DNA from: Pyropia haitanensis
Taxonomy: Eukaryota > Rhodophyta > Bangiophyceae > Bangiales > Bangiaceae
Direction of reading: 5' to 3'
Assembly (NCBI GenBank): GCA_008729055.1
Contig: SDUX01000008.1
Location: 248,001-312,000 of the forward strand
Length of the DNA stretch: 64,000 bases
This document shows, one piece after another, positions 1 to 64,000 of the stretch. Numbering within the stretch: the first letter of the stretch is position 1; each line of letters starts with the position of its first letter. A program made the translations under genes and the position numbers. Under the pieces are notes generated by a model that saw nothing but the letters and a program-made list of their open reading frames with translations, did not search any database and was not told where the DNA came from.

Positions 1-1614
1 CGGGCGGTTCCGCCGTGCCGCGGCACCCCCAATTGCACGGCACACGGGGTTGCGTGAGTATGGGTGCCCGCGGGGCGCCCGCCGCCACGGCGCGCGCGGC
101 CACCGCGGGTGGGTGCGCCGCCGCCCGGGCCGGCCGGCCGACAGGCCGGCAACCAGTATCCGTCTCGCGTCCACCCACCGCCCCCACCGTCTGGGGGCAC
201 CCCCCACCCACCTCCCCCGCCCGCCACCCGACCCACCCGCGCACCCCGCTTGACCCCCCCCCCCCTTCCCCGCCGCACCCGCCCAAACGTACAGGATAAA
301 CTCATCCGCACTGATCTGGCCGTCCCCGTTGGCGTCCATCGCGTGGAACTGGCGCGCCACGTCCTCGTCGGGCAGGCCGACGCCCGCGTCGGCGAGCGCG
401 GCGCGGAGCTCGACGAGGTCCACCGCGCCGCTGCGGTCGCGGTCGAGCTGGGTAAACACCTCCCGCGCGTGCGCCAGCAGCTTTGCCCGCTCCCGCCGCC
501 GCGCGTCGTCGGCGGCGGCGCCGCCGTGCCCATCCACGGGGCCCGGGCCGTTGGCTGCCGGGGGGGGCGCCGGGGGTGGCGACGGCGCCACGTGGCCGCC
601 GCGGCCGCCACAGCCACGAACGCCACAGCCACGACCGTGGCCGCCAAGGCAACCGCAGGCGCCGTGGCCGTCACGGCCACAGCCGCCGCCGTGGCCACAG
701 CCGCCGCCGTGGCCACAACCGCCGCAGCCGCCGCCGACGCCGCAGCCGCCGAGCGCCGCCGCGTAGGCGGACGCGTGCGGCCCCTGGGCCGCCTGCGGCG
801 CCGCGTGGCCACCGTGACCGCCACCGTAGCCGCCGTGGCCGCTACCGCCACCGCCGCCGCCGCCGCCGTCGCCAAACATCCGATCGGGGCCATGCTCCGC
901 CCCGAGCCGCGACGCGTGCGGCGGCGGAGACGGTTGTGGCGCCGCGTGGCCGCCGTGGCCGCCACCACCATAGCCGCCGTGGCCGTACGTCGGATCGGCG
1001 CCGTGCCCGGCCGCGGGCGGCGACGGGTGTGACGGCGGCAACGGCTGCGGCGCCGCGTGGCCGCCGTGGCCGCCACCACCATAGCCGCCGTGGCCGTACG
1101 TCGGATCGGCGCCGTGCCCGGCCGCGGGCGGCGACGGGTGTGACGGCGGCAACGGCTGCGGCGCCGCGTGGCCGCCGTGGCCGCCACCACCGACGCCGCC
1201 ACCGCCGCCGCGTCCACCGACGCCGCCACCGCCGCCATCGCCGCCGCCGACGTGGCCGTACGTCCGATTGGCCCCGTTGCCCGCCGGGTGCGGCGACGCG
1301 TGTGGCGGCGGCGACGGCCGCGGCGCCGCGTGACCACCATGACCACCACCGACGCCGCCGCCGCCGCCGCCGACGTGGCCGTACGTCCGATTGGACCCGT
1401 TCCCCGCAGGGTGCGGCGACGCGTAAGGCGGCGGCGACGGCCGCGGCGCCGCGTAACCACCATGACCGCCACCGACGACGCCGCCGCCACCGCCGCCGCC
1501 GCCGCCGTCGCTGTGGCCAAACACCCGATTGGCCCCGTTCCCCGCCGGGTGCGGCGACGCGTGCGGCGGCGGCGACGGCCGCGGCGCCGCGTGACCACCA
1601 TGACCGCCACCGAC

Positions 1615-1645
<31 letters not shown>

Positions 1646-2068
1646 TCGCCGTGGCCAAACACCCGATCGGCACCGTGCCCGGCCGGGTGAGGCGACGCGT
1701 GCGGCGGCGGCGACGGCCGCGGCGCCGCGGGGTGCGCGCCGCCGCCACCGCCGCCGCCGCCGCCGCCGCGGCCGCCCCCCCCCCCCCCCGCCCCCCCACG
1801 GGCCATGCGGCATCGCGTGGCCTTCGCCAGGGACGGCCGGCGCCGTGGCGGCGCCGCCGCCCGCGCCGACGGCGGCGGTCGCCATCACCCCAGGCGCGGG
1901 TGGCGGCCAGCCATAGGGGGGCGCCCCACCCCAGGGGGGCGGCGCCGCCCAACCCAACCCGGGGTAAAAGACCGGCAGGGGGGGGGGGGGGGGGGGGGCG
2001 GGGGGCGGCCAGGGGGGGAGGTGGGCGCGCCCACCCCGGCGGGCGGCCACCCCTGTGGAGGGACTCCC

Positions 2069-2125
<57 letters not shown>

Positions 2126-2366
2126 CGGCCGCCAACACCCAGCAGCGCCCCCCCCCCCCTCCCCCCACGGGTGCCGCGGCGAACGGCAGCGGCAATGGCG
2201 GGGCGGGGAGCGCACCCCCCCCCCCCCCCACCGCCGCGTACGCGTACGCGTCGGCCGCGTCCGCCGCCGCGGCCGTCGGCGGCGGCGGCGGCGGCGGCGG
2301 GTGCCGCGGCCGCCGCGGGTCGGCCGGCGGCGGCGGCGGGCCCGCCGGCAGGCCGTCGCGATTCAT
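1..2366 (-). CDS. EF-hand calcium-binding protein with Gly/His/Pro-rich repeat region (partial at window edge)
   Basis: The minus strand around 300-480 encodes two canonical EF-hand loops, LDRDRSGAVDLVEL and MDANGDGQISADEF, with Asp/Asn at loop positions 1, 3 and 5, Gly at 6 and Glu at 12. Upstream, the same frame stays open from about 1806 to 300 and encodes Gly/His/Pro/Tyr-rich repeats. A plausible start is the ATG at 2366 (MNRDGLPAGPPPPP), but reaching the EF-hand frame requires frame changes at the C/G runs near 1780-1800 and 1980-2000. A GTACGT donor at 292-287 follows the second EF hand, so the gene probably continues beyond the window. Layout recalls Gly/Pro-rich EF-hand proteins such as peflin, but two loops alone cannot place the family. 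Calcium binding is well supported; the rest of the function is unknown. Confidence 0.7.
895..1735 (-). repeat. Tandem 37-41-residue coding repeats in the EF-hand protein
   Basis: About six to seven tandem units encode variants of APRPSPPPHASPHPAGNG followed by a (R)xYGH or (R)VFGH step and a poly-Gly stretch. Two adjacent units starting at 1021 and 1132 are near identical with a 111-bp period, a sign of recent unequal exchange or slippage. Length changes between units fall only in the poly-Gly part. Confidence 0.8.
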
Positions 2367-5159
2367 CCCGAAAAAGGGGGGCAGACGGTGCCCGACACAC
2401 GCGGTGCGGGGCGGGCGGGGGGGGGGGGTGCGGCGGGTGTGACGCGCCGGGGGGGGGGGGGGGGGCGGTAGCCGGCGGCGGGGTGGGGGGCGCCCGTCGC
2501 GGACCCGGCGACGGGGCAGCGGCAGGTTATGGTGGGGGGGGGCAGCCGCCGCTGTGGGTGTCAAGGGCGGACGGCGGGGGTGGGGGTGTGGGCAGGAGGG
2601 GGGGGGGGGGGGGATGGCCCACGCACGGTGGGGGGGGAGCGGCCGGCGGCGCCGACGGCGAGCGCGGGAGCGCGCGGGGTCGAACGAAAAAAAAAACACT
2701 GGGGGAGGCGGCGGGCGGGCGGCGACGGGTGGGGAGCGCGGGCGTGGCGGCGGCGGCGGGCAGCCGCGGGCGTCGCCGGCGCGCGGTGCAAGGGCGGGCG
2801 GCGACGCGGAGCGCGGCGGGCACGGGCGGGACGCGCCGGGCGGGCCCGCGTCGCCGGCCGACGGGCGGCACGGCAGCGGCACACGGGGGCGGGCGGGCGC
2901 GTGGGGGGGATCGCCAAAAAAGGAGGGAGCGGCCGCCGCGGCAGCGGCGGTGGCGGCGGTGGCGGCGGGATGGGCGGCCGCGCCGTGGTGTCCCGCACCG
3001 CGGCGGCCGGCGGGTGGGCGCGCCGCGCGTGGGCGTTCAAGAACCGGGGCGGAGCGGGGGGGGGGGGGGGGGGGCGCGCCCGCCGCGGCTCGCGGCGCGG
3101 CGCCGGCGGGCTCGCCGTCCAGCGCACCGACGGCGGCGCGCGCCGCACCGCCGTCGGGGGCGGGCGCCTGTGGGCGCCGCGGCCGCCCTTGCGGCGGCGC
3201 CCCACACCCCCCCCCCACCCCCGACCACGCGCCGCGGGCGGGCCACGCGCGCACGGCCGACGCGGCCCGGTCATGGGTCCCGCCTCGACGGCGATCCCCA
3301 CCGCCACGCCCGGCATGGTCGGAGGGGCCCCGCCCGCGCGGCCGTGGCCGTCGCATCCACCCGCCCGCTAGGGTGGATCGCCACGCCCGCGGGGGGTGCG
3401 CGCCCCGGCGGCGGCCCATCCGGGCGGGCCGTTTGGCGGGTGCCGCCACCACCACCATCCCCGTCAGCGCCGTGGCCGTCACGGCGCGCGCCCGCGTCGA
3501 AGGCGCGCCCGGTGGGGCGGGTGCCGCCGCCGACCGCCGCGCACGGCGGCGACCTCCGGCCCCGCCGCACACCGCCGCCGCCGACGCGTGACCCGGCCGT
3601 ACATCGTTGCCCTGGACGGGCCAATCGGGCGGGGCCCCTCCACGCGGCGCCGCGGCTCGTCGGCGGTGGCCACGATTGTTACGAGGTTCATTGATTTCAT
3701 ATTTGATTTCAATAAATGTATCGATTAATGAATACGTTGATGAAAGGGCCCCTGAGACAGACCATTCATTGATTGTCTATTTGTATGACAACTTATACTG
3801 ATGACCACGGACAACTTGAACGTGAATCGTAGTTGCTCCGGCGGGTCCTCCGCACTCCGGCCACGCCGGCGGAGGCACCAACCCCTGCCCGTCCACTGCA
3901 ATTGCCGAGTCAATAGGACGTGGCCTTGTCTGTTGCGCAGTAGTGCTTGGTCTCCACGCCACCTGCCGCGCCATAAGCGGACACGTGCCGCTGTTATAGA
4001 GACGCCTCCCCAGCAGAGTGTTGTTCAGCTGCTTGTCCTTCTCCAGCTTGTTATAATGGTGAAGAATGGCCCAGACTCCAATCTGCAAATTGAACTCCAG
4101 CCTCGTGTCACTCGCCCTGCGGTCCCAGCCAATGCTTGGGCGCGTGACCGGCAGCGCTGAGCCATCAGCACCATCAAAGTCCTCAGCCTCTCTGACTCCC
4201 GCCGTAGATCTTCTCCAGCTGCAGCCGTCGCCGACGTGTCGTTCCAGCCGCGACCCTCCGACGCGCTAGAAGGCCGTGTGCCAGCGCCGACCTCAGGAGC
4301 TGTGCGAGACTCCATCATACGTTATCACATGAAGCAATGTACACAAGAGGCAAGTGCGAAAGAGTCTGCGCGGGGTCATGTGGGGGCAGGGTGGGCCGAG
4401 TCGCAACAGGCTCCACAGGCACGAAGCAGCTGTCATCCATGGGGTGCAAGAGTACTGTACACTCGGCGACGCCGGGAACAGCAATTACCAACCGAACAGC
4501 ACCACTCAATACGACTTACAAGCTACATTTACTGACTCTTAATAACAATTGTTTATATATCAAAGTGAAGACAGTCGATAAGTGCATCAATGTACGCCGC
4601 TACAAGTTTTGATTCACTGTTTAACAACCCTGGCGGTGACGCCTCTTGCCGCCGACACGGGGTGGGCCCGTCGATACAGTTTGTTGGGGGCCAACTCGAC
4701 GGCCCGCCGTGGGAGCCCGTAGGTGGCGGTTCCCGTCGGCGGTGGCGCGGCCACCGCCGTCGTCGCCACGGCCGCCGCCCCGGACCCGTCGTCGACCGAT
4801 CGACGGGCGGCTGGTCAGCCGGGTGTGCGCCGCCTTTTTTTGCAGCCGCGATGGCCCGCGCGCAGCCGCCGCGGCGGTACGCGCCACCAGACGCGACCGT
4901 CCACGCGCGGAGAGGGCCGCCGCCAACAGGCGCAGGCGGCAACCCCCCCCTCCGTCCCGGCCCCTCGTGACGCGTGGGCGGATTTCCCACGGGACGCGGC
5001 CAACGCGCGCACGACCAAACGCTTCCATCAGCAGACGACGGGCGTATGATGAGCAACCCCTAGGAACAGACGACTAAACAATAAACCCCAGTGCGCGGCC
5101 TGCGCGGCCTACGAGGTCAAAAAGAAAAAAAAAAAATGTACACCGGCGCCCCCCCCCAC
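2367..5159. other. Intergenic region with no supported gene
   Basis: 2367-3640 is extremely GC-rich with G runs and only compositional open frames. 3660-4620 is an AT-richer island with several short AT runs (around 3680-3730 and 4540-4620) and no recognisable coding, tRNA or repeat signature. 4621-5159 returns to GC-rich sequence. I see no gene here. Confidence 0.5.
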
Positions 5160-6204
<1,045 letters not shown>

Positions 6205-6810
6205 GGTGGCGGCGGGAGGGGCGGGGCGGAGGGCGGTTGTGGGAAGCGGAAAAAAGTGCAGGGTGGGCGAGAAGAGTAGCAACAGGTGGGGTCGGAGATG
6301 GGGGCACAAGGATAGGCGTGGGGAGAGGCACGAGGGAGTTTATGGCGAGATGTCGCGGTGGGGGCGGGGATCACGCGTTAGCAGCCGGCGATGACGCGGA
6401 AGGGGGATGCCAGAGGCGGTGCGATCGGGGCCAAGGCGGTGCGCTTGGTCAACCGGCGCGGAGGCCACCACGCCCGCGCCCGTCTGAGCCACACACGACT
6501 GAGGTGGGGACAACCCCCTTTCCCGTCATTGGTCAAAACCCCCTCTGGCCGCATCATGCGGCCAGGGGGAATCTTTGGAACGGTTGGCCCGCGGATCGGC
6601 GTGTCCATCCAGGCTACTGGAGCAACGGCGCTGAAAGGTGCGCGCCATTGGTTGGATCACACCCACGTGGCGGTTGTTGAGAGACTTGAACACAATTACA
6701 GTGTATGTCAAACTTCCATGGATTACGTCACACTCAACCATCGACAATTGTAGTTTTCACGATTCAAAAGAACGCCAATCCCGTGCCTGCCTGTCAGACG
6801 ATCCTCGCTA
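6205..6810. other. Upstream region of the TPI gene
   Basis: No gene is seen. This stretch between the TPI start and the palindromic array should hold the TPI promoter and 5' UTR. I recognise no specific promoter element in it. Confidence 0.4.
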
Positions 6811-7175
6811 ACTGGATAACACCACCCCTGTTATCAAACCCCCCTCACGACCTCTAGGAGGGGGTCGGATAACATGTTATCCAACCCCCCCCCAGAGGTC
6901 GTGAGGGGGGTTTGATAACTGGATAACACCACCCCTGTTATCAAACCCCCCTCACGACCTCTAGGAGGGGGTCGGATAACATGTTATCCAACCCCCCCCC
7001 AGAGGTCGTGAGGGGGGTTTGATAACTGGATAACACCACCCCTGTTATCAAACCCCCCTCACGACCTCTAGGAGGGGGTCGGATAACATGTTATCCAACC
7101 CCCCCCCAGAGGTCGTGAGGGGGGTTTGATAACTGGATAACACCACCCGCTGTTATCATCATATCCCACTAGGGG
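6811..7175. repeat. Tandem array of 107-bp palindromic units
   Basis: Three full units start at 6811, 6918 and 7025, with a truncated fourth at 7132; the period is exactly 107 bp. Each unit contains a 90-bp palindrome (6830-6919 in the first) whose half-sites match at 42 of 45 positions and whose centre is GGATAACATGTTATCC. A 17-bp spacer separates palindromes and itself carries GGATAAC. GATAAC/GTTATC boxes therefore recur through the array. The fourth unit diverges after about 25 bases. The array lies between the 3' end of the phytase-like gene and the 5' side of TPI. Confidence 0.97.
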
Positions 7176-7490
7176 GCGTTTGATCCCTTGCGGTCCGGCC
7201 CGCCCCCCCCCCCCCCCCCCCCCCCCGCGCACCACGACCCACACGCCGCAGCCCGCCATGCCACCATCGGGTGTGAGGCAGGACTGTCTGATGTGCCGCG
7301 GGACGGGACAGCGGGCGTGGCGACCAGGACGGGTGACCGGCAGGAGCTTGTCCGTCGCAACAAAGCACAGTGAGATGCTGACTGGAGCAAGGCGACGATG
7401 GCGGGGAGGCACTGGGAGCAGGAATAAAACAAAAAACAAAAAAACAGAAGAGATGAACCTGGCTCCCCTGCCAGACAGTTAAGTTGGTCT
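7176..7490. other. Intergenic stretch with a long C tract
   Basis: No gene is seen. It contains a run of roughly two dozen C residues at about 7203-7226 and an A-rich patch (7427-7445) just downstream of the stop of the minus-strand phytase-like gene. Confidence 0.5.
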
Positions 7491-10400
7491 TCATTCAAAC
7501 GCGTACGTGGAGACCGTGTTGGAGAAGGCCCCACCGACGTAGAGCAGCCCCCGCTTGACGTCGACGGCCAGCCCCTCTGGATCGACATCGCCCTGGCCAC
7601 CCGCCTCAAACACCGCTTGCGTTGGCCGGTTCGTCGGGTGGTTGGACGCGGCAGACACAAACCGCACCGCCTGCACGTCGGTCACGTCCCACAGCGTCAG
7701 CACCGACGTGCGCTCCAGCGCAACCACCGCGTAGACGCGACCGTCGCGGGGGTAGATGGCCACCGCCTCGGGCTCACCGCCCTTGTCATCTGACCGGACG
7801 TCGCGCAGGTCTATCTGCGACTGCGCCGGCTCGTCAGGGTCCACCTCAGAGTTGAAGATGGAGGGGTAGAAGCGCTCCTGGATGCGCGCCAGCAGCTCGC
7901 CACTGTCGTAGACCACCGCCCCCGTGCGAGCGCTCAGGATCGAAAAGGAGCGCCCGCCATAGGCGTACAACGCCCGCTGCGTGTTGGTGGCCTCATCGTA
8001 CCCGTCTGATCGGGCGACAAGGAGCCGTCCAAGGGCCGCGTCGTCTGCCACAAGCGCGGCCAGCTCGGGGGACATGGTGCGGTTGAGCTCCGACAGCAGG
8101 CCCGCCGCGCGCACCGCCTCGCCATCCCGGGCGTCGCCCTCGTTGGCCATAATTAGATACACCTCCTTGTCCACCGGGGAGGTGAACTTGACCATCCCGT
8201 CGGGCTGGGGCATCCCAAACAGCTGCGGATACGACCGGATGTTGATGCGCCCGTCCTTGTCGGACGCGTCCAGGCCGTTGCCCGGCAGCGAGCGGTTGAC
8301 GTAGCCCAACGACTTGACCTCTGCGACCACCCCTTCCAGCAAGTCCACCACCGCAAGCGCGTTGTTCTCTTGCAACACCACGTACGCGGTGGTGCCCGAG
8401 ATGGCCACGTACTCGGGCTCAAAATCCAGCGACGCGACGTCGCTGTCCACCAGCCTGACGCCCTTGGCGCGCAGCTCCGCCGCCTTGCCATCGAACGCGC
8501 CAAAGCCCGCGTCCACGACCGCCCCCGACGCGGCCGTGTAGATCCACGCAGAGCCGGGAATGGACGCGCCCTCCCCCTCGCACGCGGCGACCAGGAAGGC
8601 ACAGTCGTCCGACCAGGTGATCTGGTCTGGGAGGAAGCACGCGTCCTTGAACAGGCGGCCCACCGTCAGGCCCGTCACGGCGCCGCCGCGGCCGACGGTC
8701 GGCGACAAGAGGGCGACGCGGCCCTTGTCCGCATCGTCGGCGGCGGCGAGCGCCACCGCCACCACCCCGTCGGCCGCGCACACCGCCACGCTCGTCGGGC
8801 TAAAGTTGCCAAACGCGACCGACGAGAGGAGCGACACGGGCACCGCGCCGGGGGTGTACACGTCTACCGCGCCGACCTGCCCGTTGGCGGCGTACAGGGC
8901 GCCACGGCGCGCGTCAAAAGCAACAACTTCTGCGGCGCCGCCGTCGGGCTCATTATCCCGCCGGAAGGTCGCCCTGTTGACCAGCCGCAGCCCGTCCGTG
9001 CCGCCTACCGTGTGGTCATTGACGAGCGGCGGGGCGGGCGCCGCCGGCTGGTCACAGACGGTGGCGCCATCGAGGGCGCGGCCCAGGTGCAGCTGCGTCA
9101 CGGCCGTCGCGGCGGCGCCGCCGACGCCAAAGTCGCTGTCGCTGGCGAGGAGGACCGTCGCGGCGTTGACAACGACGAGGCCCTCCTGCTTGGACGACCC
9201 CGCCCAGTCGGCCGTCCCGCCTGCCGTCCGCGCGGAGTCCCACACGAGCACCTTGCGGGCGGGCGTGACGCCGACGGCGGTCAGCGGGCGGGCGCCATTG
9301 GTGGCCCGCTCCAACGACAGGTTGGCGCCCCCGTACTTGGTGTCATCCAGCTTGGTCGTCGACGCGTCAATGTCCACGCGGAACAGCTTGACCTGCCCCA
9401 CCGCCCGCTCTAGCACCAGCATGCCCCCGTCGGGCAGGCCCGTCGCCGCCGACACCTTGAGGTCCTTGGCCGCGTTGGCCGCGACTGTGTAGCCGGCCGG
9501 CGGGCTCCCCTCCAGCGCGTACATGCCCGCGTACGACAGGCGCGCCGCGTCGCGCGCGTCCACATGGATGCCCATCCGCACCGCCCGGATGACCACATTG
9601 TCGACGAGCCCCGCGTCGGCGGTCGCGCCCAGCGGGCTCTGCATAAACGCGGTGAGTGACTTGCCGTCGGCGGCCACCGCGAGCGCCTCGAGGCCACGGT
9701 TCTTGCGCCGCTCCAGCAGCACGTCGGGCAAGGCGCCGACGACCGGGTAGGGGGCGTCGGCGAGCGCCACGACGAGCCCGTGCGGCACGTACCGCGCGAG
9801 CACCCGGCCCGTAAGTCCATGGACGACGAGCACCGACGGGGCGTACTCCTCCACCAGCACCAGCAGGTCCGTCCCGGGGATGGGCGCCACGTCCTCCGTG
9901 TCCACCCCGCCCACGTCGCGGCGCAGGGGCGCGCCCACACAGCCGCCCGCGTAGGGCGTGTCGTCGCGGTCCGTGTTGGGCAGGCCGCTTAGCGGGCGGC
10001 CGTCCGTGCCGCGGAGCGGCACGGAGCGGGCCAGCTCGATCCGCCCCTCCCCCGCCCCCCCCCCCGGGGAGAGCGTAAAGTAGGCAAGCGTCGGCGCAAA
10101 GCCGGCCACGGGAAAGCCCCTGCCGGCCTTGCCCGCCGCGGCCGGGTAGGTCACACCCCCCTCAATCGCCGCCAGCGCCGCGCACGGCTGCGTTGGCCCC
10201 TGGTCCGTGACGCCGACGAGCAGGCCCGGCGCGACGGCGGCGAGGCCCGACCCGACCGCCGGCCGCTCCCCACACACCGACCCCGCGTCGCGGGCGGCGG
10301 CGCCGCAGCCGCGGCCGCGGCCGCCGGCAGAGGCGGGCAGCCACGGGTTGAGGGCGCCCAGCGGCGTCGGCGGCAGCGTCCAGTTGGCCACCACCCGCGC

Positions 10401-10549
10401 CACGCAGTCGCCGGTGTGGGCGGTGGGCGGGTCCGCGAGGGGGACCCCGCGCGGCAGGGGGGGGGGGGGGTGCCGCTGACCGCCGCCGCCGCGGCGACGG
10501 CAGCCGCGGCGGCGGCCGCCGCCGCCGGCATCCACCGGTGTGGCGCCAT
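7491..10549 (-). CDS. Secreted phytase-like esterase domain fused to a choice-of-anchor I domain
   Basis: The start at 10549 gives MAPHRWMP followed by an Ala/Val-rich hydrophobic stretch, a likely signal peptide. The reading frame must change once in the G run near 10456-10470. From there about 990 residues are open to the stop at 7491. The first half contains VDTEDVAPIPGTDLLVLVEE and RRKNRGLEALAVAADGKSL, typical of the esterase-like phytase domain. The second half contains NFSPTSVAV, EPEYVAISGTTAYVVLQENN, FTSPVDKEVYLIMANEGD and GGEPEAVAIYP, typical of the choice-of-anchor I beta-propeller family. Such proteins are usually extracellular and some are annotated as phosphatases. No introns are visible. 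Substrate is not determinable from sequence. Confidence 0.85.
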
Positions 10550-13268
10550 GGCAGTGGCGGCACAAAGGGGGAAGGAGGCGGTGGAGGGGGGGGGGGCGGC
10601 GGCGCCGACGTGCAGTGTGGGGGGGAGGAGGGACGGAAGCTGCCCCACCGCACGTCGGCGGCAATGGTACGGATGCCACCCACGCCGCTGGGCCGGCACC
10701 AGTGATGCCGCCCACGCCACGACCCGACGCAGCGGTGAAGGGGCACGGGAGCACTTGAAGGAGAGCCGCGCCGCGGCGGGCGCCGCCTGCCGCGCTGCCG
10801 CCGCCGCGGCCCGCCGCCGCGCCGCCGCCCGCATCCACGGACCACCAACAGATTCCCGCCCCGGCCCCCCTCCCCCTCCGCCCCCCCCCCCCCCCCCCAC
10901 ACTTCTTCCCCATTCCGGCCCGCAACTGCCGCCGGCCAGGCGGGCATCGTCACCCAGAGCGCATGCTAGCTGGAACGTTGCGTCCACGCCAGCGGCCAAC
11001 CGCCGCCAGGCGGCCCGCCATGATGCGGGGCACGCCGCCGGGGCCACAGCCGCCACGGCACGCCACCCCGCCGAGAGCCGATGCCGCCCGGGCGATCCCG
11101 ACTGGCGCGCCCGGCGCGTGGGCAATGGGGACATCCGCACGGACCCCCAGCGCACAGCAGGTCTGACAACCCTGACAGGTGGCGGGCGGGTGCGCCACCC
11201 CGCGCGGGTCCGCCATTGTATACGGACGGGCCTGTCCAGAGCCGCCGCACCCGCGCCGCCCGCTGCACCGCTACACGGGAGAGGGGATCAGCGGGCCGGA
11301 TCAGCCATCATGGCGGGAGCACCACGGGTCGGGGACGGGCGGCCGGTCGTCGCGGGTGGTGGGTAGTGACGGTGGTAGCCACGGGTGGCCACGCCGCTGG
11401 GGAGACGCGCGCGTGCCCCGCGGGGGCGTGATCGACAGCCTTATTCAGCGCCCAAAGGTTCGCACCGGATCCCGCATCGCCCGCGCCGATTTTGTTCGCG
11501 TCCGCACCAGTCGGTCGGCAGGGCACTGCGCGATTCCGGCCGGCCGCCCGTTTCGCCGCCGCCCCGCGGCGCGGCCGCCGTGGCCGTGTCCGTGGGGTGA
11601 TGGCGACGCCGCCCTCCTCGCCGGCATCCCGTGAGGGCGGCGGTCGTCCACCCCTCTCTCCGTCGCATACAGCCGCCCGCGCCGCGCCCATTGGACCGGG
11701 TGGTCGCAACGTTCCCGCCGCCCCCGCACCGCGGCGCCGCGCGCCCGGTCCCGCTGGCGGCGGGCGCGTCTGACAGCCGTGGCAGCGGGTTTGGCTGATG
11801 GCGTCGGCGGCGGCGGCGTCGGCGGCGTCGGCGGCGGCAGCGACGGCAGCCGCGACAGCAGCCGCGGCGGGAACGGCGGCGGCGGCAGCAGCGGCGGCAA
11901 CTACGGCCCCACCACCCCCGAGGCTGGTGGCAGCGTAGCAGCGCCGGTGGTGGCGATGCCTTTTCCGTCCGTCTGCCCCGTGGGCTTATAGGTGACAGCC
12001 ATCGTGTGGGCCGCAGCGGGGATACGTGCCCATGGTGGCGGCGACGGCTGGGACGGCGTGAGGTGGCGGGCTCCTCCCCCCCTGTGTGTGCAGTCCCACT
12101 GTTGGACGCCAGCGCCCGGGGATGGTGGCTTGTTTTGCGGCGCGCACGGAGGCGGACCCGTTGAGGGCGCACGATGGAGCGGTACTTTGGGGGAGCGCGA
12201 GGGGCGGGGGTCGGGCGGGTTGCTTGCGGCTGACCCTTTGAGGGGGGGGGTGTGGATGAACGCGGACGGGACCCGTTCTGTCAACACCCTGGGCAGTGGT
12301 GGCAGCTGCAGCAGTTGTGGCGACTGCGGTGGCGGTGGCGGTGGAGGTGGTGGTTGAGGGGGGGTGGCGGGGACCCAAACCGTCCCCACCAGCCGCTCGC
12401 CCCCCTGCCCCCCACTTTCCCGAGCGCAGAACGCGCGATGGACAGCATACACGACCGTCAATCCCATCGCCCAGCATCTTTAGTGAGCACGCCACCCACC
12501 CTCCTGCCAATACACGCGCGCCACCGCTCCCGCGCGCCCTCCATTTTCCCCTCACCCTCGCCCCCAGCACCCAGCACATCCTCATGAATCGTGCCCCACG
12601 CCGCCATACATCCACCCTCTTACGCCCTGACACGCTACGCCACACACACCTAGATACGAAGAGAAGCGCCCGCGTGCTCTCCCCTACTCGCTCCATCACG
12701 CTCGCCCTGTCACCCGTTACCACCCTTTGTCACACACCACCGAGCAAGACACTTACGCAAAATAAAAGTGCTCGTCGTTGTCAGCAGTCCGATCGCTGCC
12801 ATGCAGCCGGGAGCCCCCGCCCACTTGGACGCTCTTACAAGGCAACACGACGTCGACTCTCGCGGGTCACTTCACCCATAGTCTGATAGCACCGCATCTC
12901 CTGGCGGACCCACAGCCGCCCCTCCCTGGCCGGCCTCCAACCCGCCCACCCCGCTGGTCGACGTCAGCACACCTCCTCGACCCCTGGCAGCCTCTCCTTT
13001 GCCGAACGCCACCAGTCTCTCTTTCGACCACTCTCCGACTGGCCTCTTCGACTTTCCGAAAGCCACATTCCTCTCCTTTCCCGCTCCCCTGGCGGCTTCT
13101 TCTTCCCCCCCTGGCCAGTCCCTCTTGCCTCTGCTCCCCCGCTTGCCCCCCATCCACACCTTGCAAATATCGAAACAAAGCAAGCGACGAGCAACCGAAT
13201 CTGGCAGACTGGACAATGAAATATGCTATTTATTATCATCTTATTTTCGCTCAATTCAAGTCCTGAAA
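10550..13268. other. Long region without a supported gene
   Basis: 10550-11000 should contain the promoter of the minus-strand phytase-like gene. 11000-12480 is GC-rich with open frames on both strands but no recognisable domain. A Gly/Cys-rich plus-strand end at about 12290-12357 followed by an AATAAA at 12764 could be a gene end, but I cannot support it. 12480-13260 is C/T-rich and non-repetitive. Confidence 0.4.
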
Positions 13269-13352
13269 TCTCTCATAGTATAGTGGTAAGTATGTCCGCC
13301 TGTCACGCGGAAGACCCGGGTTCAATTGCATTGGAGTGTCCCGGTGAGAGAG
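13269..13352 (+). tRNA. trnD-GTC: tRNA-Asp(GTC) with a 12-nt insertion in the T-loop
   Basis: The acceptor stem TCTCTCA (13269-13275) pairs perfectly with TGAGAGA (13345-13351), followed by discriminator G. The D-arm and the anticodon arm TCCGC-CTGTCAC-GCGGA match eukaryotic tRNA-Asp closely, with anticodon GTC. The T-stem CCGGG pairs with CCCGG (13340-13344), but the T-loop is 19 nt rather than 7. Removing GCATTGGAGTGT (13328-13339) leaves the canonical TTCAATT loop. A five-T Pol III terminator follows at 13360-13364. The insertion is best read as an ectopic tRNA intron; a pseudogene is unlikely given the intact stems. Confidence 0.9.
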
Positions 13353-13636
13353 GTCATCGTTTTTGGCTCGCCACACTGATTCTCTCGACCTCCACCTGCC
13401 ACAGATGTGGACAGAGCTACGTGGCATGATGGATTCTATTTCTGGCGCACCCCCGCCACCAGGTTCCGTGCGGCTGCGCGAGGCCCACTTGAGGAGGGGT
13501 TTACGTACAGCAGTACGCAGGCAGGCAAGAGCAGCGTCCGCGGCCGCTTGCCCACGGTGGCACCGGCCGAAGGCGGCCGTCTCCCTCGCGCACCGCGTCC
13601 GCGACTGCTGCCTGCGGTTTATCACTGCCCTTCACG
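13353..13636. promoter_or_regulatory. Pol III terminator and Nudix gene upstream region
   Basis: The stretch begins with the T5 terminator of the tRNA-Asp gene and runs to the ATG of the Nudix gene at 13637. It should contain the Nudix promoter and 5' UTR, but no specific element is recognisable. Confidence 0.4.
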
Positions 13637-15063
13637 ATGGGCCGCAAGGTGGTACGCCCCGCTGTGCTACTGACGGAGCCGCTGCTGGGCACTGCTGCCC
13701 TGCAGTGTGTGGCTGCTTTTTTTTTGTGGTGCTTTGTTGGCCGGCTTGGCGCCCCGGCACGTCCGTCCCTGGCCCGACCCCTAACCCCCCTTGACTATGT
13801 CCCCTCTTCTGCGTGACTGCGTTGGATTGCTACTCCGTTGTCCCGCTTGCGCTGTGTTTCTTCCCTTCCCCCTCCTTCCCGTCGTCCCCGTCGCGTGATC
13901 CCCTCTTCCGCGACTTCCCGGTCCCCCTCCGCCGTCTTCCTCCCCCCGTGTTCCTTTCTCCAGGCGGGCTGCGTGCCCGTCCTCATTGACGCCGCCACCT
14001 CCACCCCCTCTGTCCTGCTCGTCCGTTCCCGCTGGTCCGCCGCCATCTGGCTCTTTCCCAAGGGCGGCGTCGACGGCGGCGAGTCGGCCAAGGCCGCGGC
14101 GGTGCGGGAGACGCTGGAGGAGGCGGGGGTGGCGGGGGAGGTGTGGGGCCGTAAGCTCGGCGTGTGGGACTTTGTGTCGACACGGCAAAAGCAAAAGATG
14201 TGGCTGCTCCGCGTCACGGACGTGCACGACAGCCACTCGAAGAAGTGGAAGGAGGTGCGTGCCGGGGGGGAAGGGGGGGGGGGGGGGGTTGAGGAGGGGA
14301 GGGAGATGGGGCGGGGGTGCAGTGGAGTTGCTGTGGCGGGGGGGGGGGGGGGCTCGGTGAGTGTCTTGCTTGCCTGCGTGCTTTGGCACTCCTCATTGTG
14401 CTCTGGTTGCGCCCGTGTCTTGGACGCGTGGGTGGTCTGGTCTGAGCTCCGCGTGCTGACGGCAGCCGTGGGCGTGCTCCCGTTCTGTGTGTTGTTGTCC
14501 CGCCCTGCTTTGCTCTGTTTCTGTCGCAGCGCAACAAGCGGGAGCGCCGTTGGCTGTCGTTCCCAGACGCGCGGGCGCTCATGATGGATGTGGACCCAAG
14601 GTAGGCTGGGTCCCCCCCACGTTGCTGCCCGCCTCTCCCGCCATGCATCGCCACTGGTGCTCGTGGGGGCACGTGCGGGTGCTCCGTTGGCATACCGTCC
14701 GTTCGTATGGGACAGGCGCTGGGCGCGGTAACTGACTCGCTGCACCACCCACCCGTCGCATGGGTCGTCGTGGACACGCCATTGTCGGAACCCCCTCCCC
14801 GGTCACCCCCCTTCCCCCCCCCCCACCCCCACCCCTCCCCCCCCCGCACCCCCCACCCTCCTCCCTCCATCCCCTCGGACTGTAGCGAGAGGAGAATGGA
14901 GCTGGTGGAGATCCTCGACACGGCGGAGAAGCGGGTGGCCAAGCTGCTGGCCAAGGCGGCGGCCAAGGCGGCGGCCGCGGCCGCCGACGCGACCGCGTCC
15001 GCGTCGGCGGCACCCGCGTCATTGGAGACAGAGGAGAGTGAAGACAGCAGGGACAGCGACTAG
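13637..15063 (+). CDS. Nudix hydrolase of the diphosphoinositol polyphosphate phosphohydrolase type, four exons
   Basis: Exons are 13637-13651, 13964-14254, 14530-14600 and 14886-15063. Donors are GTACGC, GTGCGT and GTAGGC, and acceptors end CCAG, GCAG and GTAG. The joined protein is about 184 residues: MGRKV, then AGCVPVLIDAAT, then a complete Nudix box beginning GGVDGGESAKAAAVRETLEE and ending AGV. The box has the metal-binding REXXEE core. Exon 3 supplies RNKRERRWLSFPDARALM, like the conserved ERKWF region of DIPP enzymes. These cleave pyrophosphate from inositol pyrophosphates and diadenosine polyphosphates. The tail is Ala/Lys-rich and ends in an acidic Glu/Ser/Asp stretch. The tiny first exon is inferred from family length and frame. 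Confidence 0.88.
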
Positions 15064-16352
15064 GGGGGGAGGAGCAGTGGGGGTACTAGATGCGACGGGG
15101 GGGGGACCGTCGGCGGCGGGCGGCGGGCGGAGTCCGCGGGCCGACGGCGCCCGCCACCGCGACTCCCCCAGCGCAGGGCCACGCGGCGTCAGCTCTGTTT
15201 GGTGAGCCACAAAAAAAAAAAAAGCAGAAAAAAAAGGGGAGGCCACGAACCAGGGATGCAAGTTTACGGTGTGATCATTCGCAGAAGGATTCATTTCAGT
15301 ACAATTATAGAAATGCAGACAGTAAAACTTCAGAAAGAATTTGTGGGAGAGTTATGAGATTCACGTTCCAAATATACCAAAAGTATTCCGACCGTTTCGC
15401 CTGGCGATGTACCTCGTCACCGGCAATGGCAGCGGCTGACGGCGGCACTGCGGGCAATGCAGGGCAGCAGTTTTGCGGGGAGGGAGCGGAGCAGCAGGCA
15501 ATGCCAGGCAGCCGTTTCGCTACGCTGGGGGGGGCGGCGCTGCGGGCATTTATAGACAGCCGTTTTTAGAGGGTGGTGCCGCTGGCTGTGTCGCCAGAGC
15601 CGGTTTGTGGCGGGAGCACTGGAAAAACCTGCCTGCTCAGCTCCCGCCAGGCGGCGCTCGGGCCTGCCCCTCACGCCACACTGCCTGCGCTCTCGCCTCA
15701 CGTGCAGTATCGTGGATGGGTCGTGGCTGCGCCTGCCGCGTGCCCCAGCCCCCCTCCCAGGTGCACAGAACTCATGCGCGGCCATCACCCACTGCCGACC
15801 CTGCCCCCTCCGATGTAGTTTTAGTTTTTAGTTACCGCTTAAAGAGAGGAAATGGAAATCAACTATCGACACGTGGTGCCCACGGTGCTTAATTTCAGGC
15901 TGCCCACATATGGTTTGATTGAATACAGTGAAATTGTTAGCTGTATTAATCTGACTATACTTATCTTTTTTCAACCCTGCCACGAACAGTGGACTGGCGC
16001 GACGGTGCGCGGCGGGAAATTTCGGCCGGATCGTGGACGGCCGCGGCTCGTGCGCGGTCCCGTTTGAATCGCCGCGGCGCGCGGCGGCAGCGCCCGCGCC
16101 CGCCGCGGCGGCGCCGCCCTCCTCCCGCCGCGCGGCGTCCGCGCCAACGGGGCGGCGGCCGGTGGGCGGCCGGCGGCACCCCCCCCCTTCCCCCCCCCCT
16201 CCCCTGTGTCTTTCCCTTCCCCCCCCTCCTCCTTCTTCCCATCGGCACCCGTCCTCCGCGCCGCCCCCCCCCCTTCCTCTCATCATTCCTCCTCGTAGCC
16301 GCGGCGGTCCCCCCCACCCCCCCCCCCCCCCCCCGGGAGGCTGTCCTTCGCT
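15064..16352. other. Intergenic region between the Nudix gene and NUP155
   Basis: 15200-15420 and 15810-16000 are AT-richer. 15420-15590 holds about three degenerate units of roughly 48 bp sharing GGCAGCCGTTT-like ends. 16160-16340 is a C-rich tract leading to the NUP155 start. No gene is supported. Confidence 0.5.
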
Positions 16353-16477
16353 ATGGCGTCATCCATGGGCTCCCCCACCCCCGCCACCGGCCTCCTCGAC
16401 GCCCTCATTCCCTTTTCCAACGCCGACACCGCCGCCGCCACCGCTGGCAGCGACGGGCCAGCCGCGGCGGCGGCGTC

Positions 16478-16525
<48 letters not shown>

Positions 16526-18292
16526 GTGGGCGCCGTCCCCCCCCCCCCCCGCCGCCGCCGCCGCCGCCGCCTTCCCCGCCGCCCCCAGCCTCGCATCGTA
16601 CGCGCCGTTTGGGGGGCCCCTCACCGGCGGCGGCGGTGGTGGCGGCGGCGGCGGCGGTAGCGGCGGTGGGGGTGGCGGCGGTGGCGGCGGCGGCGCGCCC
16701 GACCTCGCCCTCCGCGCCGTCCGGCCGCTGCCGCCCGTCCTTGTTGCCGCCCGTGAGGCGGCGGCGTGGTCCTTTGCAGGGCTGCTGCCGTCGCTCGGCT
16801 CGGCGTGGCTGTCCATCGACCACACCCTCTACGTGTGGCCGCTGCCGCCGCCGCCGCCGGCCGCCGCCGCCGACGGTGCCGCCCCGTGGGCGGCGGCCGC
16901 CCCCCCCGGCGGCGTCGGCGGCGGCGTCGGCGGCGCGCCCGCGGTGCCACCCGTGGGGGTGGACGTGGCCACCTACACCACCGACACGCGGCAGGTGGTG
17001 GTGGCGGTCACGGCGCTCCCCCCCCCCCCGCCACGTTTGTCGCCGCCGTCGTTGGCCTCCTCGCCGTCGCCACCCCCGCTACCGTCACGCTCCTGGCGGT
17101 GGTGTCGGCGGCGGCGGCGGCGGGCTCGAGCGGCCGCCGCCTATCGCTGCGGCCGACGGGCTGGGCCGCCACGCCGGCGGCGGCGGTGGTCGCCGCCGCG
17201 CCCGCGCCGGGGGGGGGCGCCGTCCTCCTCGCGGGCGCCGACGGCCGCCTCCACCTGCTGCGGCTGCCGCTGGCGGCGGCCGCCGCTGCCGACGCCACCG
17301 CCCCCGCCGCCGCCCGCCGGTCGCTGCCGTCGCGGCTGCTCGCACCCCTGGCGGGCGCCCTCGCCGCGGCCGCCCCGACGGCGGCGCCGACGCTCGTCAC
17401 CATCCACGCGTCGACGCTGGCACGGGCGCTCGCGCCGCTGTCGTCGCCGCCACCCCTCGTCGATGTGGTTGTCGACGCGCCACGGCGGGTGGCGTACACC
17501 CTCGACGCGGCCGGCGGGCTGGCGCTCTACCGCCTCACCAGCAGTGGCGGTGGGGGGGGTGGCGGCGGCGGCGGCGGGCGTGTGGACGGCGCCGTGCTGG
17601 TCGCAACGACCGACGTGGGCGCCGACGCGGCGCGCGCGGCGGGCGGCCGCGGCGGGCGGACCAAGCGGGCGGTGCTGGCGGTGGCGGCCGCGCCCGCCGG
17701 CACGCCCGGCGCGCACGTCCTCGCCGTCACGTCGGCGGGGGAGCGGCTCCTCTACTCGACCGCCGCCGCCGCCGCCGCCGCGGCGGCGCCGGCGGCGGGC
17801 GGCACGCCGGGCGGGCTGCTGTCGCCGTGGCGGCCGGCGGCGGTGGCCGGCCGGCCGGCGGCGGCGGCGGGCGCCCCTGGCGGCGGCGGCGCCCCCGCCG
17901 ACGCCGCGGGCGTGGCGCTGCGGCTGGTCGGCTTCCGGCCGCCGCCGCCGTCGCCCGCCCGCACGTACCGGTCGGCGGCGGTGGCGCCGTCGGGGGCGGT
18001 GCTGCTGACGGCGGCGGCGGCGGCGGCGGGGGCGGCCGCGGGGGGGGCGGACCTGCTCCTCGCGCTGACGCCCGTGGGGGGGGGGTTGACGTTGCCGCGG
18101 TCGACGTGGGGGGGGCCCGCGCCGCGCTCGCCGCCGCCGCCGCCGCGGCGGCGCGGGGGGGGGTTGGCGTCGGCCGGGGGCCGCCGCCATCGCTCGCGAC
18201 GGCCGCTGGGGGGGGGGGCACGCCGTCGACCGCGGCGGCCGACGCGGCGGCCGGCACGGTCATTGCCGTTGCGGCGGCGGCGCCGGCCGCCG

Positions 18293-18333
<41 letters not shown>

Positions 18334-20044
18334 GGCGCCACCGCCGCCGCCGACGCGGCGACGGTGGACGACGCGGACGCGACGGGCGCGGCCGCGTGGA
18401 TCGCCCTCACCGCCGCCGGCGCCGCCGTCTACGCCGTCCCGTCGTGGGCAGAGGCGGGCGCCCGCGCGCTCGCCGCGCCGTCTGCCGCCGCCGTCGACGC
18501 GGCGGTGGCGGCCATGGCCGCCCGCGTCGGCGCCGCGGGCGCGGCGGCGCGGCTGCTCGCCGCCGCGGCGGCGGCGCCGGCGGCGGCCGCCGCGGCGGCG
18601 GCCGCCGCGCTCGGGCGGTACCGCGCGTCGGTGGGGGCGTCGGCCGCCGCGGCGGCGGCGGCGGCGGCGGCGGCGGCCGCGTCGGCGGCGGCGGCGGCGG
18701 CTGGGGGGGGCGGGGGGGGGGGGGGGGGGGGGGGCTGCCACCCCCGGGGGGGGTGCCGCGTATGGCAGGGGGGGGGGGGGGGGGGGGGTACACCCCAGGC
18801 TGGGGGGGCGCCGCCGCCGGCGGCTGGGCGGGCCTGCCGCCGTTTGCCGCGGGCCGCGCCGCCCTGCCGTCCCCCCCTGCCCGTCGCGCGTCGGTGGGCG
18901 GCGCCACGGCCTCCCCCGCCGCGGTGGAGGGTGGTGGGGGTGGTGGTGGTGGTGGTGGTGGTGGTGGTGGTGGTGGTGGCGGCGGGGCGGGCGGCGGGGG
19001 GGTGGCCTTTTCGGCGGCGCACGACGGCCTCGGGTTGCTGCTGGCGCAGACGCTCGGGTCGCTGTGGCGGGCGCCGCTGCTGGCGGTGGCGCCCGCGGCG
19101 GCCGCCGACGCTGCCGCCGACGGCGGCTGGCGTGGCGGCGGCGGCGGCGGGGGCGGCGGTGCGGACGGGGACGCGGCGGTGACGCCCGGCGGCGGGGAGG
19201 TGGCGGTGCCGGTGGTGGTGGCCGTGCCGCTCGGGCGGCTCGAGGCGGCGGCCGCGGCGCTGACACGCCTGGGGCGGCTGCTCGACTCGGGGGTGCTGGC
19301 GCCGGCGTGGCTGCCCGCCGACGGCGGGGGGGGGGGGGGGCGGGGGGGGGGGATCCCCCGAGGGGGGGGGGACCCCGCCCCGGGGGGGGGCGCCGGCTGG
19401 GCTGCCGCCGCCGCCGCGCGCCGCGTTGGCGGCGGCCTCCGCGGCGGCGGCGCCACGCCCGGCGTGGGAGGGGCGGGCGACCCGTGGGCGCGCCGCACCG
19501 TGTCGGCGCCCTACTTTGGCGGCGCGACGGGCTCGCCCGCCACGCCGGGCGGCTGGGCGGTTGGGGGGGGGGGCGGCGGCGGCTGGGCGGGATGGGGGGG
19601 AGCGCCCTGGCGGTCCCCAGCCACACCCGCGGCCGGCGGCAGCGGCGGCGGTGGTGGTGGCGGCGGCGGCGGTGGTGGCGGCGCCCTCGGCGCGCGCGCG
19701 GCGGCGGCGGCGACCGCGGCGGCCACGGCCGCCGCGGCCGCCGCCGCCGCCGAGGCGGCGTCCGTCGCGGCCCTGCGGTGCGTTGCCGCCCGCGCCGCCG
19801 ACGCGCTCGCCGTTGCGTGCATCGCCGCCCGCGCGGGCGGCGTGACGCTCCGCCTGCCCGCCGCCGCGGCGGCGGCCGCCGCCGACGCGCAGGTCGCGGC
19901 GCTGGCCGCGGCGGACGTGTCGCTGCGGGGGGTGGCGGGCGCGGCGGCGCCCGCGGCGGCGGCGGCGCCGCTCGTGGACGCGCTGTTTGAGGCGCTCGCG
20001 GGGGAGGAGGCGGCGGCGGACGCGGCGGCAGCGGCCGACGGCGG

Positions 20045-20091
<47 letters not shown>

Positions 20092-20516
20092 CGCCGCGGC
20101 GCTCGCCGCGACGCTCGCCGCGCGGGCGCCGAGCCTCTTCCCGCCGTCGGCGGCACGCGCCGCCGCGGCCGCCGCGGCGCTCCGCCGCGCCCTCCGCACC
20201 GCCGAGGCGCACTACCACGCCACGACCGCCGCCGCCGCCGCCGACGCCGCCGCCGCCGCCGCCGGTGGGGAGGCCGCCCGCGCCGCCGACGGCGCGGCGG
20301 GCTGGTCCGCCGCCGCCGTCGCGGCGGGTGACACGGCGGCGCGGCTGCTCGCGCCGGTCGTTGGCGAGCTGCCGCCCGCGCGCCTCCGGTCGGTCGTGGC
20401 GGGCCTGACCGCGGCGGGGTCGCTCGCGGCGGCGGTGGAGCTGGCGCTCGCCGCCGCCGCCGCCGCGGCCGCCGCGGCGGCGCGGGCGGCCGCCGCGGGG
20501 GGGGCGGGGGGGGGGA

Positions 20517-20547
<31 letters not shown>

Positions 20548-20844
20548 GCCACCGCCGCCACCGCCACTGCCGCCGCCGCCGCCGCCGCCGCTGCTGCCGC
20601 CGCCGCCGACGCGGCCGACGACGCGCACGAGGCCGCGACGGCCGCCGCGCTCGACGCGGTCGCCGCGGCGCTGTCCGTCCCCGCCACCCCCGCATCCGAC
20701 CCCGCGGGGGACCCGCGCGACGGCGGCGCGGCGCTGGCCGCGGCGCAGCGCGCGGCGGCGCTGGACGTGGCGTGGGGCGCGGCCGACCCCCACTTCCCGC
20801 CCCGGCTGGTCGGCTGGCTCGCCGCCGCGGGCGGCGCGGCGCCA

Positions 20845-20875
<31 letters not shown>

Positions 20876-21221
20876 CTCCCCCCCCCGCGGTGGCGGCGGC
20901 GGCGGTGGCGGAGCTCCTCCGCCGCCCCCGCCCGGCCGTCGAGGCGGCGCTCGTCGCCGCCGCCGCGCCCGCGGCGGCCGACCTGGCCGACGCGCCCGCC
21001 GTTGCCGCCGCGCGGCTGCTGTGGCGGTACTATGCGCGGCACGGCCGGGGGGGGGACGCGGCTGCGGTGCTGCTCGCGCTCGCCGACGCGCCAGACGTGG
21101 CGGCGGGCGAGCGGGGGGGGGGGAGGGGGGGGGGGGGGGGCCACCAGACGCGTCCAGCCGCCCACGTGCAGACGGCCGTGGCGGCGGTGGGGGGAGGGGG
21201 GGCGACGGCGGCGGCGGCGGC

Positions 21222-21259
<38 letters not shown>

Positions 21260-22604
21260 CGCCTCGACCCCGCGGCGGGCGCCGTCGGGGGTGGCGGCGT
21301 GGGCGGCGGGCGGCTCGGCGGCGCTCGCCGCCGCGGCGGCGCGGCTCTTTCCCACCCCGCGGCGACCGGCCGCCCCCCCCCCCACCGCCGCGGCCGTCTC
21401 GCCCGCCGCGGCCGCCGCGGCGGCCGCGTCGTTTGGGGGCGGCGGCTCGCCACTCGACGCGGCCGCCGCCGCCGCCGCCGCCACCGACGGTGACGGCGAC
21501 GGCGGTGGTGACGGCGACGGCGACGTGACGGTGTGGGCGCCGTGGAGCCTCGCCGCCCGCTTTGCGCACCTGTCGCTGGGCGTCCACGCGGCGGCCACCG
21601 GCGGCGGCGGCGGCGGCGGCGGCGGCGCGGATGGGCGGGCGGACTTTGCAGCGGCCCCCGCGGGCGCGGCGGCGGCGGCGGTGGCGGCGGAGCTGGGCGC
21701 GCTCCTCGATGTCGCCGCCGTGCAGGTGCGCGTGCGGCGGGCGCTGCTCCGCCGTGCCGCCGCGCTCCGCGCCGCCGACGCGGCGGCGGCCGCGGCGGGT
21801 GCGCCCGACGGGCGGCCGTCGTCCACGGGCGGCGACGGTACGGCAGCGGCGGCGGCGGCGGCGGCGGCGGCCGCCCTCGACGGCCGCGTGCGGGACCTAT
21901 CGGCGCTCTTCCACGGCTTTATCACCCCCTGGGCGCTGCCGCGCGCGGCGCTCGCCGCGCTGCGCGTCGCGGGCGCGCCCGTCGACGGCGCGGTCCTTGA
22001 CGCGCTCTGGGCCGACCTCGCCGCCCGCGTCCTGTCCGCGTCGGGCATGGACGATGGCGAGCCGCTGGCGGGCGTTGGCGCCGCGCCGCCCGCCGTTGCC
22101 GCGGCGCGCCTCACCGCCCTCGCCGCCGAGGCGGGCGCCGCCGCCGCCGCGGCCAGCCCGTCCGCCACGGCCGCTGCCGACGGCACGCCGGTGGCGGCGC
22201 CCGCCGGCTGGTGTGCCGCCGCGGTGGTGCGGGCGGTGGAGGTGGCGGCGGCGGCGACGGCGCCCGCGGCGGCGTACGGCTCGCCCGCGGGCGGCCGGTG
22301 GGTGCCCGCCGCGCTCGCCGCGGCGGGCGTGCCGCCCGACGTGATCGTTGGCGCGTACGGGGAGCTCGCGGCGGCCGCCGCGGCGGGGCGGTCGCCGGCG
22401 GTGCGCACGGGGGTGCTCCTCGCCGCGGCGGCGGCGGTCGTTTGCTCGTTGCCACCCCCCGGGGGGGGGGGGGGGGGGCGCCGCCTCCCGCCCGCCGCCG
22501 CCGCCGCGGTGCGCGCGCTGGCCGCCGCGCTGCACGCGCGCGTCGGCGACGCGCCGGCGGTGGCGGACGCGCTCGCCGCGCTCGCGGACGCGGCAGGCGG
22601 GTGA
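16353..22604 (+). CDS. NUP155: Nucleoporin NUP155/NUP170 family
   Basis: This is a large scaffold nucleoporin of the inner ring of the nuclear pore. The start at 16353 (MASSMGSPTPATGLLDALIP) leads through low complexity to AWLSIDHTLYVWPL (16801-16842) and VDVATYTTDTRQVVVAV. The N-terminal propeller signature VLAVTSAGERLLYST lies near 17718-17762. The C-terminal alpha-solenoid shows ARLLWRYYARHG (around 21010-21045), LFHGFITPWALP (around 21907), LDALWADLAARVL, and GVPPDVIVGAYGEL (around 22330). Each corresponds in order to human NUP155. The stop is at 22602-22604, giving about 2,080 codons against about 1,390 in human, with the excess in poly-Gly/Ala/Pro. No introns are seen, but the frame changes repeatedly at homopolymer runs (for example 17020-17031, about 18710-18735, and the G42 at 20046-20087). 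Confidence 0.9.
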
Positions 22605-23582
22605 CGTGGCGGCGGGGGAGGTGGGGGGGGGGGGGGGAGGGGGGGGTGGGGTGGCGGTAGGGGGGGGGGGACGCGGGGGGAGAGGGTGGCGTAGGCACAC
22701 AGCCGGCTGGGTTCTCTTTTTTTTGGGGGGGGGGGTGCTTGGTGTTGGTGGATGGGGGGGGGGGATGGGGGGGGTCACCGGCGCCCGGCGCGCCGGCGTC
22801 GCTGGGCGGGGGTCTCCCGGCAGGGCTTGCGCCCGTGGTGCGGCCGCCACGGCCGCCGCCCGCCGCCGCTGCCGGCCCGCCGTGCCGCGGCGGCCGCCCC
22901 GTCGCTCCCGCGTGGACACCGTGGCGCCAGTGGGGACCCGAGCGCGGACCTCGGGCGCCACGGGCCCGCGCCGACGTTTGTGCTTGCGGGTGCTTGGGCA
23001 GGGCGGGTGTCTGGGCGCGCTGCGGATGGCGCTGCTGTCGTAGCGCTTTTTTTTTTTTTTGTGTTGTTGGTCAACGCGCCCCTTTCTCTCTGAGGCGTGT
23101 CGGTAGGCAGCCCCACGGGGTGATGGGCGCGCCCCAACAAGGGCGAGCGGCAGCACCTCGACGGCACCCGTTCCGATTGGCAATCCACCCGTCGGACCGT
23201 GTGGTCAAGCCGCTCAACCAAATTGGCGGCATTGTCTGCGCGACCGACCAGGCCAGCGAGGCTCCGCCGGCACCGCGGTCGTGGCGGTGTGTGCCGTCGT
23301 CACCAACGCCGAGCGCGCCGCGTCCACGCCGCCCGCGGCCGTTGGCGTGGCGGGCGGTCTGCGTCGCTGTGGCTCTTCCTCCGCACCCCACCCCCCCCGC
23401 CCTCCCCCACCTCCCCCTCTCTGACTTTCCCCTCCCCACCCCCCCTCATCCGTGGTCGCCCCCCCCTCCTCTCTCCCCCCCACCCCCGGTCGACCTCGCG
23501 CGTCGCCAATCGCCCGTCTCTTCCCCCCTCCCCCACCTCCGCCGCGCCCCCCCGCGCCCCCCCCCCCCCCCCCCCCCCGACG
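22605..23582. other. Intergenic region between NUP155 and SNF8
   Basis: GC-rich sequence with G runs, a T run at about 23047-23060, and a pyrimidine-rich stretch (23380-23580) immediately before the SNF8 start, likely its 5' UTR or promoter. No gene is seen. Confidence 0.5.
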
Positions 23583-24347
23583 ATGAACGGCGTGGGCGTG
23601 GCGGGCCTCCGTGCCGCCGCCGCGCGGCGTGCGGCGCTCTCCGCGACCGGCGCGAGCGCCGCGGCCGACGCGGCGGCCGCGCTGTCCGCCCACGCCGCCA
23701 CCTTTACCGCCGCGCTTGGCGACTTTGCGGCCGCCCACCGGGGCGCGATCGAGGGCAACCCGGCCTTCCGGGAGCGCTTCCACGCCCTCTGTGCGGCCGT
23801 TGGCGTCGACCCGCTGACGTCGACCAAGGGCGTGTGGGGGCGGCTGCTGGGCGTCGGCGCGTTTTACGCCGAGCTGTCCGTCCGGCTGGTCGGCGTGTGC
23901 GCCGCGACGCGGGGGGTGAATGGGGGGCTCCTCCGGATGGATGAGCTCGTTGGCCGCCTCAACCGGCGTGCCGGCAGTGCCGGCGGTGGCGGCGGGGGGG
24001 GTCCCGCCAGGGGGGGTGCCGCCGACGTGGGCGCCCGCGCCACCGTCACCGCCGACGATGTGCGGCGGGCGGTGAAGCGGCTGGCGGCACTCGGCGGCGG
24101 CTACGCCGTCGACCGCGTCGGCGGCGTGGAGGTGGTCCGCTCCGTGCCGGGCGCGCTCAGCCGGGACGCGGCGGCGGTGGCGGGCGTCGCGGCGGCGCGT
24201 GGGGGGGTGGTCACCGCCGCCGCCGTCGCGGCCGCGACGGGCTGGACCGCCGACCGTGTCGGCGGCGCGCTGCGCGCGGCGCTCGACGCGGGGTTTGCGT
24301 GGGTGGATGAGGGGGGGGGGGGCGGTCGTACTGGTTTTTGGGGCTAA
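23583..24347 (+). CDS. SNF8: ESCRT-II subunit SNF8/VPS22 (EAP30)
   Basis: SNF8 is a core ESCRT-II subunit that sorts ubiquitylated membrane proteins into multivesicular endosomes. The open frame encodes 254 residues, close to the usual 250-260. The family pattern is clear: MNGVGVAGLRAAAARR, IEGNPAFRERFHALCAAVGV, then LGVGAFYAELSVRLVGVCAA and NGGLLRMDELVGRLNRR. Winged-helix segments follow, DDVRRAVKRLAALGGGYAVD and AGFAWVDEG. The last residues in this frame (GRTGFWG) do not fit. After the G run at 24310-24321 another frame reads RSYWFLGLTEG, which matches the conserved YWFPALF end of SNF8. The true stop is therefore probably slightly downstream, around 24370. A poly-Gly insert sits between the linker and the first winged helix. 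Confidence 0.92.
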   Translation: MNGVGVAGLRAAAARRAALSATGASAAADAAAALSAHAATFTAALGDFAAAHRGAIEGNPAFRERFHALCAAVGVDPLTSTKGVWGRLLGVGAFYAELSVRLVGVCAATRGVNGGLLRMDELVGRLNRRAGSAGGGGGGGPARGGAADVGARATVTADDVRRAVKRLAALGGGYAVDRVGGVEVVRSVPGALSRDAAAVAGVAAARGGVVTAAAVAAATGWTADRVGGALRAALDAGFAWVDEGGGGGRTGFWG

Positions 24348-24379
24348 CCGAGGGGGGGGGGGGGGGGGGGTGAGGGGGC

Positions 24380-25991
24380 GCCGTCCGGGGGGGGGGGGGT
24401 ATCGTTGCCGCCGTGGGGGGTGCCACGCAGCGCTGGGGGGGCGGAAGAGGGGACCACGGTACGGAGCGCGCCCGGGGGGTGCCGCCCGTCGCCGTGGGGA
24501 GGGGAGGGGCGCGGCGCCGTGGACCCCCGGGGGGCGGCCCCCGCGTTTTCTGGTTTTTGTCCCAGCCACCCGCGGCTGTGCGTCCAGGCGGTGGCGGCGG
24601 CAGCGTGGCGGTGGGCACCACCCGCCGCTGCCGGTGTTGCTCCGTGGCGGCAACGCGGGCGGGCGGGCGCCGGCGCCGCCTCTTTCCGCGGGGCCCCTCG
24701 GTGCGAGACTGGGTCGGCGGGGGGGGGGGGGACGGCGGCCGCCTAGCCAGACGCGCGGCAACGCGCGCGGCGGCGGCCACGGCGGCGGCTGCCCTGCTCG
24801 TGGGGGGCGCGGCGGCCGCGACGCCGCCGCCGCCCCCGTTGGCCGCCTCGGCGACCGCCACCGCCGCCGCCGCCGCCCATGCACTGTCTTCTTTTCATCG
24901 GCGCTGTCGTTCTCTTTGGCGGCTTTACCCTGCTTGGCGGCTTCAAGGCGGCTGTTCAGCCGAAGGCGCTCTTGCTCTATTGCCTAGAGATGCGCTCCCT
25001 GGTTGCCAACCTTGCGGACGGCGTCTCTCAGGCGGTCTCTGACGATGGGGATGCCCGTTGCAGGTACTGACGCCACGATGTCAGACGGGAGTGGAACCAA
25101 GCAAGCAGCGGACAGCACACATCCAACGCTTGGGCGAGCAGTATGTAAGAGAGCCGTTACAGGCATCGGAGAGTGCTGCGTCGTTTGTGTGTCCTGACCC
25201 TCGACTCGCACGCAAAGCACAGCGCAACGGGTCAAAAAAAAAAGTCCAAAGAACCAGTACCCTCTAGCCAGACCGCCACAAGTCAGACCACTCCTTGTAT
25301 CTCGCCATCGCCAGCGCTGGTGGACACCGACGTGGTCGCTGCAAGGGCACAGCTGCCAGCGCTGGCGGGGCGCGGGCAGGCACGGGAAGCGGCGTCGGCG
25401 GTCCGAACGGGCGGCACGGACGTAGGAAGGGCGGCCGCTGGGGGAAGCCGTCACATCAACCGCTCTGTCTAGAGGGGTGTGCATGGTCATGGTCGGCGGC
25501 AGCCGCGGCAGCGGCGTTTGAAAGAGGCGCGGGGTGCAAGCGCGCGACGCCGCGCAGGAAGGGAACGGCAGGAAGAAGGTCGCGGCAGCGGCGCAGCGCG
25601 CTCTGACCCGCAACCATAACCGAACATATACCAAAGCAGAAGGTGTGCAGCTGCGCTATGTCTTGGGGCTGAGGGCGGCGCTGGCCGCCCACCTGTTCGC
25701 GGAGGTGCTTGGGACGGGGGGGAGGGGGTGGGCCGCCTCCGAAGAGCGGGCATAGCTGACAGGGGTTGCGGAACGGCGAGCGGTGCGGGGGGGCAGTGGA
25801 CGGGCAGAGGGAGCGGAGGGGTGACGGGTGCGCCCACAACGCCCCGGCCCAGGGGTGCCCGCCCCGCGCCGCCGCCCTGGCTTGAATGGCGCACGAGCCC
25901 GCGCCGGGGGCGCCGCTGGAAAACAGACGGCACCGACCGCGACGGCCGCCGCAGCGGGGCGCGGCGGGCGCGACCGCCGGCGGCGGCGCGC
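24380..25991. other. Intergenic region between SNF8 and the alpha-amylase 3' end
   Basis: GC-rich to 24880, then more balanced sequence to 25640. A 63-codon open frame at 24879-25070 begins with a hydrophobic segment but has no homology I recognise. No gene is supported. Confidence 0.4.
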
Positions 25992-28295
25992 TCACGCGTC
26001 CTGGAGCCACACCGACACGGAGCGCGGGGCGACGGGGAACGCCGCCCAGCCGTCTGCGCCGACCACCACCGGCGGCGCCGCCGTGGCCATCGCGTCGCGA
26101 AAGGTGGCGCCGGCGGCCGCGCGCATGCGCCGGCGGCCGCCGGCGCCGCTGCTGAGCACCACCGCCAGCGCACGCCCGCGGGCGCCCCCGTCGCGTGTCC
26201 AGCCAATGAGGTGGCGGCCGCCGGGGAGGCTGGCGGGGCCGCCGTCGTCAGCATCGTCTAGGTTGCCGCCCGCTGACCCTCCGTCGTCGCTGCTGCCCGC
26301 AGCCCGGTCGTCGCCGCCGTCGCGCACTGCTCCGCCGTCGTCGCCGTCGCCCGCTGCCCCGCCGTCCCCGTCGACGCCGTCGGTGGCCCCACCGCCGCCG
26401 CCCGCACGGGCGCCACTGGTCGGCGCACCCGCGCCCGCCGCGGCCGCCTCTCCCCCCGCGGCCACGCCAGGGCAGGCGGCGGCCACCCCCGCCGCGCCCC
26501 CATCCCGCCCGTCCTCGCCGCCGCCGCCGCAACCGCCACCCCCGCCGCGACCGCCACCCCCCCCGCCGCCGTCGTCGCGGGTGCTCCCCCCCCCCACCCC
26601 CCCTCCATCCCCGAAATAGTCGACCTGCACGCCGTACGCGTGCGCGCGGCGCAGCCGCAGGAGCACGCCAAGGACGCCGTCCCCCCCCAGGGCGGGGAGC
26701 CCCCCCCCCCAGCCCAGTCCGCGAGGAACACGCACGGCAGGCCGCCGGCGCGGAGCAGCACCGCCGCGTACGCGAGTGGCTTGAACCAGCGCGCGACGGG
26801 CGACGCGAGCGACTGGCCCGCCACCGTGTCGTGGTTCTCCACAAAGGTGACCGCGTGGGCGGGCGCCGCCGCCACGAGCGTGCCGTCAAAGAGGGCGGCG
26901 AGGTCCGCGGGCGGCGGCGTGGCGGCGGCGCCGCCGGCACGGCGGTGACCGCGGCGGCCGTGGTGGGGGTGGCAACGTCCGGCGGCAGCAAAGCGGGCGT
27001 GCAGGGGCACGTCAAAGAGGGCCATGCTGTGGTGCGTCGCGTGCAGGTATGCCGTCAGCACGTCCACGTCGCCAGACCAGTACTCGCCAACGGCAAACAG
27101 CGGCGGCGGCGCGCCGCCGCCCGGTGTGCCGAGCCGCAACGGCGACGCGGCGGCCGCGCGCATGGCCGGCAGCCACGTCGCGCCGTACCAGTCCGCGTCC
27201 ATGTGCTTCACCGCGTCCAGCCGGTAGCCGTCGACCCCCGTCGTCTCGTTGAGCCAGTGGCCCCACCGCACGAGCTCCGCGGCGACCGGCGGGCGGCTCG
27301 TGTCCACGTCCGCGCCGAGCAGAAAGTCATAATTGCCGCGCTCGGTCGACACGCGCGGCGAGAACGCGTGGCCGTCGATGAGGTAGACGCGCTTCGCGCC
27401 GCGCGCCGCCCCGCGGCGGCCGTCATAGTCGACCGACCCAAACGCGTGCGCGTTCCACACAAAGTCGCTGTACCGGCCGCCCCTGCCGGGGCAGGTGAAC
27501 TTGGTGTAGGCGAGCACCTTGCGCGGCGGGCCCGCCTGCACCGTCCGGTCGGCGTCGGTGTAGGGGGTGGCGGTCACCCGCTGGGCGGCATCCGCCCCGA
27601 GCCGGTGGTTGAGCACCACGTCCGCGTACACGCGCAGGCCCGCCGCGTGCGCCGCGGCAACGCCCGCCAGCAGCTCCTCCTTCGTGCCGTACTTGGTCCG
27701 CACCGCCCCACGCTGGTCAAACTCGCCCAGGTCAAACAGGTCGTACACCTGCCGTTGGCACCCACAGCCGGGGGAGGACGAACGCGCCGCCAAGCACGGG
27801 CGGCGGAGAGCGCACGCGGGCAGCACGCCGCGGGTGTCAGCACCGACCGCCCCCGCACCGACCCGGTCGACACTCCAACGCATGCGCCGCGACGCAGCAA
27901 TCCCACCGCCCCCGTTGCTCGCCCCCACAAGCACCCCCCTCCTGATGTGCCTTCCTCCCCGGCCTCATCGGCCGCCTTTTACCCGCACATCTCCATAGGC
28001 TCTGGTCCCTCCCCCACCCTGTTCACCCCCCACCACCTACCCCCCCAGCCCCAGCTGCACCTACACCATACCCAACGTCCCGGTCGCCCGACGCGCCCTT
28101 GACCGGCGGCGGCAGCCACAGGGACGTGAAGCCCGCGGCGGCCAGCTCGGCCGCGCGCGCCGTCAGCTGCCGCCACAGGCCGCCGTCGGGGCCGTCCCGC
28201 GGTAGGTCCCAGTAAAAGTACTGGAGCATGACGCCGTTGCGGTCCGCCTCGGCGGCGGTGGCCGCCGCCTGCTGAGCGGCGCCGACGCCGCTCAT
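25992..28295 (-). CDS. GH13 alpha-amylase, two exons with a low-complexity insertion
   Basis: The enzyme hydrolyses alpha-1,4-glucans; in a red alga the substrate would be cytosolic floridean starch. Exon 1 is 28065-28295 (NGVMLQYFYWDLPRDG, FTSLWLPPPVKG, DRDVGYG) with donor GTAGGT. Exon 2 begins at 27748 with VYDLFDLGEFDQRGAVRTKY. Conserved regions follow: ADVVLNHR, GYRLDAVKHMD (nucleophile Asp, near 27220), FAVGEYW (acid/base Glu, near 27085) and FVENHDTV (third Asp, near 26835). After the C run at about 26700-26713 homology continues in another frame, LRRAHAYGVQVDYFG. A Gly/Ala/Asp-rich stretch of about 125 residues follows, then HLIGWTRDGG and the C-terminal SVSVWLQDA. No signal peptide is evident. 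Confidence 0.93.
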
Positions 28296-28563
28296 GCCGG
28301 CCGCACGCCACGAGCAGCGGGCGCGACGAAGGGGGGAGGTGAACGGAACGTCGAAGAGGGGGGAGGGGGCAGGGGGGGAACGAGTGCAGACGTCTCGGGT
28401 CGGGCACAGAGGCAGCCTCGAGAGCGCCGGCTGCCCGCGTGACCACTTGGAGCGCCACAGGAACGACAGGGTCGAGAAGCGCAGGCCAGTGCTGCTCGAA
28501 CAAAACACAAACTGAGCATACAAGTCAATATAGTCATGCGCTCGGACCTCGGTGTCAGCAATT
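28296..28563. promoter_or_regulatory. Shared 5' flank of amylase and tRNA-Leu
   Basis: This 268-bp stretch separates the divergently arranged amylase start and the plus-strand tRNA-Leu gene. It should hold the amylase promoter; I see no specific motif. Confidence 0.35.
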
Positions 28564-28664
28564 GGTCAGATGGCCGAGCGGTCTAAATTGAATTGTACCG
28601 GTAAGGCGCTGCGTTCAGGTCGCAGTCAATTTCATTGGCGTGGGTTCGAATCCCACTCTGATCA
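28564..28664 (+). tRNA. trnL-CAG: tRNA-Leu(CAG) with an 18-nt D-arm insertion (copy 1)
   Basis: The acceptor stem GGTCAGA pairs with TCTGATC, followed by discriminator A at 28664. The anticodon arm GCTGCG-TTCAGGT-CGCAGT gives anticodon CAG, a long variable arm fits leucine, and the T-arm GTGGG-TTCGAAT-CCCAC is perfect. The canonical leucine D-arm GAGCGGTCT-AAGGC is split by 18 nt (28585-28602). Removing it restores a normal tRNA-Leu. A CGGT just 5' of the insertion can pair with ACCG inside it, leaving 3-nt bulges at both junctions, like a bulge-helix-bulge splice motif. A T-rich terminator follows at about 28668. Confidence 0.92.
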
Positions 28665-28960
28665 TTCCTTTTTGTTTTCGCTCCACGTGCTAGAAAAGGT
28701 CTGATGAATGACCCCGCAACCACACACGTGTGTCGTCTTCGGACGTTGGCTGTCCCGTCGTCCTCCTCGCGAGCTGCGTGAGATGACTGATGAGGTGCGA
28801 GCTCTCCTTGCAGCGAGTCCTTTTACCTATGTTCAGTACAGTGACGCACTGCTACGACGCACCGCTCGCACAATGAGACGCCCACCCGGTTCCACGCAAC
28901 AATCATCACGTCCATGCCCGGGTGCTCCATACCCCTTCCCACCATCCGCAAGTGCCAGCC
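28665..28960. other. Flank homologous to the VPS33 3' flank
   Basis: No gene. From about 28800 the sequence resembles 40830-40989 downstream of VPS33 (shared tttacctatgt and ctacgacgcaccgct), part of the tRNA-Leu/VPS33 duplication. Confidence 0.6.
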
Positions 28961-29110
28961 CTACGGCCAGTCCTCGTCACCCACACCCTCTACGAGGCGG
29001 CTAGTGCACGCGTCCCGTACCAACGCCGCCATCCGCAGCAACACCAGCCGCTCCGACGCGACCGCCGCCGAGCCGCCCGCCATTCCCCCACCGCCGCTCC
29101 GCGTGGACCA
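28961..29110 (-). pseudogene. Decayed copy of the VPS33 C-terminus
   Basis: The minus strand ends SAAVASERLVLLRMAALVR...RLVEGVGDEDWP followed by a TAG stop. The intact VPS33 gene ends AAAAASERRVLLLTTALMGG...HLVGDVGDEEWP followed by TAG. Nucleotide similarity continues past the stop into the 3' flank. Further upstream the similarity (AVVHAERRWGNG against AVVLYVGGLAR) continues only in another frame and then fades, and no other VPS33 domain is present nearby. It is a partial duplicate without apparent function. Confidence 0.8.
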
Positions 29111-30823
29111 CCGCGCCCGCGGCAGCCGCGGCACCCCCCCCCGCGCGGCAAGCGACCCACCCGCAGCAGGCCGCGGCGACCACGTCGCCGCCGGCGCCCC
29201 CCCAAACCCGCCCGCCACCCCCCCTCGGCCGCCCCCACTGCCACCATGCCCGCCGCCGCCCCCACCCGCCACCACCCGCCGCCGCCGCAACGGCCCTCCG
29301 CATCCCCAGCGCGACGCACTCCCCACCAAAAAAAAAAAAAAAAAGGCCAACCCACCGCCACCGCGGGCCCAGCCCATCGTGGCTCCCCACCGCCTCGTCC
29401 ATCCGCCGCCCTCCGCGTCAGGCCGGCGCCCCCCCCACGGGCGCGGCCGTCACCGCCCCAGCGGCGGCAACGGCGGTCTCCCCCCCCGCCGACGCGCCGC
29501 CACACCCGCACCGGCGGTGCGTGGCGGACGCCGACCCGGTCGGCCCACCGCCATTGGCGGGGGCATCCCACCACCCCCCCCCTTGCGTCCACCCACCCCA
29601 ACGGCTGGCGGCGTGTGCCACGCGCCGCCGCCGCCGCGCGCCACCCGCGGTGGGCGCACGCGCGCGCCGCGCGAGGCGCCGCGGCGCGGTGGGTGAGCCC
29701 GCCAGCACGGGGCGGGGCGGCGGCGGCGGCGGCGGCGGCGGCGGCTGCCGCCGGCACCGCCGCGCGACGCTCGTCGCGCCACGCGCGGCGGCGCGCATGC
29801 CGGCTGCCCTCCTGCCGCGCCTGTCGCTCCACCCCCCCCCCCCCGCCCCCATCCGAGGGAACGGTGGGGGAAGACGATGATCACGGCGGATGGGCGAGCA
29901 GACAGATCCGGTCGCGCGCACCCCCCCCCGCACCCCACAACCGCCACGCGACCAGCGGATCCGTGGCGGCCATCGCGGCGCGCGCGTGCTGACGCTCGGT
30001 CGTCCCGCCCTCCCACCCCCCCCCCCCCCCCACCCCCACCCGCCCCGCCACTGGCGTGCCACCCGCGCCGCCCGCGACGTCCCCCCCGCGACGTCCCCCC
30101 CCCCGCCCCCCCCCCCGCCCACCACCACCACCACCACCACCCCCGGCACGGCGACTGCCACCCCGCCCGCCACGCGACGCGGCGCTGCGTGCAGCGGCGC
30201 GGAATTGCGGCCGCGGGCGTGGCGGGCGGGCCGCTCCCGCGGCGGCCGCGTCGGCGGTGCCGGTGCGTGGGGGGGGGGGGGAGCGTGCGTCGGCCCCGCC
30301 GCGCGCGTCGTCGGTCTCTGTCGGGCCAGCGACCCGTGTTCCCTGCCGCCGCCGACGCGGCGCCCCCCTGTGGCTTGGCCCCCGCCGCGCCGCTTGCGCC
30401 CCCCGCCGCATCCTCTTTTCGCTCGGTCCGACTCACCCGCGCTCTGTCCGTTTCCCGCGCTCCCCCCCCCGGCCGCTTGCCCCGCCCGTCCGCTCCCGCC
30501 GGCCGACGCGGCGGCCGCCGGTGCCGCCCCGCGGTGTAGCGCCACCCCTCCTTCCCCTGCCCTTTGGCGGCACGGTCGGCGGCCGCGGCGGCGGTGGCGG
30601 CGGCCGCGGTCGTAGCGGCAGACTGGCGTGGGCTTGGCGCGTCCGCCTCCCCTCCCCCCCCCCCCCCCCCCCACTCGTCCCCCCCGCCTTTTGCGCGCCC
30701 CCTCTTTTCCTTGTTTGCCCCCCGCGCTCTCCCCACCCCCCTTTACCACTGGCATTGCCGACAACGCAACTCACCGACCCACGCCGGCCCCCCCCCCTCC
30801 TCCCTCCCCCCCCCGCGACTAGG
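29111..30823. other. GC-rich region without a supported gene
   Basis: Long open frames exist on both strands but are Arg/Pro/Gly/Ala compositional artefacts without domains. Some of the left part may be further decayed VPS33-like sequence. An A run of about 17 lies at 29329-29345 and C runs precede the next gene. Confidence 0.4.
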
Positions 30824-31359
30824 ATGGCGTCCCCTCCCCCCCCCCCCACCAACCCGTGGGCGCGCCTCGCGACGCGCATGCAGGGCCTCAAGTCCCGCAC
30901 CGCCCTGCCGTGGGCGGCCCCCCCCCCGCCCCCCGACGGGCGCTGGGAGGCCGCCAAGGCCGACGTCCGTGCCATGGCCGCCGCGTACGGGCGGCTGGAG
31001 GGCCTCGCCGCCGCCGCCGCCGAGGCGGTCGCCGCCGCGGCGGCGGCGGTGGGGGGGCTCGCCGCGGGGATGGGCGGGTACGGCCGCGCGCTCGAGGCGG
31101 GGGGGGGCGCGCGGGGGCGGGGGGGGGGGGGGGGGGGGGATGCTGGCCGGGCGCGTCTGGGGGGGGGGGAGCCACCCGCGGGGGGGGGGTGGCCCGCCAG
31201 CAGCCGCCGCTGCGGCTGCCGCCGCCGCCGCCGCCGCCGCTGCTGCATCCGCCGGTGCGGACGGCGGCGCGCCCGACGGGATTGGCGCGGACCTGCTCCG
31301 CGCGGCGGCGGTGCTGGACGCCTTGGCCGGCACGGGCGGCGGTGGCCACTGCGGCGGCA

Positions 31360-31435
<76 letters not shown>

Positions 31436-33057
31436 GGGCGCGCCGTGGCTGCACCTCGCCCTCACCGACTACAAGAGCCTCCTCGCGTGCGTTGCGGACA
31501 CGCACCTCCGCCCGCTCCTCGCCGACATCCCGCGGATTGACCGGCTCAAGGCCGCCCGCGACGCGTGGGAGCTGCGGCTGGCGCGGTCCAAGCGCCGCCA
31601 CGCGGCGGAGCTGCTCAGTGCGGGGGGGGTGGGCGTGGGCGTTGGCGGGGGGGGAGGAGGGGTCGCCTCGTCGAGTCGCGCGGGGGGGGGGGCGGGGGGG
31701 GGACCCCATCCCCGCCCGCCGCCGCGTCGGCGACGATGACGACGCCGACGACGGCGGCGGGGGGGGGGGGTGGGGGGTAGACCGGCCGCCCGCCGAAGGG
31801 GGGGGGGTGCTGGCGGTGTTGCCGCCGCCGTTGCCGCCGTCGCGCCCGTCCGCATGTGGGGGCTCCCGCCTGGTGCGCTGACCGCGTCGGCCGGCGCGGC
31901 AGTGACGGCCGGCGGCGGCGCGGCGGCGACGGCGGCCGCCCGCGCGTCGTCGCCGGTGGCTGGCGGCGGCGGCGGCGGCAGCGGTGATGGCAATAGCAGC
32001 GGCGGCCGCGGCTGGCCCGCCACGTCGCCCAGCTGGCGGCCGCGGTCGCCGCCCCCCCCCGCCGCGCCCATGACCACCGCGCTGGTCACCTCCCCCACCG
32101 GTGGCGGCGGCGGCGGCGGCGGCGGTGCGGGGAGCGGCGCTCCGCCGCCCACGTCGGCGATCGAGGCGGCCGCCGCGTCCTACGACGAGGAGGTACGCAA
32201 GGACGCCAAGCGCGCCGCCGACGCGGCCGCCGCCTACGCCGCCGCGCGGGACGAGTTTGTCGCCGCCGCCGCCGCGGCGGTCGACGCGGAGCGGCGGGTG
32301 CACGGGGGGCGGCTCGGCGCAGTCGTGGCGGGCATTGTGGGGCACGTGGGGGGGGTGGGGGGGGACGTTGCCGCCGCGGGACGCGCGTACCGTGCCGCCG
32401 CGGCGGCGTCGCGGCGGCGGCGGCGGCGGCGGCTGCAGCAGGAGGGGGGGGGGGGGGGGGGGGGGGTACCGCCGCTGGGGTGGGGGGGGTGGGAGGCGGG
32501 CGTGGCCGGCGGCGGCGGCGGCGGGCACGGGCGCGTGCGTCGACCGACGCGGATGGGCTGCCGAATGGGGGGGGAGGGAGACGCCCGTCGACGGCGCGCA
32601 GACGGCCGCGGGCTGACAGTCGCGGGGGGAGGAGGGGTGGGAGTGGTGGGGGTGGTGGTGGCCGTGGTGGTGGCGGCGGCGGGCCGTCTGTGGCGGGCGA
32701 CGTTGCGCCGCGGCTGGCCGCCGTCGACGTCTTTTCCGACGGCTCGGACGAGGAGCGGGTGCTGCGGAGGGCGGCCGCCGCCGCCGCTGCCAACAGCCCC
32801 GCGGCGGTTACCATCTCCGCGGCGGCCGCGCCGCAACGGCCACCGCCGCTGACCGCGCTTTCCGGTAGCCGCGGCTGGCCACCCGCCGCGGACGCCACCG
32901 ACGGCGGCGGTGACAGCGACGGCGACGGCGGGAGCGAGCGGTCGTCACCCAGCGGCGGCGGCACGTGCAGCAGCACCGACGGCGGGGCCGGGAGCAGCGG
33001 TAGCAGCGCGGACTCGGCGTCCCCTCCGCCCTCCCCCCCCCCCCCGCGGCGCCCGAC
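30824..33057 (+). CDS. BAR-like helical, low-complexity protein region; possibly the N-terminal half of the downstream lipase
   Basis: The ATG at 30824 begins MASPPPPPTNPWARLATRMQ. Helical segments follow in frames joined across G runs: WEAAKADVRAMAAAYGRLEG, TDYKSLLACVADTHLRPLLA, DRLKAARDAWELRLARSKRR, and YDEEVRKDAKRAADAAAAYA. The order of long amphipathic helices, with a DIPRIDRLKAARD step and basic stretches, resembles a BAR/AH membrane-curvature domain. The residues are too Ala-rich to be certain. A Ser/Asp-rich linker leads without a clear stop into the lipase region. Either this is an independent gene or it is fused to the lipase. Confidence 0.5.
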
Positions 33058-34452
33058 GTGGACTGGGTGCGGCTGTCGGACGAGCTGGCGCTGGTGGCGG
33101 ACCTCAAGCAGGACGACGCGGCGCTGCTCGCCAAGTACCCGGCCGCCCGGCCCGCACTGCTGCCGCGCACGCAGCTCCGGTACATGGTGCTGACGGCGCC
33201 CGCGGAGGAGGCGGTGGAGGGGAGCCCGCTCGAGGGGGGGTACGCCTCGGACGGGGCGCTCCGGTACCTGCCGCCGTCGGGGGGGGAGCGCCGGCCCGAC
33301 GCCCCGTTGGCAGAGGCGCCCGCTGCGGCGCCCGCCGCCGCTGCGGCGGCGGCCGTCGCCGCCGCCACGGGCGGCCCCGCAACGCCCCGGAACGCCTCGA
33401 TGCCCGCCGCGCCGGCTGCGCCGCCGGGCGTACCGCAGGCGTCGCCGCCACCTAGCGCACCGCTCCCGCCACTGGTGCCGTCGCCTCGGCCCCTTGCCGG
33501 GGAGCCGCCATCGGCTGGCCGCCCCAGCCTGCCGCCGCTGCTGGGCGAGGCGTTTTTCGCCCCTGCCTCTGGCGGTGGTGGCACCGCCTGCGCCGGCGCC
33601 ATCGCCGCGTCGACGCGGTCGTGGTCTGCCGACGTGCCGGTCACGTCGGCGACGGTGGCAGCCGCGGCATCGGCGGCGGTGGCGGCGGCGGCCACGTCGC
33701 CGCCGACGCCGACGCGGGGGGCGCCGCCGCTGGCGCTGGGGGGGGGTGGGCGCCCGCCCGGCACCCAACGCCCGCGGATGGTGGCGGCGGCGGTGGTGGA
33801 GGGGGGGGGGCGGTGGGCGGCTTAACCGGCCGCCGCGCGAGCCTGCGGTCCAAGCTGGACCGCGGACGCCGCCGCGTCGGCACCCCCTCTGTTGGAGGTG
33901 CGTCTGGATGGGGGAGCGGCGGCGGCGGCGGCGGTGGCGGCGGCGGTGGCGGCGGTGGCGTCGGCGCCAGCGGCGCCAGCGGCGCCAGCGCGGGCTCGTC
34001 GGGTTCCTCTTTTCTCGGCCCGTTGGTCGGCGCCCCCTCCGCCGCCACCCCCGTCGCGGCCGCCGCCGCTGCGGTGTGGGCATCGCCCTTTGGCACAACC
34101 ACGGGTGGGGCGGCGGGCCTCCTCGGCGGGCGGGGCGGGCGGGTGCTTACCCCCCCCCCCACCCCTCTGGCGGGCGGAGGCGGCGGAGGCGGCGGAGACG
34201 GCGGCGGCGGCGGCGGGCGCGCGCGGCTGCGGTCGGCGCTCAGCCGGCGCCGCGGCAGCGGCGGGATTGGCGGCAGCCTCTCGGACGGGGAGTTCCCGTT
34301 GCCGTTGGGCGTCGCGACGGAGGAGGAGCGTAGCTGGCGGGCGCGCGTCCGCCGGCGGGGCAGCGGCAATGGCAGCGCCGACAATGGGGGGGACGCGGCT
34401 GCCAGTCGGCGGTCCCGCCTCAGCGCCCGCGCGGGCAACTGGCGTGCCAGCA

Positions 34453-34499
<47 letters not shown>

Positions 34500-35610
34500 G
34501 CTGGTGGCAGCCGTGGGCTGGGTGCCCCCGGTGGTGGCGGCCGCGCCGGCCGCAGCAGCCGGCTCGGCAGCAGTCGCCGGCGTGTCGGCGGCGGCATTGG
34601 CGGCGACGGCGGCGTTGGCGGCGGCGGCGGCGTCGGCGGCGGCGGTCCGCGTACCGATTGGTGGGGTGCGGCGGGGCGGAGCCGCTCCCCCCCGCTCCCC
34701 CGCGACACGGCGCCCGTCACGTACGTGGTCGTCCGCGGTACGGACTTTCGCAACTTTAAGCACATCGCGATGGACCTGTCCACCCGCCTGGAGCTCGACG
34801 AGCGGCTGGGCGTGCGCGTGCACCGCGGCTTCCGCGAGGCGGGCTACGAGCTGTACCACACGCTGACGGGGCGCTACCCGGGGGGGCGGGGGGGGTGCCA
34901 GTACCCACCGTGGCGGGCGCCGCCCCGGCCGTGGCCGCGGCGGCTGGCGCGGCGGACGCGGCGGCTGGCGGCGGTGGGGGCCACGGCGGTGGCGGCGGCA
35001 GCGGCGGGGGCAGTGGGGAGCCGGTGGGCTCACCCAGCACGGGGGGCTCGCTGGCGTCGGCGAGCTCGGGCCCACCGTCCCCGCCCCCTCCTGCCCTCCC
35101 CGCCTCTTCTCCACCCCCAGTGGCTGGTGGAGCCCCCCTTCCCCAACTGCCCCCCGGCGGACGGCTGCGCATTGTGGGCCACTCCCTGGGCGGCGCGGCG
35201 GGCATCCTGCTGGCGCTCCTCCTCCAGGCCGATGGCTACACGGTCGATGCGGTCACGGCCGTCGGCGCCCCCCGGCTGACCGATGCGGCGGGCGCGGCCG
35301 CGCTCGGCGCCGCCCTGCCCCACCTTCTCCGCGTCGCGGCGTACGCGGACGTGGTGCGGACGCTCCCGCCCGGCGTGCGGTATCGCCACTTTGGGCGCTC
35401 CCTCCTCCTCCACGACGACGGTGGCGTGTGGGAGGTGGCGCCGCCTGCGCCCGCCGCGGAGCCGGCGCGCTACTGGAGCGCGAGCGCGGCGCTGCGGGCG
35501 CACCGGACGGGGCACTACTGCTGGCTGGTGCAGCGGGTGCTCGAGCGCCGCTGGGGCGTCGCGTTTGGGCGGTCCAACTTTTTGGGGGGGGGGACGGCCG
35601 CGAGCCCGCC

Positions 35611-35641
<31 letters not shown>

Positions 35642-35873
35642 CCGCCACCGCCGCCGCTACCACCACTGCCAGCGGGAGTGGGGGTGGGGCGGGGGGCGGG
35701 GGAGGAGTGGATGGCGGCGACGCAGCGGCCGCGGCGGGCGTTGCCGCGGCGGCGGCGAGTGGGGGGGAGGGGGGTGGGGGTTGGGGGGGGGGGGGGCGCC
35801 GTCTGCCTCGGGCGCGCTGGCGGTGCTGGGCAGCGCGGGGGGGGTGCTGCGGCCGTCGTTTACGCGCCGCTGA
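33058..35873 (+). CDS. Class 3 lipase (alpha/beta hydrolase) with a very large low-complexity insertion
   Basis: Class 3 lipases hydrolyse acylglycerols or polar lipids. DWVRLSDELALVADLKQDDA and LLPRTQLRYMVLTAP (33058-33200) look like the N-terminal part of the fold. The next core strand, APVTYVVVRGTDFRNFKHIA, appears only at about 34711. LDERLGVRVHRGFREAGYEL and the nucleophile elbow LRIVGHSLGGAAGILLALLL (35171-35200) follow. A probable triad is Ser in GHSLG, Asp in YADVVRTLP and His in RTGHYCWLV. About 500 Gly/Ser/Ala/Pro-rich residues separate two core strands. Frame changes occur at G/C runs, and a pyrimidine tract ending in AG at about 35120 may be an intron acceptor. The likely stop is at 35871-35873 (VLRPSFTRR). 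Confidence 0.75.
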
Positions 35874-36847
35874 CCGCCCCCGCCCCTGGGGCGGCTGCGG
35901 TGCGAGCCTTGTCGCCACCACCGCTGCCGCGGGTGTCCCGCTACGCCGCGCCGCGCCACGCTACAGGTGGGCGGGGAGCGGACCGGCGTGGCAAAGCGGC
36001 ATGGGGCAGGAGGGGGGGAGTAGTCGAGGGGCGGCCGGCGGCCCGCTCCGCACCGCGCCCGGCTTGCTGCAGCAGCGGCTCGGCTGGGAGGCGGCCTTCT
36101 CTGCCGGCACGGGGTGTGCCGGCGGCGCAGCCGCCGGCCGCCGACCGTCGAGCGCGGCGGCGGGTGCCGTTGCCCACAGCGGGCGGCGTGCCGCCTTCCC
36201 CCGCCGCGGCGCGTGTCTCCCAACGCGCAGCGGGCGAGGGTGCCCCTCGAGCGAGCGGCGGTGGTCTGCACGCCATGGGGAGAGGGCGTTTGCAGCAGAC
36301 AGACACACCCCCGAATGACGATGGACTGGACCCCCATGGCGGTTTCCCCCCCCGCCCCCCTCCCTCCCCGCCACCCTCCCGCGGCCTCGTTCAGTTCTGG
36401 CACTCGGCAATAGCCGCCTCGAGCGGCGGCTGGGTTGCTAGCGAGGGCGCCCTCATGGTCTCCCAGCACCAGCACGAGCAGCAACTGCGTCACCTGGACC
36501 TGGTCTATTTGTCGCTCCGCTGGCGGCCTCGACCGCCAACCGGTCACGCGCGTTCTATGAGCCGCTCCCACGCCGCGTGCATGCCAGCCTGCCTCGTCCT
36601 ACCCGACGCTGCCGTCTATCGCTGCCGCGGCGTGTACCCGCAGTCGCCGCGGGCGGTTTGGCCAGTGGCTCACCGTGTCGAGCGACCGTCCCTTCTGCTC
36701 GGCGCACACTTTCAAGGTCGTCAAGAGGATGGGGCGAAACCGTAGGAAAGCCCGAGCAGTAGCGGCGGTTGAACTGGGCCTGCCTGGACTCTGCGGCTGC
36801 CTGCACCAGCGCCTCGTCCTCCCACCGCAGCGACGCGGTGGATCTAC
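35874..36847. other. Intergenic region downstream of the lipase
   Basis: GC-rich, with C runs around 36345-36375 and no recognisable gene. Confidence 0.4.
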
Positions 36848-36970
36848 CACCCGGTCCCTACACTTCTGTGCAAGGTAGCCCTGACGGGGTCGTGCGGGCC
36901 TGTTTACATCAGCCGACCCCCCCACGGAGGCCGTAAACGCCGCTTTGCACAGAAATGTAGGTACCGGGTG
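36848..36970. repeat. 123-bp fold-back (inverted repeat) element
   Basis: Arms 36848-36875 and 36943-36970 are inverted copies matching at 25 of 28 positions. Inside them a second inverted pair, GTTTAC near 36902 and GTAAAC near 36932, extends the stem. No target duplication is obvious. It could be a small fold-back MITE or a structured RNA; there is no coding potential. Confidence 0.75.
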
Positions 36971-37122
36971 TTGGGCGTCCACCGCGCGGGGGCGCAGGCA
37001 TCCGTGCGGAGGCTGCTGTCGGCGGCCACGTCTAGATGGACAGTCAGCTGGTCCCTCCAACCAGTTGATCAGATTTTAAAGTCTCAATAAATTGACTCAT
37101 TTCGCCCACCACGACATCAATT

Positions 37123-37223
37123 GGTCAGATGGCCGAGCGGTCTGAATTGAAATCTACCGATAAGGCGCTGCGTTCAGGTCGCAGTCAACATTGTTGGCGT
37201 GGGTTCGAATCCCACTCTGATCA
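37123..37223 (+). tRNA. trnL-CAG: tRNA-Leu(CAG) with an 18-nt D-arm insertion (copy 2)
   Basis: The gene has the same length (101 nt), anticodon (CAG) and arms as the copy at 28564, including GGTCAGA/TCTGATC acceptor pairing. The D-arm is split at the same site by 18 nt (37144-37161) whose sequence differs from the other copy, and the variable arm also differs. The CGGT:ACCG pairing and the 3-nt bulges are conserved. T runs about 10-20 bp downstream can terminate Pol III. Confidence 0.92.
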
Positions 37224-37607
37224 CGCGATTCGTTTTGTTTTTCTTCGCGTAAACGTACAGCAACAAATATGCCGATAAAACTGTCACTACAGTGTTTCTC
37301 CATTCTTGTAGGTCCGGTTCTTGTGAGGGTGATAGTAACCAGAGTAGGTCGACCGGCTGTCATAACAGAGACGAGGAGGTCGACCGCCGAACGATCGCAG
37401 CAAAGAATTACTAGAAAAATGACATTGATAGTCAATTTGCGCCGCGCAAGATCTACACCCGGCGGCAACGACGCTCCACCTGCCGGTGCTGCGTTCCAGG
37501 GTCACGTCCACTGCCGTCACGCACCCCCGTCGTCGCATCCACCATCGTCGCGCCCCCCCCCCCCCCCCTCCCCATATGGCTGATCATCACCTCGCCCCAT
37601 CGCTGAT

Positions 37608-39704
37608 ATGTCTGATCCCCTTCCCCCCCCTGTCCCGTTTCCTGCCTGCATTGAGGCAGTCAAGGCTACCGTCCGAGCTGCTTTTGAGAGGACTGTCCCA
37701 GATCTGACGCATGAGTGGCCCCATGCTGTGGAGAAAACAGCACAAGCGGCGTCGGCGACGTGCGCGGGTCTGCTCGCGGTTGGGACACGTGGCAACCTCG
37801 CTGGCGGCAACATTGAGGAGCCAAGCGACCCCGCACCACTGGCGAGCCCTGCCCGACCTATCCGCCTGGCACTACCCGCGGGCGCCTCCCTACCTGACCA
37901 TTCCAGCTCGTGTGGTAGCCCTACTACGGCATTGACGGCGGCAGGACGGCGCCACAGGCGCCCGCGGCAAGCCATTTCCATTGGGCTCAAGAAGCAAATT
38001 GTACGCCTGCGCGACTCAGGTGTGCCGTGGGCCGTGGTGCTGCAGCAGCTGTCATCCCCCGTCAGCACGGACACCGCTATGAATATTATGCGGAGCGCTG
38101 ACCGCATCCGCGCGTTGCCCAAGGACCCGCGGACGCTGGCACGTGTCAACAGCCGAGAGAGCAAGTGGCCTGTGCTGGACGCGATGCTGTACAAGTGGTA
38201 CATTGCTTTATACTCTCTGGGCCACCGGCGCATCCCCATCACCACGGCGATGCTGCAGGAGGCAGCCACCATGATTGCTCAGCGACTATCTATTACGGAC
38301 TTCGCTGCCAGCCATGGCTTTGTGGGCGGCTTCCTCGCACGCCACGACATCTGCAACGTGGCCATGCATGGTCAAGCCGGCGCGGTCAACTTAGCCAAGG
38401 CGGCTGCCGCGGTGGCGGAGATCAGGCGCAAACTCGAGGGCTACACCCCGGACCGCATCTATAATATGGATGAAACGGGGTTGTTGTGTAGATGCCTTCC
38501 GTCAAGATCATACGTTCCGCGCAAGGACCGCAAGCGGGCCCGCGGTTCAAAGAGCATGAGGAGTAAGGACCGTGTGACGCTGGTGCTGTGCACCAATGCG
38601 GATGCATCTCACGAGCTTCCCGTCGCGATGATTGGCTCGGCCGCCTCTCCTCTGTGCTTTCGCGGAGCTGGAAATGCATGTCCCTTGCCATACTTCTCAC
38701 AGAAGTCAGCTTGGATGGATAATCATGTGTACGCCGAATGGTTCACCACCGTTTTCCTGGCGGAGATTCGCGGGAGGCACAAGGGCGCCCGAGTTGCTCT
38801 GATCATGGAAAATTCGGCTACCCATGACATGACCCTTTCAGCTGATGATGTGGAAGTAATCTACTTGCCACCGAACACGACCGCTGTGTATCAGCCGATG
38901 GACGCCGGCGTGATGGCCGCTTTGAAGCGGCGATACAAGCGCCGATTGATGGCCGTCGTTCTACGATTCTTACCGGTGTTGCCTGTGCCAGCGCCTCCTC
39001 CACCGGACCCCCCACCGGACCCTCCCCCACCCCCCCCTGCCCCCGCCCCGCCCATCGCACCACCTCTCACAGGGCCCCCCCCCCCCCCCCTTCCGGCATT
39101 TCCTCCGTTATCCACGCTGCTGTCCACGCCGTGGGCGCCTGCCGCTGACGGTGGAGCCCAGGCGGGGGCAATCGGCAACGTGAACGTTCGCCCCTGGCCG
39201 GCCCGGAGAGCGGCCGGGGCGCTCGAGTTCGGAGCCACGCGAGTGCGGAGTGATGAGGTGGAGAACGAGCTGTACGCGGCGCTGCTCCCCATACCAGAGG
39301 TTGAGACGCCAACTGTCATGAACTGTGGCCTGGCCGGGGGCGGCCACGCGCACCTCCGCGACGCAGCCACGTTTGTGAAGGAGGAGTGGGACAACATGTG
39401 CGCGTCGTCCATTCTACACTGTTGGATCAAGTCCGACATCGTCCCCGTTATGATGGCGACCAATATGTCATCGAAGTTCGGGGTGTATACAGGGGGCTTC
39501 AACGCGGTGGCCACGGACATGGCTGACATCCTCTCCATGATGAGCAGCACGACACTGCGGAGGGATGCTTTTGCTGGCGAGAGTGTACAGAATGTGGAGG
39601 AGGGCGTGCGACATTGGTTCACAGCGGAGGATGAGGCGGATGCTATCTTGGACACGGTAGACATGATTGCCGCATCGGAGGAGCAGTCACCCCCAACGGA
39701 ATAA
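37608..39704 (+). CDS. Pogo/Tigger-family DDE transposase
   Basis: The frame is open for 698 codons with no frameshift. An N-terminal helix-turn-helix (SIGLKKQIVRLRDSGVPWAV) is followed by a CENP-B-type DNA-binding segment (KWPVLDAMLYKWYIALYSLG through FVGGFLARHDI). The DDE domain shows IYNMDETGLLCRC (Asp288), VALIMENSATHD (Glu401) and YLPPNTTAVYQPMDAGVM (Asp432). The usual second catalytic residue in this family is Asp (LLLDN), so here one acidic residue is Glu. Spacing (31 residues between the second and third) fits the pogo group. A Pro-rich linker near residue 460-500 precedes a Tigger-like C-terminal region. Unlike host genes nearby, the protein has little poly-Gly/Ala. Confidence 0.93.
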   Translation: MSDPLPPPVPFPACIEAVKATVRAAFERTVPDLTHEWPHAVEKTAQAASATCAGLLAVGTRGNLAGGNIEEPSDPAPLASPARPIRLALPAGASLPDHSSSCGSPTTALTAAGRRHRRPRQAISIGLKKQIVRLRDSGVPWAVVLQQLSSPVSTDTAMNIMRSADRIRALPKDPRTLARVNSRESKWPVLDAMLYKWYIALYSLGHRRIPITTAMLQEAATMIAQRLSITDFAASHGFVGGFLARHDICNVAMHGQAGAVNLAKAAAAVAEIRRKLEGYTPDRIYNMDETGLLCRCLPSRSYVPRKDRKRARGSKSMRSKDRVTLVLCTNADASHELPVAMIGSAASPLCFRGAGNACPLPYFSQKSAWMDNHVYAEWFTTVFLAEIRGRHKGARVALIMENSATHDMTLSADDVEVIYLPPNTTAVYQPMDAGVMAALKRRYKRRLMAVVLRFLPVLPVPAPPPPDPPPDPPPPPPAPAPPIAPPLTGPPPPPLPAFPPLSTLLSTPWAPAADGGAQAGAIGNVNVRPWPARRAAGALEFGATRVRSDEVENELYAALLPIPEVETPTVMNCGLAGGGHAHLRDAATFVKEEWDNMCASSILHCWIKSDIVPVMMATNMSSKFGVYTGGFNAVATDMADILSMMSSTTLRRDAFAGESVQNVEEGVRHWFTAEDEADAILDTVDMIAASEEQSPPTE

Positions 39705-40740
39705 CTGTAGGCTTCGACGTTGTACAACTCACTGACACACAACACTGCGGTCGGAAAAAATGCTCAAGGCAAGATACGGTCGGAAAATCGAGAACATCGG
39801 GCCATGATGGAGCCATGGCGAGCGAAAATCAAATGCTTCCCTCTGAAGGGGACGTGCCGCCGCGACCCCGCCCCCACCCCGTCCACGCAACGGTTATCCC
39901 CTTGCCACCCGCGCAACCGGCCCCCCAGCCCCTGATGGACTAAGGTCCCCCCTTCGCTGTTTTGTTGAGGTGCACAGCTGATGCCATCAGCTCCCCTCAC
40001 CAGACACCCTTCCACAAGCCCCAGCACAACTGCCCCCAAAATCCACCCCAGGCTTGCCCCGCCCGCCCGCCTCTGGGCCCCCCTGCCCCCCTCTCGTCCA
40101 CTTCTGCCCTCGCATTGCTCCCCCCTTGGCCTGCACTCGGTCCCCCCTCCCCGCCACACCCGCATGAGTCTGTGTGTGTCGAGACGAGGAAAGGTGCGCA
40201 ATCTGCAGGAATACGAAGCGGGAGGGGGGGGCGCGGGTGGCCGGGGGGGAGGGTGAGGTAGACCTGGTCACGGCCACAGCCACCGCAGCCCAGCGGTCCC
40301 CCCCCGCACCTCTGGTCCAAGTTGTCCTTGCGCTTCCTCTTCTCTGTCCTCTCGTGCAGAGAGAAAAAGCAATGGGGCGTGTGAGAGGGACAGGAAGGGG
40401 GGGGGTGACCGGGTCGGGGCGCGCCGCGTGGATGGTCGATTTCTTGCTGTGCGCGGCCAAGTCACTCGCGCACGCGCACCATCCATCGCAAGGTTATGTG
40501 GAAAGCATTGGGCAATTGTCCGACGACTAGCTTGTCATTACGATGAGATGTGTGGACCACGCCCGGCTTAAGGCATCAAGCTCTGGCTTTCTTCCGATCG
40601 ACAGCGATCGTCTGTTGGTCGACCTGCCATCTGACACTCTTTCACGACGCGTTTCTGAGGCCAGCAGGCGTTCCGAAGAAATCGGCCCTTGATGGTGCTG
40701 GCTGCTCTCGTGAGTGACGATCGACCAAACAGGGTGATAG
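39705..40740. other. 3' non-coding part of the pogo-type element
   Basis: About 1 kb between the transposase stop and the right TIR. It contains a C/T-rich stretch (39840-40170) and no recognisable second gene. Two copies of CGGTCGGAAAA occur at about 39749 and 39778. Confidence 0.5.
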
Positions 40741-40989
40741 CAATGGAGAAAGACTGTACTCGTGCTTGCTGCGCCGTTTCGTGTTGTTTGCTCTCCTTCG
40801 TTCTCCTCCCAAACTCCAAACGATGAGTGAAGTGGTGCGATCTGCTTGTTACAACTGTATTTACCTATGTACACCGACACACAGCTACGACGCACCGCTT
40901 GAGTGACAAGACCCATGATGTTACACACCATTGCAATCGCGTCCATCCCCGGGCGCCCCATACGGTTCCCATCATCAACAGCTCCACCT

Positions 40990-42931
40990 CTACGGCCACT
41001 CCTCATCGCCCACATCCCCTACGAGGTGGCTGATGAACGCGTCCCCCCCCATCAGCGCCGTTGTCAGCAGCAGCACCCGCCGCTCCGACGCCGCCGCCGC
41101 CGCGCGCACCGCCGACGCCTCGGCGCGCGCGAGGCCGCCCACGTACAGCACCACCGCGTCCACGTCGGCGGGGTAGGCCGCCGCGGCGGCGGCGGCATCT
41201 ACGCCGCTCGGCGCGGCCACACCAGGTGCCCCCCCCTCCGCAGCCGTCGCCGTCGGCGACCGGTGCTCGAGCGTCACGTGCCCCGGCGGCAGAATGGACG
41301 TGTACGCCGACACGGGCGGCAGCGACGCCCAGCCCGCCGCCGACAGCGCCGCGTCGACCAGCCGCACCGACAGCGGGGTGTAGCCCGAGTACGGGGCGGC
41401 GAGGCGGCGCTCCCGGTGGCGAGCCCGCGCCCGCCGCCGGGCGGCCGCGTCGGGGGGCGGGGGGTCCTGCCGGTCGCCGCCCCGCCGCCGGCCGCGGCCG
41501 TCCCCGTCCGAGTCGCCGCCGCCACCGTCGGCGGCCGCGCCGCGGCGGCCGCCATCGCCGCCGCCGCCGTCGCCGTGGCCATCGTCGGGGTCATAGTCGG
41601 ACACCAGCCGCAGCGCCGCACGCGCAAACTGCCACGAGTAGGGCGCGGCGGCGGCGTCGGCATCCTTGCCGCCGCCGCCGCCCCTGCCATCCCAGTCGCC
41701 GCCGCCGCCGCCGCCGCCGCCGCCCGACCCGCCGCGGCCGTCGGCCCCGCCGCGGCCGCCCATCCCAACGCTCCCCCCTCCCCCGTTGGCGGCCAAGCCG
41801 CGGCCGCTGCCCTTGCCGTCGCCGTACCCCCCCCCCCCACTCCCGCTCGACGTGGCCGAGCGCCCCCCGCCCCCCCCCGATGGCACGCCCGCCAGACTCC
41901 CCGCCGCGTCCGCAATGCTGCCCGCCGCGTGGAGGACGGTGGACCACGAGACGAGGCCGCCCACCCCCGCCTCCCGCGCGGCCGGCACGCACAGGCGGGA
42001 CCGCTCGGCGGCGGCGAGCAGCGGCAGCGCGGCGGTGCCCGCGGCGGCGAGGAGCTCCCCGCGGACGCCCGCGAGCGCCTCCGCCTCCACCCCCCCCCCG
42101 TCACCGACACGAGACACAGCAGCCGGCCGAGCCGGTGGAGGGGCACGCCCGCGGCGGCCGCGTCGCCGAGCGCCGCGGGCCGCCGGCGGGCCGACGCGGT
42201 CCCGTCGAGCGCGGCTCGCTCCGCGGCGGTCCACGCCGCAAACGCCGGGTCCGCAAACGTCCGCGCCGACACGGCGCCCGCGATGGCGGTGTGCGCCGCG
42301 ACGGCGGCGGAGGAGGAGGCGAGGGCGGGGAGGCCCCGCACAAACGCCGCGACGCGCGCCAGCTCCCCGCCCGACCGGCCGCGGCCGCCATCGTCGCCGC
42401 CGCCGTCGTCAGTGTCGGTGTCACTGTCGGTGTCGCCGCCGCGCCAGGCGCGGGCGGCGGCGGCGCGGCGGCGGCGGCGGGAGCCGCCCCCGTCGGGGCG
42501 CGCCGCGTAGCGCGCGCGCACGTCCGCGGCGGTGAGCGCCAGGCGGCGCGCGGCGGCGGTGTAGTTGAGGTCCCGCAGGCCCGCGTACACCTCGTCGTCG
42601 GTGGTTAGCAGCCGCCGCACGGGGGCGGCCGCACCGCCCGCCGGCAGCGGCGGCCGCGGCGTCAGGGCGGGGCCAATCCCGGGCGGCGGCGGCGGCGGCG
42701 GCGCGGCGGCGGCCGCGCCGCCGCCGCCACCCGCGGCGTCTGCCCCCCCCGCCGGGGCCTCCCCCCGCACCGCCGCCGCGTCGGCAGGCGACAGCACCCC
42801 CGGCGGCACCTCGAGGATGGCGTTGCACATGCCGAGTGCCTCCTCCGCAAGCCCCTCGTACGTCCACTGCGTCAGCAGCGGCGTCACCAGGTCCACCGCC
42901 CGGTCAATCACAATGAGCGTCACGGGGCGCC

Positions 42932-42964
<33 letters not shown>

Positions 42965-44044
42965 TGGGGGGGGTCGGCGCCACCCGCCAGGGGGGGGTCA
43001 GCCCCCCGAGCGACGCCAGCGACAGGTCGTCCACGGCACGGGCGGGCGGCCGGTCGGCGGCGGCGGCGGCGCCCCCCCCCCCCCCTCTGTCTGCCGTCTC
43101 GGGGTGGTCTGACAGCAGCGCCGCGACGACCGCCGCCGCGGCCGCCCCCGCGGTGCGGATCAGGTCGTAGCGGACGCCCGCCGTGACGCGGAGCGCGGCG
43201 AGCGCCGCGGCCGCCGCGGCGAGCACCGAGCGGTCGCCCTCGAGGGCCACCTCCCGGAACGCGCCCGGCCGGTCGAGCGTCCCCGCGTCCGCGTCGAGCG
43301 GGAGGAAGCCCAGCCGCAGCGGCACGATGGTGACGACCGGCCGTACGCCAGCGGCGGTGAGGACCCGCTCGACGGTCGCGGAGGGGGCGGGGAGGACCAG
43401 CACCAGCGCGCGAAAGGCCAGGGGGGGGGGGGGAGGTCCGCCGCGGCGTCCCGGGAATCCACGGGCGCTGAGCCCCACCCGCGACCGCCGCCACCGCCGC
43501 CACCACCACCACCACCACCACCACCACCACCACCGCCGCCGCCACCCGCTGCGGCGGCCGCGTCGGCCACCGCCGCCGCCCACCGGTCGCGCGCGTCGGC
43601 AATGACCACCGCGGCGGCCGCCGCGGTGGCCTCCCGCCCCGACCGCACCAAAAACACCAAGCTCCCCCGCAGGGGCGGCGCCGCGGCGCGGACGGCGGCG
43701 CCGTCGGCGGTGCCCCCCCCGCCCCCCCCCCGTGGTCGGCCGCGGCGGCGTGGCGGGCCGCCCGGGGCGTCGGCGCCCCCCCCCCCGCCGGCGGCAGCGT
43801 CCAAATCCCCCCCGCCGCCATGCCGCCCGCCCGGCCGCGACGGCAGGGGTAGGACCGACACGACGCCGAGGGAGGCGAGGTAGGGCGCGTCGGCAAACAG
43901 GTCGAGCGTGCGCGGGGAGGAGCGGTCGCCGTTCCACAGGCCCCCGTCGACGAGGAGCGTCTTGGGGCCGGGCGCCCGCGCGAGGGCGTCGGCGAGGGAA
44001 GCGCGCGCCGCGTCGCGGAGGAGGTGGTGGAGGGGGGGCTTCAT
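40990..44044 (-). CDS. VPS33: Vacuolar sorting protein VPS33 (Sec1/Munc18 family)
   Basis: VPS33 is the SM-protein subunit of HOPS/CORVET that chaperones SNARE assembly in endosome/vacuole fusion. The start at 44044 gives MKPPLHHLLRDAARASLADA, then KTLLVDGGLWN and LASLGVVSVLPL. The middle contains ALVLVLPAPSATVERVLTAA and the hallmark VTLIVIDRAVDLVTPLLTQW TYEG, followed by ALGMCNAILEVP. The C-terminus has HRLGRLLCLVSV, PYSGYTPLSVRLVDAALSAA and SERRVLLLTTALMGGDAFIS, with the stop at 40990. Frame changes are needed at the C runs near 43422-43432 and 42091-42100. A (CAC)n tract at 43500-43532 encodes poly-Gly. Length is about 1,010 residues against about 600 in other species, the excess being low complexity. 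Confidence 0.94.
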
Positions 44045-45708
44045 GGCGGTGGCGGTGGCGGTGGCGGTGGCGGTGGCGGTGGCGGTGGGGAGTGGGGGGG
44101 GTGGGCGGAAGGGGTGGCGCCGTGGGGACAGAGGTCTGGGGAAGGAAGCGCGGCGCAGACTGACCGATGGCGCACGCGACCGCGAAGCAACACCAGAGGC
44201 GAGCCAGCTGCTTTGCAACCAAAACTTTGACCGCCTGGAGGTGGTCGCCACTTTCTGTCCGACATTTGAAGAGGCACCCGTGCCAACTGCGCCTCGGCCA
44301 ATCGTGCGCAAGCAACAATCTCCAGCCAATGAGACGCGTTCGTTCATCCAGACGCACTCGTGCTGGTCAACACTAGTCTTGATCTAGAAAAGCGCGACAA
44401 ATCATGAGGAAAAATGACGAGTTTATGAAGTCGAAGAGTGACACACCGCATGCGTAATCCAACATGTTTTCGTTATGATTGTACAGTGTACACAAGCACG
44501 CAAACACGTGAGGCTGCTATACATGCAAATGCGGCCGAGTGCTGGTCGCGGGCGTGCCGGTACGGCAGACGCGTGCCGGGGCAGACGAGGACAGCTCGAC
44601 TCACGGAGCGGACATCCCGGCTATGTGCGCGGGAACGACCGCGGGACGACTACCCGCTCGGGTCGCGCGGCAGTGGCCGCCTATGCCCTTGGCGGCTACG
44701 TGGCGAATCTCGTCATCCCGCGTGCGCGGGCTGGACTCCTGGAAAGCTACTGGGCTTGGCTGACCTCAAGCCATACCGACGACGACAGTACCTCCCGTGC
44801 GCCGCCGGGGGATCTCCACCGTGTTTTCCAGGAGTGACCTGCGGCAGGGACGACCGATGGCACCCAGCTGGTGGTGCCGCTGCCCGGCGCGTGTCATTCC
44901 GCCACCCCCTTGTCAGATTGTGGTCGGGAGCAGCGGCGTGTGCGGGCTGGGTGGGGCTCGCCTCCCCGCCGGCGCTCCTGACACGCACGCTGGCAAGGTC
45001 GGCAACGGCGGCGCCACTACCGTCTGCGGTTGGGCGGGGTGCGCATTGGCGACGGTGGCGGCGGTAGCGGCGGCGGCGGTGACGGCCGCGCACTCCCGCC
45101 CTCACCGCGCGCGCCCCTTTCGCCTGCAGACCCGCCCGCACCGTCGCCGTCGTTGATGCAGGCACCGCCGTTTTCCGGCGCGCGGCGGCCGTCGCCGCGG
45201 CGGCGGGTACGCGCGCGTGCCGCGCCATCCATGGCGGCCGCTGCCGCCCGAGGGGGTAGGGTGGGGTTGTGCAGGATGGCGGGCCTCGGTAGGGCCTTGG
45301 CAGCCGCGCGCGTGCCCAAAGGGAGGGAGGGGGAGCGGCGGCCGGGACTTCCAAGCTAGTTTGCCGTGGGCGCGACGTTGCCACGCTTTGGGGAAACGTC
45401 CCACAAGGCCGCCTGTAGAAACGAGCTACCACAAGCAAGACTCATGCCGACGGAACGGTCACTGACGCTGACCACAGTACAGTTCTTGAGGACCTGTGGA
45501 CGAGCCCCCCCACCGCCAGCGCCCCCACCACCGATGGGAGAATACCAAACGTGCGGCCAACGCATCGAGCCAGGTCGGCGGTGCTCATGACCAAACACCT
45601 CACTCTGTGTGCACAAGGACACAACACACACCCGGCGCCGATGCAACAGGGCCGGCGCTCCCACACGCCACCCGCCGCAGACCCCCCCCCGCCACCCGCG
45701 GCAGCTGG
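44045..45708. other. Region between VPS33 and gamma-glutamyltransferase
   Basis: Seven tandem GGTGGC repeats directly precede the VPS33 start (44047-44090). 44180-44560 is AT-richer and probably contains the VPS33 promoter. 44560-45700 has open frames on both strands without recognisable domains. No gene is supported. Confidence 0.45.
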
Positions 45709-47825
45709 TCAGTACGCGGCGGCCGCGCCCGCCTTGCGCGGGTCCGACGCCGCGGCGAGCCCGCCGGCCGCGTGCGCCACAACGACGGCCTGCACCTGGG
45801 ACTTGCCGCCCGGCGCGAGCGCGTAGCCGCGGCCGCGGAGGCCCGCGCAGACCCCCCCCCCCCACGACGACGGCGGGAGCGCGCCAAACACCGGCACCGC
45901 CTCGACCGCACACGCGGTCGGCGGCGGCACGCCCGCGACGCCCTCCATGCTCACCACCGCCGGCGACCACGGGTGGTGCACCCGCGGCGCGGCAACGGCG
46001 GCCGCGACCGCCTCTCCGCCGGCAACGGCGCGCAGCAGCACCTGCGCGACGGCGGTGAGGATGCGCGGGCCGCCCGCGCCGCCGGCAACGGCAACGACCG
46101 CCCCGCCGGGGCGGGTCAGGATGGTCGGCGACATGGACGACAGCGGCCGCGCGCCCGGCGCGATGGCGTTGACGCCCGCCGGGCCGTCGCGGTCGCGGTC
46201 GCCGTCGCCGTCGCCGTCGGCCGGCAGCACAAAGTCGGCGAGCTGGTTGTTGAGGACGAGCCCCGCCGCCGCCGCGACGACGCCCGACCCAAAGTTCCCA
46301 TTCACCGACGAGGTGATGGCAACGGCGTGGCCGTCGGCGTCGACAACCGACACGTGCGTCGTGCCCGCGTCGGCGGGCGGCGACGCCGCCGCGCCCGCCA
46401 CGCGCGGCACGTACGCCGCGGCGGGCCGCGGCGCCGGGACGTCGAGCAGCGGCCGCACGCGTTCGACGGCGGCGGCGTCGAGGTACAGGCGGTCCACGTC
46501 GGCCGCCACCGACGGCGCAAACGCCGGGTCCCCCACCACCGACCGCCGCGCAAAGGCGTGCTGGCACGCCTCGACAAACGCCGCGTACCGGTCCGCCGTG
46601 CCGTTGCACGCCGCCGCGCTGGTGGCAACGGGCGGCAGGGGCGGCCCACCCCCCAGCAGGCGCAGCAGGAAGGACACGACCGCGCCGCCCGCCGACGGCG
46701 GCGGCGCGCCCCAGAGCGTCAGCGGGACGCCCGCCCACGGGCTGGCCGGCCCGGGCGTCCACGTTGCCGCCACCGGCTGCCGCCGTGCGACGGTGTAGGC
46801 GGCCAAGTCGGCGGTCGTCAGGCGGCCGCCCGCGGCGGCCACGGCCGCGGCGACCGCCCGGCCGACGCGGGTGTCGCCATAAAACGCGGCGGGCCCGTCC
46901 GCGGCAATGGCGCGGAGGGTGGCGGCGAGCGCGGGCTGCCGCAGCGTCTCCCCGGCACGCAACAGCCGCGGCCGGCCGCCGCCGCCGCCGCCGTCGCCAC
47001 CGCACCCGTCGCGGTCGCGGACGGTGTAGAGGGCGACGAGGTGGGGCCACCGGCCGAGGAAGCCCGTCTCGTTTTGTTGGGCGAGGCGGCGGGCGAGCTC
47101 GGCGGTCACGGGGGTGGCGTCGGCCATGGCCGCCGCCACCGACACGAGGCGGTGCCACGGCAGCCGCCCCGCGTCGGCGTGGAGGGCGGCGAGGCCGGCG
47201 AGCTCACCGGGCACGCCGACGGCGAGCCCCCCCACCGACGCCTCCTCCCGGCTGACGTTGGCGTACCGCGCCGCCGTCGCGGCGGCGGGCGCCACCTCCC
47301 GCGCGTCATAGTAGACCACACGGGGCGGCGCACCGCCGCCGCCACCGCCGCCGCCGCCGCCACCGCCGCCGCCACCGCTGGCGGCGGCCACCCCGCCCGC
47401 CGCCGCCGGCGGGGCGGCGGCGAGAAGAAACGCGCCGCCGCCCAGGCCCGACGCGTAAGGCGCGAGGACGCCCTGACACAGGACCGTCACGACCGCGGCG
47501 TCGGCGGCGGAGCCGCCCCAGTCACGGAGGACGGTCAGGCCCGCGGCGGAGCAGGCGGGCACGTCCGCGGCGACGGCGGCGGTGCCGCCGGCGGCGGCGT
47601 AGGGCGGGAACACGGCGGTGTGGGCGGCCGCCACCGCGCCGGGGAGGGGGGGGGGGGGGCGGCCGCCGCGGCGGCGCCAACGGGGGCGGCGGGGGTGGTG
47701 GCGGCCGCGGCGGCGGGCGCCGCCGCGGCGGGCGCTGCCGGGGCGGCGGCGGCGACGAGGAGGGTGCCAACGGCCACCACGGCGAGGCACACCCCACGGG
47801 CACGGCCCGCCCGTGGCAGCGCCAT
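45709..47825 (-). CDS. GGT: Gamma-glutamyltransferase (glutathione hydrolase)
   Basis: GGT cleaves glutathione and gamma-glutamyl conjugates, usually at the cell surface or in the vacuole. The start at 47825 gives MALPRAGRARGVCLAVVAVG, a signal-anchor-like hydrophobic N-terminus. The frame changes once in the C/G run near 47650. The family then reads clearly: VLRDWGGSAADAAVVTVLCQ, YASGLGGGAFLL, YYDAREVAPAAA, AVGVPGELAGLAALH. The autocatalytic site AGTTHVSVVDADGHAV (near 46350) carries the nucleophile Thr, and RPLSSMSPTIL plus GGAGGPRI complete the glutamate pocket. The protein is about 700 residues, slightly longer than usual because of poly-Gly. Confidence 0.94.
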
Positions 47826-50800
47826 GGTCCCAGGAAAGAGATGGACGGCCGGCTTTGGGGCGACCGCCGTGTCGACGTCAGCGGCACCGCCGGTCGCCTT
47901 GGTCGGCCGTCGACGGCCGCCAGTGTCGCGGAGCCGTCGAGAAGACCCAGCTGCCCGTTGTAGAGGGCGGTGTTGGAGCGGTGGGCGCGGCGCCGTCGAC
48001 GCCCGACCGCCGCGGCTTTAACGGCGACCCGCGGTGGGGTGGGCGCGGCGCCCGCCGCCGGGAACGGCAGCGGCGGCGGGGACGCCGCAGGGACGCCCGC
48101 GGGGGCCAGCGCGCGCGGCCGTGAGGTGGCATGGCGCCCAGCGCAGCCTCGCATCGGCATTGCTGCTTTGCCAGCATCGGCGCAAGGGAGATGGGGGGGG
48201 GGGGGGGTGCTTCACGCGGGCCAGGCGGCGCTGCCCGCGTCCTCGCATCGATGCGAGATGACCAGTCTGGGAAGGATATGATGAGACGCGGAGCAACGCA
48301 CGCCACGACAACTCAGCCGTTTTCAATAGTGAGGATGGTCTTCCGCGCCTATTGGCTCCCGACTTCCGACCAAGAATTGATGGGATGGTGTATCACATAC
48401 GTTTCAGCCGATTTGGCCCTCTGTGCAAGACCCCTCGGAGATCCTCTTTCCAAGACCGCGTGCGTCCCTTGCACGAGTGCGCGATCACCTCCACATGAGT
48501 AGTTTCCAGCCAAAGTGTGGTACCGCGGCCCCCTTGCAGTCCGCCACAGCAGCATGGGACGCGACGACGAGACTTTACGGCGGGCTTTCTTCACGACTGC
48601 TGCAGGACACGAACAAGTCGCGGGGCGTTCGATGCGGTTTGGCCACGCGTGCAGGCTCTGCCCGAAACATGTTGTTTACCAAAATGAGCGCGCTCAGACT
48701 TGTTGAGATTTTCTTTTCCTTTTTTTGCGGATCCCATCAATCTTCAGTGACCCAGCCAGAGATCGCCGCCCAAGCCTCGGGGCGCCTCACGCACACGACA
48801 GCCATGACCATGCGACGACGCATCCGCTGGTGGCCACGTCGGGGTGGTCACCGCGCCCCGCTGCCCGCGCGGCAGGCGTCCGCGCCCGCGCGGACTTTGG
48901 ATGCCATTCCCCTCCTTCTTGTCAGCGGCTGTCCGCCGCCGCGACTGCCGGCAGGGTAGAGGACCGGTGCGCCCGCCCTGGCGCCCTGACAGCCGCCCCG
49001 CCCCGTGCTTGCGTCCGCGCCCTCGGTCCTCCATCCCGCCCGCGCAGTTGTCCGTGCCGGGGAATGGGTAGTTGAACGCGCGTGCGTCGCGGTCGTGCCG
49101 TTTGCCGCGACGGGCACGCGTCTGTACGATGGCTCGGGGTCGGGCACAGACCCCCCCCCCCTTGCGTCCGCTTCCCGCCCAGCTCGCTCGTTTCCGACGC
49201 GCGCACCCCAAGCATTAGGCGTCGCGGTGTATTGTGGTGAGTTACCACACACGAGACAGCTTGCCCAGCTGACTTTGCAGAGGGAAGCGGCCCGGAAGGG
49301 GGAGGGGGGGGGCAGCGGGGGGACACGCCCCAAGCTATTGGGGGGGGGGGCAATGAGGACGACGGCACGACGCACGCGTGGGGTGGCCGCCGCTTCTACA
49401 GCGTAGGGGGGGGGGGAGTGGATGCCCACGCCGGCACTCGCGCTTGCACGGTGCCGCCGACCTGTGCGCGCGGCAGGGCGGGGGCGAGGCGCCGTCGGAG
49501 GCGGCGGCGACCCGGTGGCCAGCAAACGGCGGGCGCGGGGGGTGCGGGCGCTGCGGGGAAGACTGCCGTGGGGAGCAGCGGCGGTCCCCCCGCGATGCCA
49601 TCCCCGGCCTGCGCGTCCCCCCGCGTTGCGCCCTTCCCGAGCGGCAGTCCAGGGGTCTGGGGACGCCGCTCTCCCCTTCCCCTCCGAGTCCCCCCTTCCG
49701 GCGTGGCCCTCGCCGCGCGGCGCGCGGCGGCTGAGAGGCGGCGGGCAGGTGGGAGATGGGCCGCTCGCGCTACGATTTCCCCCTCCCCCCGCCCGCCCGC
49801 GCCGCCCTACACGTGCAGCGCACCATTGGCCCCCCACCGCCGCCGCCGCTGGTATCCCCCTTCACCGCGCCTCCTCGTCCCCGCCCGCGGCGGCCGAGCC
49901 GCTCCAGGCGGCGCCGTCTGCTCGCCACGCACGCCACGCACACCGTTTTTCCGCCGTATCCCTCGCGGGCGCGGCCCCCTCGCCCCCGCCTTCCCTCCTC
50001 CTGTCTTTGCACCCGCTCAGACCACATTAATTGACGGGACACTGAGGCTGCTGGCAAAGGGGAACATCGGGGGGGAGGGAGGGGGGGGGGCGGGCCACAA
50101 CCAGACGCCTACGTCGGCGGCAACGCCAGCGCTGGCTGCAGCAGCAGCCGACGCAGACGGCGGTGACGGTGTCTTCCCCTACAGCGGCAGCAGCGGCAGC
50201 CCGTTGCCGCCCGGCGACGGCTGCCATGGCGATTGCGCCGGCTGTCGCCGCTCGTTGGTCGCGGCGTTGGCGCCGCCTTGACTCGTCGTTGGCAGTGACA
50301 AAGGAGGAGCACGTGGGCGGGGGGGTTCCGAGAGGGACTAGCGCACCGGCCGACGCGATATCGACGGCAACAGCTGCGGCCGCAGCGGCAGCCGCCGCAG
50401 GGGCGTCAATGACAGTGGTGGCGACGGCCGCCGTGGTACCCAGCGGCACTGGCGGCGCTGGCTCGCCAGCGACAAACCGCACCCGGCTCGCCCTCCAACC
50501 CGCTACCAGTCGCCCCGTGACGAGGTCGGCTCGCGCCGGCGCACGGGACCTGTGGTTGGCCACCGTGACGGGGGAACGGGGGGCAGCGGCCGACTCGAGG
50601 CGGCGGCTGCAGCTGCGGCGCGAGTGGCGGCGTCGATGGGGGCGGCCGCGGTGACGGCGGCTGCTGACCAAGGTGGCGCACGAGCCAGCGCTGGCTTGCC
50701 GGTCGGGCACTGCCATGACACTCGGGGCCTCCTCTTCCCCCGGCATGCCGTCCATAGCGTCGCCGGCGTATGCCACCCCGCGCCGCTTGGCGGTTGTGAC

Positions 50801-52122
50801 AAGCAAAAGACGCCGGGGGGGGCAGCGCGCGACGGCGGCGTTGGCAAGAGCTGCAGCGGCAATGGTAGCAACAGCAGCAACGGCAACGGCCGGCGGCAGC
50901 GGTGGCAGACGTGGCGGCGTGGGACGGTGGTTGTCCTTTGTCGCGTGCCGCTACACCGCCCCCAGTCACTTTTTGCCTGGTTCCGTGGGCGGCGCCGGCG
51001 CCTGCATGCCCGTGCCACCAACGCCGGCGACGGGTATGGCAAAGACACGGGGCACCACGCGAGGCTGCCACGGCAGCGGCAGCGGCGCCCATGGCAGCGA
51101 CCATGGCGGCGGCTCGCGGCAGCGGCGGCACCGGTGGCGGCGTTCCACTCCCCTCCCCCCCCCCCACTCCTCATGGGAGCCGCGGCCGCCACGGCAGGGA
51201 GACGGCACGGGGCAGATGGAAACGGGCCAACGTTGGGACTACCTTAGGATACGTACGTGAGTGAGGCCAGGCGGTAGACGCGGCTGGCTGACGGTTGAGT
51301 GTGCTCTCAATGAGGCGCCACATGTCGAGCGGCACCGTCGCGTCGTAAGACGTGACGGCCTCGACGGGGAGGTATCCCAACCGGTGCGGCGCCGCCGCTC
51401 GGTCATTCGCCTACCATTGGATCATGATCGGCAGAAGCGCTCTGTGCCACAGACTCTGTGGTTGGCCATCGGCGGCGGCGGCGGCGGCGGCCGCCGCCAA
51501 CCCTGTGGCGCCGCGCAGGGTGCCCGCTGGCGGGCCGACTACACAACATGCGTCGCCGTCGGCCAAGCACCACCGCCTGGCGGCGGCGGCTATCCAAGCA
51601 GGCCGGCCACCTTCCCTCCCCGCGGGCGTCAGGGGCCGTCCTTGTCATTGCGCAACGCCGGAGCTGCCGTATCAGCCACCATCGCCAGCTCCGCCGCGCG
51701 TGACGCGGGGCAGCGGCGCTCTGCGCGCCGCTGCCCGTTCTTACGCCATCCTCGCCCGACCCGCGCGCGCCGGACGGCGCGCCCCCTTGCGCGTCCCCTC
51801 CCTGCGCAGTGGTGCTTCACGCGGGATCCATGACAAGCCGGTTGTTTTTTCTGTGAAGGGCTGGTTGAGGTTTGTCAAGGCCTGTAGATACACAGGCAAC
51901 GGAACCTTGTTCCCGTGACCCTTGAGGGTGTGTGTGAGGAGGGTTTCAGGGGGTTCCTTGGCATGACTCAACACGCCCTCTAAAGGGAGAAGACCCCTCC
52001 TCACCTGGCTGCTCGACGCGGGGGGGGCGGGAGGGGGGCGGCACCGCGAGAGGGAGTGGGGACGCCCTCCGCCACGGTAGCGGCCTGCGGCGGCGGGCCC
52101 GCCGCCGCGCCGGCCTCATGGA
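47826..52122. other. Long region without a recognisable gene
   Basis: 47826-48250 is the GGT upstream region. 48250-48760 is AT-richer. 49000-51260 is GC-rich with long open frames on both strands that are Ala/Arg/Thr-rich and domain-free. 51830-52010 is mixed. I find no homology and no clear gene, RNA or repeat. Confidence 0.4.
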
Positions 52123-53400
52123 GGGCACGGGCGCCCCCGCCGCGAGCCTGGAGAGTGGCGGGTGGGGGGAGGGCGGAACATCCCTCGGGGCCGTTGCCGG
52201 CGTAAGCAGGCACAGCCGGGGGGGCGCCGCGGCCGCCCGAGGCGACCCGAGTGCGAACGGACGCCGCCCGCCGCCGCAAAGACACGCCATGGGCGGCTGC
52301 CAAGCGGACGGGCGGCGAGGCCGACCGACTCACGGCTCGTTGTATGGCGTTTTGAGTTGAGGCGAGGGGGGGGGGGGGGGTGCGGTCCTGCGCCGGCCGC
52401 CAGCTGGCGGCCCCCGTGGGGGGGCGCCCGCTACCCGCCGCGAGGCCAGCGGCAATGGCCGTTGCTGTTGGGCGCGAACGGATCCGCAGGAAACGGCGGC
52501 TGTGGGGGGGGGGGGCGGGCGCTGGCCTTGCCGCCGGGCGTCGCCCTCTTCCCGCCCCACCCAGTCTGAAAGGGCACGCACCGCTGCGGAGCGAGCCGAT
52601 ACACGGGTGCTGGGGAAAGCCCGCCCCTGTCCCTCCCGCCCCCCCCCCCTCCCCCCCCCCCCCCCTTCCCCCCCAGGTTGAAAAGCGCCGTGCAGCTGGA
52701 GCAGCGTATATGTATTGTCGTTTCTCCCTCTACTCGTCCGCTTCGTCCAACCTCTTAGTCCGTATCGGGTGGCCATCCAGTGTGGGTCCGGCTTCCTGCG
52801 TTTAAGTCCCGGGCACGCCTCGGCATGGGGTGCGTCAGCCACCACCGTCTTTTCCGCGGCCGCCGCCCCTCCCCCCCCTCCCCAACCATGGCGCGCGTCG
52901 CCGCCACCGCTGTCGCCGCCGCCGCAGTCCTTGTGGCGGCCGGCGGTGCCCCCCACGGGGCGGCGGCGCAGGCGGCGGTGCCGTTTGTCGAGTGCCCCAC
53001 CGGCTCGAGCTTCCCCCTGACTACCGCCACCACTGAGTACACCTCCTCTGCGACGGGCTGGGGCCGCAAGGGCGACCTCATCAATGAGCAGGGTGAGTCG
53101 TTTGTGTATCGCGGGTGGGAGCCCGGCTTTCCGAACTTCGTCAGTGTGGCCGTGTCATGGGCGTCCCCCGTGACGGCTACCCACATCCTCGTCGCGCGGG
53201 ACCCGAACACGCCAACGAGTGGGACTGTCACCCTCACGGCGGGCGGCTCGACGTATGCAGTGCCCATGGCGGGGCAGGGCGGCTGGATCGCCACGGCGCT
53301 GCCGCCGGGCACGACGCTGCAGTCCTTTACGATTGCGCGGAGACACGAGGCGTCGAATGTGATGGAGGTCGCTGTCTGCGTTCGGGGCGGAGGTGGCACG
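52123..53400 (+). repeat. Segmental duplication, copy 1 (promoter plus first domain of the secreted gene)
   Basis: This block, from about 130 bp inside the left breakpoint to the end of the first protein domain, is nearly identical to about 56380-57650 with an offset of about 4.25 kb. Differences are single substitutions and homopolymer length changes. Confidence 0.9.
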
Positions 53401-53913
53401 GTGTCCACGCCGACACCGAAGGCGACACCGACGCCTAACGGCCCAATCGTGACGAACAGCGCACCGTTTGACGAGTGCCCCTCCGGCGCGAGCTTCCCCC
53501 TGACTTCCGCCACCACTACCTACACCTCCTCCGCGACGGGCTGGAACCGCAAGGACGACCTCATCAATGAGCAGGGTAAGACGTTTGTGTATCGCGGGTG
53601 GGAGCCCGGTTTTCCGGATTTCGTCAGTGTGGCCGTGTCATGGGCGTCCCCCGTGACGGCTACCCACATCCTCGTCGCGCGGGACCCGAACACGCCAACG
53701 AGTGGGACTGTCACCCTCACGGCGGGCGGCTCGACGTATGCAGTGCCCATGGCGGGGCAGGGCGGCTGGATCGCCACGGCGCTGCCGCCGGGCACGACGC
53801 TGCAGTCCTTTACGATTACGCGGAACAACGAGGCGTCGAATGTGATGGAGGTAGCTGTCTGCTTGCCGCGCAGTTCTGGCAGCGGCGGGGGCAGAGGTGG
53901 CAAGGGGATGTAA
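52888..53913 (+). CDS. Secreted protein with two beta-sandwich-like repeats; short paralogue
   Basis: The ATG at 52888 starts MARVAATAVAAAAVLVAAGG, a clear signal peptide ending near AAAQA. Two tandem repeats of about 140 residues follow, each beginning VPFVEC or APFDEC and containing TSSATGW, DLINEQG, FVYRGWEPGFP, VSVAVSWASPV, HILVARDPNTPTSGTVTLTA and ASNVMEVAVC. A Thr/Pro linker separates them. The repeats are paired with one conserved Cys at each end, suggesting a disulfide, and look like a galactose-binding-type jelly roll, though I cannot assign a family. The protein stops after the second repeat (341 residues) and lacks the large C-terminal domain of its neighbour at 57145. Extracellular or cell-wall location is inferred. 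Confidence 0.8.
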   Translation: MARVAATAVAAAAVLVAAGGAPHGAAAQAAVPFVECPTGSSFPLTTATTEYTSSATGWGRKGDLINEQGESFVYRGWEPGFPNFVSVAVSWASPVTATHILVARDPNTPTSGTVTLTAGGSTYAVPMAGQGGWIATALPPGTTLQSFTIARRHEASNVMEVAVCVRGGGGTVSTPTPKATPTPNGPIVTNSAPFDECPSGASFPLTSATTTYTSSATGWNRKDDLINEQGKTFVYRGWEPGFPDFVSVAVSWASPVTATHILVARDPNTPTSGTVTLTAGGSTYAVPMAGQGGWIATALPPGTTLQSFTITRNNEASNVMEVAVCLPRSSGSGGGRGGKGM

Positions 53914-54167
53914 CAGTGCCGCAGTTCGCTACTGCATGGTCGCTCACTTCTGATGTTGTTTACAACTTATGATTCTGTTTACTCATGATTCTGTCTTTTT
54001 GTTGATGCGGCTTTCAAGATGCGTTGAGCTGTGGCTGCGTCTTGCCGCGACCTCAGCGACACGTCCTAATGCTGACTGTGTCAATGGCTTTCGACTAAGT
54101 CTGACTATGAGCACTCTCAACGCACCAGAGAAACACCGAGTGTGCGAGAACCCCTTTGTGTCACAAG
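53914..54167. other. 3' flank of the short secreted gene
   Basis: AT-richer sequence up to the left end of a TIR element; no gene is seen. Confidence 0.5.
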
Positions 54168-54302
54168 AGAGAGTTTTTACAACACGTCCGTGAGATTGTT
54201 TGTGACAACGTGGCACCAAATTCTTGACAAAAAGGGGGCCACTACATCCAAAACATTCTCACAGAGATATCACGTGGGATAAGGCCCGTTCGCAGACCTG
54301 TA

Positions 54303-54500
54303 CAGTCTTTCTCCATTGTTGGGCACCCTTTTCGTCGACCGTAAGCCCGCCGACCGCAGCACGTTTTCGCCTTCTCATTGGTCGGTGAAGACGATCGAAT
54401 GCTGACACATGCGATAATCGTATCGATAACGTCGGTCGATCTACATTGGGTACTAGACACCGTGCTTAAGAAAGGATGTCACAGCAATGGAGAAAGACTG
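54303..54500. mobile_element. 198-bp MITE sharing TIRs with the pogo-type transposon
   Basis: The left end is CAGTCTTTCTCCATTGTTG and the right end is the inverted CAGTCTTTCTCCATTGCTG. TA flanks both sides (54301-54302 and 54501-54502). The 15-bp core is identical to the right TIR of the 37290-40756 element and differs at one position from its left TIR, so this MITE could be mobilised by that transposase. It has no coding capacity. Confidence 0.92.
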
Positions 54501-54595
54501 TATCGTTCCCGTACCAGTACCGGTAACGTGGATGCGATTGGGCCAGCGTTTTGGTACGATACAAACGAGACGGACATACTAATCGGGCGCGGTAG

Positions 54596-54970
54596 GTGAC
54601 GTCACAATGTATCGCCGCAATTAGGGGCCGTGAGGCGGATTCTGCACCCACCATTCTGGCATATTTACGACGCGTGCCCATGGATCTCACCAACGAGTCT
54701 TGCCTCGCTCAGGCCAGCAGCCTGATAGACACACCGTGCGCCAAGATGGAGAAGGTCACGGTCAAGGTGCTCCGGGAGAGCCTTCGGGTTCGTGGGCTGT
54801 CCACTCACGGTCTGGAGGAGGGTGTGTGGAACAGCGCGCGACGGTGGCGACGAGCGGGGGGCACATGGAGGTGGGCGGGTGATCACCAATCGTACCAACG
54901 CATTGCACTGAGTTTAAAGGAACCCAACATAGTTAGCGGAGTTGCGTGTACCGGCGCACGGCATTGGTAA
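54596..54970 (+). CDS. Short open frame with a SAP-like motif inside the TIR element
   Basis: The 124-codon frame contains MEKVTVKVLRESLRVRGLST HGLEE, which fits the start of a SAP DNA-binding helix-extended loop-helix motif (leucines and the GLSxxG turn). After this the frame becomes Trp/Arg-rich and loses similarity, so it may be a decayed or spliced remnant. It lies just after the nested MITE. It could also be chance. Confidence 0.3.
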   Translation: MTSQCIAAIRGREADSAPTILAYLRRVPMDLTNESCLAQASSLIDTPCAKMEKVTVKVLRESLRVRGLSTHGLEEGVWNSARRWRRAGGTWRWAGDHQSYQRIALSLKEPNIVSGVACTGARHW

Positions 54971-54973
54971 AGA

Positions 54974-55036
54974 GCTTTCGCAGCATGTAACGCGATACAG
55001 TACCGCATCATACTAACGGTACGTGTCTGCGAAAGC
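54974..55036. repeat. Small hairpin in the TIR element
   Basis: GCTTTCGCAG at 54974-54983 is perfectly inverted at 55027-55036, enclosing 43 bp. It may be an internal structural feature or the remnant of another small insertion. Confidence 0.55.
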
Positions 55037-55835
55037 CCCTGAGTCTGTGACAAGAACGGGTTGAGTTGTCACGGACCGAGAGTATTTGTAAGATATCTCG
55101 CGCTGCCCTGAGTTGCACACATGTCGCCTGAGAGGGCATTTGTTGTACACTTACTCTGTGGGCTGTGCTGCCGCCACGGGCCAGCCACTCTTGGCGCTGT
55201 CCCGCGATCTCCTGCGCCGGTCCATGCCAGCACCTTTCTGTTCTCCACGCAGCGCTTACCCTACGCGCCTAGGATTTGAGTCCCTCTCCCCTGCCGTCGC
55301 GCTGTCACGGGCCCGCGCACGTTTTGCCCCAGCGAAACAGAGACAACGCCTCCGACGAAGAGAACGAAACGAGTTGACGTTAAAGCGTGCAGCGGTCACT
55401 CGTCGAGAACGGGCCAAAGAGAGCACGACTTCCCTATGGGCTCGTCTGCAGGCCTCGACCAGAGGGGACATGTCGACCAAGGCCAAATCCATCGCATGAC
55501 CAGCAAGAAGCGCCACCCTCAGGCGGCGCCGTCGAGCGCGCCAGAAGCGCAGAGTGTGAGTGCGGATGGCGACCATCGTTGTCGCCGCCGGCGCTGTGCA
55601 CAGAGGAAGCGGGATTACTGGCGCGGACCGTGTGGTCATGAGGGGTTGGGCCGACGGGGGCCCAGCACGCGGAGAAATTATAGGCAATCCTCGTTCCAAG
55701 GAGTTCTCACAGAGAGATCTCACGGTCGCATGGTACCAACCAGCGTGACGCTTGGTTCGCTCGCCGTGGCTGACAACCCATTACATCTGAATCGTTCTCA
55801 CAAACGATCTCACGAACGCGCAGTAAAAACTCTCT

Positions 55836-56379
55836 AAAGACAGGAGCATGCGCGATGTTGAAATAGGCTTGACGCCGACTTCACGCTAACGTGTAACTTT
55901 GTTCAGGTGTGGTCGTTGCTTACAGTACATGAAACCATTCCAATGAATTGTCTATTCGAGCTGCAGGATCTCAACCTTTTCAGGCAGACTGGCCCAGAGA
56001 GGTGGCCCCTTGTGCGGTCAATGCCTCGCCGCAGTCGCGACACACGCCATTACTTGTTCCAGCCTGGCTGAAACTAGCCGTAGTTTCATAACTTCTGTTG
56101 GAGTCTCACAGATGTCGTCGATCCATCCAATCAGAGAGCGTCTAGCAGCGTCGGTCTCGCGCCTTGCGCGATGTCCCAAGACTGTTCAGTGGGACGCGAG
56201 ACGAATGCCCATCGAGCGCTGTGATTACTCCTGGCCCGGCCCCTTCGAGAGTCCCATCCAAAGCGCGCCTTCGATTGGCTCTTAGATGGGCTGGAAACGC
56301 CCATCGAAACGCGCCTTTGATGGGCCAATGGGGCTGGATGGGGTTGGCTGGGAACTCGATGGGGTTTAGGTGGGAACTG
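55836..56379. other. Intergenic stretch before duplication copy 2
   Basis: No gene is seen. 56284-56310 contains an inverted GATGGGC/GCCCATC pair, and GATGGGG-like words recur to 56365. Confidence 0.5.
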
Positions 56380-57650
56380 GAGGACGCGGGCGCCCCCGCC
56401 GCGAGCCTGGAGAGTGGCGCGGGTGGGGGGAGAGCGGAACATCCCTCGGAGCCGTTGCCGGCGTAAGCAGGCACAGCCGGGGGGGCGCCGCGGCCGCCCG
56501 AGGCGACCCGAGCGCGAACGGACGCCGCCCGCCGCCGCAAAGGCACGCCATGGGCGGCTGCCAAGCGGGCGGGCGGCGAGGCCGACCGACTCACGCTCGT
56601 TGTAGGGCGTTTTGAGTTGAGGCGAGGGGGGGGGGGGGGGTGCGGTCCTGCGGCGGCCGCCAGCTGGCGGCCTCCGTGGGGGGGCGCCCGCTACCCGCCG
56701 CGAGGCCAGCGGCAATGGCCGTTGCCGTTGGGCGCGAGCGGATCCGCAGAAAACGGCGGCTGTGGGGGGGGGGGGCGGGCGCTGGCCTTGCCGTCGGGCG
56801 CCGCCCTCTTCCCGCCCCACCCAGTCTGAAAGGGCACGCACCGCTGCGGAGCGAGCCGATACACGGGTGCTGGGGAAAGCCCGCCCCTGTCCCTCCCGCC
56901 CCCCCCCCTCCCCCCCCCCCCCTTCCCCCCCAGGTTGAAAAGCGCCATGCTGCTGGAGCAGCGTATATCTGTTGCCGTTTCTCCCTCTGCTTGTCCGCTT
57001 CGTCCAGCCCCTCAGTCCGTATCGGGTGGCCACCCAGCGTGGGTCCGGCTTCCTGCGTTGGTGTCCCGAGCGCGCCTCGGCATGGGGTACGTCAGCCACC
57101 ACCGTCTTTTCCGCGGCCGCCGCCCCTCCCCCCCCTCCCCAACCATGACGCGCGTCGCCGCCACCGCTGCCGCCGCCGCCGCAGTCCTTGTGGCGGCCGG
57201 CGGTGCCCCCCACGGGGCGGCGGCGCAGGCGGCGGTGCCGTTTGTCGAGTGCCCCACCGGCTCGAGCTTCCCCCTGACTACCGCCACCACTGCCTACACC
57301 TCCTCTGCGACGGGCTGGGGCCGCAAGGGCGACCTCATCAATGAGCAGGGTGAGTCGTTCGTGTTTCGCGGGTGGGAGCCCGGCTTTCCGAACTTCGTCA
57401 GTGTGGCCGTGTCATGGGCGTCCCCCGTGACGGCTACCCACATCCTCGTCGCGCGGGACCCGAACACGCCAACGAGTGGGACTGTCACCCTCACGGCGGG
57501 CGGCTCGACGTATGCAGTGCCCATGGCGGGGCAGGGCGGCTGGATCGCCACGGCGCTGCCGTCGGGCACGACGCTGCAGTCCTTTACGATTGCGCGGAAC
57601 GACGAGGCGTCCAATGTGATGGAGGTCGCTGTCTGCATGCCGGACGGGAC
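56380..57650 (+). repeat. Segmental duplication, copy 2
   Basis: This is the counterpart of 52123-53400, covering the upstream region, signal peptide and first domain. The left breakpoint lies near 56375-56385, where the sequence becomes unrelated to copy 1. Confidence 0.9.
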
Positions 57651-59926
57651 TGGCGGCGGCGGCGGCGGGGGGGCGGGCTCGACGAACCCGCCGACACCGA
57701 CGCCTAACGGCCCAGTCGTGACGAACGGCGTACCGTTTGTCGAGTGCCCTACCGGCTCGAGCTTCCCCCTGACTACCGCCACCACTGCCTACACCTCCTC
57801 TGCGACGGGCTGGGGCCGCAAGGGCGACCTCATCAATGAGCAGGGTGAGTCGTTCGTGTTTCGCGGGTGGGAGCCCGGCTTTCCGAACTTCGTCAGTGTG
57901 GCCGTGTCATGGGCGTCCCCCGTGATTGCTAGCCACATCCTCGTCGCGCGGGACCCGAACACGCCAACGAGTGGGACTGTCACCCTTACGGCGGGCGGCT
58001 CGACGTATGCAGTGCCCATGGCGGGGCAGGGCGGCTGGATCGCCACGGCGCTGCCGTCGGGCACGACGCTGCAGTCCTTTACGATTGCGCGGAACGACGA
58101 GGCGTCCAATGTGATGGAGGTCGCTGTCTGCATGCCGGACGGGACTGGCGGCGGCGGCGGCGGGGGGGCGGGCTCGACGAACCCGCCGTCACCGTCGCCG
58201 GACGGCGGCAGCAGCAGCGGCAGCTCGCCGGCGTGCGCGCCCACCCTCGAGGACTCGTACGGCGACAAGCCGCCGCCGGCCGACACGGACCGCACCCTCG
58301 CCGCGTGGCGGGCGGTGGACCGTTACTACACCACCGACGCGCCGGTCAACGTCGGTAGCCTCTGCCCGCAGGCCGTCCACGACAAGTACTGGGTGCGCGG
58401 CGAAGATGGGAATGTGTACCCAACGTGGCACCCGGCGGTGGGGAGCTCGGGCGGTCAACCGTGCGCGTTTGGGCACGAGCACGGGGAGGACCCGCGGGGG
58501 TCGAGCCTCTACTGCTTGTCCCGGGGGCTGCCTTTTGGGCTGGCGCACGAGGCCGAAAACGTTCAGCGCGAGGAGGACCACGTCGGCCACAAGGTCACCG
58601 TGCGCGACGAGTTTGAGATGGTCATTGGGGTCCCGTTTTCGAGGGGGGCGCCGCTGACACGCACCGGCGTTATCTGCTCGTGGCTGTCCAAGCTGCATCA
58701 GGGCACCCACAGCAACGACGCGCTGGGCGAAAACGCGCACGAATACTTTCTGAAGTACGTAGCGCGGCGCACGGATGGGCACGATGGGTTCTTAGCCGTG
58801 AAGGGGAAGGCAGGGGCGGGGAGGGGGGGGCGCGGGAGTCGGCCTTGTTACGCCTATGCTCGAGGACCCCTGAGGGTGTGGTGGGTGGCCCCACTTTGCT
58901 GTGCAAGCCGGTCCGAGCGGCTCGCTGACATCCCTTATTCTTCGTCCGTCTCCCTGATTGACCTTGACCTTGGCTCACTTGACCTTTCTCTCTTGGTTCG
59001 GCCGTTGTCTTGTTTTTTTCTTTTTTTTTTCCCTTTGCAGCATTGATTGCAACGACGGGACGGTGCTCGCCCTCAAGCAGCTTGCCGTTTTTGGCCCGCC
59101 CGGCACCGTCACCAGCGACTGCAACGGCGAGCAGGAGCAGCAGACGGGTGTCGCCGCCCCCTCTGGCGTAACCCGCCCCGACTATGGCGACGGCAAGCGC
59201 GAGTTCCGCTGCGCCGACTCTGCCCTTTTCTCCGCCTCGACGGACCCGATCTTTGAGCTGTGGAAGACGCTCGACCGCGACCAGCCCGTCCTCGGCGGCG
59301 GCGCGTACACTTACTCCCCGTACTACATGGTCCTCAACCCCGCGCGCTACTACATTGACGGCTGGCAGTCGCGGGGGCTCCCGGGCCCCGCCGTCCACAC
59401 CGTCGACCTGTGCTACCCAGACACCGCCGCGTACGAGAAGGTGACGGCGCCCGCGGCGCCAACCGCGGGAGACCTCCCGTCCATCTGTGACGGCCTGCCC
59501 GCTGCGCTCGGCAACGTCGACGCGGCCGACCGGTGGCGGTCGCCGCTGAGCCCGTTTGTCGGCGACCGGCGGGGCGTCCACCCCAAAAAGGTGCAGATCT
59601 GGAACTCGGGCGGCGACGCCGACGAGCTGCCAGGCAGCCCGGCGGGCAACCGCGGGACGGTCTTTTGCACCGACGCGTTTGGGGAGAGCCCGACCGCCAC
59701 GGGGGCGGGCGGGGGCGGCGGGTGTGCGGCGCAGGGGAAGCTGACGCAGGTGGTGGGGGCGCTGAAAAATGGGTGGACGAAGCGGGGGGGAGTGGAAGGC
59801 GCGACCATCGAAGGCTCCGCCGAGGGGGCGGTGGTTGATACGAACGGCGCGCTGACGGGGCCGGGGCCGGGGCTCGAGTGGATTCGCTTGCCGCAGCCGG
59901 GGGCGGGGGTGGTGGTGCCCAATTGA
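57145..59926 (+). CDS. Secreted two-repeat protein with a C-terminal predicted metal-binding (HEHG) domain, two exons
   Basis: Exon 1 is 57145-58754 and exon 2 is 59041-59926. The donor is GTACGT at 58755 and the acceptor TTTGCAG ends at 59040. The junction is phase 2 and reads HEYFL-N-IDCNDGTVL. The signal peptide MTRVAATAAAAAAVLVAAGG is followed by two near-identical repeats of about 140 residues like those of the short paralogue. Poly-Gly linkers lead to a unique domain: HDKYWVRGEDGNVYPTWHPA, CAFGHEHGEDPRGSSLYC, GLAHEAEN, EDHVGHKVTVRDEFEMVIG and HQGTHSNDALGENAHEYF. The many ordered His residues, especially HEHG, suggest a metal site. I have seen similar FGHEHG proteins described only as hypothetical, so function is unknown. 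Total length is about 831 residues. Confidence 0.85.
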
Positions 59927-60519
59927 GGGCGAGGGGGGGGGGAGTCACTGACGCGCCACGGGAGGTTAGAGAGGGTCTGATACCAGGGGTGACCTCGCCA
60001 CTTGCTGGCTGCCAGTCTTTCGTCCCACTTCGCCGCCGGGTGCGCGACGGCTCCATCGCGAGCCGCAACTCGAACCCGCACCCTGACCCTCAAGCCTACC
60101 CGCGACCCGCAACCCTACCCCACATCCCCGCCCCGCCCCAGACGCCCACCGCCCGCCACAGCCACGCGGCGGCGGCAACGCTCAACACGCCACGCGCAGC
60201 GGGCAGGCGTCCGCCTCGCCGGGTCCGTCCCGCAAAGGACGGCATCGACGGCGTCGTCGCTGCCACAGCACACCAGCGGCGGCAGCGGCGCGTCCCGTCG
60301 GCGGTGGCTCTGCTGGCCGTCGAGGAGCGGCAGCGGGAGAGCGTAGGCTGGAGCGGGGCCGCCAACCACGGCGAGCCCCCCACCAGCACCCGCGCCGGCG
60401 TCACCAGGAGCGCCGCCACCGCCGCCGCCGTCCGCGGTGGCGACGGTCCAATCTCCTCCGGCTCTCCCCCCCCCCCCCCCCTCCCGCCCCGTCACCCACA
60501 CGCCCCGCTACCAGCGACC
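59927..60519. other. Intergenic region between convergent genes
   Basis: The 593 bp between the stops of the HEHG-domain gene (+) and PEX5 (-) hold no recognisable gene; both 3' UTRs should lie here. Confidence 0.5.
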
Positions 60520-61598
60520 TCACGGCACACGCACATGCTGGCGGATAGCGTCCACGTCGCCCGCGTCCACGTACGCCAGCAGGTCCTCCCGGCGGGTGAT
60601 GATGAGGTTTGCCCGCAGGTACTGCCACACGTGCGGGGCCTCCCCCCCAGCGGGGAGCCCGGACCCGCCGCGTCCACGCCCGCCTCCCCCCCCCCGCCCT
60701 CTCCTTGGCGTGCAGCAGCGACAGCGCCTTGAGGTAGTACCGCACCGCGTTGGCGCCGTCGCCCTCGTTGGCGTACGCGGTGCCGACGTTGACCCACGCG
60801 CGGATGAAGCCCGCGTCGAGGTCCACCGCCTTGCGGTACGCGCGGAGCGCGTCGCGGCCGGCGCCGCCATTCGCCAGCGTCGCGCCCAGCTTGTTCCACA
60901 GCCGCGCGTCGGCGGGCGCCAGCTCCACCGCCGTCCGCAGCGCGGCCGCCGCGGCGGGGTAGTCGGCCATCAGGTTGTGGAGGACGCCCGTGATGACGTG
61001 GACCGCCACGTCGGTGGCAGCGGCAGGGGAGGCGGCGGTCAGGTCGGCGTAGCGGCGGAGCAGGGCGGGCGCATCGGTGAGGGGCGCCATGCCCGTGGTG
61101 GCGGTGAAAAGCGTGGCCGCGGGGCTGGGCGCCTCGGCCGCGTCTGTCGCCAAGGGTGCTGCCGCCGCCGTTGCCGCCGTGACGCCCGCCGTCGCCCCAT
61201 ACACTGGGTGCGTGTCGAGCCACTGGGAGAGGTAGGCCGTCGCGCGGGCGGCGTCCAGCTCGTTGGTGCAGCTAACGCCCAGCGCCAGCAGCGCCTCTTG
61301 GCGTGTCGACACCACCCCCCCCGCTTCGCTCCCCCCCTCCCCCCCCCCCGCTGCCGCCGCCGCCTTGTCCACCGCCACTAGGCACCGCTGGAGCGCGGCA
61401 ATCGCGTTCGCGTCCGCGTCACACTCGGCGTGCGCGCGGCCAAGCAGCAGCCAACCGGCCGCCGCGCGGGCGGGCGGCAGCGCGGCCGCCCCCTCCACCC
61501 GCACCGCCGCCTCCAGCCACCGGATGGCCGGCCCGTGCGCGCGCGCGGCGAGCGCCGCCTCCCCGCGCGCCAGCAGCTCCTCCGCGGCAGCGGGCGCC

Positions 61599-61630
<32 letters not shown>

Positions 61631-62695
61631 CGCGGGCGAGGCCGTCGGCGGCGATGTGGCGGCCGGCAGGAACCAGTAGGCGTCGAGCGCGGGGCCCGCC
61701 GTCGCGTACGTGTCCCCCGACGCGGGCCACGCCGCCGCCGCCGCCGCCGCCGCCGCGTCGTCGGCGCCCGCCGTCGCCGCGGCGGTCGACGCCCACGCGT
61801 CGGCCCAGCCGGTCGCCGCGTCCAGGCCCGTAAAGTGGTCCGCCCAGTCGCCGCCAAGGCTCGCCACCACGTCCGCCGCGGCCGCCGCGTCCGCCGCCGT
61901 CGCCGTCGCCGCCGACGCCGCCGGCACCGCCGCCGCCGCGGCCGGCGGGTCGGCGGCGGCGGCCAGGTCGTCGCCCCCCGCCTGCAGCGCTTGGAAGGTG
62001 TCCACCAGCGCGTCCACCCCGCCGCCCGCGCCGGCTGACGGCGCCGCGGACGCGGCGCCCGCGGCGACCACCGGCGCGGCAGCGGCGGCAGCGGAAAACT
62101 CGGCAGCCCAGCTACCCGCCGGCGCCGCTGGGGCCACCGCCGGTGCCGCCGCCGCGGCCAGCACGGGCGGCGGCGCGTGCAGCCAGGGCGGCGGTGGCGC
62201 GGCGTAGAGCGACGGCGGCGGCGGGGCTACCGACGCAAACGGGGGCGCCACCCACATGGGTGGTGGCGGTGGGCGCGCCGCCACGGGCGGCGTGGCGCCC
62301 ACCGGCACCGCCGCTGCCGCGGCGGCGTCCGCCCCAGCCGCCGCCGGCTCCGCCGCCGCCGCGGCCCAACGGCTGGCAAAGAGGTCTCCCCCCGCGCCGC
62401 GCCCTCCCCCCCGGGTGTGCCACGCGCCAGGTGGCGGCGCACCCACAACCCCCCCGTGCCGCCACGCGTCGAGAGCATCCACGTGTGGCGGCAAGGCCTC
62501 GCGGGCGACCGCCCCTGCCGGCGGTGCCGCCGCCGGCGCGGCTGCCCCCCCAGCCGACGCGGGCACCGCCGCCGCCGCCGCCGCCGACCACGCCGCCTCC
62601 GCGGCGGGCGGCAGCGCGGCCGCCTCGGCGGCGGCGGGCAGCGTCGCTGCCGCGTCGCCGCCGCGGGGCCGCGCCGACGCGGCGGCGGTGGCGGT

Positions 62696-62730
<35 letters not shown>

Positions 62731-62911
62731 AGCCCGCCGCGGCCGCCGGCAGTGCGCCGCCGAGGAGGGACCGGCTGAGCGCGCTCAGCGGGTTGGCCGA
62801 CGCGGCGGCGGCGGGGGCGGCGGCCAGGCGCGACGCGGCGGCGGCAGAGGTGGAGCCGCCGCCGCCGCCGGCGGTGCACGTCGCGCCGCTGACCACATCG
62901 CGGAAGGACAT
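60520..62911 (-). CDS. PEX5: Peroxisomal targeting signal 1 receptor PEX5
   Basis: PEX5 is the cycling cytosolic receptor that carries PTS1 cargo to peroxisomes. The start at 62911 gives MSFRDVVSGATCTAGG, with a Cys at position 12 in the place of the conserved recycling cysteine. NPLSALSRSLLGG follows. WxxxF docking motifs include WAAEF (near 62100) and WADHF (near 61840). The C-terminal TPRs include NKLGATLANGGAGRDALRAY, RKAVDLDAGFIRAWVNVGTA and YANEGDGANAVRYYLKALSL. After the C run near 60685-60697 the frame changes and the protein ends APHVWQYLRANLIITRREDL, as in other PEX5 tails. The N-terminal half is Ala/Pro-rich. No introns are seen. Confidence 0.93.
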
Positions 62912-63853
62912 GGCCTTGGTCTCGGGTGGGGGGGGGGGGGGGGGGGAAGAAAGACGGGGTAGGCACGGAAATAGAGGGGAGAAGCGGGGGGGGGAAGGAA
63001 GATGGGGGGGGCAAGAGACAAGAGGGGAGGAGGGGGACGGGGGGGGGGGGACGCAGACAGCGGGACACGGGCGGGAGTGGCTGGAGCGGCGGAAAGGGTT
63101 GTTGGCCCTCGCGGTGGTGGCAGGCGCTGCGCTTTTGGGCCGGCAGCGCATGTGGAACCTTGCCCCGTTTTCGGCCAGGGGAGGACCGCCAGATTTGGTC
63201 ACAGAAAGCGATGGAAACAACGGGCATCGTCTGTACGATAGCCAGAGCGGTTCGCACGCGACGTGGTCACGGACCGCACTTCCCGCGGCGGTCACACCGC
63301 GCTCCGACAAGGAGAGCCCCCGCGCGAGCGGACCGGCCAGCGACGGCATCCGTGATGTCAGCCACGACGACGAGACCAACTTTGGCAGGGTCGCTCCTCT
63401 CGCGTTTCATCGGGTCGACGGCGGCGCCCGTCGCGTCTACTCTCCACACTGGAGCTGCGTCGAGTGGCAACGGCGCTTGGGCTGGTCGTGCAACTAGGCG
63501 TCTCGACCTTCTTCTCCGTAGCCTCGGTGGTGGGTGCGCCGGCGGTGCGACAGGCAGGAGACCACACCGTGAACGGACACGCTGCCGGCGTCCGGTTTTC
63601 ACATTTTCCCCGAGTTTGGCGTCGAAAATGCAAAAGGTACACGTGTGACAAGGAGAGTTGCGCAACTGCGCGTGACGCCGAGGATCGGACACACAATTTC
63701 TTCTCATAAGGAGCCGTGGATCACATCGTTGGCGCGCCGGCGAAGGAGTCTGTTGCGAGTCTTTGCCGTCACCTTGAGCGCATCATTGACCGCCGTGTCG
63801 TCGCGCTTCCCGCCCCCCCCCACCCTGGTCCCTGGTCTCACCGCCACCCCACC
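62912..63853. promoter_or_regulatory. Divergent upstream region of PEX5 and the next gene
   Basis: The 942 bp between divergent starts begin with a G-rich tract (62926-63060 on the plus strand) and contain no recognisable gene. Promoters of both genes should lie here. Confidence 0.4.
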
Positions 63854-64000
63854 ATGGGCTCCTTACGGGCGGTTCTTCCCCCCGCCCGCCTACTTTGTTC
63901 TGCCCACCGCCCGTGGGCGGTGGCGGCCGGCGTTGGCCGCCGATCCGCGTCGACGGCGCCCCCCGACGGCGGCGCCGATGCGCCGGATGCGCCCACGCCC
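63854..64000 (+). CDS. N-terminus of a probable mitochondrial protein (truncated by the window end)
   Basis: The ATG at 63854 has a good context (CCACCATGG) and opens a 49-codon frame to the window end. MGSLRAVLPPARLLCSAHRP is rich in Arg, Ala, Leu and Ser and lacks acidic residues. It is followed by GVGRRSASTAPPDGGADAP, where RRS-AST looks like a matrix-processing cleavage site. The acidic, Pro-rich continuation would be the start of the mature protein. The product cannot be identified from this fragment. Confidence 0.6.
   Translation, partial: MGSLRAVLPPARLLCSAHRPWAVAAGVGRRSASTAPPDGGADAPDAPTP

What the first reader, a model, noticed from the sequence alone, without database searches (positions are those of the whole stretch)
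28564..28664. tRNA-Leu(CAG) copy 1 carries an ectopic 18-nt intron in the D-arm
All stems of a leucine tRNA are intact, but 18 nt (28585-28602) split the D-arm just after the A-box GG. Removing them restores the canonical D-loop. CGGT upstream can pair with ACCG inside the insertion with 3-nt bulges at both junctions, a bulge-helix-bulge-like arrangement outside position 37/38. Ectopic nuclear tRNA introns are known from the red alga Cyanidioschyzon and from some nucleomorphs and prasinophytes, and are rare elsewhere.
Basis: partly seen in the sequence, partly recalled or inferred. Interest (0 to 1): 0.8.

Follow-up and report, generated by a model that had tools for sequence, protein, structure and literature searches.

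The report
Misplaced tRNA introns in red alga
Two leucine tRNA genes in this red-seaweed genome carry an 18-letter intron in an unusual place, and many other tRNA genes of the same genome do too, including every intact algal tryptophan and phenylalanine copy that was found, so the alga very probably depends on cutting introns out of an arm of the tRNA that nearly all other eukaryotes leave uninterrupted.

Summary
Three intron-free Leu(CAG) genes elsewhere show that exact removal restores the D-arm. The genome is a Bangiales red alga by its nearest named protein relative, Pyropia vietnamensis, 85% identical. Three patterns gave 65 hits taken as tRNA genes, 30 with D-loop introns of 10-23 nt. 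Of 15 D-loop introns whose intron-free D-arm is also seen in the genome, 11 form an exact bulge-helix-bulge (4 bp, two 3-nt bulges, cut after the second base); shuffled introns gave 0.9 on average, at most 5. All three intact algal Trp and three intact Phe genes found carry D-loop introns. By eye, further introns sit at 37/38 (15 genes) and in the T-loop (6). Sen34-like and Sen2-like catalytic domains are encoded. These are very probably genuine ectopic introns as in Cyanidioschyzon merolae, in a new lineage, with synonymous copies differing in intron position. No RNA evidence was available.

The parts
28564..28664 (+). tRNA-Leu(CAG) gene, copy 1, with D-loop intron
   Evidence: Rfam RF00005, 46.5 bits; exons equal those of three intron-free copies except one base in the variable-arm loop
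28585..28602 (+). 18-nt ectopic intron of copy 1, before A21 (position 20b/21, numbering mine)
28579..28582 (+). 5'-exon strand (CGGT) of the 4-bp central helix of the BHB motif
28597..28600 (+). intron strand (ACCG) of the 4-bp central helix
28669..28673 (+). T5 run, likely RNA polymerase III terminator of copy 1
   Evidence: sequence; role inferred
37123..37223 (+). tRNA-Leu(CAG) gene, copy 2, with D-loop intron
   Evidence: Rfam RF00005, 46.5 bits; variable-arm stem carries a two-sided U-A to C-G change against the intron-free copies
37144..37161 (+). 18-nt ectopic intron of copy 2, same place; 4 of 18 bases differ from copy 1, none of them in the helix strand ACCG
37233..37236 (+). T4 run, likely RNA polymerase III terminator of copy 2
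   Evidence: sequence; role inferred

Best explanation
The 18 nt are a true ectopic tRNA intron at position 20b/21 of tRNA-Leu(CAG). In the pre-tRNA, CGGT of the 5' exon pairs with ACCG near the 3' end of the intron, leaving CUA and GUA bulges; the tRNA splicing endonuclease (Sen2/Sen34) cuts after the second base of each bulge and a ligase joins ...CGGUCU to AAGGC..., giving a standard D-loop. Shown: exact empty sites, the shared motif, the genome-wide set, coding sequence for two endonuclease catalytic domains. Inferred: cleavage and ligation in the cell, and that this enzyme recognises the BHB motif rather than only position 37/38.
For: Three intron-free paralogues with the same exons but for one variable-arm base in copy 1 and four in copy 2. 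Both window copies keep the 4-bp helix while 4 other intron bases differ. Among 15 D-loop introns with a genomic intron-free reference, 11 have the exact 3-4-3 geometry, 0 of 5000 shuffles reached 11, and a scan of 25 bulge geometries peaks at this one (11, next 5). 13 of 14 Arg/Trp hits, 11 of 29 TAGCTCAG-type hits and 6 of 22 Leu/Ser hits (4 further hits dropped as not tRNAs) carry D-loop introns. All 3 intact Trp and all 3 intact Phe genes found outside two bacterial contigs have them. Sen34-like exon whose Y, H and K align with a solved Sen34; a Sen2-like exon. Compensatory pair in the variable arm of copy 2.
Against: No RNA data. Three intron-free Leu(CAG) genes exist, so the window genes need not work. 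Over all 28 distinct D-loop introns 12 lack a perfect 4-bp helix: all 4 distinct Arg(CCG), both Cys, 2 of 3 Trp, 1 of 2 distinct Phe, Leu(CAA), one Lys and one Arg(ACG). Counting one intron per tRNA type, 4 of 7 fit (3 of 5000 shuffles reach this). Of the 20 pre-tRNAs folded, several have a minimum-energy fold that is not a cloverleaf. Sen54, Sen15 and the ligase were not searched.
Confidence: 0.93

Rival explanations
1. The two window genes are decayed or silent tRNA copies; the insert is never spliced, and Leu(CAG) is supplied by the three intron-free genes. [quoted passage not shown]
For: Three intron-free Leu(CAG) copies exist. Decayed Trp-like and Phe-like copies are present in the genome.
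Against: Exons of both window copies are identical to the intact copies outside the variable arm, where copy 2 has a pair-keeping double change. The BHB helix is kept in both. T runs follow both genes. For Trp and Phe no intact intron-free algal copy was found, so the genome must handle such inserts.
Confidence: 0.05
2. The inserts are not removed; mature tRNAs of this alga simply have enlarged D-loops.
For: No RNA evidence excludes it; the A-box stays intact.
Against: The helix uses G18G19, which the tRNA elbow needs (recalled). The precise BHB register, paralogues with standard loops, and companion 37/38 introns in 7 of the 30 genes (by eye) argue for removal.
Confidence: 0.02

Closest known systems
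[quoted passage not shown] 2007, 2013)
   Same: Nuclear red-algal tRNA genes; introns in D-, anticodon and T-arms; BHB motifs; several introns in one gene (passages of PMC9602550 and PMC3978253 and section 8 of the latter; the Soma papers themselves were not read)
   Different: Here a Bangiales alga with multi-copy tRNA families in which synonymous copies have no intron, a D-loop intron or a 37/38 intron around identical exons (Lys(CTT)); in the best register 26 of 28 D-loop introns end just before A21 (numbering mine). Permuted genes and Sen15 were not tested.
Short non-canonical tRNA introns of the Guillardia theta nucleomorph (Kawach et al. 2005, as cited in PMC4090602)
   Same: Introns in D- and T-arms of tRNAs, up to three per gene; removal shown there by RT-PCR (passage)
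   Different: Many of those introns form no defined BHB motif; here 16 of 28 D-loop introns do, and the genome is a nuclear one of ordinary size.
Non-canonical BHB introns of Thermoproteales archaea
   Same: Transplantable BHB sites; 20/21 and 59/60 are among the listed archaeal positions
   Different: Archaea; similar intron sequences recur there among different tRNAs (section 5 of PMC4033280), whereas here introns of different tRNA types show no clear similarity (mean score reached by 35 of 500 shuffles, best pair by 117 of 500).

Membership tests
BHB-type tRNA introns cut by the tRNA splicing endonuclease | exact deletion restores a standard tRNA | tested here: met
   three intron-free Leu(CAG) genes; for Lys(CTT), exact removal in 4 copies gives the intron-free copy
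BHB-type tRNA introns cut by the tRNA splicing endonuclease | 4-bp helix between two 3-nt bulges, cut after the second bulge base | tested here: met
   both window copies; 11 of 15 with a genomic reference, 16 of all 28; 12 of 28 do not meet it
BHB-type tRNA introns cut by the tRNA splicing endonuclease | splicing endonuclease catalytic subunits in the genome | tested here: met
   PF01974 at C10:3831560 (Sen34-like, 66 bits) and C9:5461457 (32.4 bits, cut-off 27; Sen2-like by eye)
BHB-type tRNA introns cut by the tRNA splicing endonuclease | spliced RNA and excised intron seen | not testable with these tools
   no RNA data
C. merolae-type disrupted tRNA genes | introns outside 37/38 in nuclear genes | tested here: met
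   30 genes with D-loop introns; 6 with T-loop introns, by eye
C. merolae-type disrupted tRNA genes | more than one intron in a gene | tested here: met
   9 genes read with two, by eye: L112, L113, L116, L117, L118, L121, L123, L125, L129
C. [quoted passage not shown]
   none sought
C. merolae-type disrupted tRNA genes | no Sen15 homologue | not tested
tRNA pseudogene | broken stems or exon decay | tested here: not met
   all stems formed in both window copies; exons identical to the intron-free copies outside the variable arm
canonical 37/38 nuclear tRNA intron | intron one base 3' of the anticodon | tested here: not met
   insert lies at 20b/21

The most novel reading that the evidence does not exclude
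In nori-type red algae D-arm splicing is obligatory: all intact nuclear Trp and Phe tRNA genes need it. Introns at 20/21, 37/38 and 59/60 are gained, lost or replaced so often that synonymous copies with identical exons differ in intron presence, place and sequence, making these genomes a natural experiment on the birth of tRNA introns and on an endonuclease freed from the 37/38 rule.
Probability: 0.55. Interest if true: 0.82.

Novelty: new member of a known kind. Interest (0 to 1): 0.72.

Why it matters
By the reviews read in part, ectopic tRNA introns in eukaryotes have rested mainly on one hot-spring red alga and on nucleomorphs, and elsewhere such inserts are usually taken for pseudogenes. 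A multicellular, cultivated kind of alga with many such introns, and with intron-free sister copies as built-in controls, makes the origin of tRNA introns and the recognition rule of a eukaryotic splicing endonuclease directly testable. It also means that standard tRNA finders may undercount this genome: plain ARAGORN misread one window gene and missed the other.

Tried and rejected
Pseudogene reading: rejected for the window copies (intact stems, identical exons outside the variable arm, compensatory pair), kept as rival. Opposite pairing (intron 5' with 3' exon): 1 of 28 perfect, reached by 678 of 2000 shuffles. One mobile intron family: introns of the same tRNA type are more alike than introns of different types (0 of 2000 label shuffles), but this is carried mainly by Leu(CAG) and Tyr; without them the within-type mean (-0.23) is reached by 59 of 500 letter shuffles, and between-type similarity is not clear either (35 of 500). 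The Leu(CAG) intron pattern in bacterial/archaeal genomes and in viral contigs: 0 matches each. The first Leu pattern was badly written and missed the window genes. The Rfam search of the whole genome scored only 63 of 471 candidates and missed both window genes, so it is no complete list. In one search, of 66 or so places with up to 3 mismatches, the five exact ones are tRNAs, the three 2-mismatch ones are not, and the 3-mismatch ones were not read one by one. Reading frame 2 of L133 given to Pfam was the wrong one (0 families); the right frame was read by eye.

Limits: the tRNA catalogue is not complete (Gly, Glu, His, Pro, Met, Ala and Ile families were not searched by pattern; some of the 65 hits were seen only as the printed D-arm to anticodon stretch). 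The 37/38 and T-loop introns were read by eye from stem pairing or from sister copies. The mature D-arms for Arg(CCG), Arg(TCG), Trp, Phe, Leu(CAA) and Ser(TGA), and the variant end used for L113, were assumed from shared ends and general tRNA knowledge; the 15-intron subset avoids this. Related copies are not independent; one per type gives 4 of 7.

Full report
Observation. Window 28564-28664 (+) matches the Rfam tRNA model at 46.5 bits with all stems formed, and so does 37123-37223. Both are tRNA-Leu(CAG). In copy 1 the D-loop reads GGTCT, then 18 nt (28585-28602), then AAGGC. Five genomic places match the anticodon arm exactly: the two window genes and three genes without the insert, which read GGTCTAAGGCG straight through. 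The insert is therefore exact. Copy 2 has 18 nt at the same place; 4 of 18 bases differ, none of them in ACCG. Outside the variable arm the exons agree with the intron-free genes; in the variable arm copy 1 differs by one base and copy 2 by four of eleven, with a U-A pair of the stem replaced by C-G, which suggests selection on the tRNA fold. The sequence around the two genes shows no long shared stretch, only five bases (CAATT) before the gene.

Organism. The window lies at C10:248001-312000 of a 52.9-Mb assembly in 136 contigs. Its protein at 7491-10949 (-) is 85% identical over the searched domain to MMPV_002370 of Pyropia vietnamensis, the nearest named relative. The 18S genes hold a group I intron by Rfam near the 3' end; that such introns are typical of Bangiales is recalled. 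Bangiales genomes are GC-rich (64-68%; 70.06% in Neoporphyra haitanensis), and the N. haitanensis assembly is 49.67 Mb (passages of PMC7423979 and PMC8752119). The species is not identified.

Genome-wide set. Three patterns, each anchored in the D-arm and open to inserts, were run on the whole genome. Arg/Trp type: 14 hits, 13 with D-loop introns; the fourteenth, Arg(ACG) L101, has a 37/38 intron. TAGCTCAG type: 29 hits, 11 with D-loop introns. Leu/Ser type: 26 hits, of which 4 were judged by eye not to be tRNAs and dropped; 6 of 22 have D-loop introns (the backwards control pattern gave 7 hits there and 0). In all, 30 of 65 carry a D-loop intron, and all 30 were read in full (and the window). 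Read by eye, 15 genes have 37/38 introns (L026, L027, L066, L067, L101, L105, L113, L116, L117, L118, L121, L123, L125, L128, L129) and 6 have T-loop introns (L076, L077, L078, L079, L112, L129); 9 genes have two introns. For the T-loop set only Asn and Trp have an intron-free T-arm to compare with; Asn shows a perfect BHB at 59/60 and Trp none.

Same tRNA, different introns. Lys(CTT) has two intron-free copies, three with D-loop introns of 13, 17 and 23 nt, and one with a 16-nt 37/38 intron; exact removal gives the same exons in all four. Val(CAC), Asn, Cys and Ser(AGA) likewise have copies with and without introns, and Leu(AAG) has two hits without and one with a D-loop intron.

Is splicing needed? 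Trp and Phe each have one nuclear tRNA kind. A search of the Trp anticodon arm with up to 3 mismatches found 5 places: three exact (all with D-loop introns), one decayed Trp-like copy with a CTA anticodon and broken arms (L131), and one 3-mismatch place on contig C76, not fetched and judged unrelated. The Phe arm gave 9 places: three exact (all with D-loop introns), one decayed copy that still holds a D-loop intron (L132), and five 3-mismatch places, not fetched. Two intron-free Trp genes of bacterial type lie on the small contigs C76 and C83 (L018, L013). L018 has elongation factor Tu, NusG and ribosomal protein L11 around the tRNA, a bacterial gene order (recalled), and L013 a DUF892 gene; their G+C is 52% and 59%. 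They are taken as contaminant bacteria in the assembly, not as algal genes. All five Arg(CCG) genes found also carry D-loop introns. Unless an intact intron-free gene was missed, the cell must remove D-loop introns.

Motif. For each D-loop intron every cut that restores the mature sequence was listed and tested for a 4-bp helix between the 5' exon and the intron 3' end with cuts after the second base of 3-nt bulges. 16 of 28 distinct introns fit perfectly (shuffled introns: mean 1.8, maximum 7 in 2000) and 24 fit with at least 3 of 4 pairs (mean 10.2, maximum 17). Restricted to 15 introns with an intron-free D-arm elsewhere in the genome: 11 fit; 5000 shuffles gave mean 0.86 and maximum 5. With Watson-Crick pairs only, 6 fit against mean 0.17. 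A scan of 25 bulge geometries peaks at this one (11, next best 5). Counting one intron per tRNA type, 4 of 7 fit, reached by 3 of 5000 shuffles. Against: Arg(CCG) 0 of 4 distinct and Cys 0 of 2. Some of these may use relaxed motifs, as reported for C. merolae and archaea (section 8 of PMC3978253).

Machinery. Two PF01974 domains were found. One exon is Sen34-like, best match a solved Sen34 (6z9u, human as I recall; E 1.4e-13), and the alignment keeps the Y, H and K which I recall as the catalytic triad. The other reads like Sen2 by eye. C. merolae has Sen2, Sen34 and Sen54 but no recognised Sen15, and a catalytic-subunit dimer was proposed there for sites outside 37/38. The same is the likeliest mechanism here; it was not tested.

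Relation to the known. The defining features of BHB introns that could be tested are met; RNA proof is open. The positions (before A21, 37/38, 59/60) are among those listed for archaea, and the D-loop and T-loop sites match permuted-gene junctions of C. merolae (20/21, 59/60). No Bangiales case appeared in the listings of nine searches of an open-licence library; subscription papers are mostly absent and most listed papers were not opened, so absence from print is not shown. Soma et al. 2013 could not be read.

Noticed in passing
window 37584-39704 (+): Open frame with a Tc5-type DNA-binding domain and a DDE_1 transposase domain; the frame starts about 360 bases after Leu copy 2.
   Followed up: partly
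window 36848-36887 and 36931-36970: Inverted repeat, 40-nt arms, 80% complementary, about 150 bases upstream of Leu copy 2; could be the end of a mobile element or a small hairpin element.
   Followed up: partly
window 7491-10949 (-): Protein with Phytase-like and choice-of-anchor I domains; relatives in red algae and many bacteria, perhaps an old gene transfer.
   Followed up: partly
window 34760-36745 (+): Open frame with a class 3 lipase domain.
   Followed up: no
window 16001-22000: Stretch of 83-87% G+C.
   Followed up: no
L110 1785-2088, L111 1795-2093: Two 18S rRNA gene copies with group I introns near the 3' end; the copies differ at many sites.
   Followed up: partly
G000 contigs C1, C5 (ten loci seen) and, by listing only, C6 and others: A sequence with GGTTCGAATCC that is not a tRNA recurs identically in ten loci on C1 and C5; matches on C6 stand at about 6.5-kb spacing. 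Probably a mobile element family.
   Followed up: no
G000 contigs C76 and C83 (L001, L018, L013): Small contigs with bacterial genes: tRNA-Trp beside elongation factor Tu, NusG and L11 on C76, DUF892 on C83; probably associated bacteria in the assembly.
   Followed up: partly
L131, L132: Decayed Trp-like copy with a CTA anticodon, and decayed Phe-like copy that still holds a D-loop intron.
   Followed up: partly
L114, L115: Arg(CCG) genes with A13-U22 in place of U13-A22 in the D-stem: a two-sided change in a gene with a D-loop intron (numbering mine).
   Followed up: no
L098: Ile-like 3' half without a recognisable 5' half just upstream; a long intron, a permuted gene or a decayed copy.
   Followed up: no
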